Shown one piece after another: positions 1 through 64,000 of a stretch of 64,000 bases of DNA. Numbering within the stretch: position 1 is the first letter of the stretch; every line of letters begins with the position of its first letter. The translations under genes were made by a program, and so were the position numbers. The notes under the pieces are model-generated. The model was not told the DNA's origin. It ran no database searches and saw only the letters and a program-made list of their open reading frames with translations. Location of the stretch: positions 764,768 through 828,767 of the forward strand of contig NZ_LN831058.1 of the NCBI RefSeq assembly GCF_001375495.1, in the 5' to 3' direction. The stretch comes from Flaviflexus massiliensis (GTDB lineage: Bacteria; Actinomycetota; Actinomycetes; Actinomycetales; Actinomycetaceae).

Positions 1-1
1 G

Positions 2-160
2 ACTACATGGGAGTACTTGACCGCGCCGCTTCTCATTCACAACACCAAGGCCATCTTGGATAACTTTGGTTCCCAGGGTTGGGAGCTTGTTGCGATCTCG
101 CCCGGACCCGCGGGCACCGAGAACGTGATCGCCTACTTTAAGCGCCCGAAGGAGAGCTAG
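2..160 (+). CDS. DUF4177-like protein, C-terminal part
   Basis: The window opens inside a gene; the last 52 codons are visible, ending in TAG. The visible part has the FGSQGWELVAISP motif and the terminal YFKRP pattern typical of short DUF4177-type proteins, which are about 60-100 residues and of unknown function. The stop codon overlaps the GTG start of the next gene by one base, so the two are almost certainly co-transcribed. In M. tuberculosis a similar small protein lies beside the RidA homologue (from memory). The N-terminus lies outside the window. Confidence 0.7.
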   Translation, partial: TTWEYLTAPLLIHNTKAILDNFGSQGWELVAISPGPAGTENVIAYFKRPKES

Positions 161-636
161 TGGCTACTCCCAGTACTCGACTCGGTGAACTGGGGCTCGA
201 ACTTCCCCCGGTTGCGGCGCCGCTCGCCGCATACGTGCCCTCCAAGGTCACCGGCAACATGGCCCGCTCCTCGGGCCAGCTCCCGTTCAAAGACGGCGAA
301 CTGACCCTGACCGGCAAGGTCGGTGCCGAAGTCTCGCTCGATGAAGCCTACGAGGCGGCACGCCTGTGCGCACTTAACGCCCTCGCCTCGGTGGCTCAAA
401 CCGCTGGAGGTATTGATTCCATCGCCTCTATCATCCACGTCACCGGCTATGTCGCTTCAGCACCGGATTTCTATGATCAGCCCAAGGTCATCAATGGAGC
501 CTCAGAGCTCTTCGCGGATATCTTCGGAACCGGCGGCAAGCATACGCGCTCAGCAGTCGGCGTCGCAGTTCTTCCCCTCAACGTCCCCGTTGAGCTGGAG
601 ATCGTCTGCCAGATCGTCAAGTCCCGCATCGACTAG
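160..636 (+). CDS. RidA family protein (YjgF/YER057c/UK114)
   Basis: This 158-residue protein has the RidA/YjgF fold pattern throughout. Near the C-terminus is the HTRSAVGVAVLPLNVPVELE segment, which carries the conserved Arg that binds the substrate carboxylate in RidA proteins and the trailing Pro-x3-Val-Glu-Leu-Glu trimer-interface strand. Family members hydrolyse reactive enamine/imine intermediates from PLP enzymes, but this branch is longer than E. coli RidA (128 residues) and its substrate is unproven. The GTG start overlaps the stop of the upstream DUF4177 gene by one base. A strong hairpin follows the stop. Confidence 0.85.
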   Translation: MATPSTRLGELGLELPPVAAPLAAYVPSKVTGNMARSSGQLPFKDGELTLTGKVGAEVSLDEAYEAARLCALNALASVAQTAGGIDSIASIIHVTGYVASAPDFYDQPKVINGASELFADIFGTGGKHTRSAVGVAVLPLNVPVELEIVCQIVKSRID

Positions 637-654
637 CCCCTCAAGATCAAGAAA

Positions 655-693
655 GTGGTGGGGGAAGAGACTATCTGTCTCTTCCCCCACCAC
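655..693. terminator. Bidirectional terminator hairpin
   Basis: A perfect 16-bp inverted repeat (655-670 against 678-693) with a 7-nt loop lies between two convergent genes, ridA-like and crp-like. Its symmetry and position suggest termination in both directions. Confidence 0.8.
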
Positions 694-717
694 CATCTAG
701 TTCTCAGGAAATGTGTT

Positions 718-1395
718 TTAGGAGGCGCGCTTTTCGAGGCGGCTGATTTCGATGAGGGTGACGGCGCGTCCTTCGAGGCGGATCCAACCGCGGGACACGA
801 AGTCAGCAAGCGACTTGTTGACGGTCTCGCGGGATGCACCAACGAGGTGGGCGATCTCTTCCTGCGTCAAGTCGTGTGCGACGTAAACGCCTTCCTGTGT
901 GCGCTCACCGAAGCGGGCAGCCAGGTCGAGGAGTGCCTTGGCGACACGGCCGGGGACGTCAGCGAAGACAAGGTCGGCCATGAGTTCGTTCGTGCGGCGC
1001 AGGCGCTGAGCAAGCTGGCGCAGCATGTGCTTGGCCATGTCCGGGTGGTTGTCGATGAAGCCCATGAGGTCTTCATGCGAGAGCGACAGCAGGGTAGTCG
1101 GTGCAACAGCGGTGGCTGAGGTAGAGCGCTTACCGAGGTCGAACAGGGACAGCTCACCAATGATTTCGCGGGGACCGAGGATGGCGATGAGGTTCTCACG
1201 ACCATCGTCCGATGCGTGTCCGAGCTTGATCTTGCCGTCCACGATGATGAAGAGGTTATCTCCGGAGTCACCCTCGTGGAAGAGAGCCTCTCCACGGCGA
1301 AGGGTTTCTTCAGACATCAGCTCCGTGAGCTTTGCCTGATCCTCCTCTGACAGGCCCGCAAACAGCGGTACCGAAGCGATGATGCTGGTCTCCAA
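718..1395 (-). CDS. Crp/Fnr family transcriptional regulator (GlxR/Crp-like)
   Basis: A 225-residue CRP-fold regulator. The N-terminal cyclic-nucleotide-binding beta-roll (about residues 10-120) contains the GELSLFD segment, followed by RSTSATA, the Arg-Ser/Thr pair that contacts cAMP phosphate. A C-terminal winged helix (about residues 165-215) contains TQEEIAHLVGASRETVNKSL, the recognition helix. In actinobacteria this protein (GlxR in Corynebacterium, Crp/Rv3676 in mycobacteria) is a global cAMP-responsive regulator of carbon and respiratory genes. It is divergent from nth with about 106 bp between them, the usual actinobacterial order. No Cys cluster of FNR type is present. Confidence 0.9.
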   Translation of the reverse strand: METSIIASVPLFAGLSEEDQAKLTELMSEETLRRGEALFHEGDSGDNLFIIVDGKIKLGHASDDGRENLIAILGPREIIGELSLFDLGKRSTSATAVAPTTLLSLSHEDLMGFIDNHPDMAKHMLRQLAQRLRRTNELMADLVFADVPGRVAKALLDLAARFGERTQEGVYVAHDLTQEEIAHLVGASRETVNKSLADFVSRGWIRLEGRAVTLIEISRLEKRAS

Positions 1396-1464
1396 TGCTT
1401 TCTACCTTTCCTGAGTGCTGTTTGCCGCCAAGCCCATTGGCTCGGCCCTAGCAATTCACAGATA

Positions 1465-1501
1465 AGACTACCCTATGTGACAAGGTGCATAATATGAATA
1501 T
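1465..1501 (+). promoter_or_regulatory. Candidate nth promoter with partial CRP-like site
   Basis: A -10-like CATAAT (1488-1493) ends eight bases before the nth ATG at 1502, so transcription may begin at or next to the start codon (leaderless). TGTGA at 1476-1480 matches half of the CRP/GlxR consensus; the second half is weak. No good -35 is seen. Proposed from spacing only. Confidence 0.35.
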
Positions 1502-2182
1502 ATGACGGCTAAAAAGCAAATTTATCCGCCCAGACCACGCTCGAAGGCAGCTCGCAGGCAGCAGGCTGTGGCCGTGAACGACGCTCTGACCAGGAATTAT
1601 CCGGATGCTCGATGTGAGCTGGACTTCACCAATCCGCTGGAATTGCTGGTCGCAACCGTGTTGTCGGCGCAAACCACGGATGTTCGGGTTAATTCGATAA
1701 CGCCGGAACTGTTTGCCACCTACCCGGCGGCGGAAGATTATGCGGATGCTGACCGGGAGGAACTCGAATCAATCCTGCGACCCCTCGGCTTCCACCGTGC
1801 CAAAGCCAAGTCGCTCATGGGCCTCGGTGCCGCGCTTGTAGAAAAGCACGGGGGTGAGGTGCCGAATTCCCTTGAGGAGCTGATCAAACTCCCGGGAGTT
1901 GGCCGGAAGACCGCGAATGTGGTTCTGGGAAATGCCTTCGGCATCCCCGGAATCACGGTCGACACCCACGTCGGCAGGCTCGCGCGGAGGCTGGGATGGT
2001 CGAGGGAAGAAAACCCCGTCAAAGTCGAGAACGACATTGCTGACCTGCTGCCCGAGGAGGAGTGGACCATGGCCTGCCACCGACTCATCTTCCACGGCAG
2101 GAGAATCTGCACCGCCCGCAAACCAAACTGCGCCGCATGTCCGATCGCGGACCTATGCCCGTCCTACCCTGTTACCGCCTGA
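1502..2182 (+). CDS. nth: Endonuclease III (DNA glycosylase/AP lyase)
   Basis: A 226-residue HhH-GPD glycosylase that removes oxidised pyrimidines and cleaves the AP site. The helix-hairpin-helix LPGVGRKTA carries the catalytic Lys (K136, equal to E. coli Lys120), and VDTHV carries the catalytic Asp (D154, equal to Asp138). The C-terminal [4Fe-4S] cluster cysteines are at 203, 210, 213 and 219 with the classical C-x6-C-x2-C-x5-C spacing. About 15 extra basic N-terminal residues are usual for actinobacterial Nth. No ribosome site precedes the ATG, consistent with a leaderless message. It is divergent from crp. Confidence 0.95.
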
Positions 2183-2248
2183 GCAGTTCATATCGCCGTG
2201 TGAACTATGCGCGGGAGGACATCGTCGGTCCGCGTGAACGAAAAGTGA

Positions 2249-3169
2249 CTACGCCTTTGCTGACTGGTTGTTGAGGAAGTCAATCAGGAGGCGCTGGACC
2301 TCGTCGGGATTCTCTTCGTGTGCGAGGTATCCGGTGTTGGGAAGCACAACGTGCCGGTACTCTCCGGCAACATGCTTGGTGGTTTGGGCCCACGCCCTCG
2401 ATGGGAGTAGCGGATCGAGGGCGCCGCGGATCGTGAGGACCGGAATGTTGAGGGGGCGAGAGATTTGGTTGAGAAACTTCCGTCCCGAACGTCTCCTGTT
2501 CATCCCCCACGTCCACCGCAACTGGTGGATCTGAGTTTTCGCGGCATTGGGTAGTTGCAGGGCGTCAGCGTAGTGCTCAACCGCCTCGGTCGCACCCGTG
2601 TTACCCGGGGCGGATAGTTCCGCCAGGAGCTTCTTAAGCCTGGTGGGTTTCTTCAGTGCCTGCTCGGCCACCTGCGGGAGGAATGCGGACAGGTAGTGCC
2701 GCCATGTCCGGAACGTGACATGAAGCCCCAGCTTGAAGGTGTCGATGGGGTGCGGGGATGAGATCGTGACAAGGCCGGTGATGAGATTGGGGGCCAGGCT
2801 AGCTGCAACCCAGGCAAGCGCCCCGCCCGAACCTGTTCCAACGAGAACCGCTTGGGAGGCGCCGAGACTGCGAATAACGCCGACAATGTCGCTGGCAAGG
2901 GTTGGCGTGTCGAACGTGTCCCTCGTCCGGTCACTTCCGCCCGCGCCGCGCACATCCACAGCAGCCACCGCGTAGCCTGCCTCGGCGAGCGCTGGGATCT
3001 GGTTGCGCCACGCATACCAGTACTCGGGGAAGCCATGAATGAGAACAATGAGGGGCTTGCCTTCGGTGAGGGTGCCGGCTGTTGCCACATGGAACTGGGC
3101 CCCGCTGGCGCGCACAAGACGATGGTGCCAGGGTCCAGGTAGCGTCACGCACGAGTTGTCGGCAGGCAT
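2249..3169 (-). CDS. Alpha/beta-fold hydrolase, EphE-like, nucleophile elbow altered
   Basis: The chosen start at 3169 follows a strong GAGGAGG ribosome site five bases upstream; a start 17 codons earlier lacks one. The 306-residue product resembles epoxide-hydrolase-type alpha/beta hydrolases: HGFPEYWYAWRNQIPAL (oxyanion region), DVRGAGGSDR, and an HEEN segment near the C-terminus containing the expected His. The elbow reads LVGTGSGGALAW, so the residue aligned with the usual Asp/Ser nucleophile (as in VGHDWGG or VGHSLGG) is Gly. The position near nth and ssd matches mycobacterial EphE/Rv3670 by recollection. Catalytic activity is uncertain: the adjacent Ser could act, or the protein may not be a hydrolase. 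Confidence 0.75.
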   Translation of the reverse strand: MPADNSCVTLPGPWHHRLVRASGAQFHVATAGTLTEGKPLIVLIHGFPEYWYAWRNQIPALAEAGYAVAAVDVRGAGGSDRTRDTFDTPTLASDIVGVIRSLGASQAVLVGTGSGGALAWVAASLAPNLITGLVTISSPHPIDTFKLGLHVTFRTWRHYLSAFLPQVAEQALKKPTRLKKLLAELSAPGNTGATEAVEHYADALQLPNAAKTQIHQLRWTWGMNRRRSGRKFLNQISRPLNIPVLTIRGALDPLLPSRAWAQTTKHVAGEYRHVVLPNTGYLAHEENPDEVQRLLIDFLNNQSAKA

Positions 3170-3186
3170 GATCCTCCTCAAAGAAA

Positions 3187-3215
3187 AGCGGGTGCGGGCA
3201 GTGCCCGCACCCGCT
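3187..3215 (-). terminator. Rho-independent terminator
   Basis: A 13-bp inverted repeat (3187-3199 and 3203-3215) with a 3-nt loop, followed on the minus strand by TTTCTTT. It ends the transcript of the membrane-protein gene at 3236-4492 just before the hydrolase start. Confidence 0.8.
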
Positions 3216-3235
3216 ACCAATAGCTCGAGAATATC

Positions 3236-4492
3236 TTAGGAGTCGTTCTTCCTCGACAGGAGGACACTGCGGCGACCTGTGATCTCGCCCCGTTCGGTGC
3301 CGTGACGGCGTGCCTGATGCGAAACAACACCGGTCATGAGCAGGAGGAATCCGTAGACTGCGAGCCTGCCCGTGGCCAGTGAGTTCGTCAGGTGATATCC
3401 AACATTCCCCGTGAAGTCATTGAATCCTGCGAAGGACTGCATGGCGTTGCTGGCAAGCAGATCCTGAGTGAGGGCCGGAGCGAAGATCGCGAGCGCCCCT
3501 GCCACGAGCAGGATGACACCGATCACGATTGGGCCAACGGAGGAGTAGCTGGCCAGGAACCACAGAACCCCAACACAGAGCAGGGCTCCGAGGAGTTCGA
3601 GGACGACCAGCCAGTCAACAGTTCCCGTCGACCATGCGTTCCCGTCAATCTCCGTGAGACGTACGCCCGAGTCCGCAATCAGGTACCAGGCAAGCGGGGC
3701 CAGGAGGAGCGTTCCGAAAAACACGCCAACGTGAGACCAGCCGCGACCGCGTGGTTCCTCCGGGATGGGTTCCTCGTAGTGGAACTCGGAGGAAGGGCGG
3801 GTGTAGGGCGATTCTGGTGGGGTTGACACCGTGGCAGGAGAGGAGACTGTCGTGGGTGCAGGCGTGGCGGAGGTGCTGCTGTCAGCCGGCACCCGGTTAA
3901 AGACCGAGGTGCGGTTGGGGTAGGAACCGGTACGTTCTGCGGGGGCTGTGGCGGCGGGAGTCGTGACGGTTGCATCAGCGGAATCACTCGTGTCGCGAAC
4001 AACGGTCGCATCGTCACGGTCAGCTACCGAATCGGTGCCACCGGTGTTGCCGAATTCGCGTTCCCAACGATCGCGTTCCGTCTCCTTCGGAGCCGTGTCG
4101 GCATCCGGTTCGTCGGAGAAGTTCGGTGACCAGGAGCGGGTCGACTCCGCTTCCGACTCGGTGAACTCGGGTTCATCAGACAGCTTGGCGTCCCCGCGAT
4201 GATCGTTTACTACGGAGGAGTCGGCGCGTTCGGAACCACCCGAAAGCGCCTCGTCACCGCCGTGCGAATCGTGCTTACGCGTGTACGGGGTGCGGAACGG
4301 GGAGTCCTGTGACGAATCGTGGGACGAGTCGACATTCGACTGCTCGGCGGCCGGCTCCCCGGTGCCGTCTACCTCGGGAAGCGAGTCTGTTCCCTCGCGC
4401 TCGCTGTCGTCGCCCTGCGGTAGCGGGTCGAGAATGTCGTCATGTCCTTCCTCGTGATCAGGACGTGAATAAGGATCGGTAGGTGTCGACAT
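3236..4492 (-). CDS. Acidic low-complexity membrane protein, unknown function
   Basis: A 418-residue protein in two halves. Residues 1 to about 250 are hydrophilic, very rich in Asp, Glu, Ser and Thr, and probably disordered. Residues about 255-400 contain four hydrophobic segments (beginning GWSHVGVFFGTLLLAPLAWY, VDWLVVLELLGALL, IVIGVILLVAGALAIF and LAVYGFLLLMTGVV), ending in a basic tail. This suggests a four-helix membrane domain with a long cytoplasmic N-terminal tail. I do not recognise a named family. It ends at its own terminator and has a separate upstream promoter region shared with the divergent gene at 4581. Confidence 0.7.
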   Translation of the reverse strand: MSTPTDPYSRPDHEEGHDDILDPLPQGDDSEREGTDSLPEVDGTGEPAAEQSNVDSSHDSSQDSPFRTPYTRKHDSHGGDEALSGGSERADSSVVNDHRGDAKLSDEPEFTESEAESTRSWSPNFSDEPDADTAPKETERDRWEREFGNTGGTDSVADRDDATVVRDTSDSADATVTTPAATAPAERTGSYPNRTSVFNRVPADSSTSATPAPTTVSSPATVSTPPESPYTRPSSEFHYEEPIPEEPRGRGWSHVGVFFGTLLLAPLAWYLIADSGVRLTEIDGNAWSTGTVDWLVVLELLGALLCVGVLWFLASYSSVGPIVIGVILLVAGALAIFAPALTQDLLASNAMQSFAGFNDFTGNVGYHLTNSLATGRLAVYGFLLLMTGVVSHQARRHGTERGEITGRRSVLLSRKNDS

Positions 4493-4580
4493 TGGTGTCC
4501 TCCTCGTCGTTATGTTCTGACGCTATAACGAATGTGCCCCAATTTTGTGGATCACGCGCCCGGCACCCTACCTTAGAGTT

Positions 4581-5381
4581 ATGGATTCGGCTCACGGTGT
4601 TGCAACGGCCCTCGATACGCTCGCGACCCTGCCTGGCGTGCAAGAATGCGGGACCCGGGTTGCTCAAGCCGTGCGTTCCGTTCGTTTCTCCACCGGATTG
4701 CGGCGCGGCTGGGAAGGGGCGCGTGCCGAAGCGAGTGTCCGCTGGGTGCTCCGCGAGTGCGCGATGCTGGGCAGGGACGTGACAGCGCAGGCGTTGCGGG
4801 AGCAGATTGCGTGGCGTGGCGAACCGGACGATCCTGTTGCGGCCGCGGCCTGGCGTTGCCACATCGACGCCGTGAATTCGATGCCGCCCCTCAACACGAA
4901 GGACACGGCCCCACCCCGTCAGGTTCCGATGAGAGCGCTTCTTGCCGGACTGCACCGAGACGCGGCCTCCACCCAGGAAAGCAACTCGGAACGTAACGCT
5001 GCTGGAATCCTCTCCCCATCCGATCTGAATCGGCAGGAACTGCTCATGGCGATCGCCGAATCCAAAGCCCCCGCGATCGTCGTCCTGTCGGTCCTGCTCG
5101 GGCAGTGGCTGACCGATCCGCTGACCGTTCCCGGTGACTCATTCATCCGGGACAGTTTCGTCCGCTCACTGGCAACATCGAGAGGACTGGAACCCACCGG
5201 AATTGCGGTCCTCGACATTCAAAGCCTACGAGACGGCCTCGCCCACTACGAGCGGGGTGACAGTGAGGGCATGGTCGCGTGGTTCACCCTGGTTGCGGAC
5301 AGTTTCGTTGACGCGATGAGTGAAGCGCTCCGCATCTCCCAGTCGGTTCTTGCTGGCCGTACTGATCCCGAACTCCCGTAA
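4581..5381 (+). CDS. Conserved hypothetical protein upstream of ssd
   Basis: About 266 residues if started at the ATG at 4581 (MDSAHGVATALDTLATLPGV); a start at 4545 is possible but would add an unnatural 12-residue leader. It is mostly helical with an alternating charged pattern and no signal peptide or membrane segment. Homologues of similar size lie next to ssd in several actinobacteria and are sometimes annotated as oxidoreductase, but no nucleotide-binding glycine motif or Fic HPFxxGNGR motif is visible, so I assign no function. It precedes ssd by about 60 bp in the same orientation and may be part of the Tad operon. Confidence 0.65.
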   Translation: MDSAHGVATALDTLATLPGVQECGTRVAQAVRSVRFSTGLRRGWEGARAEASVRWVLRECAMLGRDVTAQALREQIAWRGEPDDPVAAAAWRCHIDAVNSMPPLNTKDTAPPRQVPMRALLAGLHRDAASTQESNSERNAAGILSPSDLNRQELLMAIAESKAPAIVVLSVLLGQWLTDPLTVPGDSFIRDSFVRSLATSRGLEPTGIAVLDIQSLRDGLAHYERGDSEGMVAWFTLVADSFVDAMSEALRISQSVLAGRTDPELP

Positions 5382-5443
5382 AGAAATCCACAGCCCAAGT
5401 TCAGTCCGATCCCGGTCGGGGGAACCGGCGGGAGACTCGGGGC

Positions 5444-6460
5444 ATGAATGACAGGGTTTCTCACCGGAAGATTCGGACGCAGCCGCTTGCCACGGTCCTC
5501 ATCAGAGCATCCTCGGCCGAGCTCATAACCGATATTGAGCGCCTCGCCACCGTTGCTGGGGTCGATACGGCGACCGTGGATCCGAAGGGTGAAGCACCGC
5601 CCGCGATCCTCACCCTGACCGAGGAGTCGGGGACCACGCGATCGGTTCTCGCCAGCTTCAATGAACTCTTCCAACCGGAATTCGCCGGCCAGCAAGTTTC
5701 GGTCAGTCCCCGCACCAACCCCGCCGACCTGCTTGAACTCTTCGTTGCGGCAGGAGCCACCCAACGCGGCACCGTCGTCGGCGTCCTGGGTGGCCACGGA
5801 GGTGCGGGAGCAACCGTCCTTGCAGCCATGCTGTCCCGCCAGCTCGCACAGGACGGCAGCGCCAGCCTCGTCGATCTCGATCCGCTCTCCGCGGGCTATG
5901 ACACTCTTTTGAGCCTGCCCGACACGGGGAAACGGTGGGCGGACGTAACGAAGGAAAAGGGTACGCTCCTGCCCGGCAGGCTGGTCGCCTCCCTGCCCGA
6001 ATGGCAGGACGTGCGAGTCCTCAGTGGGGACCGGCGAGGAGCCGTCCCATCGGGAGACCGCACCGGCATGAGCGTTACGACCGCCGTCTCCCAAGCAAGC
6101 GCGGTCACGGTCGTTGACCTCCCGCGACACGCACTTCTCAAGAACACGAGCTCCCACGAGACCGTCACCTGGCTCGATCACCTTATTCTCGTTACGCGTA
6201 GCGACATCACAGACCTCGCTCAGACCCGCGCGATCCTCCCACTCATCCCGCCCACGGTGCCCACGACAACGGTGATCGCCGGGGTGAGGAGCGTTGGGCA
6301 GGCTGATGATGCGGCACACCAGCTTGACGTGGAAGCATGCCCCCTGAGATTTGAACGGACCTTCGATGGCGATATTGCCCACGGCATGACACCGGGGGAC
6401 CGGCTACGCTCCGGATCAGCCCGGGACATCAAGCGAATCGCGATGCGGGTCCTGCAATGA
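5444..6460 (+). CDS. ssd: Ssd-type septum site-determining / TadZ-like protein
   Basis: A 338-residue MinD/CpaE-superfamily protein with an N-terminal receiver-like half (about residues 1-100) and a C-terminal SIMIBI ATPase domain. The P-loop region reads GVLGGHGGAGATVLAAML: the deviant Walker A signature lysines of MinD are replaced, a known trait of actinobacterial Ssd proteins. ASLVDLDPLSAG supplies the switch-like Asp. In Tad systems this role (TadZ/CpaE) positions the secretion machine, and Ssd is linked to septum regulation in mycobacteria. It overlaps the next gene, tadA, by four bases (ATGA). Confidence 0.85.
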   Translation: MNDRVSHRKIRTQPLATVLIRASSAELITDIERLATVAGVDTATVDPKGEAPPAILTLTEESGTTRSVLASFNELFQPEFAGQQVSVSPRTNPADLLELFVAAGATQRGTVVGVLGGHGGAGATVLAAMLSRQLAQDGSASLVDLDPLSAGYDTLLSLPDTGKRWADVTKEKGTLLPGRLVASLPEWQDVRVLSGDRRGAVPSGDRTGMSVTTAVSQASAVTVVDLPRHALLKNTSSHETVTWLDHLILVTRSDITDLAQTRAILPLIPPTVPTTTVIAGVRSVGQADDAAHQLDVEACPLRFERTFDGDIAHGMTPGDRLRSGSARDIKRIAMRVLQ

Positions 6461-7593
6461 GCACGGCACTTCAAGAGGCCCGTGCAGCCGTTGTCGGCGG
6501 TGACGAGATCGCCTCCGTCCTGGCCGGCGCATCACCCGATGCGATTTCTATTGCCGCAGTGGCCTCCGTCGGTCAAGGCATCCTCCAGCAACTGGAGGGT
6601 GCCGGCCCCGTCCTCCAACCACTCTTGGACGACCCGCTCATTACCGATGTTCTTGTCAACGGAACCGAAGGTATCTGGATTGATCGCGGACGCGGCCTCG
6701 AACGTATCAATCACGATTCGACAGCGCTTGCGGACCCGGGTGAAGTACGAAAGCTCGCGGTGCGGCTGGCTGCTACCTGCGGTCAGCGACTCGACGATGC
6801 CTCCCCGATCGTGGACGGCACATTTCCCTCAGGGGTCAGACTTCACGCGGTACTCCCGCCACTTGCAGCGGAAGGCACCCTCATTTCCCTGCGTACCCAG
6901 CGCGCCATCGCGCTGACGGTGGATGACCTCGTCCGCTACGGGACAGTCAACGATCCCCTCGCCTGCATCGTCACCTCGATGATCAGCGCCAAAGCGAACG
7001 TCATGATCTCCGGATCAACAGGTTCGGGCAAAACAACGCTTCTTGCCGCGCTGCTCGGGCTCGTCCCCACGAACGAGAGAATCGTCATCATCGAAGAGTC
7101 TGCCGAGCTTCGCCCAACCCATCCGCACTGCGTTCACCTTCAGGTCCGTCACGCCAACGTGCAGGGCACCGGCGAAGTTTCCATGAGCGACCTTGTTCGC
7201 GCCGCCATGAGAATGCGTCCCGACCGCCTCATCCTCGGAGAATGCCGCGGTGCCGAGGTTCGTGACGTTCTCGCTGCCCTCAACACCGGCCACGAGGGTG
7301 GCTGGGCCACCATTCACGCCAACACAGCCCAGGATGTGCCTGCCCGACTCGTTGCACTGGGGGCGCTCGCGGGGATGACAGAGGAGACGGTTGCCGCGCA
7401 GGCAGCCGCAGCGCTCGACGCGGTCATCCACATCAACCGCACCACGAAAGGCAGGCGCATCGACCACATCTCGGTTCTCAGCAGGCAAGGCAGAAATCTT
7501 GTCTCAACCAAAGCGGTCAGTATGGCAGTTGATGGCTTGGAGAAAGGCCCAGCATGGGAGCAACTCGTCGGCCGCCTGGGACTTGACGCGTGA
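6457..7593 (+). CDS. tadA: TadA/CpaF-type secretion ATPase
   Basis: A 378-residue type II/IV secretion ATPase of the CpaF/TadA branch that powers Flp pilus assembly. Walker A is SGSTGSGKTTLL (about residues 185-196), the Asp box/Walker B region is RMRPDRLILGECRGAEV, and a His box lies at GGWATIHANT. The N-terminal domain contains ITDVLVNGTEGIWIDR, typical of this family. It overlaps ssd and tadB by four bases each, indicating translational coupling in the operon ssd-tadA-tadB-tadC. Confidence 0.93.
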   Translation: MSTALQEARAAVVGGDEIASVLAGASPDAISIAAVASVGQGILQQLEGAGPVLQPLLDDPLITDVLVNGTEGIWIDRGRGLERINHDSTALADPGEVRKLAVRLAATCGQRLDDASPIVDGTFPSGVRLHAVLPPLAAEGTLISLRTQRAIALTVDDLVRYGTVNDPLACIVTSMISAKANVMISGSTGSGKTTLLAALLGLVPTNERIVIIEESAELRPTHPHCVHLQVRHANVQGTGEVSMSDLVRAAMRMRPDRLILGECRGAEVRDVLAALNTGHEGGWATIHANTAQDVPARLVALGALAGMTEETVAAQAAAALDAVIHINRTTKGRRIDHISVLSRQGRNLVSTKAVSMAVDGLEKGPAWEQLVGRLGLDA

Positions 7594-8321
7594 ATGCGAT
7601 GATCGCGGTTCTTGCGGGGCTATCCCTAGCCTGCGCGCTGCTTTCCGGAGGTTTCAGCCGGCGCCTAACGGTCACACAAAAAGCGAGAGAACGCCCGCCG
7701 AGGAAACCTCTGAAACTTCCAAAGCGACACGATATTGATCTCGGTGTGCTCGCCTCGGAAGTCGCGACGCGACTGCGCGCGGGCATGGGGGTGGAACGGG
7801 CGTGGCGGCTCTCCCTGGAACGATCGGGACTACCGGAACGGGTTCCAGTCCTCGACCGGCAGGGCACACCGAGGGTTCTTGTGGAGCTTGAGAACCAGGT
7901 GGGGTTGGTGGCCGAGGTGCGCGCATTTCTCACGGGCGCACCCCGAATATCTCACCTCACAAGAGTGGCTCTCCCGTCCTTGCTGGCGGCAACCAGACTC
8001 ACCTGGCAGACCGGAGCCCCCATGGCCGATGTGCTGGATGAATGCGCCGAGGGACTGACCGAGGCTGGCGAAGCCCAGTCCGCTCGCGAAATCGCACTCC
8101 AGGGCCCAAAGTCGACAGCAACGATGCTCGCCTGGTTACCGCTCGTCGGATTGGGGCTTGGGATCATGATGAGAGTTGACCCGCTCGGCTTCCTCCTCGG
8201 TTCAGGGCTCGGAAGAATCTTCCTGGCCGCAGGCATTGCCTGCGAAATTCTTGGGCTCGTCATTGTTCGCAAGATGGTGCGCACCGCCCAAACCGAAGGC
8301 GCGATCGGCAGGCAGTCATGA
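7590..8321 (+). CDS. tadB: TadB-like type II secretion F-family inner-membrane protein
   Basis: A 243-residue membrane protein starting at GTG (7590), overlapping tadA by four bases. It has an N-terminal hydrophobic segment, a central cytoplasmic GspF-type helical domain and two C-terminal hydrophobic helices (around TMLAWLPLVGLGLGIMM and IFLAAGIACEILGLVIV). GspF-domain proteins form the inner-membrane platform of the pilus machine. It is shorter than proteobacterial TadB, as is usual in actinobacteria. Confidence 0.82.
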   Translation: MNAMIAVLAGLSLACALLSGGFSRRLTVTQKARERPPRKPLKLPKRHDIDLGVLASEVATRLRAGMGVERAWRLSLERSGLPERVPVLDRQGTPRVLVELENQVGLVAEVRAFLTGAPRISHLTRVALPSLLAATRLTWQTGAPMADVLDECAEGLTEAGEAQSAREIALQGPKSTATMLAWLPLVGLGLGIMMRVDPLGFLLGSGLGRIFLAAGIACEILGLVIVRKMVRTAQTEGAIGRQS

Positions 8322-8845
8322 TCATTCTTGCCCTCGCGATCCTTGCCGCCATGATGTGGTGGCCCGGAAGGCGGCTTGCCCGGACCAAGCCGGAACCGCC
8401 GCCCCGGCCTCAGCCGGTCGACGAAGCGATGGTGATCGACCTGGCCACGGCACTCGTCGCCTCCGGAGCCTCCATTCCTTCCACGCTCGATGCGCTCGGT
8501 CGGTGCCTCCCTCCCGGCTCGGAAGCCGATGATGTCATCCGTGCCGGCAAAGCCCTGCTCATGGGAGCTGGATGGGACGAAGCCTGGGACGGGGCCTCGG
8601 GAAAGCTTGCTCGTCTCGCGCGAGCCTTCGAACCCGCCTGGGTTGATGGTGCCCCTCCCGTCATCATGCTCCGGCGTGCCGCGGCAAGTGTGCGGGCGAG
8701 GCGGATGAAGGACGCGCAGGAAGCCGCAGCAAGGCTCGGGGTTCGGCTCGTCCTGCCCCTTGGCCTGTGCTTCCTGCCCGCCTTCTTCCTGCTGGGTGTC
8801 GCCCCCGTCATTATCTCGATGGGGATGACACTCCTCGGGGGCTAG
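8318..8845 (+). CDS. tadC: TadC-like type II secretion F-family protein
   Basis: A 175-residue second GspF-type platform protein with an N-terminal hydrophobic helix (IILALAILAAMMWW), a cytoplasmic helical domain and a hydrophobic C-terminal pair (RLGVRLVLPLGLCFLPAFFLL and PVIISMGMTLL). It overlaps tadB by four bases (ATGA) and its stop overlaps the convergent aldo/keto reductase stop by four bases. Together with tadB it forms the membrane scaffold of the Flp pilus apparatus. Confidence 0.8.
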   Translation: MIILALAILAAMMWWPGRRLARTKPEPPPRPQPVDEAMVIDLATALVASGASIPSTLDALGRCLPPGSEADDVIRAGKALLMGAGWDEAWDGASGKLARLARAFEPAWVDGAPPVIMLRRAAASVRARRMKDAQEAAARLGVRLVLPLGLCFLPAFFLLGVAPVIISMGMTLLGG

Positions 8846-9816
8846 AACAGGGCGACCTTCGGTGCGGGTGGGAAGATCTCGCTCAGCTCCGCCATGTCCT
8901 CCTCTGTCGGGACCCAACCTGCCGCCTTCGCATTGGCCGTGATCTGCTCGGGCCTGGTAGCGCCGGCAATAACTGAGGCGACCGGGTAGGAGGCGAGGAG
9001 GAACGAGAAGGCAACATCGAGTTCCGTCAGGTCACGGGCTTGCGCGAAGTCACGGAACTTCCGCAATTGATCAAAGTCGGTTGTTTCCATCAGCTGCGGC
9101 TTGGTCACCGCGAGGCGCGAACCGTCCGGTGCGAGCCCATCGGTGTACTTGCCGGTGAGAAGTCCGTTCGCGAGCGGATAGTAGGGGACAACGCCGATCC
9201 CGAACTGGGCTGAGGCCGGGAGGACCTCAAGTTCGGCCCTGCGGTCGAGCAGGTTGAAGTTGTTCTGGGATGCGATGAAGCGTTGGGTTCCCAGCTCGCG
9301 GGCGAGGTGATCGGCATGGGCGATTTGCCAGCCCGACAGGTTGGAGTGTCCGAGGTAGCGGACTTTGCCGGCGGTGACGAGATCGTCGAGGGCAGCCAGG
9401 GTCTCCTCAAACGGAGTGTTGGGGTCGACCGAGTGATAGTAGAGCAGGTCGATGTAGTCCGTGCCGAGCCGTTCGAGAGAGGACTCGACGGCGCGCACGA
9501 TGTAGCGCCGGGAGCCGCGGGCACCGAAATCGTTGCCGTTGCGCCCCTTCATGTCCATCCCGAACTTCGTTGCGATCACGATATCGGAGCGATGCTTGCC
9601 AAGCGACTGCCCGAGGAAGGTTTCTGACAGGCCCGGCTCCATGCCGTACATATCAGCCGTATCGAACATGGTGATCCCAGCATCCAATGCCGCCTCGACC
9701 ACCGCACGGGTCCCTTCCAGGGTTTCTGTGGCTGCGTTCTTGCGACCGAAATTGTTACCACCAAGACCAACAGTGGAGACCGTAAGACCGGAATCTCCCA
9801 TACGACGTAGTTCCAT
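8842..9816 (-). CDS. Aldo/keto reductase
   Basis: A 324-residue TIM-barrel NADPH-dependent oxidoreductase. DTADMYG carries the catalytic Asp and Tyr, VIATKFGMDM contains the catalytic Lys, and YYHSVDPNTPFEETLAALDDL contains the fourth tetrad residue. The C-terminal VIAGATRPEQITANAKAAGW is the NADPH phosphate-binding segment. It belongs to the AKR branch often annotated as aryl-alcohol or voltage-gated K+ channel beta-like reductases; the substrate cannot be inferred. It interrupts the Tad locus in the opposite orientation. Confidence 0.9.
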   Translation of the reverse strand: MELRRMGDSGLTVSTVGLGGNNFGRKNAATETLEGTRAVVEAALDAGITMFDTADMYGMEPGLSETFLGQSLGKHRSDIVIATKFGMDMKGRNGNDFGARGSRRYIVRAVESSLERLGTDYIDLLYYHSVDPNTPFEETLAALDDLVTAGKVRYLGHSNLSGWQIAHADHLARELGTQRFIASQNNFNLLDRRAELEVLPASAQFGIGVVPYYPLANGLLTGKYTDGLAPDGSRLAVTKPQLMETTDFDQLRKFRDFAQARDLTELDVAFSFLLASYPVASVIAGATRPEQITANAKAAGWVPTEEDMAELSEIFPPAPKVALF

Positions 9817-9956
9817 GCCCCAAGTCTACGGATGGGTGCACAGGACGTCACGCGCATGCACCTCCACGACCAGGTTTCGACCCCGAGGGTGCCGAACCTG
9901 TTTCGGCGACAGTTCTTGTGTGCCGCCCGGCACGAACAGTTGAAAGGAACAGAAAA

Positions 9957-10145
9957 ATGAACACCCAAGTGAACGAACCCGAGGTCATGATCGACGATCC
10001 GGAAGCCGGCATGGCAACCGCGGAGTATGCCATCGGCACGGTTGCCGCTACCTCCTTCGGAGGTCTCCTCGTCTGGATTCTCGATCAGCCGTGGGTGCGT
10101 GAAGCACTCGAAAACATCTTCCGAAACATTTTCTCCATCTTCTAG
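9957..10145 (+). CDS. DUF4244 family small protein, probable Flp-type pilin
   Basis: A 62-residue protein starting at ATG 9957 after the purine-rich site GAAAGGAACAG. EAGMATAEYAIGTVAATSFGGLL is the type IV-like prepilin signature: a Gly-Met cleavage region followed by A-T-A-E-Y-A and a single hydrophobic helix, with the Glu at mature position +5. DUF4244 proteins accompany actinobacterial Tad loci and are the likely major pilin. A hairpin follows 25 bp after the stop. Confidence 0.85.
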   Translation: MNTQVNEPEVMIDDPEAGMATAEYAIGTVAATSFGGLLVWILDQPWVREALENIFRNIFSIF

Positions 10146-10170
10146 ATCGCAACCCGCGGTCTCCGACAGA

Positions 10171-10192
10171 GCCGGCCCCGTGCGGGGCCGGC
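10171..10192 (+). terminator. Intra-operon hairpin after pilin gene
   Basis: A 9-bp GC-only stem (GCCGGCCCC / GGGGCCGGC) with a 4-nt loop and no T-run, between the pilin and tadE genes. It may be an attenuator or mRNA-stabilising hairpin raising pilin expression over downstream genes. Confidence 0.55.
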
Positions 10193-10205
10193 TCGGGAGG
10201 GCAAC

Positions 10206-10607
10206 ATGTTAAGAACGAAACGAAAACGGACTGTGGAAGGCAAAAGACGGGAGAGCGGGAGAAGGGATGATCGGGAGCGTGGGATGGTCACCGCGGAGCT
10301 CGCAATCACGCTCCCGGCTGTTCTGACCGTCCTCTTCCTCGTCGTGAGCTTCGGCATGGCACTCGTAACCCAGATCCGAGTCAGTGACGCGGCACGGGAA
10401 GCGGCCCGAGGCTATGCGATGGAGATGAGCTCGAGCGAGGTCCGCGAACTCGTGTCCGCCCGGGCAGGAAAAGATGCCACCGTACATCTCAAGCAGAGCG
10501 GTGAACTTCTCACCGTCACCGTGAAATCACCGGTTGGCGGACCCTGGTCGCTACTGGATCTGACTGCGGAGTCGTCCATGACTGCGCTCGCGGAGGCCGG
10601 ACGGTGA
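10206..10607 (+). CDS. tadE: TadE-like pseudopilin
   Basis: A 133-residue protein with a basic 26-residue N-terminus followed by GMVTAELAITLPAVLTVLFL, the TadE prepilin-like segment containing the conserved Glu, then the helix ending VSDAAREAARGYAM typical of TadE. A GGGAGGGCAAC ribosome site precedes the ATG at 10206. It overlaps the next gene by four bases (GTGA). TadE pseudopilins are processed by the prepilin peptidase and assist pilus assembly. Confidence 0.85.
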   Translation: MLRTKRKRTVEGKRRESGRRDDRERGMVTAELAITLPAVLTVLFLVVSFGMALVTQIRVSDAAREAARGYAMEMSSSEVRELVSARAGKDATVHLKQSGELLTVTVKSPVGGPWSLLDLTAESSMTALAEAGR

Positions 10608-10948
10608 ACGAGTCAGAACGCGGGTCGGGAACGATCCTGTCGACCGGACTCATCGCTGTCATCTCCGCCTTCGCCCTTCTCCTCGGCCTGCTCGCTTCAG
10701 GATTTGATGCCAAGCACCGTGCAGATAGCGCGGCGGACTTTGCGGCGCTTGCGGCCGCGGAAACGCTACACGACCCGTTCGCGGAATCAGATCCGTGCGC
10801 GGTAGCGGGCACGGTGGTGGAGGATGCCGAACTGGTGTCCTGCACGATCAGGGGCGACCGGGTCGTGGTGGAGACGCGGGCCGATGTGCGCTTCGCGATG
10901 ATCGGGCAGCGCTATCTCACGGGTAAGGCCGAGGCGGGACCTACCTAG
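10604..10948 (+). CDS. Rv3654c-like TadE/TadG-associated secreted protein
   Basis: A 114-residue protein (GTG start) with the segment GSGTILSTGLIAVISAFALL, a pilin-like hydrophobic helix, then KHRADSAADFAALAAAE, a motif shared with TadG-type proteins and with the mycobacterial Rv3654c family. The Cys pair at C-terminal third positions could form a disulfide. It is the last gene of the pilus cluster and its stop overlaps the convergent helicase stop by four bases. Confidence 0.8.
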   Translation: MNESERGSGTILSTGLIAVISAFALLLGLLASGFDAKHRADSAADFAALAAAETLHDPFAESDPCAVAGTVVEDAELVSCTIRGDRVVVETRADVRFAMIGQRYLTGKAEAGPT

Positions 10949-13293
10949 GTCATGTCCTCCACAAGCGCCTTGCCCAAAAGGAGCGCGCCAACCTTGGAGA
11001 GCGGGGAATTGCCGTTGCCGCATTTGGGAGACTGCACGCAAGACGGACAGCCCTCCCGGCACGGGCACGACTCCAGGCGGTCAACGGTGGCTTCCAGCCA
11101 TTCCCGCGCCTTATGGAAGCCTCGCTCCGCGCAGCCAGCACCACCCGGGGAGGCGTCGTGGATGATGATGGTGGGGTTGCCGGTTTGGAGGTGGAGCGCG
11201 GTCGACAGGCCACCAATGTCCCACCGGTCGCAGGTGGCGAGGAGGGGAAGCATGCCGATCGCGCAATGCTCGAGGCCGTGTAGTGCCCCGGGAAGGATGT
11301 CCGGGGTGAGGCCCACCTCCGCGCACCTGGCATCGCTCATCGTCCACCAGCACCCCTGGGTTGGGAGCTCCCGTAGCGGCATTTCCAACGGTGTTCGCCC
11401 CAGGTACAGGCCGTCGTGGTTGCGCCTGGTGTCGTATCCGGTGACGCGCGAGGCAACGAGAACATCACCGAAGGCAAGGACCCCGCTCTTGGTGGTGATC
11501 TCGATCTTGGTGTCGACCAGTTCGACGGCAGTTTCCGCCACGGCAAAGGTCCTGATTTCTTCTTCCCGGAAGGGTTCGACGATGGCACGCTCCTCGTCGA
11601 GAGACTGGACCATGAACGGTTCACCCTGGTGGATATAGATCGCGTTTGGGTGCACCGTCGTATCGGCCTGGGATCCCGAGACCGTGCCAAGGAGGGTGCC
11701 CGTGCTGCCCTCGATAATGGATACCTCGTGCCCAGCGCCGCGAATATCGACCAGCTCGTGCGCGGAGGTTCCAAGGGCCACATTCCAGCGCCACTTGCCT
11801 CCCCGATACGTCAGAAGACCGGCTTCGGTCAGCTCAGCAAAATGTGCGGTGCTGTCGAAACCAAACAGGGCAGCATCCTCTTCGGTCAGCGGAAGCTCTG
11901 ACGCGGCCGCGCACACGTGCCCGGACACGACATAGGGATTGCTCGGGTCAAAGACCTGAGCCTCAACAGGCTGGTCCAGGAGGTTCGTGACATGCTCAGC
12001 CAGATACTGATCGAGTGGGTCATCGCGGGCAATGAGAACGGCGATGCCCTCGCGGGAGGATCTGCCAGCCCTCCCCATCTGCTGCCTAAAAGACGCGTAG
12101 GTACCCGGCCACCCAGACATCACCACCGCGTCGAGACCGGAGATATCGATCCCAAGCTCGAGGGCGTTCGTCGTGGCGAGGGCACGGATTGTGCCATCGC
12201 GCAGGGCTGCTTCCAGCTCCCTGCGTTCTTCGGGAAGATAGCCTCCTCGATATGCGGCGACGCTGCGGGCGAAGCGGGAATGCCTCTCGGTCAGGCGTTC
12301 CCGGATGAGGGAGCTGATTGTTTCAGCGCCCGCGCGGGAACGACTAAACACGAGGGTGGAGGCTCCCGCGTCCACTGCCCGAGCCGCCACCTCGGAGGCC
12401 TCCTTGAGAGCCGAACGCCGAGCCGGTTCGGGTTTCTTGTCAATGACAAGAACATCGTCCTGCTCGGTGGTGGGGATGGCCTTGCCGCGGGCAAGAACAA
12501 GGCGTGAGGGGCTGTGCGAGGAGGTGTCCCGGTTGATGACGGTGATGTCAGCGGGGGAGAAGCCTAGGAACCGGCCCGCGGTGCTTGCGGGGTCGGTGGC
12601 GGTTGCCGAAAGAAACACGACGGTGGGATTTGAGCCGTAGTGGCGGGCCACTCGGAGCATTCGCCGCACGACGAGTGCCATGTTGGCTCCCATCATCCCC
12701 CGGTAGGTGTGGAACTCGTCGATGACGATGGCGGTGAGACCGGACCAGAGGCGGGTCCACCGGTCGTGGCCTGCCAGCATGGAGAAATGCGCGAAATCCG
12801 GGTTTGTGAGGATGACATTCGCGTAGGCGCGAGCCCACCTGCGAACTTCGGATGGAGTATCGCCATCAACAGTGGTGGGCTGGACTCGTTCGCCCGTCAG
12901 GGTGACCAGCCTCGCGAGGGAATCCAGCTGGTCGGCGGCAAGCGCTTTTGTTGGTGACAAGTAGAGGGCGGTGGGGCGCTTGCGAATGTCGGCCAGGCTC
13001 GTTGATTCGCGGTGGTGGAGGATGCGGGAGATGATCGGCACCCATGCGGTCAATGACTTGCCAGAACCCGTCCCGGTTGCGATGACCGTGTGATGGCCGG
13101 CCTCAATGGCCTCCATCCCCTCCACCTGGTGCTCCCACGGCTGACTCACACCCAGGGTCTTCAGGCCAACTGGAATATCGGGATGGATCCACGCCGGCCA
13201 CGGGGCTCGGGTACCGTCCTGCCCGGGCGTGTGGAGAGTGCCGGCAATCTGGTCGGCAGAAAAACCGTCCATGATCGCATTCCAGATAGTCAT
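10945..13293 (-). CDS. DEAD/DEAH-box DNA helicase, MrfA/Hrq1-like with DUF1998 zinc domain
   Basis: A 782-residue superfamily 2 helicase. Motif I is ATGTGSGKSL, motif II DEFH, motif III LSATATD, and motif VI QQMGRAGRSSR. The C-terminal region carries the four-cysteine cluster CPCREGCPSCVQSPKCGNGN of DUF1998/MZB proteins. MrfA of Bacillus and Hrq1 of yeast, which share this architecture, unwind DNA and act in crosslink repair; the mycobacterial neighbour Rv3649 is the same type (recollection). Convergent with the pilus cluster. Confidence 0.88.
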   Translation of the reverse strand: MTIWNAIMDGFSADQIAGTLHTPGQDGTRAPWPAWIHPDIPVGLKTLGVSQPWEHQVEGMEAIEAGHHTVIATGTGSGKSLTAWVPIISRILHHRESTSLADIRKRPTALYLSPTKALAADQLDSLARLVTLTGERVQPTTVDGDTPSEVRRWARAYANVILTNPDFAHFSMLAGHDRWTRLWSGLTAIVIDEFHTYRGMMGANMALVVRRMLRVARHYGSNPTVVFLSATATDPASTAGRFLGFSPADITVINRDTSSHSPSRLVLARGKAIPTTEQDDVLVIDKKPEPARRSALKEASEVAARAVDAGASTLVFSRSRAGAETISSLIRERLTERHSRFARSVAAYRGGYLPEERRELEAALRDGTIRALATTNALELGIDISGLDAVVMSGWPGTYASFRQQMGRAGRSSREGIAVLIARDDPLDQYLAEHVTNLLDQPVEAQVFDPSNPYVVSGHVCAAASELPLTEEDAALFGFDSTAHFAELTEAGLLTYRGGKWRWNVALGTSAHELVDIRGAGHEVSIIEGSTGTLLGTVSGSQADTTVHPNAIYIHQGEPFMVQSLDEERAIVEPFREEEIRTFAVAETAVELVDTKIEITTKSGVLAFGDVLVASRVTGYDTRRNHDGLYLGRTPLEMPLRELPTQGCWWTMSDARCAEVGLTPDILPGALHGLEHCAIGMLPLLATCDRWDIGGLSTALHLQTGNPTIIIHDASPGGAGCAERGFHKAREWLEATVDRLESCPCREGCPSCVQSPKCGNGNSPLSKVGALLLGKALVEDMT

Positions 13294-13356
13294 GGTGACA
13301 GGGTAGTCGTTCCCGTAAGCATTCGAAGCGAAGGCGCCTTTGCGGTAGAGGGGGTG

Positions 13357-14760
13357 CTACTTGGCGGACTCTTTCGCCGCATCAATAATCGAAATGATGA
13401 GTGCGATGCTCATGAAGACTGCGATGAGGATGTAACCCCACAGGAACGCAATATCGTGGCCTGCCTCAAGGTTGCTGAAGTACAGTCCCGTGACAGCCGC
13501 GGTGCCGACGGCGGTGCCGATGCGCTGCCCGGTCTGCATGATGCCACCCGCCGTACCACCGTGGTTCGGCGGCACGTCGCGGAGCGTCAACGTCTGGTTC
13601 GGAGACGTGATCCAGCCGGCACCGAAACCGATGGGGAGGACCGCGAAGGCCAGCACCCAGATCGGTGCACCATCAACAATGGCGAATGCGGCCCAGACCG
13701 TTAGCGCAAGCCCGATGATGTTGAGGACGAGACCGACGATGACGAGCCTACGCCCGTGGGTCATGACGAGCCGGCCACCAATGTAGGACGTGAACACGGA
13801 GACAATCGCCGCGGGCAGGCCCACGAGGCCGGCCACGAGCGCGGATTCACCCGCACCGTTCTGCACAAACTGGGCGATGAGAACCCACACCGTGGTGGTA
13901 CCCGCGAAGAACACCGTGATCATTGCCGTGCCCAGGGTGAAGGATCCATTGCGGAACAGCGACATGTTGACCATGGGGGAGCGGCCCGAGTAGCGGTAGC
14001 GCTGCTCCCACACGAACCAGGCAATACCGATGATGATGCCGGCGGGAGCAAACCACCACGTGTTTGCATTATCGGTCGCCATCATGAACGGCAGCATGAA
14101 GAGCAAAACAGCGACGCCAAGCAGGAGCGCGCCGACCGGGTCCAGGTCGTGCTTCGCACCCCGGGACCGGGGCGTCCTGGGAAGCCACATGATCGCGAGA
14201 ACAACGGAGATGATCGAGAGGGGGACGTTGATTCCCATCGTCCACCGCCACCCAACACCATCCGGGAACCAGCCGATGATTGCGCCGCCAATGACCGGTC
14301 CGATCGCGACCGCGAAGCCAACGACCGCACCCATGAGACCGAAAGCCCGGGCACGATCCGCACCCCGGTAGTACTGCTGGATAATGCCGGTTGTTTGGGG
14401 ATTCATGAGGCCGGCACCGACACCCATGAAGGCACGCGCAATATTCAGAACAAGAATGTCCGGTGCGATTGACGCAACGAGCGAGGCTAGGCCGAAGAGA
14501 GTCGTGCCGGCGATGAAGAGGCGCTCGCGACCAAACAGGTCACCGGACCGTCCCGCGGCGACAAGAATAATACCGAAGGTCAGTGAGTAGCCCGACAGCA
14601 CCCACTGCAGGTCAGTCGAGGATGCTTCCAGCCCGATCCTGATCGATGGCAGCGCGACGTTAATAATCGACACGGCGATAAGTGCCATAAAGAGCGAGGA
14701 GAGAAGGACAATGAGGACCCTGTTGCGGTCCTTGGCTGAAAGAAGATTTTCGTCGGTCAC
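13357..14760 (-). CDS. MFS drug-efflux type transporter (DHA2/EmrB-like)
   Basis: About 467 residues from the GTG at 14760 (V-T-D-E-N-L-L-S); the frame remains open further upstream but that extension is rich in Arg/Ser and overlaps the divergent gene's promoter. The N-terminal helix region has ALPSIRIGL...STDLQWVLSGYSL, and motif A lies at GRSGDLFGRERLF. RAFMGVGAGLMNPQTTGII is the antiporter motif C-like region. About 12-14 transmembrane helices are apparent, matching the EmrB/QacA drug:H+ antiporter group. The substrate is unknown. Confidence 0.85.
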   Translation of the reverse strand: MTDENLLSAKDRNRVLIVLLSSLFMALIAVSIINVALPSIRIGLEASSTDLQWVLSGYSLTFGIILVAAGRSGDLFGRERLFIAGTTLFGLASLVASIAPDILVLNIARAFMGVGAGLMNPQTTGIIQQYYRGADRARAFGLMGAVVGFAVAIGPVIGGAIIGWFPDGVGWRWTMGINVPLSIISVVLAIMWLPRTPRSRGAKHDLDPVGALLLGVAVLLFMLPFMMATDNANTWWFAPAGIIIGIAWFVWEQRYRYSGRSPMVNMSLFRNGSFTLGTAMITVFFAGTTTVWVLIAQFVQNGAGESALVAGLVGLPAAIVSVFTSYIGGRLVMTHGRRLVIVGLVLNIIGLALTVWAAFAIVDGAPIWVLAFAVLPIGFGAGWITSPNQTLTLRDVPPNHGGTAGGIMQTGQRIGTAVGTAAVTGLYFSNLEAGHDIAFLWGYILIAVFMSIALIISIIDAAKESAK

Positions 14761-14869
14761 AGCACTACACCATATTCTTTTCGGTGTCCGTCGGGAACGC
14801 TTGGTGTCGAGATCAACGCAAACTTCGATAACATTTCCCGACCCGGTAACGAAGCATGAAAGATTTGGA

Positions 14870-16336
14870 ATGGTGAGCGGAATGGATCTCCAGGTATTGG
14901 TGTCGGCGTTGCGGGAAGATTTACGCGGTTTCACGATGGCGTCAATCACCGAGGCACTTGGACCGGTGGGCATGGCCGGCGTTGAACGTGAGCAGCGTCT
15001 ACCCGCACTCACCGCGATTTCTGCTGCTCCGAGCAGGATCGGCTACCTCGCCTCCTTCTTCATGCTCGGGGGAAGCCTCACCCGCGAACAGTTCGCGGAA
15101 GCATTCCAATCGCTCTCCTACGAGGAAGCCTTGGAGCACGGGCTGGTGGATGAGCATGGCAGGTCGACGATCGCCCTGCGACCCGTTGCGGTCCCGGACC
15201 GTCATGGTGGCGGCGAACTTCTCATCGCTTCCGATCTTGGCCCCCTCCAGGGACACGCCCCGGAAACGAATCACGTCATGCCGGTCGGGGGAGCGACCCT
15301 CACTCTTGCGGGGCTCACGCGTTACGACGAGGGTCAGTCCGTTCTTGACCTGGGGACCGGGTGTGGTTTCCATGCGATCCTTGCTGCCCGGGCCGGGGCT
15401 CGCGTGGTCGCAACGGATGTTTCCCAGCGGGCCCTCGATTTCACCCGGTTCAATGCTGCGCTCGCGGGCGTCAGCGTTGATCTGCGGCTGGGGTCTCTCT
15501 TCGATCCGGTTCCTGAGCGGTTTGATCGCATTGTGTCCAATCCGCCGTTCGTCATGACACCACCGCGGGTGCGGGAGCAGATCGGCACATTTGAATACCG
15601 CGACGGTGGGGGCACCGGTGATTCGCTCCTGCAAGCGATCCTTGCGGGCTTGGGTGATCACCTAGCGGATGATGGTTTGGCCTGGATCCTCGGCAACTGG
15701 CATATCGCCGCAGGCGTGGGCGATGTGGAGTTCGATAGGGCATGGCGTGAACCGATCGCGCGGTGGCTGGGGGACCGTAGGGCCTGGGTGGTGCTGCGAG
15801 AAGCACTGGATCCCGCCGAGTACGCGAACATGTGGCTCCGTGAATCCCAGTTGACGGGAGCGGCTTTTGATTCTGCTTTTGCAACGTGGCTGAGTGTGGC
15901 CGACATGAACTCGTCGGTTGCCTTTGCCTACCTCACGATCGGTGGGGCGGAGGGGCCGCAGCGTCTGGAAGAATACCGCGGCCCGATTGCCGAAACTTTT
16001 GTGGATGCCACCTGGGAGGGTGTGGGACGCGCGGGAATGACGGACGACGAACTGCTCGCCTCTCATCTTGTTGCCAACGGGGTCCAAGAGAAACGGCTCC
16101 ACACCGCGGGACAGCCCGATCCCTGGCACATTTCCCTTCTCAGCCACGGACGGGAGATTCCCGTGACCGCCGAGGTGGCGGGATTTGTTGGGGCCTGCGA
16201 CGGTGATTTGAGCGCGGGCCAGATCATCGGTGCGATCGCGACGCTGGTGGATGTAGATGAGGAGGAGCTCGTTGGCCAGGTGCTCCCGTACGTCCGTGAC
16301 CTCATCGGTGCCGGACTGCTTGCCGTCAACGGGTGA
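14870..16336 (+). CDS. Class I SAM-dependent methyltransferase, two-domain
   Basis: 488 residues from the ATG at 14870; a start four codons later is equally possible. A helical N-terminal domain (about 130 residues) precedes the Rossmann methyltransferase core: motif I is LDLGTGCGFHAILAARAGA, motif II ATDVS, and motif IV is NPPF, typical of methyltransferases acting on exocyclic amino groups of nucleic acid bases or glutamine side chains. The C-terminal 130 residues look like a winged-helix domain. Its position upstream of topA is common in actinobacteria. The substrate is not known; rRNA modification is plausible. Confidence 0.8.
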   Translation: MVSGMDLQVLVSALREDLRGFTMASITEALGPVGMAGVEREQRLPALTAISAAPSRIGYLASFFMLGGSLTREQFAEAFQSLSYEEALEHGLVDEHGRSTIALRPVAVPDRHGGGELLIASDLGPLQGHAPETNHVMPVGGATLTLAGLTRYDEGQSVLDLGTGCGFHAILAARAGARVVATDVSQRALDFTRFNAALAGVSVDLRLGSLFDPVPERFDRIVSNPPFVMTPPRVREQIGTFEYRDGGGTGDSLLQAILAGLGDHLADDGLAWILGNWHIAAGVGDVEFDRAWREPIARWLGDRRAWVVLREALDPAEYANMWLRESQLTGAAFDSAFATWLSVADMNSSVAFAYLTIGGAEGPQRLEEYRGPIAETFVDATWEGVGRAGMTDDELLASHLVANGVQEKRLHTAGQPDPWHISLLSHGREIPVTAEVAGFVGACDGDLSAGQIIGAIATLVDVDEEELVGQVLPYVRDLIGAGLLAVNG

Positions 16337-16363
16337 TATCGTGAGGCGCAGAATGGGAGCGAG

Positions 16364-16392
16364 TTGAACATCGGGGTATCACTCCTTATATA
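16364..16392 (+). promoter_or_regulatory. Candidate topA promoter
   Basis: TTGAAC (16364-16369) and TATATA (16387-16392) are separated by 17 bp, close to the housekeeping sigma consensus, about 45 bp before the topA start. Confidence 0.6.
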
Positions 16393-16437
16393 TTGTGCCT
16401 AGTCCCCGTCGCGGAAAAATCAATCGAAGGAAATTCA

Positions 16438-19254
16438 GTGACCAAACTTGTCATCGTGGAGTCTCCCGCCAAAGCGCGCACCATCGAGGCCTATTTGGGC
16501 TCCGACTTTGTGGTGGAAGCTTCCGTTGGTCACATTCGGGACTTGGCAGAACCCAAGCAGCTGCCCGCAGACATGAAGAAGGGGCCGTACGGCAAGTTCG
16601 CAGTCAACACCGAGGACGGTTTTGACCCCTACTACATTGTGGACGCGAACAAGAAGAAGACCGTGACGGAACTCAAGCGGCTACTCAAGGACGCTGACGA
16701 ACTCTATCTGGCAACGGATGAGGACCGCGAGGGTGAAGCCATCGCGTGGCACCTGCTGCAGGTCCTGAAGCCAAAAGTGCCGGTCAAGCGCATGGTGTTC
16801 CACGAGATCACGAAGGAAGCGATCTCCCGGGCCCTCGAAAACACGCGCGAGATCGATGTGCAGCTCGTTGATGCTCAGGAATCCCGACGCATTCTCGACC
16901 GCCTTTACGGCTACGAAGTCTCCCCGGTCCTGTGGCGCAAGGTGGGCGGCGGCCTGTCCGCTGGTCGCGTGCAGTCGGTTGCCACCCGCCTCGTTGTGGA
17001 GCGGGAGCGGGAACGCATGGCGTTCGTCGAATCCCACTACTGGAGTGTCCAGGTCAAGGTCCGGGGCGGCGATGAAGGGAAAGAAGAGACCTTTAAGGCA
17101 CGCCTCACCGCGGTTGACGATCACCCCGTCGCTCAGGGACGGGACTTTAGTGATGATGGGAAGCTGACAGCGTCCGCGATCCGCAAGGATGTTGCGGTCC
17201 TTGACGAAGAGTCCGCCAAGGCAATTGCGAAGGCCCTGCACGATGCTCATATCGGTGTGGAGAAGGTCGAATCGAAGCCCTCGAAGCGCCGTCCGGCGCC
17301 TCCCTTCACGACATCGACGCTACAGCAGGAAGCCTCCCGTAAGCTCGGCCTCAACTCCCGCCAAACCATGAGCCAGGCCCAGCAGCTCTACGAAAATGGT
17401 TTCATCACCTACATGCGTACCGACTCGGTCGACCTCTCGAAGGAAGCGATCTCGGCAGCCCGCAGCCAGGTGAAGGAACGCTACGGCGCCACCTACGTTC
17501 CTGACAGCCCCCGCTACTATTCCAAGAAGGCGAAGGGCGCCCAGGAAGCCCACGAGGCCATCCGTCCCGCCGGTGACACCTTCCGCACCCCGGACCAGGT
17601 GAAGAACGCACTGTCCGGGATGCAGTACAAGCTGTACGAACTGATCTGGAAGCGCACCCTCGCATCGCAAATGTCCGACGCTCAGCTACTCACCGTCTCG
17701 GTGCAGATGTCGACTGGTGTGGATGCTGCAGGATACTCAAAGGCCCGCCTGTCGGCTTCTGGAACCGTTGTCACCTTCCCCGGCTTCCTCGCCGTCTACG
17801 AGGAAGGACGAGACACGTCGCGCTACGAAGAGAAGGAAGCGGAATCTCGGCTACCCGAACTCGCCGAGGGCGACATCGTTGACGTTGTCGATCCCGGCGC
17901 GGTCGCCGACGGTCACGTCACGACCCCGCCCCCGCGCTTCACGGATGCGTCGCTCGTCAGCAAGCTGGAGGAACTCGGTATTGGCCGTCCCTCCACGTAT
18001 GCCTCCACCATCTCCGTTATCACCGACCGCGGCTATGTTGAGCGCCGCGGGCAGTCCCTCGTCCCCACGTGGGTTGCGTTCTCCGTCGTGCGGCTGCTCG
18101 AAGAGAACCTGCCCGGATACGTTGACTACGACTTCACGGCGCAGATGGAGACCTCGCTCGACTCCATCGCGGCCGGCAAGATCAACCGCGTCAGCTACCT
18201 CGAGTCCTTCTACCACGGGGATGACGACCACAAGGGCCTTCAACACGAGGTTGAGAACCTCGGTGAGATCGATGCACGCGCACTCAACACAATGGCAATC
18301 GGTGAAGGTATTGATCTCCGTGTCGGCAAGTTTGGTCCCTACATCGAAAAACAGGTCAAAGATGGTGATCCGGTCCGGGCTTCCGTTCCGGCCGAGCTCA
18401 CTCCCGATGAGCTGACCGTCGAGAAGGCAAAGCAGCTCATCGAGCAGGGCAAGGATGATGGCAAGGTCCTGGGACAGCATCCCGAAACGGGCCTCGATAT
18501 TGTGGCAAAGAATGGCCGCTTCGGTCCCTACGTGACCGAGGTACTCGCGGAGGATGCTCCGAAGACCGCCAAGCCCAAGACCGCGTCCCTGTTCAAAAAC
18601 ATGAGCCTCAGTACGATTACTTTCGATGAGGCCATGCAGCTACTGTCGCTTCCTCGCGAGGTCGGGAAAGATGCCGAAGGCATCGCCATTACCGCCCAGA
18701 ACGGCAAGTTCGGTCCTTACCTGAAGAAGGGCTCCGACTCACGTAGCCTCGAGACCGAGGAACAGCTTCTCACGATCACCGTTGAGGAAGCCGAGGCGAT
18801 CTTTGCTCAGCCGAAGCGTCGCGGCCGCGCAGCGGCCGCAGCTCCCCTCAAGGAACTGGGTGAGGACCCGGTTTCCAAGAAGCCTGTTGTATTGAAGAAC
18901 GGCAGGTTTGGACACTACGTGACCGACGGTGAAATCAATGCGTCCCTCCGCGTTGCTGACAGCGTTGAAACGATCACCCCCGAGCGTGCCTACGAACTGC
19001 TCGAACTGCGTCGCGAGAAGCTGAAGAACGACCCGCCCAAGAAGAAGCCCGCCGCGCGCAAGACCGCGGCCCGAAAGACCACCACGACCAAGACCGCAGT
19101 GAAGTCCACAACCGCGAAGTCGTCAACTGCGAAGACCGCTTCGAGGTCCACGAAGTCAGCAACTTCGAAGAGCACGACGGGTACGACCGCTGCCAAGCGG
19201 ACCACGACCCGCAAGCCAACCAAGGCGGCCGCGGGAGAAGAGAACAAGTCGTGA
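16438..19254 (+). CDS. topA: DNA topoisomerase I
   Basis: 938 residues starting at GTG 16438, preceded by GAAGGAAA. The TOPRIM domain contains VIVESPAKA and DEDREGEAIAWHL; the catalytic tyrosine is Tyr325 in FITYMRTDSV. The C-terminal part has four repeats of the NGRFGPYV/NGKFGPYL type, characteristic of actinobacterial TopA, replacing the zinc fingers of the E. coli enzyme. The last 75 residues form a Lys/Thr/Ala-rich tail, which in mycobacterial TopA aids DNA binding and strand passage. It relaxes negative supercoils. Its stop overlaps the tmk start by four bases. Confidence 0.97.
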   Translation: MTKLVIVESPAKARTIEAYLGSDFVVEASVGHIRDLAEPKQLPADMKKGPYGKFAVNTEDGFDPYYIVDANKKKTVTELKRLLKDADELYLATDEDREGEAIAWHLLQVLKPKVPVKRMVFHEITKEAISRALENTREIDVQLVDAQESRRILDRLYGYEVSPVLWRKVGGGLSAGRVQSVATRLVVERERERMAFVESHYWSVQVKVRGGDEGKEETFKARLTAVDDHPVAQGRDFSDDGKLTASAIRKDVAVLDEESAKAIAKALHDAHIGVEKVESKPSKRRPAPPFTTSTLQQEASRKLGLNSRQTMSQAQQLYENGFITYMRTDSVDLSKEAISAARSQVKERYGATYVPDSPRYYSKKAKGAQEAHEAIRPAGDTFRTPDQVKNALSGMQYKLYELIWKRTLASQMSDAQLLTVSVQMSTGVDAAGYSKARLSASGTVVTFPGFLAVYEEGRDTSRYEEKEAESRLPELAEGDIVDVVDPGAVADGHVTTPPPRFTDASLVSKLEELGIGRPSTYASTISVITDRGYVERRGQSLVPTWVAFSVVRLLEENLPGYVDYDFTAQMETSLDSIAAGKINRVSYLESFYHGDDDHKGLQHEVENLGEIDARALNTMAIGEGIDLRVGKFGPYIEKQVKDGDPVRASVPAELTPDELTVEKAKQLIEQGKDDGKVLGQHPETGLDIVAKNGRFGPYVTEVLAEDAPKTAKPKTASLFKNMSLSTITFDEAMQLLSLPREVGKDAEGIAITAQNGKFGPYLKKGSDSRSLETEEQLLTITVEEAEAIFAQPKRRGRAAAAAPLKELGEDPVSKKPVVLKNGRFGHYVTDGEINASLRVADSVETITPERAYELLELRREKLKNDPPKKKPAARKTAARKTTTTKTAVKSTTAKSSTAKTASRSTKSATSKSTTGTTAAKRTTTRKPTKAAAGEENKS

Positions 19255-19853
19255 CCGGTAAATTTATTTCCTTCGAAGGGGGAGATGGAGCGGGGAAGAC
19301 CACCCAGATCGGGAAGCTGGCAGAACGCTTAGAAGCGGCCGGAACCGAAGTTGTTGTCACCCGCGAACCGGGCGGAACCGAACTCGGTCTTGCCATCCGT
19401 CAAGCACTCCTTCACGGGGAAGACCTGTCCCCGCGCACCGAGGCACTGCTCTATGCCGCGGACCGCGCCCACCACATCGCGACCGTTGTGCGTCCCGCAC
19501 TGGACCGTGGCGCCACCGTCATCACCGACCGCTACATGGACTCCTCGATCGCCTACCAGGGTGCCGCGCGAGGACTGGGGATGGACACGATTGGTGACCT
19601 CAACAGCTGGGCGGTTGACGGGCTCATGCCCGACCTGACATTCCTCCTCGACCTTGACCCTGTTATCGGAGCCACCCGCATCGGTGCCGCCAAGGACCGA
19701 CTCGAATCAGCTGGCGACGCGTTCCATGCTCAGGTCCGCCGAACCTTCCTAGACCTCGCGGGACGCGAACCAGAAAGATTCGTCATTATCGATGCGAGCG
19801 GAAGCCCCGAACAGATCTCCGAAGAGATCGGGATGGCATATGGGCGTCTTTGA
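19251..19853 (+). CDS. tmk: Thymidylate kinase (dTMP kinase)
   Basis: A 200-residue kinase that phosphorylates dTMP to dTDP. P-loop FEGGDGAGKTTQIGKL (about residues 7-22), TREPGGTELG with the DR-type substrate Arg, and TDRYMDSSIAYQGAARGLG are all conserved. It starts at GTG overlapping topA by four bases and overlaps holB by 14 bases, so topA-tmk-holB form one translationally linked operon. Confidence 0.95.
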   Translation: MTGKFISFEGGDGAGKTTQIGKLAERLEAAGTEVVVTREPGGTELGLAIRQALLHGEDLSPRTEALLYAADRAHHIATVVRPALDRGATVITDRYMDSSIAYQGAARGLGMDTIGDLNSWAVDGLMPDLTFLLDLDPVIGATRIGAAKDRLESAGDAFHAQVRRTFLDLAGREPERFVIIDASGSPEQISEEIGMAYGRL

Positions 19854-20988
19854 TGACCTGGCCGGCCAAGACTCGGCCATCGCCACCCTGACCAGGGCTG
19901 CAACCGCGGCCCGTGACGGCGGCACCGGCATGACCCACTCCTGGCTAATCACCGGCCCTCCGGGATCGGGTCGCTCCACCGCGGCAAAAGCATTCGCCGC
20001 GGCACTGCAATGCACGGATGAGACCGTTGGGTGCGGTGAATGCCAGGGATGCCGGACCGTCATGTCCGATTCCCACCCCGACGTCGAGATTCTCAGCACC
20101 GAGGCTGCAACGATCTCGGTGGCCTCCGTTCGTGAACTCGTCTCCCAAGCCCAGGCGATGCCCACGGTCGGGCAGTGGCGCGTCATGATCATCAAAGAAG
20201 CTGACAGGATGCTGGAGCGCACAACAAACGTGCTCCTCAAGGCCATTGAAGAGCCACCACCCCGCACCGTGTGGATTCTCTGCACCCCATCACCCCGCGA
20301 CGTCCTCACCACCATCAGGTCGCGATGCCGGGGGCTTAACCTTGTCGTTCCCCCTGCCGAGAAGGTTGCGGAGCTCCTCGTTCGCAGAGACGGTATTGAC
20401 GCCGAGGCGGCACTCGTCGCGTCACGTGCCGCGCAGTCCCACGTGGGTGCGGCACGAGCACTCGCCCGTGACCCCAAGGTGGCATCCCGCCGTCACGACA
20501 ACCTCACGGCCGTCTACAACATTAGGACGACGGGGCACGCCGTTCTGGCTGCCGCGGAACTACTCGACCGAGCCAAGGCGCAGGCCGATGACGAGGGAGA
20601 TGATCGCACAGAGCGAGAGGTCGCCGAGCTTCGCAATACCCTAGGGCTGACCCCGAGCGAACAGATCCCACCCAAGCTCAAATCCCAGTTCAAGCAGCTC
20701 GAGGCGGAACAGAAGCGTCGCGAAACGCGCCAGCTTCGTGATGCCATCGACCGTTCGCTCATTGACCTGCTGTCCTTCTACCGGGACGTTCTCACCGTCC
20801 AGCTCGACACCGATACCGACCTCGTCAATCCGGACTTTGATCGCGAGATCCGGGAGATAGCGGACGCGACAGGGGCCGAGAAAACCATTGCGATCATGGA
20901 TGAGATATCGCTTGCAAGGGAGCGCATCGGCGGCAACATTGCGCCGGCGCTTGCCGTGGAGGCGATGATGGTCGCTGTTCGGCGCTGA
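19840..20988 (+). CDS. holB: DNA polymerase III delta' subunit
   Basis: 382 residues from ATG 19840 (MGVFDDLAGQ); an upstream in-frame Met would lie deeper in tmk. AAA+ clamp-loader fold: P-loop-like GPPGSGRSTAAKAF, four cysteines at CGECQGC and nearby forming the zinc site, the DEAD-position segment KEADRMLERTTNVLLKAIEEPP, and SRC sensor motif (RSRCRGL). Delta' is the stator of the clamp loader; the conserved P-loop Lys is replaced by Arg, consistent with lack of ATPase activity. Operon with topA and tmk. Confidence 0.92.
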   Translation: MGVFDDLAGQDSAIATLTRAATAARDGGTGMTHSWLITGPPGSGRSTAAKAFAAALQCTDETVGCGECQGCRTVMSDSHPDVEILSTEAATISVASVRELVSQAQAMPTVGQWRVMIIKEADRMLERTTNVLLKAIEEPPPRTVWILCTPSPRDVLTTIRSRCRGLNLVVPPAEKVAELLVRRDGIDAEAALVASRAAQSHVGAARALARDPKVASRRHDNLTAVYNIRTTGHAVLAAAELLDRAKAQADDEGDDRTEREVAELRNTLGLTPSEQIPPKLKSQFKQLEAEQKRRETRQLRDAIDRSLIDLLSFYRDVLTVQLDTDTDLVNPDFDREIREIADATGAEKTIAIMDEISLARERIGGNIAPALAVEAMMVAVRR

Positions 20989-21053
20989 GGGGAACAATCC
21001 CCATCCACCATGCTGCGTCGAATCATTTGAGGAATCTGGTTTAGCCTGGAGGG

Positions 21054-22589
21054 GTGAAACGCTTCTCCGCCCTCGCCCTGACACTGTTCCTCGCTCTCGG
21101 AGCCTGTTCTTCTTCCGTGCCCGGTGAAGACCTGGCCGGAGACGAGGCTGCAATACCCTCGCCCGCACCCGAAGGGCTGGAAGAATTCTACAACCAGGAC
21201 ATTGAATGGGGTGCCTGCGAAGATTCGGGAACGATCAACTCGGAATGCACGACAATCACGGTGCCTCTCGACTATGACAACCCCGACGGGGAAACGATCG
21301 AGATCGCGGTTCTCAAGGCGAAAGCTACGGAAGAAGCCAGGGGCTCGCTCTTTGTGAACCCCGGGGGCCCGGGAGCCTCCGGACAGGACGTCGCAGCATC
21401 GGCTTCCTTCTACTTCACCGAGGAGTTGCGAGCAAACTACGACATTATCGGGTTCGACCCGCGCGGCGTGGGCGATTCAGCTCCCGTAGACTGCCTGCCC
21501 GACGATGAGCTCGGCATCATGCTCGACAAGTCGTACGAGGACACGGATGACGGCGAAGCTGAAGCGATCGCGGACACGAAAGACATTGTGGCCGCCTGTG
21601 AGGAAACCTCGGGAGAGCTGCTCGAATTCGTCAGCACTATCGATGCCGCGAAAGACATGGATGTCATGAGGGCAGCGCTCGGTGAAGCGAAGCTCGACTA
21701 TTTTGGTTTCTCCTACGGCACCCACCTCGGTGGTCAGTACGCCGACCTGTTCCCCGAAAACGTTGGCCACATGGTTCTTGACGGTGCGGTCGACCCCGCC
21801 ATCTCCTCCCTCGACCAGTCGTACTTCCAGGCCGTTGGTTTCGAACAGGCGCTCGATGCCTACATCGAGTACTGCCTCGCTGAGGAAGATTGCCCGCTGG
21901 AAGGCGACAGCCCTGAAGAAGCTAAGGCCTACCTGCAGGAACTCATCACAAGCACAGCAGACGAACCGATTGAGACCGCCATTGAGGACCGAGTTGTGAA
22001 CCCCGGAATCTTCTACACCGGAATCGCCACCACCCTCTATGCCGAAGAAACCTGGCCATATCTGACCCAGGCTCTCGACATGGTGGTCAACCAGGACGAT
22101 GGCACCCTCATCCTCACCTTCAATGACCTCATGATCGGCCGAGACACCTACTCTGGTGCCTTCAGCGACAACTCGCTTGAAGCTCGATGGGCCATCAACT
22201 GCATCGACTACCCGGCAGACATCGATGAGGAAGCAATCGCGGAAAGCGATGCCCGTCTGCACGAAGACGCTCCGACCTTCGCACCCTACTTCGAAGGTGG
22301 GGACACGTTCTGTGGCGAGTGGCCGTATACGGCCGATGAGGTCCCCGGACCCTTTATTGCGGAAGGCTCCAACGACATCCTTGTCATCGGTACCGAAGGC
22401 GACCCCGCCACCCCGTACCAGTCGTCCGTAAACCTTGCCGAGCAGCTTGATAACGGCGTCCTCCTCACCTGGGAAGGTGAAGGGCACACCGCCTACGGAA
22501 CGGCCGGCCCCTGCATTGAAGACGCCGTCGACAACTACTTCATCAACGATGAGGTTCCCGAAGACGGACTCACCTGCCCTGCCGAGTAG
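21054..22589 (+). CDS. Secreted alpha/beta-hydrolase lipoprotein, tripeptidyl-aminopeptidase-like
   Basis: 511 residues from GTG 21054. A lipoprotein signal peptide ends in LFLALGACSS, with the lipidated Cys at 18. The mature protein has NPGGPGASG (oxyanion region), the nucleophile elbow FGFSYGTHLGGQYADLFP with catalytic Ser, and the C-terminal TAP-like segment with DPATPY (Asp) and GEGHTAYG (His). These are traits of the SlpD/SlpE/CaeA family of actinobacterial cell-surface peptidases and esterases. It is probably a surface-anchored exopeptidase; the substrate is unproven. A terminator follows. Confidence 0.88.
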   Translation: MKRFSALALTLFLALGACSSSVPGEDLAGDEAAIPSPAPEGLEEFYNQDIEWGACEDSGTINSECTTITVPLDYDNPDGETIEIAVLKAKATEEARGSLFVNPGGPGASGQDVAASASFYFTEELRANYDIIGFDPRGVGDSAPVDCLPDDELGIMLDKSYEDTDDGEAEAIADTKDIVAACEETSGELLEFVSTIDAAKDMDVMRAALGEAKLDYFGFSYGTHLGGQYADLFPENVGHMVLDGAVDPAISSLDQSYFQAVGFEQALDAYIEYCLAEEDCPLEGDSPEEAKAYLQELITSTADEPIETAIEDRVVNPGIFYTGIATTLYAEETWPYLTQALDMVVNQDDGTLILTFNDLMIGRDTYSGAFSDNSLEARWAINCIDYPADIDEEAIAESDARLHEDAPTFAPYFEGGDTFCGEWPYTADEVPGPFIAEGSNDILVIGTEGDPATPYQSSVNLAEQLDNGVLLTWEGEGHTAYGTAGPCIEDAVDNYFINDEVPEDGLTCPAE

Positions 22590-22595
22590 GACAGC

Positions 22596-22630
22596 GATTG
22601 GACCCCGGACCCAGACCTGGGGTCCAATCG
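22596..22630 (+). terminator. Terminator after peptidase gene
   Basis: An 11-bp inverted repeat (22596-22606 with 22620-22630). The internal sequence can form an alternative 6-8 bp hairpin. There is no T-run. Confidence 0.65.
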
Positions 22631-22703
22631 TGTCCAGCGCCATAGGCCACTATTTGAAATAAGTGTTTCAGCTTCGGTAAGCTCAATTTGCTGATGACAC
22701 AGC

Positions 22704-22776
22704 GCCGCCTTAGCTCAGTCGGTAGAGCGATTCACTCGTAATGAATAGGTCGAGAGTTCGATTCTCTCAGGCGGCT
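22704..22776 (+). tRNA. tRNA-Thr(CGT)
   Basis: A complete 73-nt cloverleaf without encoded CCA. The acceptor stem is GCCGCCT/AGGCGGC, the D-arm contains AGCTCAGTCGGTAGAGC, the anticodon stem ATTCA/TGAAT encloses loop CTCGTAA with anticodon CGT (22737-22739), and the T-arm contains GTTCGATTC. A strong terminator hairpin follows. The 3' half is overlapped on the opposite strand by the reading frame of an XRE-type gene, a typical scar of an element integrated at a tRNA. Confidence 0.97.
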
Positions 22777-23088
22777 CGCATTTTCTCCCCCCGCCGAAGC
22801 GGGGGGATTTGCGTATCCGGGCTTAAATGGGGCCGGGATCCATCCTCCATCCTCGCCTCGAGTGGGTACTAGGTCAGCGATTGTAATGCCCAGTGTTTCG
22901 GCGGTTACCAAGAGATCTTCTGCGCTCCAGTCAGCGCGTCCATGAATACGCGTTGAAATATTTGGTTGGGAGACTCCAAGGGCTTGTGCCAAGGATGTCT
23001 TCGTCATGCCTGCATCGAAAAGATACTGGTTGACAGTTACGCCAATGCACTGGGAGACCGTGTATGCCCGTTCGGTAATTGCAGTCAT
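22732..23088 (-). CDS. XRE-family HTH regulator (element repressor)
   Basis: About 118 residues if started at ATG 23088, which fits a leaderless promoter (TTGACG, 17 bp, CACTAT, six bases, ATG); a start at 23109 is alternative. The helix-turn-helix is MTKTSLAQALGVSQPNISTRIHG. The C-terminal 40 residues are read through the tRNA terminator and into the antisense of tRNA-Thr, ending in SNSRPIHYE, which is not natural protein sequence; the gene's original 3' end was probably lost or replaced on integration. It is likely the repressor of the adjacent divergent gene. Confidence 0.65.
   Translation of the reverse strand: MTAITERAYTVSQCIGVTVNQYLFDAGMTKTSLAQALGVSQPNISTRIHGRADWSAEDLLVTAETLGITIADLVPTRGEDGGWIPAPFKPGYANPPASAGGENASRLRESNSRPIHYE
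22786..22807. terminator. tRNA terminator hairpin
   Basis: A 9-bp stem TCCCCCCGC/GCGGGGGGA with a CGAA tetraloop, followed by TTT, ten bases after the tRNA. Confidence 0.8.
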
Positions 23089-23103
23089 ATAAAGATAGTG
23101 CCT

Positions 23104-23182
23104 GTTCATACGAAATCCGTCAAGAATATCGGTTGACGATTGCGAGTGTGGCGGATATGTTCAGCTTATGAACATACGAAAC
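23104..23182. promoter_or_regulatory. Divergent leaderless promoters of repressor/excisionase pair
   Basis: Rightward promoter: TTGACG (23133-23138), 17 bp, TATGTT (23156-23161), six bases, then ATG 23168. Leftward promoter on the minus strand: TTGACG (23118-23123), 17 bp, CACTAT, six bases, then ATG 23088. Both predict transcripts that start at the initiation codon. CATACGAAA occurs twice, at 23107-23115 and 23173-23181, in the same orientation and could be an operator. Confidence 0.6.
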
Positions 23183-23419
23183 TCGGATGGCTATATCTTT
23201 ATGGTTCCGAAGGAAGCGGCGGAATTTACGGGTGTCGCATCTGAGCGAACCTTCCTGCGCTGGGCGCGTGAGGGCAAGGTTGCCCATGTTCGGTTGCCGA
23301 ACGGACGGGTCTTGTTTCGCCAATCGGATCTTGAGGAGCTGATAACTCCGATTCCGGCTACGGTTGATTCCCCTGATTCTGATGTTTTGTTTGATCGGGA
23401 TTGGCAGGCCGAGGGGTGA
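23168..23419 (+). CDS. Excisionase/MerR-type helix-turn-helix protein
   Basis: An 83-residue protein with a winged-helix DNA-binding fold: KEAAEFTGVASERTFLRWAR resembles the tandem helices of excisionases and AlpA-type activators, followed by the wing GRVLFRQSDLEELI. The start at ATG 23168 matches a leaderless promoter. Eight bases separate its stop from the downstream replication-type gene, suggesting an operon of an integrative plasmid or prophage. Confidence 0.7.
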   Translation: MNIRNSDGYIFMVPKEAAEFTGVASERTFLRWAREGKVAHVRLPNGRVLFRQSDLEELITPIPATVDSPDSDVLFDRDWQAEG

Positions 23420-23426
23420 CTGTGCG

Positions 23427-23550
23427 ATGAGTATTAAAGCGATGACGTGGGCGTGGGGGCTGGCTGAGTTGCCGTTGCGTGAGTCGATGGTGCTACTGGC
23501 CTTGGCTGATAACGCGAATGATGAGGGTTATTGCTGGCCGTCGCAGGAGG
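23427..23550 (+). pseudogene. Truncated helix-turn-helix replication-type protein
   Basis: The reading frame starts MSIKAMTWAWGLAELPLRES and continues with VLLALADNANDEGYCWPSQE, the N-terminal winged-helix signature of phage and plasmid replication initiators of the helix-turn-helix/DnaD-like type. It is broken after about 41 codons by the left end of the IS3 element. No continuation of the gene is recognised on the other side, so the insertion was probably accompanied by a deletion. Confidence 0.7.
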
Positions 23551-23596
23551 TGGGCTGTGTCAAGAATCTTGAACAGTCGTTAGTGTTTTTCTTCTT

Positions 23597-24439
23597 TCAC
23601 GCTGCCGTGGCAGCGAGGTCTTTCTCGTGGTCTTGCCAGGTCTGGACCGGGGTGCGGTAGCCGAGAGCGCAGTGCCGACGCTGGCGGTTGTAGAAAACCT
23701 CGATATAGTCCATGACCGCGAACCTGGCACGGGCCCGGGTGGTGAACACCTGGTGGTAGTACATCTCGTTCTTCAACGAGGCAAAGAAACTTTCCGCAAC
23801 CGCATTGTCCCAGCACACCCCAGTCCGGCCTACCGAGGGGCGAACCTTGACCTTCTCGCAATATTTCTGAAATTCGCTCGAGGTGTACTGACTTCCTTTG
23901 TCCGCATGGAACACAGAATTCGGCGCGATGCGTCCGTGGTCGATGGCCATCCCCAACGCGTCGATCACCAGCGAGGTGCGCATGTGGGAAGCCATCTGCC
24001 AGCCCACCACCATCCGGGTGGATAGATCAATCACGGTGGCCAGGTACAGCCACCCTTCCCCGGTGCGCAGGTAGGTAATATCACCAACCAACGCGTGCCC
24101 GGGGGCGTGGGCAGCAGGATCGAAATTTCCCTCCAGCAGATCCGGAATCACCACCGGCTCCTCACCGACGATAGTGGTGCGCCGATAAGCACGTGGTTGA
24201 ATCCCCGCTAACCCGAGCTCGCGCATGAGCTTGGCCACCAACCCCACCGACGCAGGGTAGCCGCGGTCGTTGAGTTCAGCGGTGATGCGCCGGCACCCGT
24301 ACGTTTTGCGGTGCTCGTGGTAAATTTCCTGGATCAGGACCTTCAGCACCTCCCTACGGGCAGCCGAGGCGCTGACCTGATTCACCTGGGTACGCCAGGC
24401 ATAGAAACTCGAGCGCGCCAGACCAAGTTGCGTGCACAT
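23597..24439 (-). CDS. IS3-family transposase OrfB (DDE integrase)
   Basis: 280 residues from its own ATG, containing the N-terminal HTH_21 region (REVLKVLIQEIYHEH...YGCRRITAELND) and the rve integrase core: first Asp in VGDITYLRTGEGWLYL, second Asp in SVFHADKGSQYTS, and Glu in DNAVAESFFASLKNE. The frame is open upstream to the A7 slippery run in orfA, so the active transposase is the OrfAB fusion made by -1 frameshifting. All catalytic residues are intact. Confidence 0.93.
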   Translation of the reverse strand: MCTQLGLARSSFYAWRTQVNQVSASAARREVLKVLIQEIYHEHRKTYGCRRITAELNDRGYPASVGLVAKLMRELGLAGIQPRAYRRTTIVGEEPVVIPDLLEGNFDPAAHAPGHALVGDITYLRTGEGWLYLATVIDLSTRMVVGWQMASHMRTSLVIDALGMAIDHGRIAPNSVFHADKGSQYTSSEFQKYCEKVKVRPSVGRTGVCWDNAVAESFFASLKNEMYYHQVFTTRARARFAVMDYIEVFYNRQRRHCALGYRTPVQTWQDHEKDLAATAA

Positions 24440-24492
24440 CCACGCGATCGGATAGTTGTCCTTCTCCGCTTCGATCAGGGCAGCCTTCTCGG

Positions 24493-24786
24493 CTACCCCT
24501 GCTCCCGGGCGAAGAAGGCCGCGGCTTTTTTTAGGAACTCATTTTCCATCCGCAGCCGCCGATTCGCCTCTTCCAACTCCGCCAGCCGTCCGTAGTCGGC
24601 CGGGGTCATCTTCTTGGCCGGCTCTGGATTATCTTCCCGATACTTCTTCACCCAGTTCCCCAACGTGCCTGCATTGATCCCGAGCTCACCGGCAACCTCC
24701 ACAATCGGTCGCTCGGACTGGATCACCAGTTGCACAGCCTCAGCTTTGAACTGCGCACTAAACTTACGCCTCGATGTTGAACCCAT
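24493..24786 (-). CDS. IS3-family transposase OrfA
   Basis: A 97-residue DNA-binding protein: MGSTSRRKFSAQFKAEAVQL begins the transposase_8 HTH, followed by a leucine-zipper-like segment (LAELEEANRRLRMENEFLKK). An A7 run on the coding strand (24526-24532), encoding Leu-Lys-Lys, is the -1 slippery site; frame arithmetic shows that a -1 shift there enters the orfB frame, which stays open. Confidence 0.92.
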   Translation of the reverse strand: MGSTSRRKFSAQFKAEAVQLVIQSERPIVEVAGELGINAGTLGNWVKKYREDNPEPAKKMTPADYGRLAELEEANRRLRMENEFLKKAAAFFAREQG

Positions 24787-24844
24787 ACCTTTGATTCTCC
24801 CTGATCAATGACTGTCCAACATCTTTAGTACACCCCACCTTTGC

Positions 24845-25033
24845 ATGAACGGCGTTGCCGAACGCCTTGGTATTTCACCAACCACTGGACGTAACTACTA
24901 CAACCGCGGGCGCCTCCCGGCGCCGGATGCTCGCATCGGTCGAGACAAGGGCTCAACCCTCGGCTGGCTTCCGGAAACAATTAATGAATGGAACAAGCAG
25001 TGGCCCGGCCGCGGCAACTGGTCCAAGACATAA
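24845..25033 (+). CDS. AlpA/excisionase-like HTH protein, possibly truncated
   Basis: A 62-residue protein beginning MNGVAERLGISPTTGRNYYN, a helix-turn-helix of the AlpA/excisionase type, with the basic loop RLPAPDARIGRDKG and the terminal LPETINEWNKQWPGRG. It starts eight bases after the right end of the IS3 element and has no ribosome site, so the original N-terminus or promoter may have been removed by the insertion. Probably part of the same decayed element. Confidence 0.5.
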   Translation: MNGVAERLGISPTTGRNYYNRGRLPAPDARIGRDKGSTLGWLPETINEWNKQWPGRGNWSKT

Positions 25034-25491
25034 GAAAAACGCCCCTACCCCCAACCAAGTGGACAGGGGCACAATACTCGTGATGTAGCTATATTCGGTC
25101 TAGCCGCAAGTTTTCGCATGAGTGGCGATAGCGAGCCAAGGTAACACCCTCTCAATTCATGCATTGACACCAGGCCGGGTAAGGAGTCAGGTGAAGAAGC
25201 TGGTGGGGGTGGTTGAGATAATCGCGGCCGTCGAAGCCACCAGCTCATCAGCAAAATGAGAAATATCGATACCCACGAGAGCAAGCAGCCAGACAAGGTT
25301 CGTAGAAATCTAGGCCGACTCTGCCGTAACCACAGTGCGGACCACCGTACGCCCAAGGTGTGCAATCTGCATTGGCTTAGAAGCATTCCTGCGTTGACGG
25401 AAATATGCAGTATGAAATAAAGCTATTCACCTACATTCCGCACAAGATGCCGATATGGCGGCAATAAGTCATTTACTGAGAAGAAAAGACA
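25034..25491. other. Stretch without a recognisable gene
   Basis: 458 bp in which no reading frame on either strand resembles a protein family. A weak hairpin with 6-bp arms (GCCCCT ... AGGGGC) lies near 25042-25072 just after the HTH gene. Base composition is lower in GC than the core genome. Confidence 0.5.
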
Positions 25492-25659
25492 ATGGGGTTC
25501 TTTTTTCGCAAGCGTAAGAAACTCGGTAAAAACACTGCATTGAACATTTCAAAGTCCGGAACTTCAATCTCACGAAAGGCGGGCCCTGTTACTTTCAACA
25601 GTCGTGGATGCGGAAGTGTGCGTCTTGGCAAAGGGAAATCCTGGCGATTCAAACTCTAG
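25492..25659 (+). CDS. DUF4236-like small basic protein
   Basis: A 55-residue frame (ATG 25492 to TAG 25657-25659). It begins MGFFFRKRKKLGKNTALNIS and ends RGCGSVRLGKGKSWRFKL, closely matching the DUF4236 pattern: an aromatic and basic start, a central KSG-x-S-x-S-x-K motif and a terminal RGSxRxGKGxSWRxKL. DUF4236 proteins are common in prophages and conjugative elements; their function is unknown. It stands alone in otherwise gene-poor DNA. Confidence 0.75.
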   Translation: MGFFFRKRKKLGKNTALNISKSGTSISRKAGPVTFNSRGCGSVRLGKGKSWRFKL

Positions 25660-25751
25660 GCACACGCGAGGAGCTCGGCAGACGCGTTGCTTGATATTCT
25701 GAATCCAATCGATCGCCCCGCCCCTTTCTGTGAGGGAATGGGGCGGTTCTC

Positions 25752-25847
25752 TTAACTTCCGAGCAGTTTCGTCGATGCCTGCGTCCATGGTGCGCGAGAC
25801 TCCTGTTGCGACCAGTGAGTATTGCTCCGATTGGAAACCTGGACCAC
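25752..25847 (-). CDS. Possible 31-residue small protein
   Basis: GTG 25847 is preceded by AAGGAGGTGA with proper spacing, the frame runs 32 codons to TAA, and a hairpin (CCGCCCC/GGGGCGG, about 25721-25750) follows directly. The product (MVQVSNRSNTHWSQQESRAP...) matches nothing I know. The combination of a strong ribosome site, a stop and a terminator is the only support. Confidence 0.3.
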   Translation of the reverse strand: MVQVSNRSNTHWSQQESRAPWTQASTKLLGS

Positions 25848-26286
25848 TTCACCTCCTTCTTGTAGGGGTAGTGACAGATTGGGCAGGTGTGAGCATGTGG
25901 GCTGAGGTCCTTCACGCCTGGCATGCAACCGTGCTCGAGTTAACGACGCAACATGATGAAGTAGCAGCCGTTTATCAAGATCAGCCGTGCGACTGATGGG
26001 TGGGAAGGTAATTCAGTTTCGTATGGAACGTAAGTCTCAGCCTGCAATTTCCTTCGGTCTGTGACCGTTCTTCATGATTGCGGGCCATCGCACTCATGAA
26101 GTGCTAGAAAATTCAACAGCCAAGAGCGGCAATTGGGAACGATTTAGCTAACAAGTTGGTAGTGATATTGGGGGTAAGTCGGTAACTGGTTGCTGTCCTT
26201 TTTGGGACCTTTAGCATCTTTCATTCCAAAAGTGTGGTTTAGGTTGAATCCAAATCGCAATGAATGGTGAAAGGTTGGTCCTCGAC
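25848..26286. other. Intergenic region upstream of dmsA
   Basis: About 440 bp with no credible gene on either strand. It presumably contains the dmsA promoter, but no FNR-, ArcA- or NarL-type site could be identified with confidence. Confidence 0.4.
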
Positions 26287-28728
26287 ATGACCGAGGTGCT
26301 TGAGAAGAAAGTGAGCCGCCGATCATTTATGAAATGGTCGGGTGTTGTTGGTGGTACAACGGCGCTGGTGGGAACTGCGGCTCACCTTGGCGTGCCTTCG
26401 GCACGCAGTGCATCTATCGAAGGTGCTGAAGGGGTAGACAGGACCGTGTGGTCGGCGTGCCTCGTCAACTGTGGTTCACGTTGCCCACTGAGGTTGCAGA
26501 TCAAGGATGGAACTGTTGTTCGTGTCCTTCAGGACAACACTGGTGACGACACCTTGTGGAACCGTCAGATTCGCGCCTGCGTACGTGGACGTAACATGCG
26601 GCAGCGCATTTACAATCCCGATCGCATCAAGAAGCCACTCAAGCGAGTTGGAGGTAAACGAAGCGATGGGGAGTTCGTTGAGATCTCCTGGGATGAGGCA
26701 CTGGATCTCGTTGCAGAAAAGCTCCGTTATACCTATGACAAGTACGGGCCGGAAGCCGTCTACAAACAGTACGGATCCGGGGTGTGGAACGCCCACATCG
26801 CCAACTCCGGTGGCTGGGCAAGGCTATTCAACCTGCTTGGTGGGTATCTCGGGTATTACGGGAACTACAGCTACTTACAGATTTCCCAATGCACGCGCTA
26901 TTTCTACGGCTCTCCGGACGAACAGATCTCGAACTCGATTGAAGATGCGATCGAGAACTCAAAACTGCTCGTACTGTGGGGAAACAATCCGCTAGAGACC
27001 CGCATGTCAGGCGGTGGCATGACCTACATTGCGACCCTTGCCAAGAAGGCAGGGTTGCGCATGATTGTGGTCGATCCCCGGTACTCGGACTCGGCTTCCG
27101 TTCTTGCAGATGATTGGATTGCTCTCCGCCCAGGGACCGATGCGGCACTCGTCGCCGGTATGGCTCATGTCATGATTAGCGAGGGGCTTCAAGACCAAGA
27201 TTTTCTTGACAAGTACTGTGTAGGCTTCGATGAGGACCACATGCCCGAAGGCGCTCCAAAGAATGCATCGTACCGATCGTACATTGAAGGTAAGGGCGCA
27301 GATGGGGTTGAAAAGACTCCAGAATGGGCCGCTGAGATCACGGGCGTGCCGGCGGACAAGATACGTATGTTTGCTCGCGATGTTGCCCAAACCAAGCCTG
27401 TCAACATCGCCCAAGGCTGGGGGCCGCAGCGTCATGCGAATGGCGAGAACAATGCGAATGCCATCTATCTGCTGGCTGCGATGACTGGCAATGTCGGTAT
27501 CCCCGGTGGTGGCACGGGTGGGCGTGAAGGATACCTGTGGCCCTACACTCCGTGGATGGATGACGGTGTGAATCCGGTCGAAACCACGATCTCCTGCTAC
27601 AAGTGGACCGATGCAATTGAACGCGGTGAAGAACTTACAGCGGTACGTGATGGTGTGCGCGGTAAGGACAAACTCGATGTTGGCATCAAGTTTATGCTTG
27701 TTTATGGCTCCGCGATGCTGTCCAGTCAGCATGGTGACATCAACAGGACACGTGAAATCCTCGATGATGATACGAAGTGTGAGTTCATCGTGGGCATGGA
27801 CAACCAGATGACTTCATCCATGAAGATGTGTGATCTGGTTCTTCCCGATACGACCACAGCGGAACGTTGGGACATCATCCCGTCTGAATATACGGGCGAT
27901 GTTGCCTACGAGATCATGTCTGAGCGAGCTATCGAGCCGCTTTACGAGTCACGTCCTGCCATTGAGGTCACGGCCGCTATCGCAGAACGACTTGGCATTG
28001 GCGAAGAATTCTCCGAAGGGAAGAAATCTTCTGAGGATTGGGCTCGTTGGGTTCAGGATACTGCCAGGGAAAATAAGCCGGGTATGTTCCCAACCTTTGA
28101 AGAGCTACGGGAGCAGGGTGTGTTCCGTTACACGAGCCCTGACGGGCCGACGATTGCACTGAAATCTTTTAGGGATGATCCCGACGCGAACCCTCTCGAT
28201 ACTCCGTCAGGAAAAATTGAAATCTACTCCTCTAGGCTTGCTGAACTTGCTAACGACTGGGAGTTCCCTAACCCGATTCCAGGCGACGAGATCACTCCCA
28301 TTCCCGCCTATGTGGCCACACGTGAAGGCGTGGAAGAGGCGCGAACGAACAAGAAGTACCCACTGCAATGTATTGGACACCACTTCAAAGGTCGTACGCA
28401 CTCAACGTATGGGAACAACGCAAACCTGAAGGAGGCTCACAACCAGCGGGTTTGGATCAATCCTGTAGATGCCGGCCCGCGCGGCATCAAGTCAGACGAC
28501 CAGGTCACGATTTACAACGATCGAGGCAAGATCTCGATTCCCGCAATGGTTACTCCGCGAATCGTTCCTGGCGCGATCTCTGTTCCCCAAGGTGCCTGGA
28601 TCGACCTCGACAGCAAGGGTGTTGACCGCGGTGGTGCTGTCAACATGTTGACGAGTCTTCACCCGACACCGCTGGCAAAGGGTAATGGTCAGCACACTAA
28701 CCTTGTTCAGGTTGAGAAAGCCCAGTAG
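26287..28728 (+). CDS. dmsA: DMSO reductase-type molybdopterin oxidoreductase, catalytic subunit
   Basis: About 813 residues from ATG 26287 (an ATG at 26260 would add nine). A Tat signal peptide is present (VSRRSFMKWSGVVGG). CLVNCGSRCPL plus the later Cys in IRACVRGRNMR ligate the [4Fe-4S] cluster FS0, and the Ser of YGNYS is the likely Mo ligand. Long stretches such as GWGPQRHANGE, RDGVRGKDKLDV and LAKGNGQHTNLVQVEKAQ closely follow E. coli DmsA (814 residues). The family reduces DMSO and related S- or N-oxides outside the cytoplasmic membrane in anaerobic respiration. Unusually, no dmsB, dmsC or dmsD lies beside it. Confidence 0.9.
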   Translation: MTEVLEKKVSRRSFMKWSGVVGGTTALVGTAAHLGVPSARSASIEGAEGVDRTVWSACLVNCGSRCPLRLQIKDGTVVRVLQDNTGDDTLWNRQIRACVRGRNMRQRIYNPDRIKKPLKRVGGKRSDGEFVEISWDEALDLVAEKLRYTYDKYGPEAVYKQYGSGVWNAHIANSGGWARLFNLLGGYLGYYGNYSYLQISQCTRYFYGSPDEQISNSIEDAIENSKLLVLWGNNPLETRMSGGGMTYIATLAKKAGLRMIVVDPRYSDSASVLADDWIALRPGTDAALVAGMAHVMISEGLQDQDFLDKYCVGFDEDHMPEGAPKNASYRSYIEGKGADGVEKTPEWAAEITGVPADKIRMFARDVAQTKPVNIAQGWGPQRHANGENNANAIYLLAAMTGNVGIPGGGTGGREGYLWPYTPWMDDGVNPVETTISCYKWTDAIERGEELTAVRDGVRGKDKLDVGIKFMLVYGSAMLSSQHGDINRTREILDDDTKCEFIVGMDNQMTSSMKMCDLVLPDTTTAERWDIIPSEYTGDVAYEIMSERAIEPLYESRPAIEVTAAIAERLGIGEEFSEGKKSSEDWARWVQDTARENKPGMFPTFEELREQGVFRYTSPDGPTIALKSFRDDPDANPLDTPSGKIEIYSSRLAELANDWEFPNPIPGDEITPIPAYVATREGVEEARTNKKYPLQCIGHHFKGRTHSTYGNNANLKEAHNQRVWINPVDAGPRGIKSDDQVTIYNDRGKISIPAMVTPRIVPGAISVPQGAWIDLDSKGVDRGGAVNMLTSLHPTPLAKGNGQHTNLVQVEKAQ

Positions 28729-28752
28729 ATAAATCAACGCAATTTCAATTGG

Positions 28753-28795
28753 TCGGGTGGTTCGCACAGCATCATCAGCTGCGCGAACCACCCGA
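28753..28795 (+). terminator. dmsA terminator
   Basis: A 13-bp perfect inverted repeat (28753-28765 and 28783-28795) with a 17-nt loop, followed by TATTTAT, 24 bases after the dmsA stop. Confidence 0.8.
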
Positions 28796-28994
28796 TATTT
28801 ATCTTCAATGCGGGGCGGAAATCGATTGCTAACGTGGATTGACCCACCTATGCCTGCCGTGCTCAGCTCTCTCTGGCGCTTGTGGTTCCAATTGCCCGAC
28901 CTTGTCGTCCGAGAACCTTTCTTGTTGGAATCAGGAACATCGACCTGATCCAAGTCAGCGGAGTTTGCCGTCATATATTTGCATCATAAAAGCA

Positions 28995-29025
28995 GTAAGA
29001 CCCATCCGATCGGGACGGGCCTTAC
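28995..29025 (-). terminator. Minus-strand terminator without an evident gene
   Basis: The inverted repeat GTAAGrCCCrTCC has two A.C mismatches if transcribed rightward but G.U pairs if transcribed leftward, and the leftward RNA is followed by TGCTTTTATG. It therefore reads as a terminator for a leftward transcript, although no gene is recognised between it and 29413. Confidence 0.45.
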
Positions 29026-29413
29026 TCTGTATGACACTTGGGAAGTAATGTCGTACCTCAAACATTAGGGGCCGAAATCGGGGTCACCATGGGACTTTGG
29101 GCCGAATTTCCCACTGTCTTTGACAAGTGTGACGAAGAACAAGTCTCTCGTGCCGTGTGAAACATGGCGTTTGCTGTGAAATGTCTGAATGTGAGGGATT
29201 TCGCCAGTTTCCTGAGATTCACTGACAGGTCTGGCTGATGTGGAATTTCTATTGTCTGGAGGGTCGCGTGCTGATCAAGATAGAGCCGTGTCCAGTTGTT
29301 GTGTTATCTTCCAGAATAACTGGGCGCAATCATTGACCGATTTCGCTTCGGGGGCAAGTTTTTCGAAAACACGGAGCACGGTCAACTGCGAGCTGTTTTC
29401 TGTAAAGGACATC
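29026..29413. other. Intergenic region upstream of MFS gene
   Basis: About 390 bp with no protein-coding signal on either strand. The bases just before 29414 provide a ribosome site (AAAGGAC). No riboswitch fold was recognised. Confidence 0.4.
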
Positions 29414-30796
29414 ATGAACAAAACACAGGGTGAGCAGGTTTCGAACGAGGAAGCGGAGAGGGACGTGCTTGCGCGTTCCGAACGCCTCGAACGACTCCCT
29501 TTTACAAAGAAGCTAGGGAAGCTCCTTGGTACGTCTGGAATTGGCTGGGCGCTGGATGCGATGGACGTGGGTCTCATCTCTTTCATCGTCGCCGCCCTCG
29601 GCGAGCAGTGGATGCTGAGTGACTCCGAACGTTCCTGGATCATTTCTATCGGATTTGTTGGCATGGCCATCGGCGCAACCCTGGGCGGGTTGCTGGCCGA
29701 CAAAATTGGGCGACGCTCCGTCTTTGCCCTCACCCTGCTGATTTATGGCCTGGCAACGGGTGCTTCTGCGCTCGCCACCTCCGTGGGCGTGCTCCTGGTG
29801 TTTCGCTTCATCGTGGGCCTCGGTCTTGGTGCGGAGCTTCCTGTGGCTTCAACGCTCGTGTCCGAGTTCGCGCCAAAGAAGATCCGTGGCCGCATCATTG
29901 TTTGGCTCGAGGCATTCTGGGCGCTCGGCTGGATCCTTGCGGCTCTCATCGGTTACTTCGTGGTCGCTGGAAGTGACGATGGTTGGCGCTGGGGTCTCGT
30001 CATCGGAGCCGTCCCTGCACTCTATTCGCTCATCATTCGACTTCACGCTCCTGAGTCTGTTCGATTTTTGGAAACGAAGGGCAAGTACTCCGAGGCTGAA
30101 AAGATCGTTCAGGAATACGAAGAATCGGCGGGACCGGAGTACGCGTACACGGGTCCGACGGTCAACTCGGATGCCGATGCTGAAGCTTTGAAAGTGCCGC
30201 AGCCGGATAAGCATCTGACGATCTGGTCCCCATCTATGCGCAGGCGCACCATCGCCCTGTGGGTCATTTGGTTTGCAATCAACTTCTCCTACTACGGGGC
30301 CTTTACCTGGATCCCGTCGCTCCTTACCGCGCAGGGTTTCTCGCTTGTGAAATCCTTCGAATTTACCCTCATCATCACCCTCGCGCAGATCCCCGGGTAC
30401 GCGCTCTCTGCCTATCTGATTGAGAAGATTGGTAGGCGCAAAACCCTCGCGATCTTCCTCGCTGGATCTGCTCTAGCGGCAATTCTCTACGGCCAGGCGG
30501 GAAGCGAGTGGCAGATCATTGCCGCCGGCATGCTCCTCTCGTTCTTTAACCTCGGTGCCTGGGGCGCTCTCTACGCGATTGGGCCGGAGCTCTACCCAAC
30601 GACCGTGCGCGGCACGGGAACGGGTGCGGCAGCGGGCTTTGGTCGAATCGCTTCGATCCTGACACCGCTCCTTGTTCCGTTCTTTATTACCTGGGGCGGG
30701 AACGCCCTGACGTTCACGATCTTCTCGGCGGCCTTTGCGATTGCTGCTGGGGCGGCCTTCTTCCTGCCTGAGCAGAAGGGCAAGGCGATTAACTAG
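29414..30796 (+). CDS. MFS transporter, sugar/aromatic-acid porter type
   Basis: 460 residues from ATG 29414 (MNKTQGEQV), after AAAGGAC; the frame is open further upstream without coding character. Twelve hydrophobic helices are apparent. The loop 2-3 motif is GGLLADKIGRRSVF, repeated in the second half as LIEKIGRRKTLA, and PESVRFLETKGKYSEAEKI is typical of the sugar/aromatic-acid/niacin (NiaP, SV2-like) carriers. The substrate is not evident. It follows dmsA in the same direction but has its own terminator and 685 bp of separation. Confidence 0.85.
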   Translation: MNKTQGEQVSNEEAERDVLARSERLERLPFTKKLGKLLGTSGIGWALDAMDVGLISFIVAALGEQWMLSDSERSWIISIGFVGMAIGATLGGLLADKIGRRSVFALTLLIYGLATGASALATSVGVLLVFRFIVGLGLGAELPVASTLVSEFAPKKIRGRIIVWLEAFWALGWILAALIGYFVVAGSDDGWRWGLVIGAVPALYSLIIRLHAPESVRFLETKGKYSEAEKIVQEYEESAGPEYAYTGPTVNSDADAEALKVPQPDKHLTIWSPSMRRRTIALWVIWFAINFSYYGAFTWIPSLLTAQGFSLVKSFEFTLIITLAQIPGYALSAYLIEKIGRRKTLAIFLAGSALAAILYGQAGSEWQIIAAGMLLSFFNLGAWGALYAIGPELYPTTVRGTGTGAAAGFGRIASILTPLLVPFFITWGGNALTFTIFSAAFAIAAGAAFFLPEQKGKAIN

Positions 30797-30831
30797 CGTT
30801 GCTGCTCACGTCTCACTCGGGATGTGAGGAA

Positions 30832-30871
30832 GTGGTGTGGGGATCGCGTTCAAACGCGATCCCCACACCAC
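30832..30871. terminator. Strong convergent terminator
   Basis: A 17-bp perfect inverted repeat (30832-30848 and 30855-30871) with a 6-nt loop followed by TTT, between the MFS gene and the convergent marR-type gene. Confidence 0.85.
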
Positions 30872-30937
30872 TTTGCGTCAAGTTCCACTAGCTCTGAATC
30901 AACGATCTAGATCTCTGCCGCCGTGTCCGTGCGCCGG

Positions 30938-31450
30938 TTATCTGATCGAGCTGGTTGCGCTCGTGTCGAGGCTCCTGCCAACTTTGGTAAAGACGTTGAG
31001 GAGTGTCTCCACTTCATCCGGGTCGAGGAACTGAAGGAAGTTCTCTTCGACCTGTTGGGCATGAAGGCGGGCGGCGTTCCTGAACACGTCCTTGCCTTCT
31101 TGCGTGATCGTGGCGATTGTGGCCCTGCGGTCAGAATTCTCGATGTCGCGACAGACGAGTCCCTTCTCGACAAGGAGGCGGACGCGATAGGTGATGCGGG
31201 AGGGGGCAAAGACCATGCGGTCCGCAATCTCTCCCATCCTCATTGACCCGCCTGCCTCCATGAGAATCAGGAGCAGGTTGTAGTCGGAGAGGCTGAGGTC
31301 AGCTTCCTTCTTGAGGTCTCGTTCGAGACGGTCTTGGAGGAGGGCGGTTGCCTCCCAGTAGGCGCGCCACGCCTGCCTCGGAGTGTCCCGTTCGCGGTGG
31401 CTGGGGGTGACGGCTCTCGACCAGGGCTCAGCCGTGGAGGAGTTGCTCAA
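30938..31450 (-). CDS. MarR-family transcriptional regulator
   Basis: A 170-residue winged-helix regulator. LSLSDYNLLLILMEAGGSMRMGEIADRMVFAPSRITY forms the recognition region, and the wing carries ENSDRRATIATITQEGKDVF, the DxR motif of MarR proteins. It overlaps the FMN reductase gene by 23 bases and is transcribed after it, so it probably autoregulates the monooxygenase-reductase-marR operon in response to a small molecule or redox signal. Confidence 0.87.
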   Translation of the reverse strand: MSNSSTAEPWSRAVTPSHRERDTPRQAWRAYWEATALLQDRLERDLKKEADLSLSDYNLLLILMEAGGSMRMGEIADRMVFAPSRITYRVRLLVEKGLVCRDIENSDRRATIATITQEGKDVFRNAARLHAQQVEENFLQFLDPDEVETLLNVFTKVGRSLDTSATSSIR

Positions 31451-32117
31451 AGGGAATCACCTCGAGTTCCCCGGTCTCGGTTTCCTGCTTCTTCCTGGGT
31501 CTAGCCGGACGCCCCTCGAGCAGGTTTGCGAAAGCTTCACCTGCCTGGGAGATTCGGTGCTGGATCGGTGCGGTGCGAGTGGACTCGGACCCGCCCTCAA
31601 CCAGACCCCAGTCATCGGAGGCTGCGAACACGCTCATGGGTGCCACGAGTGCCTTGAGGTAGGCGAACAGGGGACGCATGGCCTGGTCGATCACGAGGGA
31701 GTGGCGGGCTGTTCCGCCGGTTGCTCCAAGAAGCACCGGGGTTCCCGCGAATTCGTCCTCGTCCACCAGGTCCCAGAAGGACTTGAAAAGTCCTGAATAG
31801 GAGGCCTTGAAGGTGGGAGAGACGGCAATGACGCCATCCGCCTCCATGACCTGATCGATTGCCTTCTGGAGTGCGGGAGAGTTGTTGTGGGCGATCAGTG
31901 CGTTGGAGATGTCGGTGGCGAGCAGTCGCAGCTCGATCACCTCAACCTCGGGGACAACACCGGACTCGGACAGGGCGTCGGTCGTGGCTGTTGCCAAGCG
32001 CTTGGCGAGCATGGCCGACTGTGACGGATCACCGAGCCCACCGGAAACGACCACAATGTGGCGTGCCTCCGGGGTGAACGGATCGGTTGATTCGGAAACG
32101 TTTTCGACGGCGACCAT
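31428..32117 (-). CDS. LLM-partnered FMN reductase, CE1759 family
   Basis: A 229-residue flavodoxin-fold NAD(P)H:FMN reductase (HIVVVSGGLGDPSQSAMLAKRL, GVIAVSPTFKASYSGLFKSF, VLLGATGGTARHSLVID). It fits the CE1759 family, which is always found beside a CE1758-type luciferase-like monooxygenase and supplies it with FMNH2. Its ATG overlaps the stop of the monooxygenase gene (TAATG). The C-terminal tail GRPARPRKKQETETG is basic and hydrophilic. Confidence 0.88.
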   Translation of the reverse strand: MVAVENVSESTDPFTPEARHIVVVSGGLGDPSQSAMLAKRLATATTDALSESGVVPEVEVIELRLLATDISNALIAHNNSPALQKAIDQVMEADGVIAVSPTFKASYSGLFKSFWDLVDEDEFAGTPVLLGATGGTARHSLVIDQAMRPLFAYLKALVAPMSVFAASDDWGLVEGGSESTRTAPIQHRISQAGEAFANLLEGRPARPRKKQETETGELEVIPFEQLLHG

Positions 32118-33301
32118 TAGTTCTTTCCCTTCTCAGCAGCAGCTGCCTCGAGCTTGGCGCGGCGTTCTTCAGCCTCAATCCAAGCCTGTGAACCTTCCGT
32201 ACCGCCGGCGACGGGAGCTTCGCCACGGCGTGCACGCTCAACAAGGAACTCGTGCGTGGGTGCCTCGGGAACATCGGCGGGACGGTTCTTCCTGAACTCT
32301 TCCTTCAGGACAGGGAGAACGTCCGAACCAAAGATATCGAGCTGCTCGAGGACGGTCTTCTGGGGCAAGCCCGCGTGGTCGATGAGGAACATCTGACGCT
32401 GGTAGTCGCCCACCCAGTCGCGGAACTCGAGGGTGCGGTCGATGACCTGCTGGGGTGAGCCCACGGTCAGAGGTGTCATCTCCATGAAGTCCTCCATCGA
32501 CGGACCGTGTCCGTAGACCGGTGCGTTATCGAAGTAGGGGCGGAACTGACGGACCGCTTCCTGGGAGTTCTTGTGCATGAAGGTCTGGCCACCGAGAGCG
32601 ACGTATGCCTGGTGTGCCTTGCCGTGACCGTAATATTCGTAGCGCTGACGGTACAGGCGGACCATGGCAATGACGTGTTCCTTGTTCCAGAAAATGTTGT
32701 TGTGGAAGAAACCATCACCGTAGTAGGCGGCCTGCTCAGCGATCTCGGGCGACCGGATTGAGCCGTGCCACACGAACGGCGCAACGTCGTCCAGGGGACG
32801 AGGGGTGGCCGTGAAGTTCGACAGGGGCGTGCGGTGCTTGCCCTGCCAGTCAACCTGTTCCTCGTGCCAGAGGCGGTGCAGCAGGTTGTAGTTCTCGACG
32901 GCGAGCTGAATGCCGGAGCGGATGTCCTTGCCGAACCAGGGGTAGACCGGGCCGGTGTTGCCGCGACCCATCGTGAGATCCACACGACCGTCGGCCAGGT
33001 GCTGCAGGTAGGAGTAGTCCTCTGCCAGGCGTACCGGGTCCATGGTGGTGATGAGGGTGGTGGCGGTCGAGAGGATGATCTTTTCGGTCTGAGCCGCCAG
33101 GTAGGCCAGCAGGGTGGGCGGGTTGCCCGGTGCTACGAAGGGCGGGTTGTGGTGCTGGCCTGTGGCGAACACGTCGAAGCCAACTTCTTCTGCATGCTTC
33201 GCGATTTCGACGGTGGCCTTGATGCGTTCGTTTTCGGTGGGGGTCTTGCCGGTTGTAGGGTCGGTGGTGATGTCACCAATGGTGAAAATTCCGAACTGCA
33301 T
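32117..33301 (-). CDS. Luciferase-like FMN-dependent monooxygenase, CE1758 family
   Basis: 394 residues from ATG 33301 (MQFGIFTIGDITTDPTTGKT), with AAGGA four bases upstream; an extension to 33337 lacks a ribosome site. A bacterial-luciferase TIM barrel is shown by ATGQHHNPPF, LSTATTLITTMDPVRLAEDY, LTMGRGNTGPVYPWFG and PFVWHGSI. It would oxidise an unknown organic substrate with FMNH2 and O2 supplied by the adjacent reductase. First gene of the operon with the reductase and the MarR regulator. Confidence 0.9.
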   Translation of the reverse strand: MQFGIFTIGDITTDPTTGKTPTENERIKATVEIAKHAEEVGFDVFATGQHHNPPFVAPGNPPTLLAYLAAQTEKIILSTATTLITTMDPVRLAEDYSYLQHLADGRVDLTMGRGNTGPVYPWFGKDIRSGIQLAVENYNLLHRLWHEEQVDWQGKHRTPLSNFTATPRPLDDVAPFVWHGSIRSPEIAEQAAYYGDGFFHNNIFWNKEHVIAMVRLYRQRYEYYGHGKAHQAYVALGGQTFMHKNSQEAVRQFRPYFDNAPVYGHGPSMEDFMEMTPLTVGSPQQVIDRTLEFRDWVGDYQRQMFLIDHAGLPQKTVLEQLDIFGSDVLPVLKEEFRKNRPADVPEAPTHEFLVERARRGEAPVAGGTEGSQAWIEAEERRAKLEAAAAEKGKN

Positions 33302-33733
33302 GATTCCTTGACTTTCCTCGCGGGTTCGCACAAACAAAGTATTTCAAATTTGAACTACTTTCTACAACGCAGAAGTGCTCAATCTATTCCCGAGCGCCTG
33401 TGAGCTGGCTAAGCAGGAGAGAAGTGATCACTCAAAGTAAAGATAAACGCAGGGTAAAGTGGCCGTTCCTGGATTTTTTTCAAAGTGTTTGCGAACCTGT
33501 TGGCAGGGTGTTGTTAGGAGGCTCTAGCTGGCATAGGTGCCGCTTCTCCGTTGTGGCCTTGGTCGGAGTCCACGATGTCTCACGGGTAGACACTCCTTGT
33601 TGATCTCTGGGAAGCTGAGAGTGCACATGCGCCCGTCCGAATCGATCGCCTGCTCGAACCATCATTGTGTGTCGGTGCCGAGCTTGGGTCGATGAAAGTG
33701 CGGCGTAAAATCATCATTGAGAGGTAGAAACAC
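33302..33733. other. Divergent regulatory region without genes
   Basis: About 430 bp between the monooxygenase operon and the ABM-domain gene. It must hold both promoters and presumably the MarR operator; GTATTTCAAATTTGAACTACTTTC (around 33338-33362) contains a short palindrome TTCAAATTTGAA that is a good operator candidate. Confidence 0.5.
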
Positions 33734-34054
33734 ATGATCTTTATTGTCGTGAAGTTCCCGGTTAAGCCCGAATATGCCGATCGCTGGGGTGAGATCACTG
33801 CCGAGTTCACCGAGGCAACCCTCGCTGAGCCGGGCAACAAGTTCTTCGAATGGTCCCGTTCTTACAAGAACCCCAACGAGTGGGTTGTTGTGGAAGGATT
33901 TGAGGACGATGCTGCGGGAGACCATGTTAACTCCCCGCACTTTAAGAAGATGCAGGAGGAGTTCCCCCAGTACCTGTCCGCCACGCCCAAAATCATCTCC
34001 CGTCAAATCGACGGCGATGGCTGGGACGAGATGGGCGAACTCGCCGTCAACTAG
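33734..34054 (+). CDS. ABM-domain (YgiN-like) quinol monooxygenase family protein
   Basis: A 106-residue dimeric alpha/beta-barrel protein with the pattern MIFIVVKFPVKPEYADRWGE...NKFFEWSRSYKNPNEWVVVEGFEDDAAGDHVNSPHFKKM. Related small proteins include the quinol monooxygenase YgiN, antibiotic-biosynthesis monooxygenases and heme-degrading IsdG; the heme-ligand pattern is not clear here. The start is supported by GAGAGG eleven bases upstream. A terminator follows. Confidence 0.8.
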   Translation: MIFIVVKFPVKPEYADRWGEITAEFTEATLAEPGNKFFEWSRSYKNPNEWVVVEGFEDDAAGDHVNSPHFKKMQEEFPQYLSATPKIISRQIDGDGWDEMGELAVN

Positions 34055-34065
34055 ATCATCACCGT

Positions 34066-34107
34066 GTGGCGGGCAGGTAGCTCACGACGTGGGCACCTGC
34101 CCGCCAC
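34066..34107 (+). terminator. Terminator hairpin
   Basis: A 13-bp inverted repeat (34066-34078 and 34095-34107) with a 16-nt loop that can itself pair, downstream of the ABM-domain gene. Confidence 0.7.
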
Positions 34108-34175
34108 CAGTTCACCGCCGCTTACCCGGTCCGATTATTGCGGCGTTGTTGAGTGGCATTTATGAGGAGTGAAGA

Positions 34176-34892
34176 ATGGCAGTAGGCCTACCGGAAGCGC
34201 TTCAAAGGCGAGGCCGAGTTCCCGCGATCATTGTTCCCATCTTTGGGGAGCCAAAGGAGCTCGAAAAGAAGGCAGAATCTGCAGCTCTCAAAGGCGCCGA
34301 CCTAATCGAGTGGCGCGCCGATCTCAGCACCGACTGGGAAGGCTGCCTGGAAGCCCTGGCCAATGCCACCATTCCCGTCATCGCGACCATCAGAACCGAC
34401 CGTGAGGGTGGCGAATTCGCGGGCTCGGATAGCGACTATGAGCAGGCGGTCCTCTCGCTCGCGCAAGGACCGGTCACGGTCGTTGATGTCGAGATCAACA
34501 GGCCCCCCGCACACGGTCTTATTGCTCCCCTGCACCATCTCGGTGTTTCCGTTATTGCCTCCCACCACAACTTTGAGCTCACGCCGCGAAACGACGACAT
34601 TGTCGACACGGTGGAACTTATGGCGGAAGCGGAGGCTGACCTGTTCAAGATTGCCTTCATGCCCGCCTACTCGGACGACACGTGGCGGCACATGGAACTA
34701 TCGCGTGAGCTCCGTGGCCGTTACGGAGTTCCCATAATCTCCATCTCCATGGGTCCCGAGGCTGCGTGGACGCGTCTTGCGGCGGGCTCTCTCGGGTCGG
34801 TTGCCACGTTTGCGTCGCTGGACAGCGGCTCTGCCCCCGGACAAATCGATGTCACTCTCGTGAGGGATGTTCTTCACGCGCTGGGCGGATAG
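34176..34892 (+). CDS. aroD: Type I 3-dehydroquinate dehydratase
   Basis: A 238-residue TIM-barrel enzyme of the shikimate pathway that converts 3-dehydroquinate to 3-dehydroshikimate via a Schiff base. The lysine is K158 in DLFKIAFMP, the catalytic His lies in ASHHNFELTP (about residue 130), and EWRAD plus TIRTDREGGEF are substrate-binding motifs. A type I enzyme is notable because many actinobacteria use the unrelated type II enzyme (AroQ). The ATG has GAGGAGTGAAG upstream. Confidence 0.93.
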   Translation: MAVGLPEALQRRGRVPAIIVPIFGEPKELEKKAESAALKGADLIEWRADLSTDWEGCLEALANATIPVIATIRTDREGGEFAGSDSDYEQAVLSLAQGPVTVVDVEINRPPAHGLIAPLHHLGVSVIASHHNFELTPRNDDIVDTVELMAEAEADLFKIAFMPAYSDDTWRHMELSRELRGRYGVPIISISMGPEAAWTRLAAGSLGSVATFASLDSGSAPGQIDVTLVRDVLHALGG

Positions 34893-34901
34893 ACTGGTCA
34901 C

Positions 34902-35066
34902 GTGGAGAATCTACTTGCTGTCCTGCCTTCAATCCTTGCCCTCGGGGCCTTTGCCGCGGTCATGAGGCTCATCATGAACTCCGACCGTCTCGAACGTAAG
35001 GCTGAGGCGGAACTGGATGCGCAGGAGGCCGCGCAAGCTCCAGCCCACGATCAATCGGCGGACTAG
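34902..35066 (+). CDS. Small single-pass membrane protein
   Basis: A 54-residue frame from GTG 34902 to TAG 35064-35066. It has an N-terminal hydrophobic helix ([20 protein letters not shown]) followed by a charged, Ala/Glu-rich tail ([17 protein letters not shown]). It lies nine bases after aroD and 47 bases before gpmA in the same orientation. I do not recognise the family; similar short membrane proteins often accompany gpmA in Actinomycetales. Confidence 0.6.
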
Positions 35067-35113
35067 GTCCGCCGTCCTTCGTTAATGAACTACTGACATG
35101 GAAAGATAGGTAC

Positions 35114-35851
35114 ATGGTCTACAAACTAGTTCTGCTCCGCCACGGCGAGAGTGAATGGAATGCAAAGAATCTCTTCACCGGCTGGGTCGATGTGCCGCTG
35201 TCGGAGAAGGGTGTGGAAGAGGCGAAGCGCGGCGGTCAGCTCCTGGTTGATGCTGGCGTGACCCCCGATATTCTGCACACCTCCCTCCTGCGTCGCGCCA
35301 TCTCCACCGCGAACCTGGCTCTCGACGCTGCTGACCTGCACTGGATTCCGGTCAAGCGCAACTGGCGCCTCAACGAGCGCCACTACGGCGCTCTGCAGGG
35401 CAAGAATAAGAAGGAAATCCGTGACGAGTACGGCGAGGAGCAGTTCATGCAGTGGCGTCGCTCCTACGACGTGCCGCCGCCGGCAATCGAACTCGGAACC
35501 GAATTCTCTCAGGATCAGGATCCCCGCTACGCAGGTGAACCGATCCCCGCAACCGAGTGCCTGAAGGACGTTCTTGAGCGTATGCTCCCGTACTGGGATT
35601 CGGAGATCGTGCCCGACATCAAGTCCGGCAAGACCGTTCTCATCACCGCGCACGGCAATTCGCTGCGCGCCATCGTCAAGCACCTTGACGGTATCTCCGA
35701 TGAGGAGATCTCCGGTCTCAACATCCCCACCGGCATCCCCCTCTACTACGAACTGGATGAGGATCTGAAGCCGATCACCGCAGGTGGCACCTACCTCGAC
35801 CCCGAGGCAGCCAAGGCCGCGATCGACGCGGTTGCCAACCAGGGTAAGTAA
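35114..35851 (+). CDS. gpmA: 2,3-bisphosphoglycerate-dependent phosphoglycerate mutase
   Basis: A 245-residue glycolytic enzyme that interconverts 3- and 2-phosphoglycerate. The phosphohistidine motif is [10 protein letters not shown] (His10), and further marks are [16 protein letters not shown], the second His region [16 protein letters not shown], and [12 protein letters not shown]. An intrinsic terminator follows. In actinobacteria gpmA commonly neighbours senX3-regX3, as here. Confidence 0.96.
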
Positions 35852-35870
35852 CCTTAAGGATTGAACCGGA

Positions 35871-35900
35871 AGGGGCCAGCCACACCAGTGGCTGGCCCCT
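35871..35900 (+). terminator. gpmA rho-independent terminator
   Basis: A 13-bp perfect stem (35871-35883 and 35888-35900) with an ACCA tetraloop, followed by TTGTCTGTCTT. Confidence 0.9.
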
Positions 35901-36077
35901 TTGTCTGTCTTCCCTCGCAAAGGCGCGGCAGCAAACTACCTCTGTCCTGCCAAGTGCGGCCCTCGTCCCTTGAGCCACTCGGCAGCTATCAGTGCACTGA
36001 CCGGAATGGTCAACCATTAACCGCGCAACCGTAGATTGTGGGGACGAGATGCGTGACGGGAGTGCGGGTAAAGAAAC

Positions 36078-36110
36078 GGGTGGGCCAGACATCTAGTGCC
36101 CGGCCCACCC
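36078..36110 (-). terminator. phoU terminator
   Basis: A 9-bp stem (GGGTGGGCC / GGCCCACCC) followed on the minus strand by GTTTCTTTACC, 21 bases after the phoU stop. Confidence 0.75.
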
Positions 36111-36131
36111 ATTGAGGGTAAGAAGCTGCTG

Positions 36132-36824
36132 TTAGCTCTGTTCCTCGTGGCTTTCTGCTACCTGGCGGATGGTTTCATCGCGTTCAGCGTTGACTCCGGT
36201 GACGAGGAAGGTGATGCGGCGGGCGATCGAAACGCCGTGGTCGCCGAAGCGCTCCATGTAGCGGGCCAGCAGGACGGAGTCGATGATGGCCTGGCGGTCG
36301 ACGTCGTTTGCGGGATCGAGGATGAGGGAGAACGACTTCTGGTGCAGTTCGTCCAGAAGGTTGTCCTCTTCTTCGATGCGCTCAGCAAGCGACAGGTCGT
36401 GCGTGTCGAGTAGTTCGGCGACGCGCTCACCAACGATGGTGGCGTGCTCTGCCATTTCCACCAGAAGGTCGTAGATCGGGCCGGTGTTGACGCGTTCGGG
36501 GTAGCGGCCGCGGGCCACGTAGGCGACGTGACGGGCGAGGTCTCCCATGCGCTCCAGGGTGGAGGAGATGCGCAGTGCTGAGACGACGGTCCGGAGGTCG
36601 GCCGCGACGGGGGCCTGCCTGGCGAGGACGGAAATACCCATCTCGTCCAGGTTGCGCTCGAGAGCATCGATGCGCTTATCCGCATCGATTACCTGCTCGG
36701 CTAGCGCGAGGTTGGCGTCCTTGAGGGACTCGGTGGCACGCTTCATAGAGCGTGCGACTTCACGGCCCTGCTTTTCGAGGTCGTCGCCGAGTTGCTGCAT
36801 TTCTTGCTTAAAGAGCTCGCGCAT
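36132..36824 (-). CDS. phoU: Phosphate signalling regulator PhoU
   Basis: A 230-residue protein made of two three-helix PhoU repeats, each with the metal-binding E/D-x3-D motif (ERMGDLARHVAYVARG near residue 80 and ERFGDHGVSIARRI near 195). PhoU links the Pst phosphate transporter to the histidine kinase and dampens the phosphate-starvation response. TTAGGAGACACT precedes the ATG. It is divergent from senX3-regX3, its expected partner system. Confidence 0.93.
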   Translation of the reverse strand: MRELFKQEMQQLGDDLEKQGREVARSMKRATESLKDANLALAEQVIDADKRIDALERNLDEMGISVLARQAPVAADLRTVVSALRISSTLERMGDLARHVAYVARGRYPERVNTGPIYDLLVEMAEHATIVGERVAELLDTHDLSLAERIEEEDNLLDELHQKSFSLILDPANDVDRQAIIDSVLLARYMERFGDHGVSIARRITFLVTGVNAERDETIRQVAESHEEQS

Positions 36825-36890
36825 AGTGTCTCCTAATGTTTCAAGCTCGGAGGGGATTTAAAATGTCCAAGCATGATCCCATCATAACTT

Positions 36891-36921
36891 GGTTAACGTT
36901 TTACGGTTTTCAGGTTAACGG
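36891..36921. promoter_or_regulatory. Candidate PHO-box/RegX3 operator
   Basis: GGTTAACG occurs at 36891-36898 and 36913-36920, spaced exactly 22 bp (two 11-bp units), with a weaker unit TACGGTTTTCA between. The 11-bp direct-repeat architecture is that of actinobacterial PHO boxes (PhoP/RegX3 sites). It lies in the phoU-senX3 divergent region, about 60-90 bp from each start. Confidence 0.6.
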
Positions 36922-36980
36922 AAAGTGAGCGGGAGGTACCTGGGTGGGTGAACTGTGTACCGACACATTACTCTGGTGCT

Positions 36981-38147
36981 ATGTCTGGCTTTGGGATTGT
37001 TCACCTCATCGTCGCCCTCCTCCTCGGTGTGCTTCTTGGAGTGGGTGGCGTGTGGGCGTATCGTGCCTACCGGACTGAAGAGGAGGAAAGCGTCGAGACG
37101 GCCCCGGCCATCAACGATGGTGACATCCAGTCCCTGCTTGCTGCCATGCCTCAGGCGCACATCCTCCTCACCCGCGCCGGTGACGTTGAGCGGGCCTCAA
37201 CAGTTGCCTACTCCCTTGGCCTGGTGCGTGGCACCCGGATTACCCGTTCTGAAATTGTTGCGGTCGTGAACGAGGTACGTGAAACGGGGCAGGTGCAGGA
37301 CATGGAGATGTCGATGCGCCGCACGGTGGAAGGCATGGACAAACTCATTTTGTCCGTGCGCGTGGCTCCCGTGAGCGGGGATCGTACCCTCGTCCTGTTC
37401 TTTGATACGACCGAAGCGAAGCGCTTGGAAGCAACCCGGCGCGACTTCGTTGCGAACATTTCTCACGAGCTTAAAACCCCCGTGGGGGCAATCGGACTTC
37501 TCGCAGAAACACTCCAGGAGTGTGCCGATGAGCCCGAGAACGTCGTGGTGTTCAGCGAACGGCTCCAGCGCGAATCCACAAGGCTGGCCGCTCTTGTTCA
37601 AGACATCATCGAACTCTCCCGCCTGCAAGACGGCGCCGCCCTCACGAACCTGCAACTTGTCGAACTCGATTCGGTTGTGACCGAGGCAATGGACCGCTGC
37701 CGGATTGAGGCCGAAAGTCGCGGCATCACCCTCGTCGCCGGCCCCTCCCAGGACCCGCACGCCTTTGGTGACAAGTCTCTTCTGACCACGGCGATCCGCA
37801 ACCTTATCGACAACGCGATTCGCTACTCCAATCCCGGTGGCAGGGTTTCCATCGGCGTCAGTGAACTTGACGGTGAAATGAGAATTGCAGTTGTTGATCA
37901 GGGTGTTGGTATTCCCTTCGAGCAGCGTGAACGAGTCTTTGAACGCTTCTACCGCGGTGACGAGGCAAGAACCCGGGAGACCGGTGGTTCGGGTCTGGGG
38001 CTCAGCATCGTCAAGCACGTGGCTGCCGATCACGGTGGCCGAGTAGAGCTCTGGAGCGAACCCGGCAAGGGCTCCACATTTACTTTCATTATCCCCGCTG
38101 CCTATGTTTCTAGTGCGACCGACTATAAGGAAGAGGACCTGCTATGA
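36981..38147 (+). CDS. senX3: Sensor histidine kinase SenX3
   Basis: 388 residues from ATG 36981 (MSGFGIVHLIVALLL), the chosen start because TACTCT lies six bases upstream (leaderless -10) and no ribosome site supports the codon 11 triplets earlier. One N-terminal membrane helix (IVHLIVALLLGVLLGVGGVW), a PAS-like domain (about residues 45-150), phosphoacceptor His162 in NISHELKTPVG, and the HATPase boxes NLIDNAIRYSN, DQGVGIP and GSGLGLSIVKH. It senses phosphate status through PhoU/Pst in mycobacteria. Its stop overlaps regX3 by four bases. Confidence 0.93.
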   Translation: MSGFGIVHLIVALLLGVLLGVGGVWAYRAYRTEEEESVETAPAINDGDIQSLLAAMPQAHILLTRAGDVERASTVAYSLGLVRGTRITRSEIVAVVNEVRETGQVQDMEMSMRRTVEGMDKLILSVRVAPVSGDRTLVLFFDTTEAKRLEATRRDFVANISHELKTPVGAIGLLAETLQECADEPENVVVFSERLQRESTRLAALVQDIIELSRLQDGAALTNLQLVELDSVVTEAMDRCRIEAESRGITLVAGPSQDPHAFGDKSLLTTAIRNLIDNAIRYSNPGGRVSIGVSELDGEMRIAVVDQGVGIPFEQRERVFERFYRGDEARTRETGGSGLGLSIVKHVAADHGGRVELWSEPGKGSTFTFIIPAAYVSSATDYKEEDLL

Positions 38148-38833
38148 CTTCGATCCTGCTTGTGGAAGACGAAGCCTCGTACCGTGACACGCTTGCCTTC
38201 AAGCTCCGTCGGGACGGCTACGACGTATTTGCCGTCGGTGACGGCAAGGAAGCGGTCGAATCGTTCGACCGTGCACAGCCCGATATTGTGCTACTCGACC
38301 TCATGTTGCCGGGGCTGAGTGGAACCGAAGTGTGCCGTCAGATCCGTCAGAAATCTTCCGTGCCCGTCATCATGCTCACCGCCAAGGATTCCGAGATCGA
38401 CAAGGTCGTGGGATTGGAGATCGGCGCGGATGACTACGTGACAAAACCATACTCCTACCGTGAGCTGGTGGCTCGCATGAGGGCAGTGCTGCGCAGGGGC
38501 GCACCAGAGGAGGAAGAGGGCGAAGATTCGGCACTGACCGTGGGCCGGGTTTACATGAACACGGACCGCCACGAAGTGCGCATCGATGGAATAACGATCG
38601 CCATGCCCCTGCGCGAGTTTGAACTCCTCGAACTGTTTATGCGCAACCCCAACCGTGTCCTCACCCGCGGCCAGATCATCGACCGCATTTGGGGGCCCAA
38701 CTACATTGGTGACACGAAGACTCTCGACGTTCACGTCAAGCGCGTCCGTTCCAAAATCGAACTCGACCCCTCCGCACCCACCATGCTCCGCACCGTCCGC
38801 GGACTCGGCTACAAGCTCGTCACCGAAGAATAA
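38144..38833 (+). CDS. regX3: Response regulator RegX3 (OmpR/PhoB family)
   Basis: A 229-residue regulator: receiver domain with the acidic pocket (LLVEDE), phosphoacceptor Asp52 in DIVLLDLMLPG and KPYS, then a winged-helix DNA-binding domain (about residues 130-229) ending KRVRSKIE...LRTVRGLGYKL. It is the partner of SenX3 and controls phosphate-starvation genes. ATGA overlap with senX3. Two hairpins follow. Confidence 0.95.
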   Translation: MTSILLVEDEASYRDTLAFKLRRDGYDVFAVGDGKEAVESFDRAQPDIVLLDLMLPGLSGTEVCRQIRQKSSVPVIMLTAKDSEIDKVVGLEIGADDYVTKPYSYRELVARMRAVLRRGAPEEEEGEDSALTVGRVYMNTDRHEVRIDGITIAMPLREFELLELFMRNPNRVLTRGQIIDRIWGPNYIGDTKTLDVHVKRVRSKIELDPSAPTMLRTVRGLGYKLVTEE

Positions 38834-38869
38834 AACGGGCCTACTACAGCGCTGAAGCAGACATGATCA

Positions 38870-38893
38870 CGGGGCCCGCATGAGCGGGCCCCG
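38870..38893 (+). terminator. regX3 terminator
   Basis: A 10-bp GC-rich stem (CGGGGCCCGC / GCGGGCCCCG) with an ATGA loop. Confidence 0.7.
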
Positions 38894-38909
38894 GTCCTTA
38901 GCGGATATG

Positions 38910-38937
38910 CCTGTGGCCAGCTATTGCTGGCCACAGG
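38910..38937. terminator. Second hairpin between convergent genes
   Basis: A 12-bp perfect stem (38910-38921 and 38926-38937) with a 4-nt loop, probably ending the leftward lipoprotein transcript. Confidence 0.7.
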
Positions 38938-38963
38938 GAGAAAGCCTTACCGAAAGACTGTGA

Positions 38964-39434
38964 TTAGTCGCAGTCGGGAGTGAAGGGAAGGAAGTCTTCG
39001 TACTCTGGAGTGCACGCCGAGATCACGGGGATGAGGGACGTGGTTTCCGAACCGGAAGCAGCGATAACAGCCGAGATGTTGTCACCGGGCTGGAAGTCAC
39101 CTTCCACCACCATAAGCTCATCCTCTTCTGCGACCTCGTCGGAGGAGAAGTTGATGTGGCTGTTTGCATCGACATCGAAGGCCGCATCAAAGTCGTCAGC
39201 AACAATCGTGGCCGTCGTGTCTTCTTCAGAACGGTTGTTGACAAGACCAACGAGCACGCCCTCGCCGCTACCGTCGGTGAGCACCATGAGGTTCTCGAAA
39301 ACAACGTCGGAATCGAGATGGACGCGGATACCGTCCGAGGGTGCGTACGGCTTCTGAGTGATTGCTTCAGTTGTTGTCGAGCACGCTGCAAGCAAGAGCA
39401 GGGCGCCTGCGGCGACGAGACGCTTCGGATTCAC
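38964..39434 (-). CDS. Putative lipoprotein, unknown function
   Basis: 156 residues from GTG 39434, which has GGAGG five bases upstream. The signal peptide ends in GALLLLAACSTT, a clear lipobox with Cys at about 18. The mature part (about 138 residues) is acidic and beta-rich with VVFENLMVLTDGSGEGVLVGLVNN, suggesting a small immunoglobulin-like or copper-chaperone-like sandwich, but I do not recognise a family. It is divergent from carD, an arrangement seen in other actinobacteria. Confidence 0.8.
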   Translation of the reverse strand: MNPKRLVAAGALLLLAACSTTTEAITQKPYAPSDGIRVHLDSDVVFENLMVLTDGSGEGVLVGLVNNRSEEDTTATIVADDFDAAFDVDANSHINFSSDEVAEEDELMVVEGDFQPGDNISAVIAASGSETTSLIPVISACTPEYEDFLPFTPDCD

Positions 39435-39583
39435 ATGACCTCCTATGTCAATTCCCCAGAATAACCTATTTTGTCCACTTGAAAGGCGTCCTGCCGGGGA
39501 ATTATCGGATCCTGGGGTCACAATTCACGATGATGCTAGAATAGGGGTCTAGTTGGGCTGATTTTTTGAAAGGCTTTCTATTT

Positions 39584-40063
39584 ATGTCGCTTAAGGTTGG
39601 CGAGACTGTTGTCTACCCCCACCACGGGGCCGCTTATATCGAAGATATTGAAACCAAGGTCATCGATGGTGAGGAACTGAAGTACCTGACCCTTCGGGTT
39701 ATTCAGGGAGACCTCGTCATTCAGGTGCCCGCCTCCTCCATCGAGGATGTTGGTGTTCGCGACGTGTCGAACGAAGCGAAGCTTGAAGAGGTGTTCGACG
39801 TTCTTCGTGAAGAACTCGTCGAAGAGCCTGCTAACTGGTCCCGTCGATACAAGGCGAACGGTGAGAAGCTCACGAGCGGTGACGTCATCAAGGTGGCGGA
39901 AGTTGTTCGCGACCTGACCCGCAGGGACGAGGACCGTCACCTGTCGGCAGGTGAGAAGCGGATGCTCACCCAGGCACGTCAGATCCTCGAATCTGAGGTT
40001 GCTCTCGCAAAGGACATCAACGAAGAAGAGGCTTCGGCGCTTCTCGATGAGAACCTGAACTGA
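39584..40063 (+). CDS. carD: CarD-family RNA polymerase-binding regulator
   Basis: 159 residues from ATG 39584 ([20 protein letters not shown]) with GAAAGG ten bases upstream. The N-terminal Tudor-like RNAP-interacting domain (residues 1-60) contains [11 protein letters not shown], and the C-terminal helical domain has the conserved Trp ([13 protein letters not shown]) that contacts promoter DNA. CarD stabilises open complexes at rRNA and other housekeeping promoters and is essential in mycobacteria. A TAGAAT -10 element lies at 39537-39542. Confidence 0.93.
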
Positions 40064-40064
40064 C

Positions 40065-40742
40065 ATGACGACCGCGGTTGTTGTGACCGCCGCTGGCATG
40101 GGTACTCGGCTCGGGTTCAACATGCCAAAAGCGCTCGTCCCTTTGGGCGGGCGCACACTTATAGAGCGAGCCCTTGACGGGGTTCATGCCTCCCAGATTG
40201 CCGACCGGATCGTGGTGACGATCCCTCCCGGAACAGAAGACGTGTTCGGGAGCCTTGTCGGCCCGGGAATCGATATCGTGGCGGGCGGGGACAACCGTCA
40301 ACAGTCCGTCAAGAACGGCCTCGATATCGTGTCGGATGCTGACATTGTTCTCGTGCACGATGCTGCCAGGTGCCTGACACCCCCGGAGGTCACGGTGCGT
40401 GTGCGGGATGCGATTCTTGCGGGCCACGCCGGGGCGGTCCCGGGAGTGCCGGTCACGGACACCGTGAAGAAGGTGATTCCCCACGAACGGTTTGAACCCG
40501 TGGAAGACACGCTCGACCGGACCGTCCTCCGTCAAGTCCAAACCCCCCAAGCCTTCCGCGGTGACATTCTCCGCGAGGCCCACGAACTCGTGTGGCCGGG
40601 AGCAAATGGTGCGCCGGACGACGCGAGCCTGGTCGAATACCTGGGCCACGATGTCGTGATCGTTGAGGGCAGCGTCCTTGCCCTCAAGGTCACGACCGCA
40701 TTCGATCTGAAATTCTCCGAACTGCTCTTGGAGGACGCGTGA
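40065..40742 (+). CDS. ispD: 2-C-methyl-D-erythritol 4-phosphate cytidylyltransferase
   Basis: A 225-residue Rossmann-like nucleotidyltransferase of the MEP isoprenoid pathway. The CTP-binding signature is [31 protein letters not shown] and [14 protein letters not shown] are further family motifs. It begins one base after carD's stop and overlaps ispF by four bases, forming the classical carD-ispD-ispF operon. Confidence 0.95.
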
Positions 40743-41206
40743 GGGTTGCAAGCGCACTCGACGTGCACGCTTTTTCCGATGAGCCGCGCCCCCTCATGCT
40801 TGCCTGCCTCGAATTCTCACCCACGGGCGGGCTTGCAGGACACAGCGACGCTGACGTCGTTGCCCATGCCGCAGCCGACGCTCTCCTTATCGCCTCCGGG
40901 ATTGGTGAACTCGGCACTGTCTTTGGTACCGACCGTCCCGAATGGAAGGGTGCTTCGGGCTCAGCTCTCCTCGCCGAAGCCGTGAGGCTCGTGGGGGAGG
41001 ACGGCTGGGAGATCAACAACGTTTCGGTTCAGGTCATCGGCCACAAGCCGCGCTTCTCACAACGACGGATGGAAGCGCAAGAAGTCATGACCAAGATCCT
41101 CGGTGCACCCGTTCTTCTTTCCGCCACGACGACCGATCACCTGGGTGCTCTTGGCAGGGTTGAGGGCATCGCCGCCCTCGCAACAGTGCTACTGACAGCA
41201 AAGTGA
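40739..41206 (+). CDS. ispF: 2-C-methyl-D-erythritol 2,4-cyclodiphosphate synthase
   Basis: A 155-residue trimeric enzyme of the MEP pathway. The zinc ligands are Asp8 and His10 (ALDVHAF) and the His of [31 protein letters not shown] and [20 protein letters not shown] complete the family signature. GTG start overlapping ispD. Confidence 0.95.
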
Positions 41207-41291
41207 TCGAACATTAGGCGACTGGCCCGTAACTCTCCACTAACTGTGACTCTGCGGAGCTTTGCTGGTGCCTGATCAGGTCTGCTCGGCG

Positions 41292-42608
41292 TTACTTTTC
41301 GGTATTGCTGACCTCGTTGGGGCGGACGAAGAAGAACGTGATGAAGCCGGAGAGTAGGACGAGAACGATTCCGAGAATGCCGAAGTGGGCTGCTGCTTCC
41401 TTCGAGGAACCCGTAAGCGTGGCACCGAGGGTGATCGCGGTCGAGTACATGAACGGGGAGAGGAAGGAGACTGCTCGCCCGGTTGTGGCGTAAAGGCCGA
41501 ACACTTCACCCTCCTCACCGGGAGGGATGATGCGGGCGAGATAGGTGCGCGAACTGGACTGCGTGGGGCCCACGAATACGCACAGAAGCAGACCGCAAAT
41601 CCAGAACACCATTTGTCCCGCGTCGTGGAGGATGAAGATGATCGTGCCGAGGACGAGCATGGAGCCGAGCGAGAAGAGGATCAGGGGGCGGGCACCGACC
41701 CTGTCATCCAGGTAGCCGAAGGAAATGGTGGCGATACCGGCAACGAGGTTCGCGACAATACCGAAGACGAGCACCTCGTCCGAAGTAAATCCGAAGGCCG
41801 CTGCGGCAAGCACACCACCGTAGGCGAACACTCCGGCAAGGCCGTCACGGAAGAGCGCGGAGGAGCCCAGGAACCACACGAGGGACCGGTCCTTCTTCCA
41901 CAGGTGCCTGATCGAGGCGAAGAGGGCCTTGTAGGAGCCGATGACCCCGACCTTCTCGGTGGTTTTTGGTGGGGTGTCGGATGCGGTGAGCATGAGGGGC
42001 AGGGAGAACACGAGCGTCCAGATTGCACAGAAAATCATGGAGACCCGGATGTTCATTCCATCATCCGAGGTCACACCAAACCAGCCCACTTCGGGACCGA
42101 TGAGGCCAACGTAGAGGATGAGCATGAGGACGATTCCACCCACGTATCCCAGTCCCCATCCCAGACCCGAGATCCTGCCGATGGTCTTCGGGGTGGAGAT
42201 GTCGGCCAGGATCGCGTTGTATACGACCGAACCGGTTTCGAACGCGATATTGCCAACAGCGAGGAGGAGCAACCCGAGCCACAGGTAGGACTCGTCGGGC
42301 CTGACGAGAGCGAGTCCGCCCGTTGCAAGAATGGTGATGAGGGTGGTGACAAAGATCAGTTTCTGGCGCTTGCCCGAGCGGTCCACGGACTGGCCAACGA
42401 CCGGGGCGATGATGGCGACGAAGATGCCGGCCGCGGTCATCGTGTATCCCAGGTTCGTGTTCGCGTCATCTCCGAACAGGTCGGCGTTGGAGATATAGAC
42501 GGAAAACACGAAGGTGGTGACAACCGCATTGAAAGCGGCGGAAGCCCAGTCCCACAGCGCCCACGTTGTTACCTTGTTGCGGTTCGCCCGCTTTGTCACT
42601 TTGCTCAT
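41292..42608 (-). CDS. MFS transporter, UMF1/Atg22-like
   Basis: A 438-residue polytopic protein with the UMF1 N-terminal signature WALWDWASAAFNAVVTTFVF and VVGQSVDRSGKRQ, IPPGEEGEVFGLYATTGRAVSFLSP and about 12 membrane helices. Atg22 in yeast exports amino acids from the vacuole; bacterial UMF1 members have no established substrate. Single gene, convergent with ispF. Confidence 0.87.
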   Translation of the reverse strand: MSKVTKRANRNKVTTWALWDWASAAFNAVVTTFVFSVYISNADLFGDDANTNLGYTMTAAGIFVAIIAPVVGQSVDRSGKRQKLIFVTTLITILATGGLALVRPDESYLWLGLLLLAVGNIAFETGSVVYNAILADISTPKTIGRISGLGWGLGYVGGIVLMLILYVGLIGPEVGWFGVTSDDGMNIRVSMIFCAIWTLVFSLPLMLTASDTPPKTTEKVGVIGSYKALFASIRHLWKKDRSLVWFLGSSALFRDGLAGVFAYGGVLAAAAFGFTSDEVLVFGIVANLVAGIATISFGYLDDRVGARPLILFSLGSMLVLGTIIFILHDAGQMVFWICGLLLCVFVGPTQSSSRTYLARIIPPGEEGEVFGLYATTGRAVSFLSPFMYSTAITLGATLTGSSKEAAAHFGILGIVLVLLSGFITFFFVRPNEVSNTEK

Positions 42609-42711
42609 TCCTGCACAGTACCGCGAGTTTGATAACGGAAAGTGAATAATGACTGAAGCCGGTTGCCTCCAGTCCTGCGAAGAACGGTGCCGATACGGGT
42701 AACCTAGTGGT

Positions 42712-44136
42712 GTGACTCTGGAAATTCATGACTCAGCGACCAAGACTCAAGCGGTGTTTGAACCCCGCACCCCGGGCGAAGTGGGCATCTACCTGTGTGG
42801 CGCGACCGTTCAGGGCTCCCCACACATCGGGCACCTGCGTTCTGCACTGGCCTTTGACGTGCTTGCCCGCTGGCTCACCAGATCCGGGTACCGGGTGACA
42901 ACGGTCCGCAACGTCACCGACATTGACGACAAGATCCTCGCAAAGTCCAAGGAGGCGGGCTGGCAGTGGTGGGCGTGGGCCTACCGTTTCGAGCAGGAAT
43001 TCTCTGCCGCCTACCGTGCCCTCGGAGTCCTGCCACCCACGTACGAACCGCGAGCAACCGGGCACATCACGGACATGATCGAGCTCATTGGGCAGATTAT
43101 TGATGCTGGGCATGCCTACGTTGGCGATCCCGGAAACGTCTACTTCGACGTATCGTCCCTCCCCGATTACGGTTCGCTCACGCGACAGAGCGTGAAGAAC
43201 ATGACGGTCGACGAAAACGACGCGGAGCAGGATAAGCGCAATCCGCACGACTTTGCCCTGTGGAAGGCACCCAAGGAAGGGGAGCCCGAATCGGCCTCCT
43301 GGGACAGTCCCTGGGGCAGGGGCAGGCCCGGGTGGCACATCGAATGCTCGGCCATGGCCGGCCGCTACCTCGGCGACGAGTTTGATATTCACGGGGGTGG
43401 CATCGACCTTCGCTTCCCCCACCACGAGAACGAACAGGCCCAGTCCCACGCGGCGGGACGTGGCTTCGCGAAGTACTGGATGCACAACGCGTGGGTGACC
43501 GTTGATGGGGAGAAGATGAGCAAGTCGCTCGGCAACTCCCTCGTTGTCTCCGAGATCCTCAAAACGGTCTCCGCCCCCATTCTCCGATTCGCCCTCACGA
43601 CCGTTCACTACCGGTCCACCGTCGCCTACTCACCGACCACCCTGTCGGAGGCGAGCAGCAACTGGGAGCGTCTCTCCGGCTTCCTCTCCCGCGCGGCCGA
43701 GACCGTGGGCGAGGCAGACTCTGACGCGGTGGCTGCCGTGACCGCGGATGACATGCCGAAGGAATTCCGAGAGGCCATGGATGATGACCTCAACGTGTCG
43801 GCTGCCATGGCAGTCATTCACGACCACGTCACCAAAGCCAACGTGGCACTCGGGGCACGCGACGATGTTGCCGTGTCCGAAGCCCAGATCACGATCCGTG
43901 CGATGCTCGACGTTCTTGGCCTCGACCCCCGATCTGACCAGTGGCGTCACGCATCCGAGAACTCGCACGATGCTGCACTCGATGTGCTCGTCCAAGAGGT
44001 CCTCGCACAGCGCACCCAGGCCCGCGCCGATAAGAACTGGGAACTCGCCGATCGGCTCCGTGACACCCTCACCGAGGCCGGGATCATTGTTGAAGACGGT
44101 GCCGACGGCGTCCGTTGGCACGTCAAGGAGAACTGA
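42712..44136 (+). CDS. cysS: Cysteinyl-tRNA synthetase
   Basis: 474 residues from GTG 42712; TAACCT at 42700-42705 ends six bases before, so the mRNA may be leaderless. Class I signatures are GSPHIGHLRSAL (HIGH) and GEKMSKSLGNS (KMSKS). The zinc ligands are Cys in YLCGATV, Cys in WHIECSAMAGRYLG and the HHENE motif. Full length, so CysS rather than the shorter mycothiol ligase MshC. Overlaps rlmB by one base (TGATG). Confidence 0.95.
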   Translation: MTLEIHDSATKTQAVFEPRTPGEVGIYLCGATVQGSPHIGHLRSALAFDVLARWLTRSGYRVTTVRNVTDIDDKILAKSKEAGWQWWAWAYRFEQEFSAAYRALGVLPPTYEPRATGHITDMIELIGQIIDAGHAYVGDPGNVYFDVSSLPDYGSLTRQSVKNMTVDENDAEQDKRNPHDFALWKAPKEGEPESASWDSPWGRGRPGWHIECSAMAGRYLGDEFDIHGGGIDLRFPHHENEQAQSHAAGRGFAKYWMHNAWVTVDGEKMSKSLGNSLVVSEILKTVSAPILRFALTTVHYRSTVAYSPTTLSEASSNWERLSGFLSRAAETVGEADSDAVAAVTADDMPKEFREAMDDDLNVSAAMAVIHDHVTKANVALGARDDVAVSEAQITIRAMLDVLGLDPRSDQWRHASENSHDAALDVLVQEVLAQRTQARADKNWELADRLRDTLTEAGIIVEDGADGVRWHVKEN

Positions 44137-45110
44137 TGAGCAAGCACAAACCATCGAGCAAAAAGGGCCCCAAAGTTGGATCCGGAGGGGTGAGACGCCG
44201 CAGGCTCGAAGGCCGCGGCCCCACCCCGAAGGCAACCGACCGTGAATACCATCCCGCCTACGCGAAGAAGAAAGCGAAAGAAGCGGAAGAAAAACGGAAC
44301 GAAGCGATCAAGATCGCCCGTGCTGGCGGTAAGCTCCCCGCCTACCTCAAGCTCGAACCCGGCCACGAACTGATCGCAGGACGCAACCCCGTACTCGAGG
44401 CGGTGCGCGCCGAAATCCCCCTGACCCGAGTCTTCATGGTGTCCGGAAACGTGACCGATGAGCGGGTGGAAGAAGCCGCCCGCCTCGCAGCCGCCCAGGG
44501 TGCCCCCGTTCTTGAAGTGAGCAGGGGACACCTGGATGTCATGACCGAGAACGCGGCCCACCAGGGGATCGCCATCGAAGTACCGCCCTACGACTACGAG
44601 TCGCTCGACAACGTGATCGAGTCGATTGCGGAACTGGAAACCCCGGGACTCATCCTTGCGCTTGACTCGGTTACCGACCCCCACAACCTCGGTGCCGTCC
44701 TGCGTTCCGCATCCGCCTTCAACGCCAACGCCGTCCTCATCACCGAACGCCGCTCCGCAGGCGTGACCGGCACAGTCTGGAAGGTCTCGGCAGGTGCCGC
44801 CGCGAGGGTCCCGATCGCCCGTGAAACCAACCTCGTCCGCAGCCTCCAAGAACTCAAATCCAACGGGTACTTTGTTGTCGGGCTGGCAGGGGAAGGCGAC
44901 GTTATGCTCGACAATTTGGAACTGGCAGACATGCCGCTCGTCCTCGTCACCGGATCCGAAGGCAAGGGCCTGTCCCGCCTCGTCCGCGACACGTGCGACC
45001 AGATCTGCTCCATCCCCATCTCCGGTGACATGGAATCCCTCAACGCAGCCGTGGCCACCGGGATCGCCCTCTACGAAGTGGACAGAGTCCGCAGGAAGGG
45101 AAGCCGATGA
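44136..45110 (+). CDS. rlmB: 23S rRNA (guanosine-2'-O-)-methyltransferase RlmB
   Basis: 324 residues from ATG 44136 with AAGGAG upstream. A very basic N-terminal extension of about 70 residues (KHKPSSKKGPKVGSGG...) precedes the L30e-like substrate-binding domain (ELIAGRNPVLEAVRA) and the SPOUT knot: LALDSVTDPHNLGAVLRSA (motif 1), LVTGSEGKGLSRLVR (motif 2) and SIPISGDMESLNAAVATGIA (motif 3). It methylates G2251 in the peptidyl-transferase P-loop. Coupled to cysS and the next gene. Confidence 0.93.
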   Translation: MSKHKPSSKKGPKVGSGGVRRRRLEGRGPTPKATDREYHPAYAKKKAKEAEEKRNEAIKIARAGGKLPAYLKLEPGHELIAGRNPVLEAVRAEIPLTRVFMVSGNVTDERVEEAARLAAAQGAPVLEVSRGHLDVMTENAAHQGIAIEVPPYDYESLDNVIESIAELETPGLILALDSVTDPHNLGAVLRSASAFNANAVLITERRSAGVTGTVWKVSAGAAARVPIARETNLVRSLQELKSNGYFVVGLAGEGDVMLDNLELADMPLVLVTGSEGKGLSRLVRDTCDQICSIPISGDMESLNAAVATGIALYEVDRVRRKGSR

Positions 45111-46492
45111 CCATGTGGCGCCCCGTCAGCGGGGACATTTACGGACTGGACGAAGCACTCTTCAACGAGGAAGCCTTCCAAGCATTCTTCCGAGACGAGG
45201 GAGTCCTTGCCCGCGGCAAGAACATCGAAAACGGGCACTACGAAATCGAACTGGCCGTCACGGGACGACGCAGGCGCGTCGCCATCCTCGACGAAGAAGG
45301 CTACGTCATCCCCGGCATGCCCCTCTCCGAACTCGTTGACCTCATGGACACCAAGCTCCGCAAAGTCCAGATCGTCATCGACGGTGAGGTCCGCTACGGC
45401 GATATCGACCTTGGATCCGTTGCTGCCGACGTGGCCGAAGACGTTGCTTTCTTCCGTGAAGGAGACGAGGGCCTCGCCTCCGTGGCCGAGCCCGAACCAG
45501 ACAATGAAGAACCCGCGGACGAGGTTCCCAGCGACAAGGATGAACCGGACGTCCCGTTCCTCATGCTGACAGACATTGCGCTCGCGGAAATCCCCGCGCT
45601 TGCGGCAGTCACGAAACTGTCGATGGCGGTGGTGCCGCTGGGCAATACCAACGCGATCATGACAACGAAACCCTTCGATGCTCACAAGTCGCTGTTCCCC
45701 AAGCCGGTCTTCCACCTCACGCTACGCACCAAGGGCGAAGGCGGCCCCCTGCTCACGGTGTCGCTCGATAACCAGCGCACCCACACGTGGACGTGGGATG
45801 GTCAGCTTCCCATCCTCGACTGGATGGAAGAACACGTTGCGGCACAGGAGTTCGCGGATGAACATCTGGGTGCGGGAGCTCTCGCGCGCCGTTGCGTCCT
45901 GGAAATGGATGATGGGTCCTCGAAGGAAGTTCGCGACGCCCTGCTGTCGAGCAAGGTTCTTGGCCCCGCCTTTTTCATCCAAGCCATGGGGCTCGCCCCC
46001 GAATACCTTGACGTGCTCGACGGGCGGATGGAAGTGACGGAACTTCCCGATGCCGAAATCTTTGAGAAGTCGACGCTCGCCAAGACCGTGCGCGACATGA
46101 TTGCCCTCGAGATCTCCGGCCACGGTGTTGCGAAACCGAAAATGTGGGAAGCCTACCGCAAGGTCTTCCTTGCACGCCCGGGTCTTCTCAACGCTTCCGC
46201 CTCGATCCAGGCCGCCGTCGGCGGCTCCCTGCTCGTTGCTGCTCTCCAATCCGAGAACAAGAAGGCAAAGTGGGGGGCAGGGGCTGGCGCCCTCCTCATG
46301 GTGAACGCCGTCTCCCGGGTGCTGACCACCCAGTACATTCAAGAGTCCCTCGCCACGAGTGAGACCGCCCAGAAGCTTGCCGAAGTGGTAGCCGAACAGG
46401 CGCGGGCTGATGAGCGAGCACGGCTTGCCGAAGAACAGAAACGTGCCGAAGAGCGAGAGGCTGCCGGCGAGGGGGAAACGGTCGATGACTGA
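45107..46492 (+). CDS. Conserved hypothetical protein in the cysS-rlmB operon
   Basis: 461 residues, overlapping rlmB by four bases (ATGA). Residues 1-130 form an alpha/beta domain (ending SELVDLMDTKLRKVQIVIDG), followed by a Glu/Asp/Pro-rich linker (about 130-165), a second alpha/beta domain (about 165-280, HLTLRTKGEGGPLLTVSLDN), a C-terminal part with two weakly hydrophobic helices (LLNASASIQAAVGGSLLVAA and GAGAGALLMVNAVS) and a long charged helix (AEVVAEQARADERARLAEEQ). No family recognised. The stop overlaps the next gene. Confidence 0.65.
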   Translation: MTMWRPVSGDIYGLDEALFNEEAFQAFFRDEGVLARGKNIENGHYEIELAVTGRRRRVAILDEEGYVIPGMPLSELVDLMDTKLRKVQIVIDGEVRYGDIDLGSVAADVAEDVAFFREGDEGLASVAEPEPDNEEPADEVPSDKDEPDVPFLMLTDIALAEIPALAAVTKLSMAVVPLGNTNAIMTTKPFDAHKSLFPKPVFHLTLRTKGEGGPLLTVSLDNQRTHTWTWDGQLPILDWMEEHVAAQEFADEHLGAGALARRCVLEMDDGSSKEVRDALLSSKVLGPAFFIQAMGLAPEYLDVLDGRMEVTELPDAEIFEKSTLAKTVRDMIALEISGHGVAKPKMWEAYRKVFLARPGLLNASASIQAAVGGSLLVAALQSENKKAKWGAGAGALLMVNAVSRVLTTQYIQESLATSETAQKLAEVVAEQARADERARLAEEQKRAEEREAAGEGETVDD

Positions 46493-46907
46493 GGAAACCC
46501 CGCAGGGAGGCGATGCCAGGATCGAAGCGTTCTGGAATCACGCCATGCTCCAGGCCCGGATCAATCCCTTCGAGGTCGTCACGGGACCCAGCCGTGACTC
46601 CACGCTGGTGCCACCAGCCTGGTCACTCGACAATGACACTGCCGAAAAGGCACTCGCAGACAAGGTGCTTGTTCTGACCTCGCCCGCCAATCAGCACGAG
46701 GAGCAGCTGGAAGCCGGTGGATTCTCGATCCTGACTCGCGAGGATGGCACCCCGGTCGCTCTCCTCCAAACCGCCCACGTCACCACCCACACGGTGGAGG
46801 AGATGGAAGGTCTGGAAGAGCGGGGTGACTGGGAGACCGTGCGGGAAACGTTGGCGCCAGGCGACCTAGTTGTTGTCGAGAAGTTCCGTGTCCTCTACCA
46901 CGACTAA
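46485..46907 (+). CDS. ASCH domain-containing protein
   Basis: 140 residues from ATG 46485 (MTEETPQGGDARIEAFWNHA), overlapping the upstream gene by eight bases. The pattern IEAFW...ADKVLVLTSPANQHEEQLEAGGFSI...GTPVALLQTAHV fits the ASCH beta-barrel fold, related to PUA and proposed to bind RNA; some members are RNases or acetylcytidine hydrolases. Function here unknown. Confidence 0.7.
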   Translation: MTEETPQGGDARIEAFWNHAMLQARINPFEVVTGPSRDSTLVPPAWSLDNDTAEKALADKVLVLTSPANQHEEQLEAGGFSILTREDGTPVALLQTAHVTTHTVEEMEGLEERGDWETVRETLAPGDLVVVEKFRVLYHD

Positions 46908-47850
46908 ACTCACAGTTCTGGCCGCATGCCTCCTCGTGGGAGCGTGCGGCACCGAGCAGCCAGAATCCTCCCCAACGGAAGAACCCACACAGGTAGAAAC
47001 CGAAACCGGTGACGGTAAAACTGGCGCGGATGAAACGAGTACAACGGACGATCCGGGTGAGGAAACCGATGGGGTTGATGAGGCAGTAAGCCAGGAAGAA
47101 CCCGTCACCTTCCTTCTTATTGGAATCGATGCTGATTCCGGTTCTCAGCGGGCGGATGTCATCATGCTGGTCCGGTCCGATGGTGAACGGGAGCATCTCA
47201 CCACCATGTCCATCCCCCGCGACCTGTGGGTCGAGATTCCCGGACGGGGAGTACACAAAATCAATGCCGCGTATGCCTTTGGTGGGGCTGAACTTCTTAC
47301 GGAGACCGTGGATGGTCTCTACGGGTCAAGCATCGATCACACACTTGTTGTCGACTTTGCTGCGTTCACCGAACTATCGGAGATTCTAGGACCCATCACG
47401 GTTGAGACGGCCGACGGTCCGGTGACCCTGGAAGGCGAAGAGGCTCTCTCGTTTGTGCGGGAGCGATACTCACTACCCGGAGGAGACTTTGATAGGGTCC
47501 GCAGGCAACAGGCTTTCCTCGCCGCGGTTGCGGACTCCATGAAAGACGCCTCTCCCGCTCAACTGCGCGACCTCGCCAATCTTGCTGGAGAACACATCGA
47601 GGTTGATGGGAGGGATGGCATGTACTCCCAAACCATGCTTCTCAGTCTCATGACCGATGTTGTTGGACCCGAGCAAGTGTTCTTCACGGCGCCACACGAT
47701 GGGACCGGTTGGTCGGAGGGCGGGCAATCGATCGTTCTTGTCGACAAGGATGCGACCAATGCTCTCGCCGATGCGTACGAGACAGACACCGTGAGCGACT
47801 GGATAGAATCGGCTGACCCGATCACGCTCGACAACCAGCCAGTGAACTAA
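46888..47850 (+). CDS. LCP-family protein (LytR-CpsA-Psr), lipoprotein form
   Basis: 320 residues from GTG 46888, supported by GAGAAG upstream; a TTG at 46870 is alternative. A lipobox signal (LTVLAACLLVGACGTE) replaces the usual membrane anchor, followed by an acidic Thr/Glu linker (about residues 25-75). The LCP core shows FLLIGIDADSG, RADVIMLVRSDGER, MSIPRDLWVEIPGRGVHKINAAYAFGG and SFVRERYSLPGGDFDRVRRQQ, with the Arg/Asp residues that bind polyprenyl phosphate. LCP enzymes attach arabinogalactan- or teichoic-type polymers to peptidoglycan. Confidence 0.88.
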   Translation: MSSTTTKLTVLAACLLVGACGTEQPESSPTEEPTQVETETGDGKTGADETSTTDDPGEETDGVDEAVSQEEPVTFLLIGIDADSGSQRADVIMLVRSDGEREHLTTMSIPRDLWVEIPGRGVHKINAAYAFGGAELLTETVDGLYGSSIDHTLVVDFAAFTELSEILGPITVETADGPVTLEGEEALSFVRERYSLPGGDFDRVRRQQAFLAAVADSMKDASPAQLRDLANLAGEHIEVDGRDGMYSQTMLLSLMTDVVGPEQVFFTAPHDGTGWSEGGQSIVLVDKDATNALADAYETDTVSDWIESADPITLDNQPVN

Positions 47851-48048
47851 ACAGGCCAGAAAACAAGAGGAGAAACCAGCTGAACCCGGTCCGCAAGCCT
47901 GCGTGAATCTTGGGTGGAGACGTTGCTTGGAGCAGGGAAATGATTGGTTTCACGATTGCCAGGATCAGATAATCCAGGTCTTGAGTGCCAACTGATGAGG
48001 GCTGAGTGAATCAAGTGCGCTCGGGTCACGCGTGAATGTTGGGGTTGG

Positions 48049-48627
48049 TTAGCGTTCGATGACGACGCAGTTCTCCGGATTGGTCAGCTCCTGGCCTGCC
48101 TGAAGCTCGGCAAGTTCCCCATCGGGACGCATTTCCGTGAACTCCTGACCGAGCACGAGATCGAGAACCTCGGTATCTGTTGTGCCGTCGAGTAGGACTG
48201 TGGCGGAGGGGAACATGCGGGCGAGAGTGTAGGCCTGGGGGAGAGCGTTCAGGGAAGAGTAGACAACAACCGGGGCCTGCGGTTCGGAACCACCCCAGTT
48301 CAATTCATCGGAGATGACGATCCCGTACTCGGATAGTTTCCCGCCAACATTCCCCGCCAAGCCCGTTCTCGTGCTCGCGTTGTAGACACGGACCGTGATG
48401 GAAGAGGGCTCAACCGAGGTCGTTCCCTCAACGAGGCAGGGCACCACGTTCTCTTCCTGTTCGGCCGCGGTCGAGAAATCCCGCTTCATGGGGAAGGGCA
48501 AAATGTTAGTGAACCAGAGCAAACCGAGCACCAAGAACAGCGTCAAAACAAGACCGATCGAACCGAAGATCACGGTCTGTCGCTGTTGCAGGCGCTGACG
48601 GTAGCTGTGCCGGGGATGAGAGTTCAC
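48049..48627 (-). CDS. LytR C-terminal domain (LytR_C) membrane protein
   Basis: A 192-residue protein with a short basic N-terminus, one membrane helix (IFGSIGLVLTLFLVLGLLWF) and an extracellular LytR_C domain containing VRVYNASTRTGLAGNVGGKLSEYGI and ATVLLDGTTDTEVLDLVLG. Such proteins accompany LCP enzymes in cell-envelope assembly. Convergent with the LCP lipoprotein gene, about 200 bp apart. Confidence 0.85.
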   Translation of the reverse strand: MNSHPRHSYRQRLQQRQTVIFGSIGLVLTLFLVLGLLWFTNILPFPMKRDFSTAAEQEENVVPCLVEGTTSVEPSSITVRVYNASTRTGLAGNVGGKLSEYGIVISDELNWGGSEPQAPVVVYSSLNALPQAYTLARMFPSATVLLDGTTDTEVLDLVLGQEFTEMRPDGELAELQAGQELTNPENCVVIER

Positions 48628-48795
48628 CCCCTTACGTTATCTCACCCCACACGTCCGGTCTCCCTAGACACGGTTTTCCCACCGTGTCAACCATTGCAGG
48701 GCGCATAGAGTGACAGTGGGATACCTCTCCCCACTTGCATCCCCAAGTCGGGGCATGAAAGTTCCTAGAATAGGTTGGGGCCAGAGGAGGTGACC

Positions 48796-49722
48796 ATGCG
48801 CATACGTAGCATCGCGATAATCGCTACACTTGCCTTGGCGGGATGTGGATCGGTCACCGAAGACCAGGGCACTAAAGTTACCTCCGGCGAACAAACCACC
48901 ACCTCCGCACCCAGCTCCACACCAACAGGTGAAGCAGCCGAGGGAACCGAAGACTCCGGGGACACCGAATTCGAGTTAGGTATTCGTGAACCCGAGGGCG
49001 CGGTTGACGAAGCTACCCCAAACTCCCCGGACAGCGATGCTGGGCTGAGTAGAGAACCGGCAGACGATGCCGAAGACAGTTCGGACCCGAAGGGTGGAGC
49101 TGGGCTGAAACTGGCACCCGCGAACCCCGGCTTCCTCCTTGGAGAAGAATTCACGGTAGGGGATGAAACCTTCCAGCGGCTGGTTCTGCCCGATGACTAC
49201 AACATCGACACGTTTAACACGCTGATCGAGCACAGCAACTTCACGTTGGCAGATGAAGATGTTCTCGACGCCATTTACTTCACGACTCGGTTCGCGACCG
49301 AAGAGCTCGCCACCTCCGAGCTTGCCTTCAACTACACAGAAGAAAGTGCGAAAGCGTGGATGGATGACCACGCACATATCTTCGTCCATCCGGAGCTTGC
49401 CGAGCAGGGCCTGCTCAACACAGAAAACCCCAACGACTCTCTCGCACTGCTCTACACCAACAACGGTTGGGACAGAGGCAATCCACAGACCAAGTCCCGG
49501 GTCATGAATCTCGAGGCAAATATCCTGTCCCTCGATGAGACCAACGATTCCCTCGTCATCATCCACAAGGTCAAATTCGAATCGACAGTCAGCGGGCTTG
49601 CCGACTTCGAGGGAAGCTTTATCGAAGAAACTACGCTCGTTGCCACCTACGAAGTGCAACAGGTCGATGGCGAATGGAAGATCGCCGACTACTCCACGAG
49701 CTGGGAAACCGAATACAAGTAG
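48796..49722 (+). CDS. Putative lipoprotein, unknown function
   Basis: 308 residues from ATG 48796 with GAGGAGGTGACC immediately upstream. The signal peptide ends IIATLALAGCGS (Cys17). Residues 20-105 form a low-complexity Ser/Thr/Glu/Asp/Pro linker, and the C-terminal 200 residues form an alpha/beta domain (FTVGDETFQRLVLPDDYNID...VQQVDGEWKIADYSTSWE), the last part resembling SnoaL/NTF2-like strands. No named family. It may be a cell-surface protein expressed with the neighbouring envelope genes. Confidence 0.75.
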   Translation: MRIRSIAIIATLALAGCGSVTEDQGTKVTSGEQTTTSAPSSTPTGEAAEGTEDSGDTEFELGIREPEGAVDEATPNSPDSDAGLSREPADDAEDSSDPKGGAGLKLAPANPGFLLGEEFTVGDETFQRLVLPDDYNIDTFNTLIEHSNFTLADEDVLDAIYFTTRFATEELATSELAFNYTEESAKAWMDDHAHIFVHPELAEQGLLNTENPNDSLALLYTNNGWDRGNPQTKSRVMNLEANILSLDETNDSLVIIHKVKFESTVSGLADFEGSFIEETTLVATYEVQQVDGEWKIADYSTSWETEYK

Positions 49723-49770
49723 CCGTACAGCACCAAAAACCGGACCGGTTAGGCAGTGTCTGCTTGCCTC

Positions 49771-50253
49771 TTAAGGGTTCTCTCCTACTCGAACGAGATT
49801 GGTTTCGAGATGATTGGTGAGATTCTGTCCCACCGCCGCCATACCAAACGACGTGTGCAACCGATCCCCATCCACCACATACTTCCGCACCGTTAACTCC
49901 ACCAGCTTCGCCGTCGACGAGTTGATGACCTGGGAAGTGAGCGACATCGAGAAGCCCGTATCGGTGGGGATGAGGGGGCCTTCACCGATCTCGGCCTGGC
50001 CCGTGGGGAGCGCAAGAACGAACTCGACGAGATCAGATCCCACCACCCGCACGTAACCCGTTTCTGTATGTATCGGTGTCCCGCCCGGCCCCCACGTACG
50101 CTGCTGATAGTGCAGGAACGGTTTGCCGATGTTGGTGAAGGTCAGCTCCTCATCAAACGTGAAGGACGGAATCGTCGGATAGTGGCCGGTTCCTTCCCCG
50201 CGCCACACACCAATCAAGGATTCCACGGGTGCCAGATTCGAATGAAGATCCAT
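49771..50253 (-). CDS. FABP/nitrobindin-like heme-binding beta-barrel protein
   Basis: 160 residues from ATG 50253; the frame continues upstream into the antisense of the helicase gene and has no coding character there. LIGVWRGEGTGHYP is the GxWxGxGxG signature of THAP4/nitrobindin barrels, followed by FLHYQQRTW and VRKYVVDGDRLHTSFGMAAVGQNLTNHLETNLVR. Nitrobindins bind heme b and can isomerise peroxynitrite. Actinobacterial members are usually single genes, as here. Confidence 0.87.
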   Translation of the reverse strand: MDLHSNLAPVESLIGVWRGEGTGHYPTIPSFTFDEELTFTNIGKPFLHYQQRTWGPGGTPIHTETGYVRVVGSDLVEFVLALPTGQAEIGEGPLIPTDTGFSMSLTSQVINSSTAKLVELTVRKYVVDGDRLHTSFGMAAVGQNLTNHLETNLVRVGENP

Positions 50254-50344
50254 AGCCCCACTGTAGGGAAGAGTGTGGCAAAAGAGTTCAAATCCAGGTT
50301 GCTCGCTCCCAGACCTGGAACGAGGTGTGGAAGCGAGCAATGGG

Positions 50345-51796
50345 TTAGCTAGCTTGGCGGCGGGACCGCTGGCCCTGGGAGCGAGACGAACGGGAGGAGC
50401 GGGAGGTACTGTTTGAACCTCTGCCCCCATTCCGAGATCCGGAATTATGGGACCCCGAGCCCTGATTTCGGGAGCCACGGGCTGGTGAACCCCCGGTGTT
50501 TGCACGCGACTGAGAACCGTGTCCGCGGCCTCGCGAACCCTGAGACTTCTTGGAAGCACCGCCAGAACCGGTCGCCGCAGGCTGCTGCGGGCCTTTTCCG
50601 GCCATCTCCGCCGCCTCTTCGGGAGTGAGGTAGTTCCGCGCACCGGGTGCGAGCTCCCTCAGGATCGGGTGCTTCGGATCAGCATCGGTAAACTCCGGCT
50701 GGATCCGTGCCTTGTGAAGCAGAGACCGAACATCACCTCGCTGCTCGGGAGTTTCGAGCGTGACAACGGTGCCGGCCTTGCCGGCGCGGGCGGTACGACC
50801 CGAACGGTGCAAGTATGCCTTGTGCTCGGCAGGCGGGTCGGCGTGAACAACAAGAGAAACATCATCCACGTGAATGCCGCGGGCAGCAATATCCGTTGCC
50901 ACAAGCGTGGTTACCCGGCCCGAGTGGAAGGCCTCCATGTTCCTATTGCGAGCATTCTGCGAAAGGTTGCCGTGCAAATCAACCGCAGGAACACCGAGCT
51001 TAATCAGCTGCTTGGCGAGCTTCTTCGCACCATACTTCGTGCGTGTGAACACGATGGTGTTGCCGGGGGCTGCCGCAAGAGCAGCAACGACTTCCAGACG
51101 ATCATCGGCTGACACTCGGAGCACGTGGTGATCCATGGCGGAGACGGGGGAGAGCGCCGAATCGGCTTCGTGAGTGATCGGCTTGTGCAGGAATTCCTTG
51201 ACCAGAGTCGAGATGCCAGAATCAAGTGTCGCCGAGAAGAGGAGTCGTTGGCCACGCTCGGGAGTCGCCCTCATGATCCGGCGAACATTGGGCAGGAACC
51301 CCATGTCAGCCATGTGATCGGCTTCGTCAATAACGGTGATCTCAATGGCGGAAAGGTCAACGAGCTTCTGACTCATGAGGTCAAGCAAGCGGCCCGGACA
51401 TGCGATGAGAACATCGACTCCGGCCTGCAGGGCGCGCGCCTGAGGATTCTGGTTCACACCACCAAAAATCACGGCGGACTTCAGTGATGTTTTCTTCTCC
51501 AGGACAACAAGGGACTCGTGCAACTGCAATGCAAGTTCACGGGTCGGAGCCAGAATAAGGGAGCGAGGCTTCCTGGGCTTGCGGGGTGAACCTGACTCGA
51601 GGAGTCGAGACACGACAGGAATAAGGAAAGCAAAGGACTTTCCGGAGCCCGTGCGACCACGCCCCAGGACATCGCGGCCACGGAGCGAGTCTGGAAGCGT
51701 TGCTTCCTGGATCGGGGTGGGGGAGGTGATGCCGTGGTCAGCCAGAGCAGTAACCAGGGCAGCGGGCACGCCAAGGCGTGAGAAATCAGAAGACAT
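50345..51796 (-). CDS. DEAD-box ATP-dependent RNA helicase
   Basis: 483 residues. Q motif (ITSPTPIQEATLPDSLRGRD), motif I GRTGSGKSFAFLIP, motif Ia APTRELALQL, motif II VIDEADHMADMGF, motif III FSATLD, motif V ATDIAARGIHVDDV and motif VI HRSGRTARAGKAG. The C-terminal 75 residues are Gly/Ser/Arg-rich (GSGGASKKSQGSRGRGHG...), an RNA-binding low-complexity tail as in cold-shock helicases (DeaD/RhlE). Likely acts in ribosome assembly or mRNA decay. Confidence 0.93.
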   Translation of the reverse strand: MSSDFSRLGVPAALVTALADHGITSPTPIQEATLPDSLRGRDVLGRGRTGSGKSFAFLIPVVSRLLESGSPRKPRKPRSLILAPTRELALQLHESLVVLEKKTSLKSAVIFGGVNQNPQARALQAGVDVLIACPGRLLDLMSQKLVDLSAIEITVIDEADHMADMGFLPNVRRIMRATPERGQRLLFSATLDSGISTLVKEFLHKPITHEADSALSPVSAMDHHVLRVSADDRLEVVAALAAAPGNTIVFTRTKYGAKKLAKQLIKLGVPAVDLHGNLSQNARNRNMEAFHSGRVTTLVATDIAARGIHVDDVSLVVHADPPAEHKAYLHRSGRTARAGKAGTVVTLETPEQRGDVRSLLHKARIQPEFTDADPKHPILRELAPGARNYLTPEEAAEMAGKGPQQPAATGSGGASKKSQGSRGRGHGSQSRANTGGSPARGSRNQGSGSHNSGSRNGGRGSNSTSRSSRSSRSQGQRSRRQAS

Positions 51797-52079
51797 AAAG
51801 TCGAATCAACCAATCGGGAGTTGTCTCACCGGGGTGTCACTTTTTAAAGCACATGGGCGTCATGCAGGATTTGACGTGACCTGCGCGCCAGCGGCCCGGG
51901 GTAAGACTCAGCGGACCGATGTATCCACAGTAGCAGGTGACAGGAAAGACAGAGGATACGGTGGTGAGAGTCACCAGGCTTCTCGCGTGCCATCCTGGTC
52001 CAATGACAACCTGTGGCTTTCCTTCCAGTTGAGAAATTCCATCCGGGCGTGGCTTCCTAAGGGCTGTAGGATCAGGGTC

Positions 52080-52517
52080 ATGGCTGAGCAGCGTTTCATT
52101 GGATGGGGTTACGAGGGAAAGACGCTGAATGATCTTTTGGAGACGGCGGCTCAAACTCGCGCTTACGCCATTGTTGATATTCGGAAGAATGCCATCAGCA
52201 GGAAGAAGGGCTTCTCAAAGACTCGCCTACGGGAAGCAGTTGAATCTGCTGGCTTAACCTATGTGCACCTTCGTTCGCTCGGTAACCCAAAAGATAATCG
52301 AGCTGCTTTCTCTAAGCCAGGTACTCCCATGGCTGAGGCTGCTCACTCCCGATTTGAAACAGAAATTCTGAAAACGCATGAGGGTCAACTTGCGATTCAC
52401 ACTCTCGCAAATTTGGCAGAATCTGGGCCGATAATCGTCCTCTGCTACGAATCTGACCACTCGCAGTGCCATCGAAGCCTTGTTATCGACGAGGTTAAGA
52501 AGATTCGCTCTGCGTAA
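52080..52517 (+). CDS. DUF488 family protein
   Basis: 145 residues from ATG 52080. MAEQRFIGWGYEGKTLNDLLE and VDIRKNAISRKKGFSKTRLREA match DUF488, and the C-terminal IIVLCYESDHSQCHRSLVID carries the conserved Cys-Tyr-Glu and CHR motifs. DUF488 proteins are uncharacterised and often found in accessory cassettes. Its stop is only three bases from the stop of a convergent gene. Codon use is lower in GC than the core genes, suggesting recent transfer. Confidence 0.85.
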   Translation: MAEQRFIGWGYEGKTLNDLLETAAQTRAYAIVDIRKNAISRKKGFSKTRLREAVESAGLTYVHLRSLGNPKDNRAAFSKPGTPMAEAAHSRFETEILKTHEGQLAIHTLANLAESGPIIVLCYESDHSQCHRSLVIDEVKKIRSA

Positions 52518-52520
52518 AAT

Positions 52521-53153
52521 CTAGAAGAGCCGAGCTAGTGGCGGATCGTAAGGTCCAAATAGGCCTAATGCCATACAAGATGCTCTGTTCGTTGGCTGTC
52601 CCTGATTCCCAACTAGAATTCGGGTGATCTTCCCTGGTTTGAACTTCTGATCAACAAATTTCTTCTGAAACTCCTGTTGTGCATACTCGATTGTTGGCTC
52701 ACGCAGTCGACGTTCAAGTGCGCCTGCCTCCCAATCGATAAGGCTTAACCGATGACCTTTGCATTTTGGGTCTGTACAGGTGAACGTGAGGTAGATGCGG
52801 TACTTTGTCGGAGTTGGACGCGTTGCCCTGTGGCCAAATAAATCATCTTGAGCCCACTTGTCGATGGCCTTTTCCTGAGACTTGCTCCAACCCTCATTGT
52901 GAGTGACATGTAACTGTGGTCCCTTCTTAATCTCAATTGCTGCGAGTGACTGTCCCTCTGGGTCGATGGCGATTGCCGCCTGGAGTTCGCACAGTGAGGG
53001 TGCGGGCAGTTCGGCGATTAGCTCAGATCGCCGATTCCATCCTTGAACGAGTTCTCCAGAGATTATCGGGTCAGATGTAATTCTGAGGCTTTCCTCTCGA
53101 AGGTCGTTTCTTGGACGGGAGACCCCAATATCGATGCATTCGTACTGTTTAAA
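52521..53153 (-). pseudogene. C-terminal fragment of an uncharacterised gene cut by IS256
   Basis: A 210-codon open frame with no start codon, truncated at its 5' end by IS256. It has coding character throughout: YECIDIGVSRPRNDLREESL near its N-terminus, a putative zinc site FTCTDPKCKGHRLSLIDWE (C-x4-C-x2-H), and FKPGKITRILVGNQGQPTNR near the C-terminus. Proteins with this layout, ending in a VGN...LGLF-type motif, are known to me as uncharacterised partners of DUF488 genes, but I cannot name the family. The missing N-terminus may begin at a TTG on the far side of the IS. Confidence 0.75.
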
Positions 53154-53154
53154 G

Positions 53155-54578
53155 GGTCAAGTCCCGTGTAGTGGTGTAGCGGTCTAGCTTTCGGCTCGGT
53201 ATGAAGTTCGGGGTTTTGGGTTAGGCGGTTAGCTGGTGTTGGTCGCCATGATCACCTCCTGGGTGGTGCATGAGGTGTTTGGTGTGTTCGAGTGCGGACA
53301 GTGACATGTAGCGCTTTTGTTGGATCCAATCGTCGTGTTGCTCGGCAAGAACCGCACCGACAAGCCGGATGATGGATTCGCGGTTCGGGAAGATGCCCAC
53401 GACATCGGTGCGCCGGCGGATCTCCCTGTTTAACCGCTCGGTGGGGTTGTTCGACCACACCTTCGTCCAGACTGGTTTCGGCGCTGCGGTAAACGCCAAC
53501 ACCTCATCAAGCGACTCCTCCAGATAGGCCGCAACCTGCGGGAATTTCGGCTCCAACAAGTCGACGACCTCCCGGGCTTGTCCCCAAGTAGATGAGGCAT
53601 CGGGTTGCTGGAAGATGGTCTGGAACATCGCAGAGACCATCGGCCACTGTGTCTTCGGGACCTTTTCGTAGAGGTTTTTCGCGAAGTGGGTGCGGCACCG
53701 CTGCCACGACGCATCAGGCAGCACTTCAGAAATGGCGTGCTGGATGCCTTCGTGGGCGTCACTGGTTATAAGGAAGACACCACAAAGCCCGCGGGCTTTT
53801 AAGTCCTGGAAGAAGCCTTTCCACGATGCGTTGGATTCCGCAGTGGCGACATGTATGCCGAGCATTTCGCGGTACCCGTCAGCGTTAACACCGGTGGCCA
53901 AAAGTACGGAGCATTTGACCACCCGGCCGCCTTCGCGCACTTTGATCGTCAATGCGTCGCAGGACAGGTAGGCGTACCCGCCGGGATCGAGTGGGCGGTT
54001 TTTGAAGTCTGCGACCATCTCGTCGAGTTCTTCCGACATGCGCGATACTTGGGATTTCGACATGTTGGAAATCCCAAGTGTTGCCACCAGGTCATTCATC
54101 CTACGGGTGGAAACCCCTTTGAGGTAGCAGGTCGCGATCACAGTCGATAAGGCTCGTTCGGCCCGTGAACGTCGCTCTAACAGCCAGTCCGGGAAGAACG
54201 CGCCGTGGCGCAGCTTCGGTACCGCCACATCGATCGTGCCGACCCGGGTGTCGAGGTCTCGGTGACGGTACCCGTTACGGTGGTTGACCCGCTCAGCAGA
54301 AGCGACGCCGTATTCAGCCCCGCAGACGGTATCAGCCTGGGCGGAGAGGATCTGGTTGATAAACCCTTGCAGCATCTGACGCATCAGATCCGGGGAAGCC
54401 TGTGCCAGCAGATCGTCCAGATAGGTTGCAGGGTCGATAGAATGCGGAGCAGCGGTCATCGTTACGTGCCTTTCGGTGAGATGTGGTAGTTGAGTCGAAA
54501 GGTTACTGACGGTGGCCGCCCCAATATTTCCCAAGGCCCACCATCAGAAAGCGTTACACCACACTAAGGGACGCAACC
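53155..54578 (-). mobile_element. IS256-family insertion sequence
   Basis: A 1,424-bp element bounded by imperfect 28-bp inverted repeats; both ends begin GGT, then share GTCCC and GTGGTGTA. It is flanked by the 8-bp direct repeat GTTTAAAG (53147-53154 and 54579-54586), the expected IS256 target duplication. The intact repeat and full transposase suggest a recent insertion. Confidence 0.92.
53221..54459 (-). CDS. IS256-family transposase
   Basis: 412 residues from the ATG at 54459 (MTAAPHSIDPATYLDDLLAQ). The mutator-type DDE catalytic residues are present: Asp in YAYLSCDALTIKVREGG, Asp in FLITSDAHEGIQHAI, and Glu in NNPTERLNREIRRRTDVVG, with the C/H motif CRTHFAKNL between. Complete and probably functional. 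Confidence 0.95.
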   Translation of the reverse strand: MTAAPHSIDPATYLDDLLAQASPDLMRQMLQGFINQILSAQADTVCGAEYGVASAERVNHRNGYRHRDLDTRVGTIDVAVPKLRHGAFFPDWLLERRSRAERALSTVIATCYLKGVSTRRMNDLVATLGISNMSKSQVSRMSEELDEMVADFKNRPLDPGGYAYLSCDALTIKVREGGRVVKCSVLLATGVNADGYREMLGIHVATAESNASWKGFFQDLKARGLCGVFLITSDAHEGIQHAISEVLPDASWQRCRTHFAKNLYEKVPKTQWPMVSAMFQTIFQQPDASSTWGQAREVVDLLEPKFPQVAAYLEESLDEVLAFTAAPKPVWTKVWSNNPTERLNREIRRRTDVVGIFPNRESIIRLVGAVLAEQHDDWIQQKRYMSLSALEHTKHLMHHPGGDHGDQHQLTA

Positions 54579-54791
54579 GTTTAAAGGACCGTTCATCTCG
54601 GAAAACAGACAATCGAATCGGATAAAGACGTACCCATCGTAGGGGTTGAGTGCCACCCCAGCGACGCAAACAGTCTCTTCGTGTTTTAGCGAGGGAGTTG
54701 GTTGAGCCTTTACGAATGGTATGAAACGAATTGTTCTTCCTAGTCGGTCTAAATCCCGAGCTTCTTTGACCAAAATATCTAGTTGTTCCAC
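54579..54791 (-). pseudogene. N-terminal fragment of a gene interrupted by IS256
   Basis: From GTG 54791 a frame of about 71 codons (MEQLDILVKEARDLDRLGRT...CLFSEMNGPLN) runs to the IS256 target site and then continues into the element. Rejoining the pre-insertion sequence gives about 27 more codons in the same frame before a stop, so this gene is distinct from, and overlaps, the fragment at 52521-53153, which uses another frame. No family recognised. A still shorter frame upstream (with CSECG, about 54785-54895) may belong to the same cassette. Confidence 0.5.
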
Positions 54792-55148
54792 GATGTTGTG
54801 TTTTTCCTAATCCAGCCCGCATCGTTGCGGTCTTGTGGTGGCGTCAGCACTTTCCTGGTGGCAGTAATGCTTCCGCACTCCGAGCAAGACACGAACTCAT
54901 ATTCTCATTTGATAGGAGTTTGGTCCCTTGGATCTGGATGTTCTTAGATTGCTTAGTGGAGTGCTAGTTCTGTGGACAAGTAGGAATTTCGAAGCGACGT
55001 AGTTTTTCTTAGCCCGGCTCCTGTTGCCGTATCGGTTGGTTGCCCGACTGAACCATCGAGTATTGAGCGAGGAGGGTAGTCAAAACCGACACGAAATGAT
55101 CTATACGCCGTGCTATACGTTCAAAACTAAGTTGCTACAGATCAAAAG
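54792..55148. other. Gene-poor stretch before the prophage boundary
   Basis: About 357 bp. A minus-strand frame near 54785-54895 encodes SCSECGSITATRKVLTP, possibly a small zinc-ribbon protein, but it has no convincing start. Nothing else recognisable. Confidence 0.4.
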
Positions 55149-55190
55149 ATTTTCCGCGATCTATCAATGGATTGATAGATCGCGGAAAAT
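55149..55190. terminator. 42-bp palindrome, probable tRNA terminator
   Basis: A 20-bp perfect inverted repeat (55149-55168 and 55171-55190) around GG. On the minus strand it lies directly after a tRNA 3'-end-like sequence, so it is probably the native terminator of the tRNA used as integration site; the T-rich arms fit. Confidence 0.65.
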
Positions 55191-55206
55191 GGCGGAGGAT
55201 GGGGGA
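55190..55206 (-). other. Candidate prophage attachment site (tRNA 3' end copy)
   Basis: Read on the minus strand, TCCCCCATCCTCCGCCA has the form of a tRNA 3' end: T-stem CCCCC, acceptor ATCCTCC, discriminator G and CCA. Actinobacterial tRNA-Ser genes have this acceptor (GGAGGAT...ATCCTCC). No tRNA body is attached on the right, so this is best explained as the core site left at one end of an element integrated into a tRNA-Ser gene whose intact copy lies beyond 64,000. Confidence 0.55.
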
Positions 55207-55313
55207 GTCACCGCTCCTCGTTGGTATCATGCGGGAAACCGCCCTCCGGCAGTGGTGACTGTACCCCCAACGTACCCCTAGCAGTTTTGTTCACTACTGG
55301 CAGACAAAAACAC

Positions 55314-55685
55314 CTACGCTACACGCCGTAGCGTCCGCTGGAATGCTTCCACAATCCAGTCTGTCACGTCGAGCTCATCCGCAATACCGTGGATGTTAGT
55401 GCCGTGGATCCGCTCAGCCAGGCGATACTCGGCTTCGCTCACGAGTAGTCCTGCAGCATGTTCATCCACCCACGCCTCACGAGCCGGCTCACACGGCCCA
55501 TCATGCCCATACCAGGCATGCACCGCCTCATGAGCCAGCGTGCACCGCTGCCATGTAGGGGAGAGACGTGCATCCACGATGATGAGCCGCTGAGCGTGCC
55601 AATACGCACCCGGCAACGGCCACGGCAGGAACACGACATGCACACCCGCATCCTCGAGAGCGGCGATGAGATCAGATTCAGTCAC
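55314..55685 (-). CDS. ImmA/IrrE-type metallopeptidase
   Basis: A 123-residue COG2856 protein. The zinc motif is LAHEAVHAWYG (HExxH) with a downstream acidic ligand region (EAWVDEHAAGLLVS). ImmA peptidases cleave or inactivate the cognate XRE repressor to trigger induction. Last gene of the leftward lysogeny operon, next to the attachment site. Confidence 0.85.
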   Translation of the reverse strand: MTESDLIAALEDAGVHVVFLPWPLPGAYWHAQRLIIVDARLSPTWQRCTLAHEAVHAWYGHDGPCEPAREAWVDEHAAGLLVSEAEYRLAERIHGTNIHGIADELDVTDWIVEAFQRTLRRVA

Positions 55686-55743
55686 GAACTCGAGGATATA
55701 CGCGGGGCCGGACCAATCGGCCCGGCCCCGCGAAGTTCCTGGT

Positions 55744-56043
55744 CTATTGCGCTGAGTGATTTAGTTCCATCCGTACCAGTTCGTTCAGAACGCTGTCGAT
55801 GGAGCTGTGTGCCTCGCTCTTGAAATAGGTCGAATGAGTCTCCCGAACGGATTCAAGGGAATCGGATCCAATAAGAACGATGTCGAAAGACTTTCGATGG
55901 CGATACTTTCGCTCCGCTTCAGCGTAAGCGTCCAAAGCGCGCTCTGAGTCCTCCCCGAATTCCGTCATATCAACGCTGTCGTTTTCTCTGTCGTAGACAA
56001 AAAGGAAATGGAGAATGGGAGATTCTGCCGGATTTTTCATCAT
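55744..56043 (-). CDS. Small unknown protein downstream of the RelA/SpoT gene
   Basis: 99 residues from the double ATG at 56043/56040, with the excellent ribosome site AGGAGGGGTGA upstream and a TACAAT -10-like box about 25 bases before that. The protein is acidic (SVDMTEFGEDSERALDAYAE) with an alpha/beta pattern (SFDIVLIGSDSLESVRETHS). I recognise no family. Position directly after the synthetase gene makes it a candidate regulator or antitoxin. Confidence 0.7.
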   Translation of the reverse strand: MMKNPAESPILHFLFVYDRENDSVDMTEFGEDSERALDAYAEAERKYRHRKSFDIVLIGSDSLESVRETHSTYFKSEAHSSIDSVLNELVRMELNHSAQ

Positions 56044-56228
56044 GTTCACCCCTCCTAATAAGCAAATTGTACCGCACCGTAGCGAACCGTCTAGTCTACA
56101 GAAAGTCCCGAAAGAAGTTCTACCAAGGCCTCGACAAGGTCGCGAGACAGGTCCTCTTGCGCCTCGATTTCGGCAAGCTTGTCGGATATGTCTTTGAATC
56201 TTTGGTGTATTTGTGTAGTGCCGTCGCT

Positions 56229-56792
56229 CTAGTAATTGAACCCAGTGAGAGAGGAGTACCTTTCTGTAGCCTGCGCCCACTGGTGCATGATCGCGGTTCT
56301 CAATTGCACCTCATAAACCAACCCATCGAATTGGGGCGCGATATGAATAGCTCGATACCCGGAAACGCGAGGCTGCTCGATGTAGTCGATCACCTGCACA
56401 TCGGGTCCCCAAGTTGAGACGATCCAATCTCTCAATCGATACAGATCGCTGATGCCATGCTCTGACCCAAGAATCACGCGACATCCACCAATATCCCTCA
56501 TGCGCGAGAAGTCCAGACGAGCTTCCCTCGAGGACAGCTTCTCGATGATCGTTTCCTCACGCTTAAGGCGTTGAGCAACTTTCCCGGTCAAGCCAAGCGT
56601 GGAGAGGAAAGACCGCAGTCCCATGTTGATACGAGTGAGACCCGGAGAGAATGACCTCCGGTAGGCGCTTACGGTATCAAGGGCTTGGTTGTACGTTTCT
56701 TCATCGCAGTCACCCCGCTGGTACGCCCTAATACGAGAACCAGCCTTCTTGACGGAGCTCTTTGACCAACCCTTCGCTTTACGATCCCCCAT
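56229..56792 (-). CDS. RelA/SpoT-type small alarmone synthetase, truncated by an amber codon
   Basis: 187 residues from ATG 56792. The pppGpp synthetase domain is clear: RMRDIGGCRVILG, SGYRAIHIAPQFDG and EVQLRTAIMHQWAQATERYSS. No hydrolase or regulatory domains, so it is a small alarmone synthetase or a RelA-fold toxin (ToxSAS-like). The frame stops at TAG (56229-56231) but continues in register for 45 sense codons (SDGTTQIHQRFKDISDKLAE...) to a second TAG at 56091, and that continuation resembles the usual C-terminal helix of these proteins. It is therefore probably a nonsense-truncated gene, or one needing amber suppression. Confidence 0.82.
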   Translation of the reverse strand: MGDRKAKGWSKSSVKKAGSRIRAYQRGDCDEETYNQALDTVSAYRRSFSPGLTRINMGLRSFLSTLGLTGKVAQRLKREETIIEKLSSREARLDFSRMRDIGGCRVILGSEHGISDLYRLRDWIVSTWGPDVQVIDYIEQPRVSGYRAIHIAPQFDGLVYEVQLRTAIMHQWAQATERYSSLTGFNY

Positions 56793-56848
56793 CTCAACCC
56801 TTCCCACCGTCGGCGCTTGGCTGTGCATGCGGGGACGCCGCCGGCATG

Positions 56849-57838
56849 TCATTCATCGTCGTCCCATTCGAATTCGCGGCGCTTGACGGACTCAACCGCC
56901 GTTGGTTCTCCCTGGGAGTCGAGCCAGTCACGGGTCACGTCTGCGGCACGTGCAACATAGAGAACGGCTTCTGCTTTGAGTGGGGAGCCGCCTATCACGC
57001 CTTTCGCAACTGCGACCTTGCCACGTTCGTTGACGTACTCGACTAAGGGCAGCATATTGGCCGACTGGACGTCAGACAGCCAGCCGATCTGCTCCTCATC
57101 GAGAAAGACGTTGACACGCTTCTTTGCCGAGTTAGGGCGGAAATCGTAATCGATCTTCAGTCTCAACCAGGCCATTATCTCGCCGCTATCTGGCACATGA
57201 GGGGCCAGGATGTCGGTGAAGTTTTCTTCACCAATAACCTGCATCCGGGCACCGTCCGGAAGCAGTGCTTCTCTATCCGTGGGAGGGTTCCCATGGGCGT
57301 TCAGTTCGCTCGTCGCATTGATGTGGAAGTACGCGCGGGCGCGAACCTTAGACCCGTCGAGTCGGGCCCAAATACGGCCTGGGACTTCGAGACTCATTCC
57401 TATGTTCTCGATAACGGGTTGGAGCTCTGCTGATTTCCCGGAGGGCACGTAGCCGACGTGCCAGCCTTCACACCATACGGCCACGGCGTTGGCACCATAC
57501 GGGTTGGTCGGATCGGGTACGAGCTGCAGATTCACCGCTCGATCTGCACCCGACTGGGTTCGGAAGCCAAGCTCGTCGCCGAGGAGAGCTTTGAAGCTGT
57601 CCGGGCGAGCGAACTCGCCCTCTACTTCGATCTGATCACTGAGACGTCCCCAGATTTGTCGTCGTTGCGGCGTCGGCTGCGGAGGACGATGGTCACCATT
57701 AGTTTTGTTGTCCGTTGCTCGGCCACTAGTTCCCCTATTTGAAGGGGACAAGGATCCAATTTCCGGTTTTTGCGCCTTCTTCTTTCGGCGCCACCAGACG
57801 AATAGGGTGATTAACCCAATTAATATGATTGGCTCCAT
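56849..57838 (-). CDS. Membrane-anchored HIRAN-like domain protein
   Basis: 329 residues with an N-terminal membrane helix (IILIGLITLFVWW) and basic stop-transfer RRKKK, a linker, then a HIRAN-like region (residues about 70-140: VEGEF...LQLVPDPTNPYGANAVAVWCEGWHVGYVPSGKSAEL). HIRAN domains bind DNA 3' ends or stalled forks; in phage genes of this type the role is unknown. The C-terminal half is a further alpha/beta domain. Transcribed leftward with the repressor. Confidence 0.65.
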   Translation of the reverse strand: MEPIILIGLITLFVWWRRKKKAQKPEIGSLSPSNRGTSGRATDNKTNGDHRPPQPTPQRRQIWGRLSDQIEVEGEFARPDSFKALLGDELGFRTQSGADRAVNLQLVPDPTNPYGANAVAVWCEGWHVGYVPSGKSAELQPVIENIGMSLEVPGRIWARLDGSKVRARAYFHINATSELNAHGNPPTDREALLPDGARMQVIGEENFTDILAPHVPDSGEIMAWLRLKIDYDFRPNSAKKRVNVFLDEEQIGWLSDVQSANMLPLVEYVNERGKVAVAKGVIGGSPLKAEAVLYVARAADVTRDWLDSQGEPTAVESVKRREFEWDDDE

Positions 57839-57856
57839 TGAGCTGATTCCTTTCTT

Positions 57857-58552
57857 TCACTCCCCTACGTCGTTGTGGGGGTCCGGCTGGGTGTGCGGAC
57901 TAGCTGCCGGCATGTAGTCGGACTGCAAGGCCTGGGCGAGCTTCGCCTGTGCAAGATCGTCATAGTCAGCAACCGCGTCTTGGTAGTCATGGATGTTGTC
58001 AAAGCCGGCCTCTGCCGCTTCCTTCGCCATTTCTTCGTTAGCAGCATCCTGCTGAGCCTCATAAAGCCGATCCTGGGCGCGGAGTCTAGTTTCACCGAGT
58101 GTGGAGGGGCCTAAATGGATTCTCGAATTGCGAATTTCGCGTGCTCGTTGGCGTGCTGCGGCATCGGCGAAGGACCGAACTTCGATCATCTCGTCCGGTT
58201 CTAGGCCGTCGAAGATCTCCGGGTTAAGGGTAAGTGCGATCTTGCTCGCCGAGAAGGACGAGACGGGTCGCTGGGAGTCTTTGACTACGGATGCCGCAAA
58301 ACCCCGCGAATGCATTGGATACGGCTCGGGCTGTCCGCCCTGGAGCACTGCGTCGCTTGACCCAGGGGACCATTCGAGAGCGTTGTCGAGCTTCATCAAA
58401 GAGTCTGAGCTGACATTGGGAAGCCGCCCGAGCTCGATGCGGGAGACGGTTGTCGTTGAGGGTCCGCCGCGTTGTGAGACCTCGATTTGCGACAGGCCAA
58501 GTTCAATTCGGCGGGCCTTTACTGCCTTGGCTAAAGCTTCATAATCCGTCAT
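57857..58552 (-). CDS. XRE-family prophage repressor
   Basis: 231 residues. The N-terminal helix-turn-helix is RIELGLSQIEVSQRGGPSTTTVSRIELG, followed by a long helical C-terminal part (RSFADAAARQRAREIRNSRI...). It is the first gene of the leftward operon and faces the operator-rich promoter region, so it is the likely lysogeny repressor and ImmA target. Confidence 0.8.
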   Translation of the reverse strand: MTDYEALAKAVKARRIELGLSQIEVSQRGGPSTTTVSRIELGRLPNVSSDSLMKLDNALEWSPGSSDAVLQGGQPEPYPMHSRGFAASVVKDSQRPVSSFSASKIALTLNPEIFDGLEPDEMIEVRSFADAAARQRAREIRNSRIHLGPSTLGETRLRAQDRLYEAQQDAANEEMAKEAAEAGFDNIHDYQDAVADYDDLAQAKLAQALQSDYMPAASPHTQPDPHNDVGE

Positions 58553-58573
58553 GCCTAGATAGTCTCAAAAACC

Positions 58574-58718
58574 TTTGGCAAACACCTAACGTATTTGGAA
58601 AACACCGCGCCTAGTTATGCCTGAAATTACAAGGATGTAACTTCACTTTATTGGCAAACTGGTGCCGTTTGCCTAAAAGTTGCTTGCAATGGATAGGTGT
58701 TTGCCGTACATTCTAGGC
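58574..58718. promoter_or_regulatory. Prophage operator/promoter region
   Basis: GGCAAAC/GTTTGCC half-sites occur at 58577, 58653, 58667 and 58699, plus the variant TTTGGAAAACACC at 58594. GGCAAACACCTA (58577-58588) and TAGGTGTTTGCC (58694-58705) are exact reverse complements, and GGCAAAC-N7-GTTTGCC (58653-58673) is a perfect dyad. TTGCAA (58684-58689), 17 bp and TACATT (58707-58712) form a promoter overlapping the last operator; ATG follows six bases later, predicting a leaderless early transcript. Confidence 0.75.
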
Positions 58719-59024
58719 ATGGCAACAAAAGCACTAGGCGTGACTGAAAAGCGGGCTAGGCTCCAGCCCCCAGTCATCACTCTTAAGGGGCTCCGGAACA
58801 TCCTCGGGCTCTCTCTCGCTGAGGCATGTGCGCTCATCGAGGAGAAGTCTCCAGAAATCACGATCTCTCGAGGATCCCTTTGCGCCATCGAAAACGGCTC
58901 TAGAGGTGCATCCACAGCGATGCTGACCGCTCTCGAAGTCGCTTACGGCCTGGATCAAGGAGACCTCGTCACCAATTACGAGCCGCGTAGCCGGCGTAAC
59001 CCAAATGAAAAGACCGCCGCGTAG
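58719..59024 (+). CDS. Cro-like XRE helix-turn-helix protein
   Basis: 101 residues from ATG 58719, chosen because it coincides with the predicted transcription start. LKGLRNILGLSLAEACALIE and RGSLCAIENGSRGASTAMLTALEVAYGLD form the HTH domain. First gene of the rightward arm; probably acts as Cro or a transcriptional activator. Confidence 0.72.
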   Translation: MATKALGVTEKRARLQPPVITLKGLRNILGLSLAEACALIEEKSPEITISRGSLCAIENGSRGASTAMLTALEVAYGLDQGDLVTNYEPRSRRNPNEKTAA

Positions 59025-59059
59025 CAGCGCGACGGTCCTAGCGAAAGGAATCAACTTTC

Positions 59060-59827
59060 ATGTCTCACCTTACCGCAGTCCCCTTCCACGGGACGAACAT
59101 CCACGCGATCAAGAACGATGACGGCATCCACGTCGCCGTCCGCCCCATCTGCGAATCGCTTGGCATCCAGGCGGATGCGCAAGTAAAGCGACTGAAGCGT
59201 GAACCCTGGGCAGTCACGTCCATCAAGGATGGAACTGGAAACGACGGGAAGCGTTACCAGATGACCTTCGTGGATCGTCGGACGTTCACGATGTGGCTCG
59301 CCACCATCCAAACCAGCCGCATCAAAAACGAAGCAGCACGTGAACTCCTCGAGGCCTACCAATGCGAAGCCGCTGACGCCCTCGACAAATACTTCCACGA
59401 GGGTGGAGTCATCAACCCGCGCGCGTCCGAGCACCAGGTGAACGCGATCATCCGGCAAGCCCAAATGAAGATGGAACTCTGCCAAGCAGCCAAGGGCCTC
59501 ATCCACGCCGACCACCTCGAAGCTAGGGCCCGCATCGTTCTCGCTGAAGGGCTCGGTGAGAACCCCGTCATCGACCAGGCCAAGCGTCCCCTCTACGTCC
59601 AGGCATACCTCGAGCAGAAGAACCTCTCCACCAGCCAGCTCCGCAAGGTGGCAGGCACATTCGGAAAACGATTGAAGGCCGCCTACACGTTGCGCCACGG
59701 CAAGGCTCCTGACCAGTACCCGCTCCAGATCAAGAACGGGCAGATCAAGAACGTCAACGCCTACACCGAGGCTGACCGTCCGCTCATGGACGAGATCTGG
59801 ACCGACTACTACGCACAGGTGATCTGA
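59060..59827 (+). CDS. Phage antirepressor protein
   Basis: 255 residues. The N-terminal P22 AR-type domain has TNIHAIKNDDGIHVAVRPICESLGIQADAQVKRLK and MTFVDRRTFTMWLATI, typical of phage antirepressors (BRO/ANT-like). The C-terminal half is a helical domain (QLRKVAGTFGKRLKAAYTLRHGKAP). It would counteract the XRE repressor. GCGAAAGGAATCAAC lies upstream. Confidence 0.85.
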   Translation: MSHLTAVPFHGTNIHAIKNDDGIHVAVRPICESLGIQADAQVKRLKREPWAVTSIKDGTGNDGKRYQMTFVDRRTFTMWLATIQTSRIKNEAARELLEAYQCEAADALDKYFHEGGVINPRASEHQVNAIIRQAQMKMELCQAAKGLIHADHLEARARIVLAEGLGENPVIDQAKRPLYVQAYLEQKNLSTSQLRKVAGTFGKRLKAAYTLRHGKAPDQYPLQIKNGQIKNVNAYTEADRPLMDEIWTDYYAQVI

Positions 59828-59829
59828 CC

Positions 59830-60288
59830 ATGACTCGTATGAATGCGCTGTTTGTGAAGCCCACGCTTTGGAACTACCTCTGCGAAGCGGCTCGCGAGTG
59901 GTGGCATACGTGGCACGCGAAGAACGCCCCCATGAAGAGGAATGCTCGTCACATCTACGTCATGTCTCCGCTGACAGCTCTACAACTATGGGATCCGTCA
60001 ACTGGTCAACTCGGACCAGGATCTTTTGGGGAACGCCAAGTCTCCACTGCCCAATCCGATCCGGGAACGCGACCTTCGCCTGAAACGACACGGACTCCCC
60101 AGGTTCAAGACTCGTCTGGTTCCCAAGGAGTAGCAGAGTCGTCCGAGCGGGCGCAGGAAGCTTCTCAATCTCTTCAAGGGCAATCCCACTTATGGGTTTC
60201 CTGCCCACGTTGCGCAGCACAAATATTCCTCTATCTAGCCCGGCCTTCCGGTAGTCAGCCTTCAACGCATATGCCGGAGGGCGACTAG
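59830..60288 (+). CDS. Possible small phage protein disrupted by reverse-oriented cassette
   Basis: The first 43 codons (MTRMNALFVKPTLWNYLCEA...) follow the antirepressor by two bases and look like a phage protein. After about 59960 the frame is antisense to a better-supported minus-strand gene and is Ser/Gln/Pro-rich, as shadows are. The real gene was probably cut when the reverse cassette inserted. Confidence 0.35.
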   Translation: MTRMNALFVKPTLWNYLCEAAREWWHTWHAKNAPMKRNARHIYVMSPLTALQLWDPSTGQLGPGSFGERQVSTAQSDPGTRPSPETTRTPQVQDSSGSQGVAESSERAQEASQSLQGQSHLWVSCPRCAAQIFLYLARPSGSQPSTHMPEGD

Positions 60289-60382
60289 TGCTCCAGTTCA
60301 ACCAGTTCCAAACGCCGTTGGCAGTCGTGCCGACAACAGCAACACCAAGCGCCCACCACGCCGGGTCGTTCATCCATTCCAT
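59960..60382 (-). CDS. Single-pass membrane protein, moron-like
   Basis: 140 residues from ATG 60382 (a start three codons later is possible). An N-terminal helix (WALGVAVVGTTANGVWNWL) is followed by a beta-rich domain (IFVLRNVGRKPISGIALEEI...SLEPGESVSFQAKV) resembling an immunoglobulin-like fold. No family name. It runs opposite to the flanking early genes, with a TATATA box upstream, so it is probably expressed independently in the lysogen. Confidence 0.65.
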   Translation of the reverse strand: MEWMNDPAWWALGVAVVGTTANGVWNWLNWSTSRPPAYALKADYRKAGLDRGIFVLRNVGRKPISGIALEEIEKLPAPARTTLLLLGNQTSLEPGESVSFQAKVAFPDRIGQWRLGVPQKILVRVDQLTDPIVVELSAET

Positions 60383-60475
60383 ACCAGTGACTCTATATAG
60401 AGAGGTCCAGCCATGACCCGCATGAATACCGAACACATCAGCATTAGTGTTCCAGAAGGCTTGACCGAGCTTGCC

Positions 60476-60817
60476 CTAAAGGTCAGCAATGTTGACGAAC
60501 TTCGAGATCCCTCCCTCAAAGTCAAACATGATCGCGCCATCCTGGACCTCGAAGACCTCCGTTTTGGTCCCAGTTTCAGTGTTGGTGATGTACGCCTGCC
60601 CGTCATCCACGAGAACGACGGTGATGATCTTCGAATTGGTCAGGATCTTAAGCTCAAGCTTGGCGATAGCTTCAATTGTCGTGCGAACCATTTGAGTAAG
60701 TTCCCGAACGGTCGAACCAACATCGTTAAGGTCTCCGTCCTGCAGATTTTTAAGGCGCTCGTTGAATTCGTTTCTCGCCTTGTCGGTAGCGGGCAAAAGC
60801 TCGTAAGGGACATCCAT
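60476..60817 (-). CDS. Unknown protein of the reverse-oriented cassette
   Basis: 113 residues from ATG 60817 with AGGAAGAATC upstream. The N-terminal half is helical (VGSTVRELTQMVRTTIEAIAKLELKI) and the C-terminal half beta-stranded (VLVDDGQAYITNTETGTKTEVF), reminiscent of small regulatory or immunity proteins, but no family is recognised. It lies upstream of, and may be co-transcribed with, the membrane protein at 59960-60382. Confidence 0.65.
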   Translation of the reverse strand: MDVPYELLPATDKARNEFNERLKNLQDGDLNDVGSTVRELTQMVRTTIEAIAKLELKILTNSKIITVVLVDDGQAYITNTETGTKTEVFEVQDGAIMFDFEGGISKFVNIADL

Positions 60818-60906
60818 GATTCTTCCTCTCCCGTAGGTGGTTCCAGCAATCCCCACCCTACGGGAGAGGGACCCACCACATCCTCGGAATTAGAGGATGA
60901 AGCCTG

Positions 60907-61107
60907 ATGTCCAGTGTGAAGGAGCAGCAGCTCCAAATGATCACCAGGCAACGCGCAGCCGAACTCGCTGACGTGTCCCTCTCGACGGTGGACAGGTGGA
61001 TCCTGCACGGCGATCTCCAGGCCTACAGGCTCGGACCTAAAGCCGTCCGCATCCGCCTCACCGACCTCCAAGAGTTCATGACCTCCCGCACCTGGGACGA
61101 CCTCTAA
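60907..61107 (+). CDS. Excisionase-like helix-turn-helix protein
   Basis: 66 residues with the pattern MITRQRAAELADVSLSTVDR...WILHGDLQAYRLGPKAVRIRL, the winged-helix excisionase/AlpA family. In phages of this type it regulates integration/excision or early transcription. Confidence 0.75.
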   Translation: MSSVKEQQLQMITRQRAAELADVSLSTVDRWILHGDLQAYRLGPKAVRIRLTDLQEFMTSRTWDDL

Positions 61108-61137
61108 CCACTCTTTTTCCAACGAAGGAAACCTGTC

Positions 61138-61248
61138 ATGAAAACCCTCATCCCCACATGGGCGTTCAGCGTCCTGAAATGGGTGCTCCTGCTCGAAGCC
61201 TCCGTCGCGACTGCGTTGCTTATCGACTGGTGGTGGACAGCAGCATGA
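61138..61248 (+). CDS. Tiny membrane protein
   Basis: A 36-codon frame (MKTLIPTWAFSVLKWVLLLE...) with GAAGGAAACCTG upstream, one hydrophobic helix and an ATGA overlap with the next gene. Small membrane proteins of this kind are common in phage early regions. Confidence 0.6.
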   Translation: MKTLIPTWAFSVLKWVLLLEASVATALLIDWWWTAA

Positions 61249-61568
61249 GCCACTACATCGGCGCGGAACTCGTCGAAATCAAACACCGACCACCCCGCAT
61301 CGTCACCATCTTCTCCCCGAACGGGCCAGCCTCACAAGGCCCCGACTATCAGGTCGGGCTCTCGCTCGGGGAAGCCGAAGAACTCGTGAACGCCTGGTGG
61401 AACCCGACAGGGCCCAGGATCTTTGAAAACTTCACGCTGGCCAAAGACGACCAGGAAATCCACGTCTATTTCCCGCACGTCACCCTCCTTCTCGGACTCG
61501 ACCGCCTCGACACCATCCGACTCATCAGCGACCTCGAAGACATCCTCAACGCAAAGCAGACAGCATGA
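61245..61568 (+). CDS. Phage protein of unknown function
   Basis: 107 residues from ATG 61245. Alpha/beta pattern (YIGAELVEIKHRPPRIVTIF...HVYFPHVTLLLGLDRLDTIRL). No family recognised. Overlaps both neighbours by four bases. Confidence 0.65.
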   Translation: MSHYIGAELVEIKHRPPRIVTIFSPNGPASQGPDYQVGLSLGEAEELVNAWWNPTGPRIFENFTLAKDDQEIHVYFPHVTLLLGLDRLDTIRLISDLEDILNAKQTA

Positions 61569-61657
61569 CCGCCGAATATCTCGCAGGCATCGTCATCGTC
61601 TTCACCATCACTGCCGGAATCATCTACTACGCCTACCACATCAGCCGAAGGAAATAA
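61565..61657 (+). CDS. Tiny single-pass membrane protein
   Basis: A 30-residue protein (MTAEYLAGIVIVFTITAGII...) that is essentially one membrane helix with a basic tail, overlapping the previous gene by four bases. Probably a phage membrane peptide. Confidence 0.55.
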   Translation: MTAEYLAGIVIVFTITAGIIYYAYHISRRK

Positions 61658-61660
61658 GTC

Positions 61661-61840
61661 ATGGAAACCACTCTCAGGGACCGCGCCCACAGCCACGAAA
61701 ACGAGGCATTCGAAGCACTCCACAAGCCAGCTGGGACCGCTCTTGCACGGGCTGGTGTGCGGCTCGCTCTCGCCCACCTCCGCCTCGCAGCGTCTTATCA
61801 CGCGGCCGCCAACGACAACCAAGAACAGGATCAGAAATGA
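61661..61840 (+). CDS. Small helical phage protein
   Basis: A 59-residue Ala/His/Arg-rich helical protein (METTLRDRAHSHENEAFEAL...) starting three bases after the previous stop and overlapping the next gene by four. Unknown function. Confidence 0.55.
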   Translation: METTLRDRAHSHENEAFEALHKPAGTALARAGVRLALAHLRLAASYHAAANDNQEQDQK

Positions 61841-62034
61841 CCGTCCTTCAGCATTGGACCCTCCGCCGGATCACCGGCGGTAGCGGAACGATTTCCCACC
61901 CATGGTGGACCACCGCCCCCGGCTGCCCCCAAGAACGCCACGCCACCCGCTGGTGCAAATGCCGACCCCACCGGACCAAGAACGCTGCACTCACCTACAT
62001 CCGCCAACAAGAACAGAAAGAACAAGACCAATGA
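61837..62034 (+). CDS. Small basic phage protein with cysteine pair
   Basis: A 65-residue protein (MTVLQHWTLRRITGGSGTIS...) containing WCKC and a further Cys, possibly a small zinc-binding protein. Overlaps both neighbours by four bases. Confidence 0.55.
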   Translation: MTVLQHWTLRRITGGSGTISHPWWTTAPGCPQERHATRWCKCRPHRTKNAALTYIRQQEQKEQDQ

Positions 62035-62345
62035 ACCCGATTAATGAGATTGTTGCCGAATATGCGGCACTCAAAGCCCAGGCAGACCGCGACCAGAAAC
62101 GCCTGAAAGAACTCCGCGCACAGATCCTCAACGTGCTCCCCGACGGAGGTAGCGCGGGGGAGTACCAGGTGAACGTGTCCCGTCCCAAGACCATGGACTG
62201 GGCGAAGGTTGAAGCAGCGTTCCCCGCTTCCGCCTACCCGCAAATCTGGACTGCGCTTGATCGTGACGCAGTGAAGGATCATGTGGCTCCCGCAATCCTC
62301 GACACCTTCACCACCGAGGGAAGCCCCAGGATGACAGTCAAATGA
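62031..62345 (+). CDS. Phage protein with N-terminal coiled coil
   Basis: 104 residues. Residues 1-35 form a coiled coil (IVAEYAALKAQADRDQKRLK) and the rest is alpha/beta (VNVSRPKTMDWAKVEAAFP). The position directly before the exonuclease gene suggests a role in the replication/recombination module. Confidence 0.65.
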   Translation: MNPINEIVAEYAALKAQADRDQKRLKELRAQILNVLPDGGSAGEYQVNVSRPKTMDWAKVEAAFPASAYPQIWTALDRDAVKDHVAPAILDTFTTEGSPRMTVK

Positions 62346-63382
62346 CCAGCCTGTCACTCACCCCCATCACCCCCGCCACGATCACACCATCCGCACCGGC
62401 ACCGTCTGGTTCGCTCCTCGTGCCGATCAGCGACAAGACCGGGCCCGGGAAAGACATTGAACGTGACAGGTGGGGCAGACCGTTGATCATCCCCCCACAC
62501 GGCGGCAAACCGGTCCCCTACACGCGGTGCACGACCTTCGTCGGTTCTCTTGATGACAAAGAGAACTTGATGAAGTGGAAGGCTCGCATGACCGCGATCG
62601 GCATGGCTCAACGAGACGACCTCGTCCTCCAGGCCCGTGCGGCTGACCCTGACGATAAGAAAACCCTCGGCAGGGTCGCCGAAGCCGCAGCCGAACATGC
62701 AGGAGCCTCCCAACGCGCGACGATCGGGACCGAACTCCACGCCCTCACCGAACGGCTCGACCGAGGCGAAACTCTGCCCGATATGGGGAAGTGGCAGCCC
62801 GACCTCGACGCCTACCAGGACACAACCCGACGGCTCGGGCTGGTGTCGGAAGAGATCGAAACGTTCGTCGTCAACGATGAGCTGCAGATTGGTGGCACGT
62901 TCGACCGCGTCTACAACGTGGGTGGGCAACGGTATATCGGTGACCTCAAAACCGGGTCCTCGCTTGATTGGGGGACTGGGACGTTCGCGATGCAGCTCGC
63001 CGTCTACGCCAACAGCCTCCGCTACCACGCCGAAACTGGTGCACGCGACAACCTCAACGTCCGCACCGACCTTGCTGTCCTCGTCCACCTCCCCGCCGGT
63101 ACAGGCCGATGCGACGTGTACTGGCTTGATATCGAGAGGGGATGGGCCTCCGTTTCCCTCGCGGCTGCTGTCCGTGAATTCCGGAAACTCAAACGGGACA
63201 CGTGGCTCCGACCCTTCCAGCCCCTCATCACCCCCAGCCCCCGAACCCTCATCGACAAAGCGACCAGCGTTGATGAGCTCAACACAATCTGGTTCGACCA
63301 CCAGTCCACCTGGACACCCGACTTGACCGCTGCAGCCGCAGCCAAGAAAACACAACTCACACAGAAAGAAGCATCACTATGA
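62342..63382 (+). CDS. Cas4/RecB-like PD-(D/E)XK phage exonuclease
   Basis: 346 residues. The nuclease motif is readable as QIGGTFDRVY (Asp) and YIGDLKTGS (DxK), with a downstream QLAVYANSLRYH helix. Such Cas4-like or RecB-like exonucleases serve in phage recombination and replication. No iron-sulfur Cys quartet is visible. Overlaps both neighbours by four bases. Confidence 0.8.
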   Translation: MTSLSLTPITPATITPSAPAPSGSLLVPISDKTGPGKDIERDRWGRPLIIPPHGGKPVPYTRCTTFVGSLDDKENLMKWKARMTAIGMAQRDDLVLQARAADPDDKKTLGRVAEAAAEHAGASQRATIGTELHALTERLDRGETLPDMGKWQPDLDAYQDTTRRLGLVSEEIETFVVNDELQIGGTFDRVYNVGGQRYIGDLKTGSSLDWGTGTFAMQLAVYANSLRYHAETGARDNLNVRTDLAVLVHLPAGTGRCDVYWLDIERGWASVSLAAAVREFRKLKRDTWLRPFQPLITPSPRTLIDKATSVDELNTIWFDHQSTWTPDLTAAAAAKKTQLTQKEASL

Positions 63383-63921
63383 CCGCGATGAACCCATTCG
63401 CGTCCATCCCGTCCCCCTCCGACGGAATCACCTGGGCCGACAACAACGGTGCCCTCCTCATCCTGCAACCCACCGCCATCGAGACCGGCATCCAGACCTC
63501 CTACGGATCCGCCGATGCGGTCCGCGCCAACGTGTGGGTGCTCGACGGCCCCAACGCCGGCGAAGTCCATGACGACACGTTGGTCTTCCCGAAACTCCTC
63601 CAGTCCCAGCTGAAGTCCCGCATCAACCAGGTTGTGCTCGGCAGGCTCGGTCAAGGCGTCGGGAAACCAGGCCAGTCCGCTCCCTGGATGTTGAATGAGC
63701 CCACCCAGCAGGATGTGCAGACCGGCATGCAGGCCTGGGAACGCATCCAATCCGGCACCACTCCCGCACAGCCCGCACAGCAACAGCAGGCTCCGGCGCA
63801 GCAGGCTCCGGCTGCCACCACCCTCCAACCCCAAGCACAAGCACAGGCTCAGCCGGCATGGGGACAACAAGCGCAGCAGGCTCCGGTCCAGTCACAGTAC
63901 AACGACGCTCCGCCTTTTTGA
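63379..63921 (+). CDS. SSB-like phage DNA-binding protein
   Basis: 180 residues: an N-terminal OB-like domain (about 1-125), a Gln/Pro/Ala-rich linker (about 130-170) and the C-terminal tip QSQYNDAPPF, which resembles the acidic SSB tip (...DDDIPF) that recruits partner proteins. It follows the exonuclease, as expected for a phage recombination module. Confidence 0.7.
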   Translation: MTAMNPFASIPSPSDGITWADNNGALLILQPTAIETGIQTSYGSADAVRANVWVLDGPNAGEVHDDTLVFPKLLQSQLKSRINQVVLGRLGQGVGKPGQSAPWMLNEPTQQDVQTGMQAWERIQSGTTPAQPAQQQQAPAQQAPAATTLQPQAQAQAQPAWGQQAQQAPVQSQYNDAPPF

Positions 63922-63949
63922 TCGCACCCGCACCTAGGTGACGGTAATC

Positions 63950-63994
63950 GCCCTGCTGGCAGGCACACCCGGTTCGAGCCCGGGGAGGGCACCA
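63950..63994 (+). other. tRNA-like T-arm/acceptor fragment
   Basis: CCCGG-TTCGAGC-CCGGG (63968-63984) is a perfect T-arm; GAGGGC and ACCA follow, and GCCCT at 63950-63954 can pair with AGGGC. The count from TTC to CCA is one short of a normal tRNA and there is no D-arm or anticodon arm at the expected places, so it is a mimic or relic rather than a tRNA gene. Confidence 0.35.
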
Positions 63995-64000
63995 AGAAAA

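Follow-up and report, generated by a model that had tools for sequence, protein, structure and literature searches.

The window, a 64,000-nucleotide stretch from Flaviflexus massiliensis, includes the early region of a prophage block carried by a 2.63 Mb genome. Domain and PHROG matches identify an HTH_3 repressor-like gene on the minus strand (57857..58552) and a P22_AR_N antirepressor on the plus strand (59060..59827), with a rightward Cro-like HTH gene at 58680..59024 (phrog_6463, 7e-25). Two minus-strand genes lie beyond the antirepressor, at 59960..60382 (gene 1, encoding P0001) and 60476..60817 (gene 2, encoding P0002, 113 aa), where the initial annotation had placed them. Gene 1 is defined by its ORF, by the best codon score of six frames and by a homologue in Boudabousia (Actinomycetaceae), whose matching N-terminus sets the start of P0001 at the ATG at 60382. 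Gene 2 is defined by its ORF and codon score and has a strong ribosome-binding site within an inverted repeat. This repeat, missed in the initial annotation and described by our model R1, has perfect 13-bp arms around a 19-nt loop (60825..60869) and ends 7 bases before the P0002 start.

On the plus strand, three rightward bridging ORFs span 100% of both leftward genes without a gap, from 59830 to 60907. ORF A (59830..60288) is antisense to most of gene 1; ORF B (60288..60416, 42 aa) has a GTG start with GGAGG just upstream; and ORF C (60413..60907) is antisense to gene 2 and runs through the inverted repeat. The next gene in the rightward chain is an excisionase-like HTH_17 gene (60907..61107, plus strand; Pfam HTH_17, 5.6e-08; phrog_66). 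The antirepressor and the start of ORF A at 59830 are 2 nt apart, and the subsequent junctions are stop/start overlaps: TAGTG between A and B (60286-60290), ATGA between B and C (60413-60416) and TGATG between C and the excisionase-like gene (60905-60909). The leftward genes had been described as breaking the rightward region, which they do not, since the rightward ORFs cover both completely and each runs into the next through a shared stop/start junction. ORFs A and C do both open with MTRMN (59830 and 60413), which had been taken as a sign of a gene split or duplicated by insertion. Neither a split nor a duplication is supported, and we rejected a split gene: the two MTRMN starts open different coupled ORFs that diverge after residue 5, each forming one link of the chain. 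Direct repeats flanking the block are only short and imperfect (up to 25 nt), so there is no clear insertion scar; one copy of a 19-nt, 79% pair begins at 59960.

A consensus scan, which misses many actinobacterial promoters, found no leftward promoter within the block and no promoter-like site near 60825-60869. Between the start of gene 1 and ORF C lies a perfect palindrome, CTCTATATAGAG (60391-60402), which adjoins the ribosome-binding site of ORF C and might supply a leaderless start with a leftward -10-like element. Several further minus-strand ORFs were seen on the repressor side. Near the left side of the prophage region, 53221-54534 encodes a 437-aa transposase-like protein, of IS256 type by eye. 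An ORF with a HEAVH motif at 55314-55685 is, by eye, probably an ImmA/IrrE-type metalloprotease and has a very similar counterpart in a related prophage (L010 1-372, minus strand). Beside the repressor, a RelA/SpoT-like ORF (by eye) adjoins a HIRAN-domain protein (56229-56852 and 56849-57838; Pfam HIRAN 1.5e-08).

The closest prophage (G001), whose antirepressor is 87% identical, lacks gene 1, and its DNA between the antirepressor and the HTH_17 gene differs from that of the window apart from 119 bp that are 99% identical to a piece of the P0002 gene (60507..60625, by DNA comparison). In that remnant the leftward protein is no longer made, and the rightward ORF is still open and coupled. The G001 slot carries another leftward gene (162 aa), behind an inverted repeat of the same kind whose arm and loop lengths equal those in the window and whose letters differ. 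The 162-aa protein shows no similarity to P0002. The block is thus an accessory cassette whose presence varies, some relatives having it and others, such as G001, lacking it or carrying a replacement, a distribution that characterises morons and bears out the initial annotation on this point. Of seven reference phages with this antirepressor, taken from 63 matching phage records, none carries an annotated leftward gene at that position. Past the antirepressor of Dulem virus 32 (PP511597), an unannotated 155-aa leftward ORF (L023 5401-5868, minus strand) lies opposite a rightward CDS that is annotated; this may be the same layout with the other strand called.

Over both leftward genes, the leftward frame had the best codon score of the six frames, with values of 0.37-0.40 for gene 2 and 0.20-0.22 for the frame opposite it. 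P0001 and its Boudabousia homologue are 34-38% identical. Gene 1 had been labelled as a membrane protein; its minus-strand ORF stands, and the membrane call is weak, with a maximum 19-residue hydropathy of 0.92 (1.01 in the homologue, and not at the N-terminus), as compared with 1.5-2.4 in nine other proteins of similar layout. An AlphaFold2 model of P0001 contains eight strands and a short N-terminal helix that is weak as a membrane helix (pLDDT 71 overall, below 50 for residues 1-33 and about 70-90 for the greater part of the beta domain); P0001 is thus modelled as a beta-sandwich domain behind a short N-terminal helix. Foldseek returned no match to this model at E 0.001 or better. The best fold match (VIA Z 6.5, rmsd 3.5, 87 aligned) was to a pilus chaperone complex, level with matches to FlaG, adaptin ears and a COPI appendage, and because they tie, the matches indicate only a common beta-sandwich arrangement. 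P0002 modelled alone reached a pLDDT of 64. Neither protein had a Pfam or PHROGs family above cut-off or a PADLOC match.

Several leftward proteins at other sites share a layout with an N-terminal hydrophobic helix and a C-terminal beta domain, the fold being modelled for P0001 only. These helix-plus-beta proteins align with one another in the leftward frame, and one homologue (L022) sits outside such an operon. The charge pattern of most of them suggests a domain on the cytoplasmic side. The group has no known family above cut-off and no solved relative by sequence, and tblastn on phage records gave no match for P0001, P0002, the 162-aa protein or two helix-plus-beta proteins. A role in phage exclusion, based on position and variability, is a guess. 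Helix-plus-beta-like leftward proteins were also noted in the early regions of two other prophages (L013 2128-2697 and L014 2447-2908, both minus strand), whose genes lack the inverted repeat, yet are fully covered by rightward ORFs.

A strict pattern for the inverted repeat matched 2 of 149 genomes, both at this slot, and a looser pattern found further sites. The covariance model R1 was built from eight sites; four of its pairs are changed on both sides, and its covariation score exceeds that of all 500 shuffles. R1 matched 21 of 213 genomes of the family Actinomycetaceae, in five genera. In a sample of 396 genomes taken from the order it matched five, of which three belong to two other families. 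The element also occurs on three IMG/VR contigs besides two already known. We analysed 35 sites of the family in detail; these are partly related to one another, omit one covariance-model row (G166, E 0.0087) and include two (L044 211 and L044 1613) taken from a script and by eye beside a covariance-model match. Close behind the right arm, 31 of the 35 have the start of a leftward ORF of 40 aa or more, which places the repeat directly before the start codons of several unrelated genes; the other four have no leftward ORF of that length. On the far side of the repeat, many sites have an HTH protein, often excisionase-like by eye.

The form of the repeat carries a reading-frame signature. At 34 of the 35 sites the loop length leaves a remainder of 1 on division by three, and the length of the repeat unit behaves as if a multiple of three were required. 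Among 19 distinct arm pairs, departures from Watson-Crick pairing were G-U on the rightward strand in 16 cases and on the leftward strand in 5; one degenerate site supplies four of those five, and without it the counts are 15 versus 1. This bias points to a hairpin used in the rightward RNA, though part of it may stem from the constraint that the leftward ribosome-binding site places on one arm. The repeat does not have the form of an intrinsic terminator, being absent from the terminator-like sites and having no T run after its arms on either strand, and Rfam gave nothing above gathering over 58500-61500. At three sites in G016 (L052 288, 654 and 2705) and one in L094, the repeat lies at or behind the end of a real-looking rightward ORF with no credible leftward gene, and in L101 the leftward ORF is reduced to 18 aa. 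Given these sites, the repeat is more than a leader of leftward genes and belongs to the end of the cassette rather than to the leftward gene itself.

Rightward frame 3 is open through the repeat at all 35 sites, typically reading SSSVG...PTEE, as compared with 9 and 11 sites for frames 1 and 2. At 28 sites its stop codon overlaps or directly adjoins the start of another ORF, 50 aa or longer; the same coupling was found at 11 of 35 sites for each of the other two frames and for 408 of all 1481 long open frames. Many bridging ORFs themselves start at a GTGATG or ATGA junction with the preceding ORF. The window alone proves little here, because antisense frames in GC-rich DNA are often open and the chance of an open frame opposite the 113-aa gene is 0.43. 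For ORF A, that chance, given the leftward protein and codon usage, is 0.047, and ORF B is uninformative by itself, the recoded frame being open in all trials.

We therefore rely on a recoding test across sites, with 2000 synonymous recodings per leftward protein drawn from the codon usage of the same locus. It took 28 of the 31 leftward genes, leaving out two near-copies (L092, L096) and one spurious ORF (L052-654). In 26 of the 28, the bridging frame has no stop along the full length of the leftward gene, where 6.65 were expected (P 1.5e-19). When the genes were collapsed to families by hand, using for open ones the highest chance in each group, 13 of 15 were open and 4.5 were expected (P 1.3e-7). 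The test behaved as it should on a control set of 130 other long ORFs from these loci, in which the codon-aligned frame was open in 13 cases (12.3 expected) and the other two frames in 9 (5.4 expected) and 1 (1.1 expected). A 5-nt spacer between repeat and start separates the frame dictated by the repeat from the codon-aligned frame, and in five of six such cases it was the former that was open. In the two exceptions among the 28 (L090 and L098), the single bridging frame is not open across the gene, although another coupled ORF adjoins there. Seven sites from other families, in three genomes not used to define the pattern, gave the same picture: frame 3 was open through the repeat in all seven (two L116 sites having been re-registered by one base), five were coupled, and the frame was open across the leftward gene in six of six, with 1.96 expected from a recoding rougher than the main test, codon usage being counted over overlapping ORFs.

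The two strands differ in what has been preserved. The cleanest homologous pair, L100/L102, shares 63 of 73 leftward residues, and its changes fall 5, 5 and 23 on the three leftward codon positions. Leftward dN is 0.074 and dS 0.543 (dN/dS about 0.14), whereas rightward dN is 0.200 and dS 0.078, so that dN exceeds dS. Changes are most frequent at leftward third codon positions in the clear pairs, for which we relied on L100/L102, L091/L093, L085/L088, L087/L088/L089 and L044/L099; many other listed pairs are chance alignments near 30% identity and were set aside. By codon usage, the best frame is the leftward one at 20 of 31 sites and the bridging one at 11, never another. Substitution pattern and codon usage together indicate that, among comparable homologues, conservation acts on the protein read leftward, the frame on the other strand being only kept open. 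Conservation of the rightward frames at the protein level, which the initial annotation had named as evidence against its reading, was therefore found in part: the frames are maintained, and their amino acids, judged by L100/L102, are not.

Several explanations can be weighed against these data. That the open frames arose by chance, being common in GC-rich phage DNA, would suffice for the window's 113-aa gene taken alone; with 26 of 28 frames open across the sites, a control close to its expectation and the same outcome in other families, it is scarcely credible. It is also very improbable that the real genes run rightward and that the leftward ORFs are antisense artefacts. The rightward ORFs do have start codons, ribosome-binding sites and coupled junctions, codon score prefers them in 11 of 31 cases, and a few sites have a real-looking rightward ORF and no leftward gene; against this, the helix-plus-beta proteins align in the leftward frame and have a member (L022) outside such an operon, substitutions in clear pairs concentrate at leftward third positions, and the leftward frame has the top codon score in 20 of 31.

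The two remaining alternatives concern the repeat. It could be a start-associated regulatory leader, similar to SAS/ESAS, that hides or presents the leftward ribosome-binding site, the open rightward frame being a by-product. A GGAGG-like arm does stand 4-7 nt before the start codon at most of the 35 sites, the RNA fold buries it, and the repeat is common to many different downstream genes. Such a leader would leave unexplained the three-nucleotide periodicity, the rightward frames open at 35 of 35 sites and the coupled stops; broken pairs are also kept as G-U more often on the rightward strand (16 versus 5). We regard this explanation as distinctly unlikely. Still unlikely, though not to be dismissed lightly, is a palindrome that acts as a mobile or recombination-prone boundary at which cassettes are swapped, its in-frame length reflecting insertion into tolerant rightward genes. 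This would suit the closest prophage, with its repeat of the same kind and different cargo, the tandem arrays in G016, G162 and G454, and the repeats at the ends of rightward genes; it fits poorly with arms that covary site by site instead of matching one sequence and with the window, where no insertion footprint was found, and it does not account for the open frame across the cargo gene.

We consider it fairly probable that the leftward genes are moron-type accessory genes nested antisense in a translated rightward early operon, with the bridging frame kept open. Weighing against it, codon usage prefers the rightward frame in 11 of 31 cassettes, sites in G016 and L094 have the repeat but no credible leftward gene, two of the 28 genes lack the open single frame, the sites are partly related, GC-rich DNA often has open antisense frames, and the scan found no leftward promoter in the block. 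The layout, the conservation of the frame, the covariation of the arms and the exchange of cargo can all be read directly from the DNA, and what follows concerns their probable function. The bridging ORFs would be translated, and their coupling would carry ribosomes from the antirepressor, across the antisense of both genes, to the excisionase-like gene. As the frame is open and its peptide is not conserved, the likely job of the bridge is being translated, not making a protein. Rho is reported to repress pervasive, mostly antisense transcription in bacteria (PMC5540618), and a translated bridge could spare early transcription from Rho cut-off over an otherwise untranslated antisense stretch while passing ribosomes on to the excisionase start. 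Polarity is probably the reason that the bridge stays open. The inverted repeat marks the 5' end of the cassette. Its leftward arm contains the leftward gene's ribosome-binding site, the rightward frame fixes the length and register of the repeat, and its pairing appears better kept in the rightward RNA. The hairpin may regulate the rightward message or be a place where that message is processed, or it may be a sequence where cassettes exchange. The leftward genes themselves would presumably be expressed in the lysogen.

Each element of this arrangement has a known counterpart. Phage morons and superinfection-exclusion genes are variable accessory genes that run against the main direction of transcription near the immunity region; unlike morons placed in a gap, the block is nested in an operon that is open on the other strand. 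Rickettsia palindromic elements are palindromes lying in frame within ORFs, and the repeat differs from these in that no dispersed genome-wide copies were seen, the window's genome having one. The closest described systems are SAS and ESAS of cluster K mycobacteriophages, sequences at ribosome-binding sites, some with inverted repeats; ESAS comprise a putative SigA promoter and imperfect 15-17 bp repeats (PMC3203893, PMC11373665). Microbacterium cluster EF likewise has a conserved sequence at ribosome-binding sites (PMC7302621). The repeat resembles SAS/ESAS as a conserved sequence at the ribosome-binding site of many phage genes and, for cluster K, as an inverted repeat. It is unlike ESAS in overlapping the ribosome-binding site, in being mostly perfect and covarying, and in lying in frame inside an opposing ORF. 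The A4 arm consensus, CCTACCGGGGAGG, compared by eye, differs from the SAS consensus (GGGATAGGAGCCC or GGGAAAGGACCCC).

Antiparallel overlapping genes are known in bacteria as isolated pairs, with a role proposed for the product of each strand (PMC7457138; PMC9927249, PMC5810103). The block shares with them two long ORFs on opposing strands over one DNA stretch; constraint on both products was not found, the one informative close pair being L100/L102. Unlike those single cases, a whole family of cassettes here keeps an open, unconserved frame within a coupled operon. The ATGA and TGATG junctions resemble translational coupling by overlapping stops and starts (reviewed in PMC12548453), with the difference that the upstream coupled ORF lies opposite a further gene. 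The open-licence literature searched gave no account of bridging frames or of this arrangement.

We tentatively propose, with rather less assurance than the nested reading itself, a new kind of cassette: an antisense accessory gene with a translated bridge that makes no functional protein, an in-frame palindromic cap and coupled ends, which could be stacked in tandem without polarity. The layout, with a matching hairpin sequence, recurs in prophages of other actinobacteria, which suggests that phages repeatedly carry accessory genes in this manner. The model offers a testable reason for some long antisense ORFs in dense phage operons, namely translation itself and not the protein. It also carries a warning for annotation, as either strand may be called in such regions (Dulem virus 32). 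R1 provides a sequence handle for accessory-gene cassettes in actinobacterial prophages, and those reachable through it include the uncharacterised helix-plus-beta group. In a genome of another family (G454), L117 4738-5740 contains three tandem cassettes with near-identical repeats, one of which encodes a relative, by eye, of a 122-aa protein from G162.
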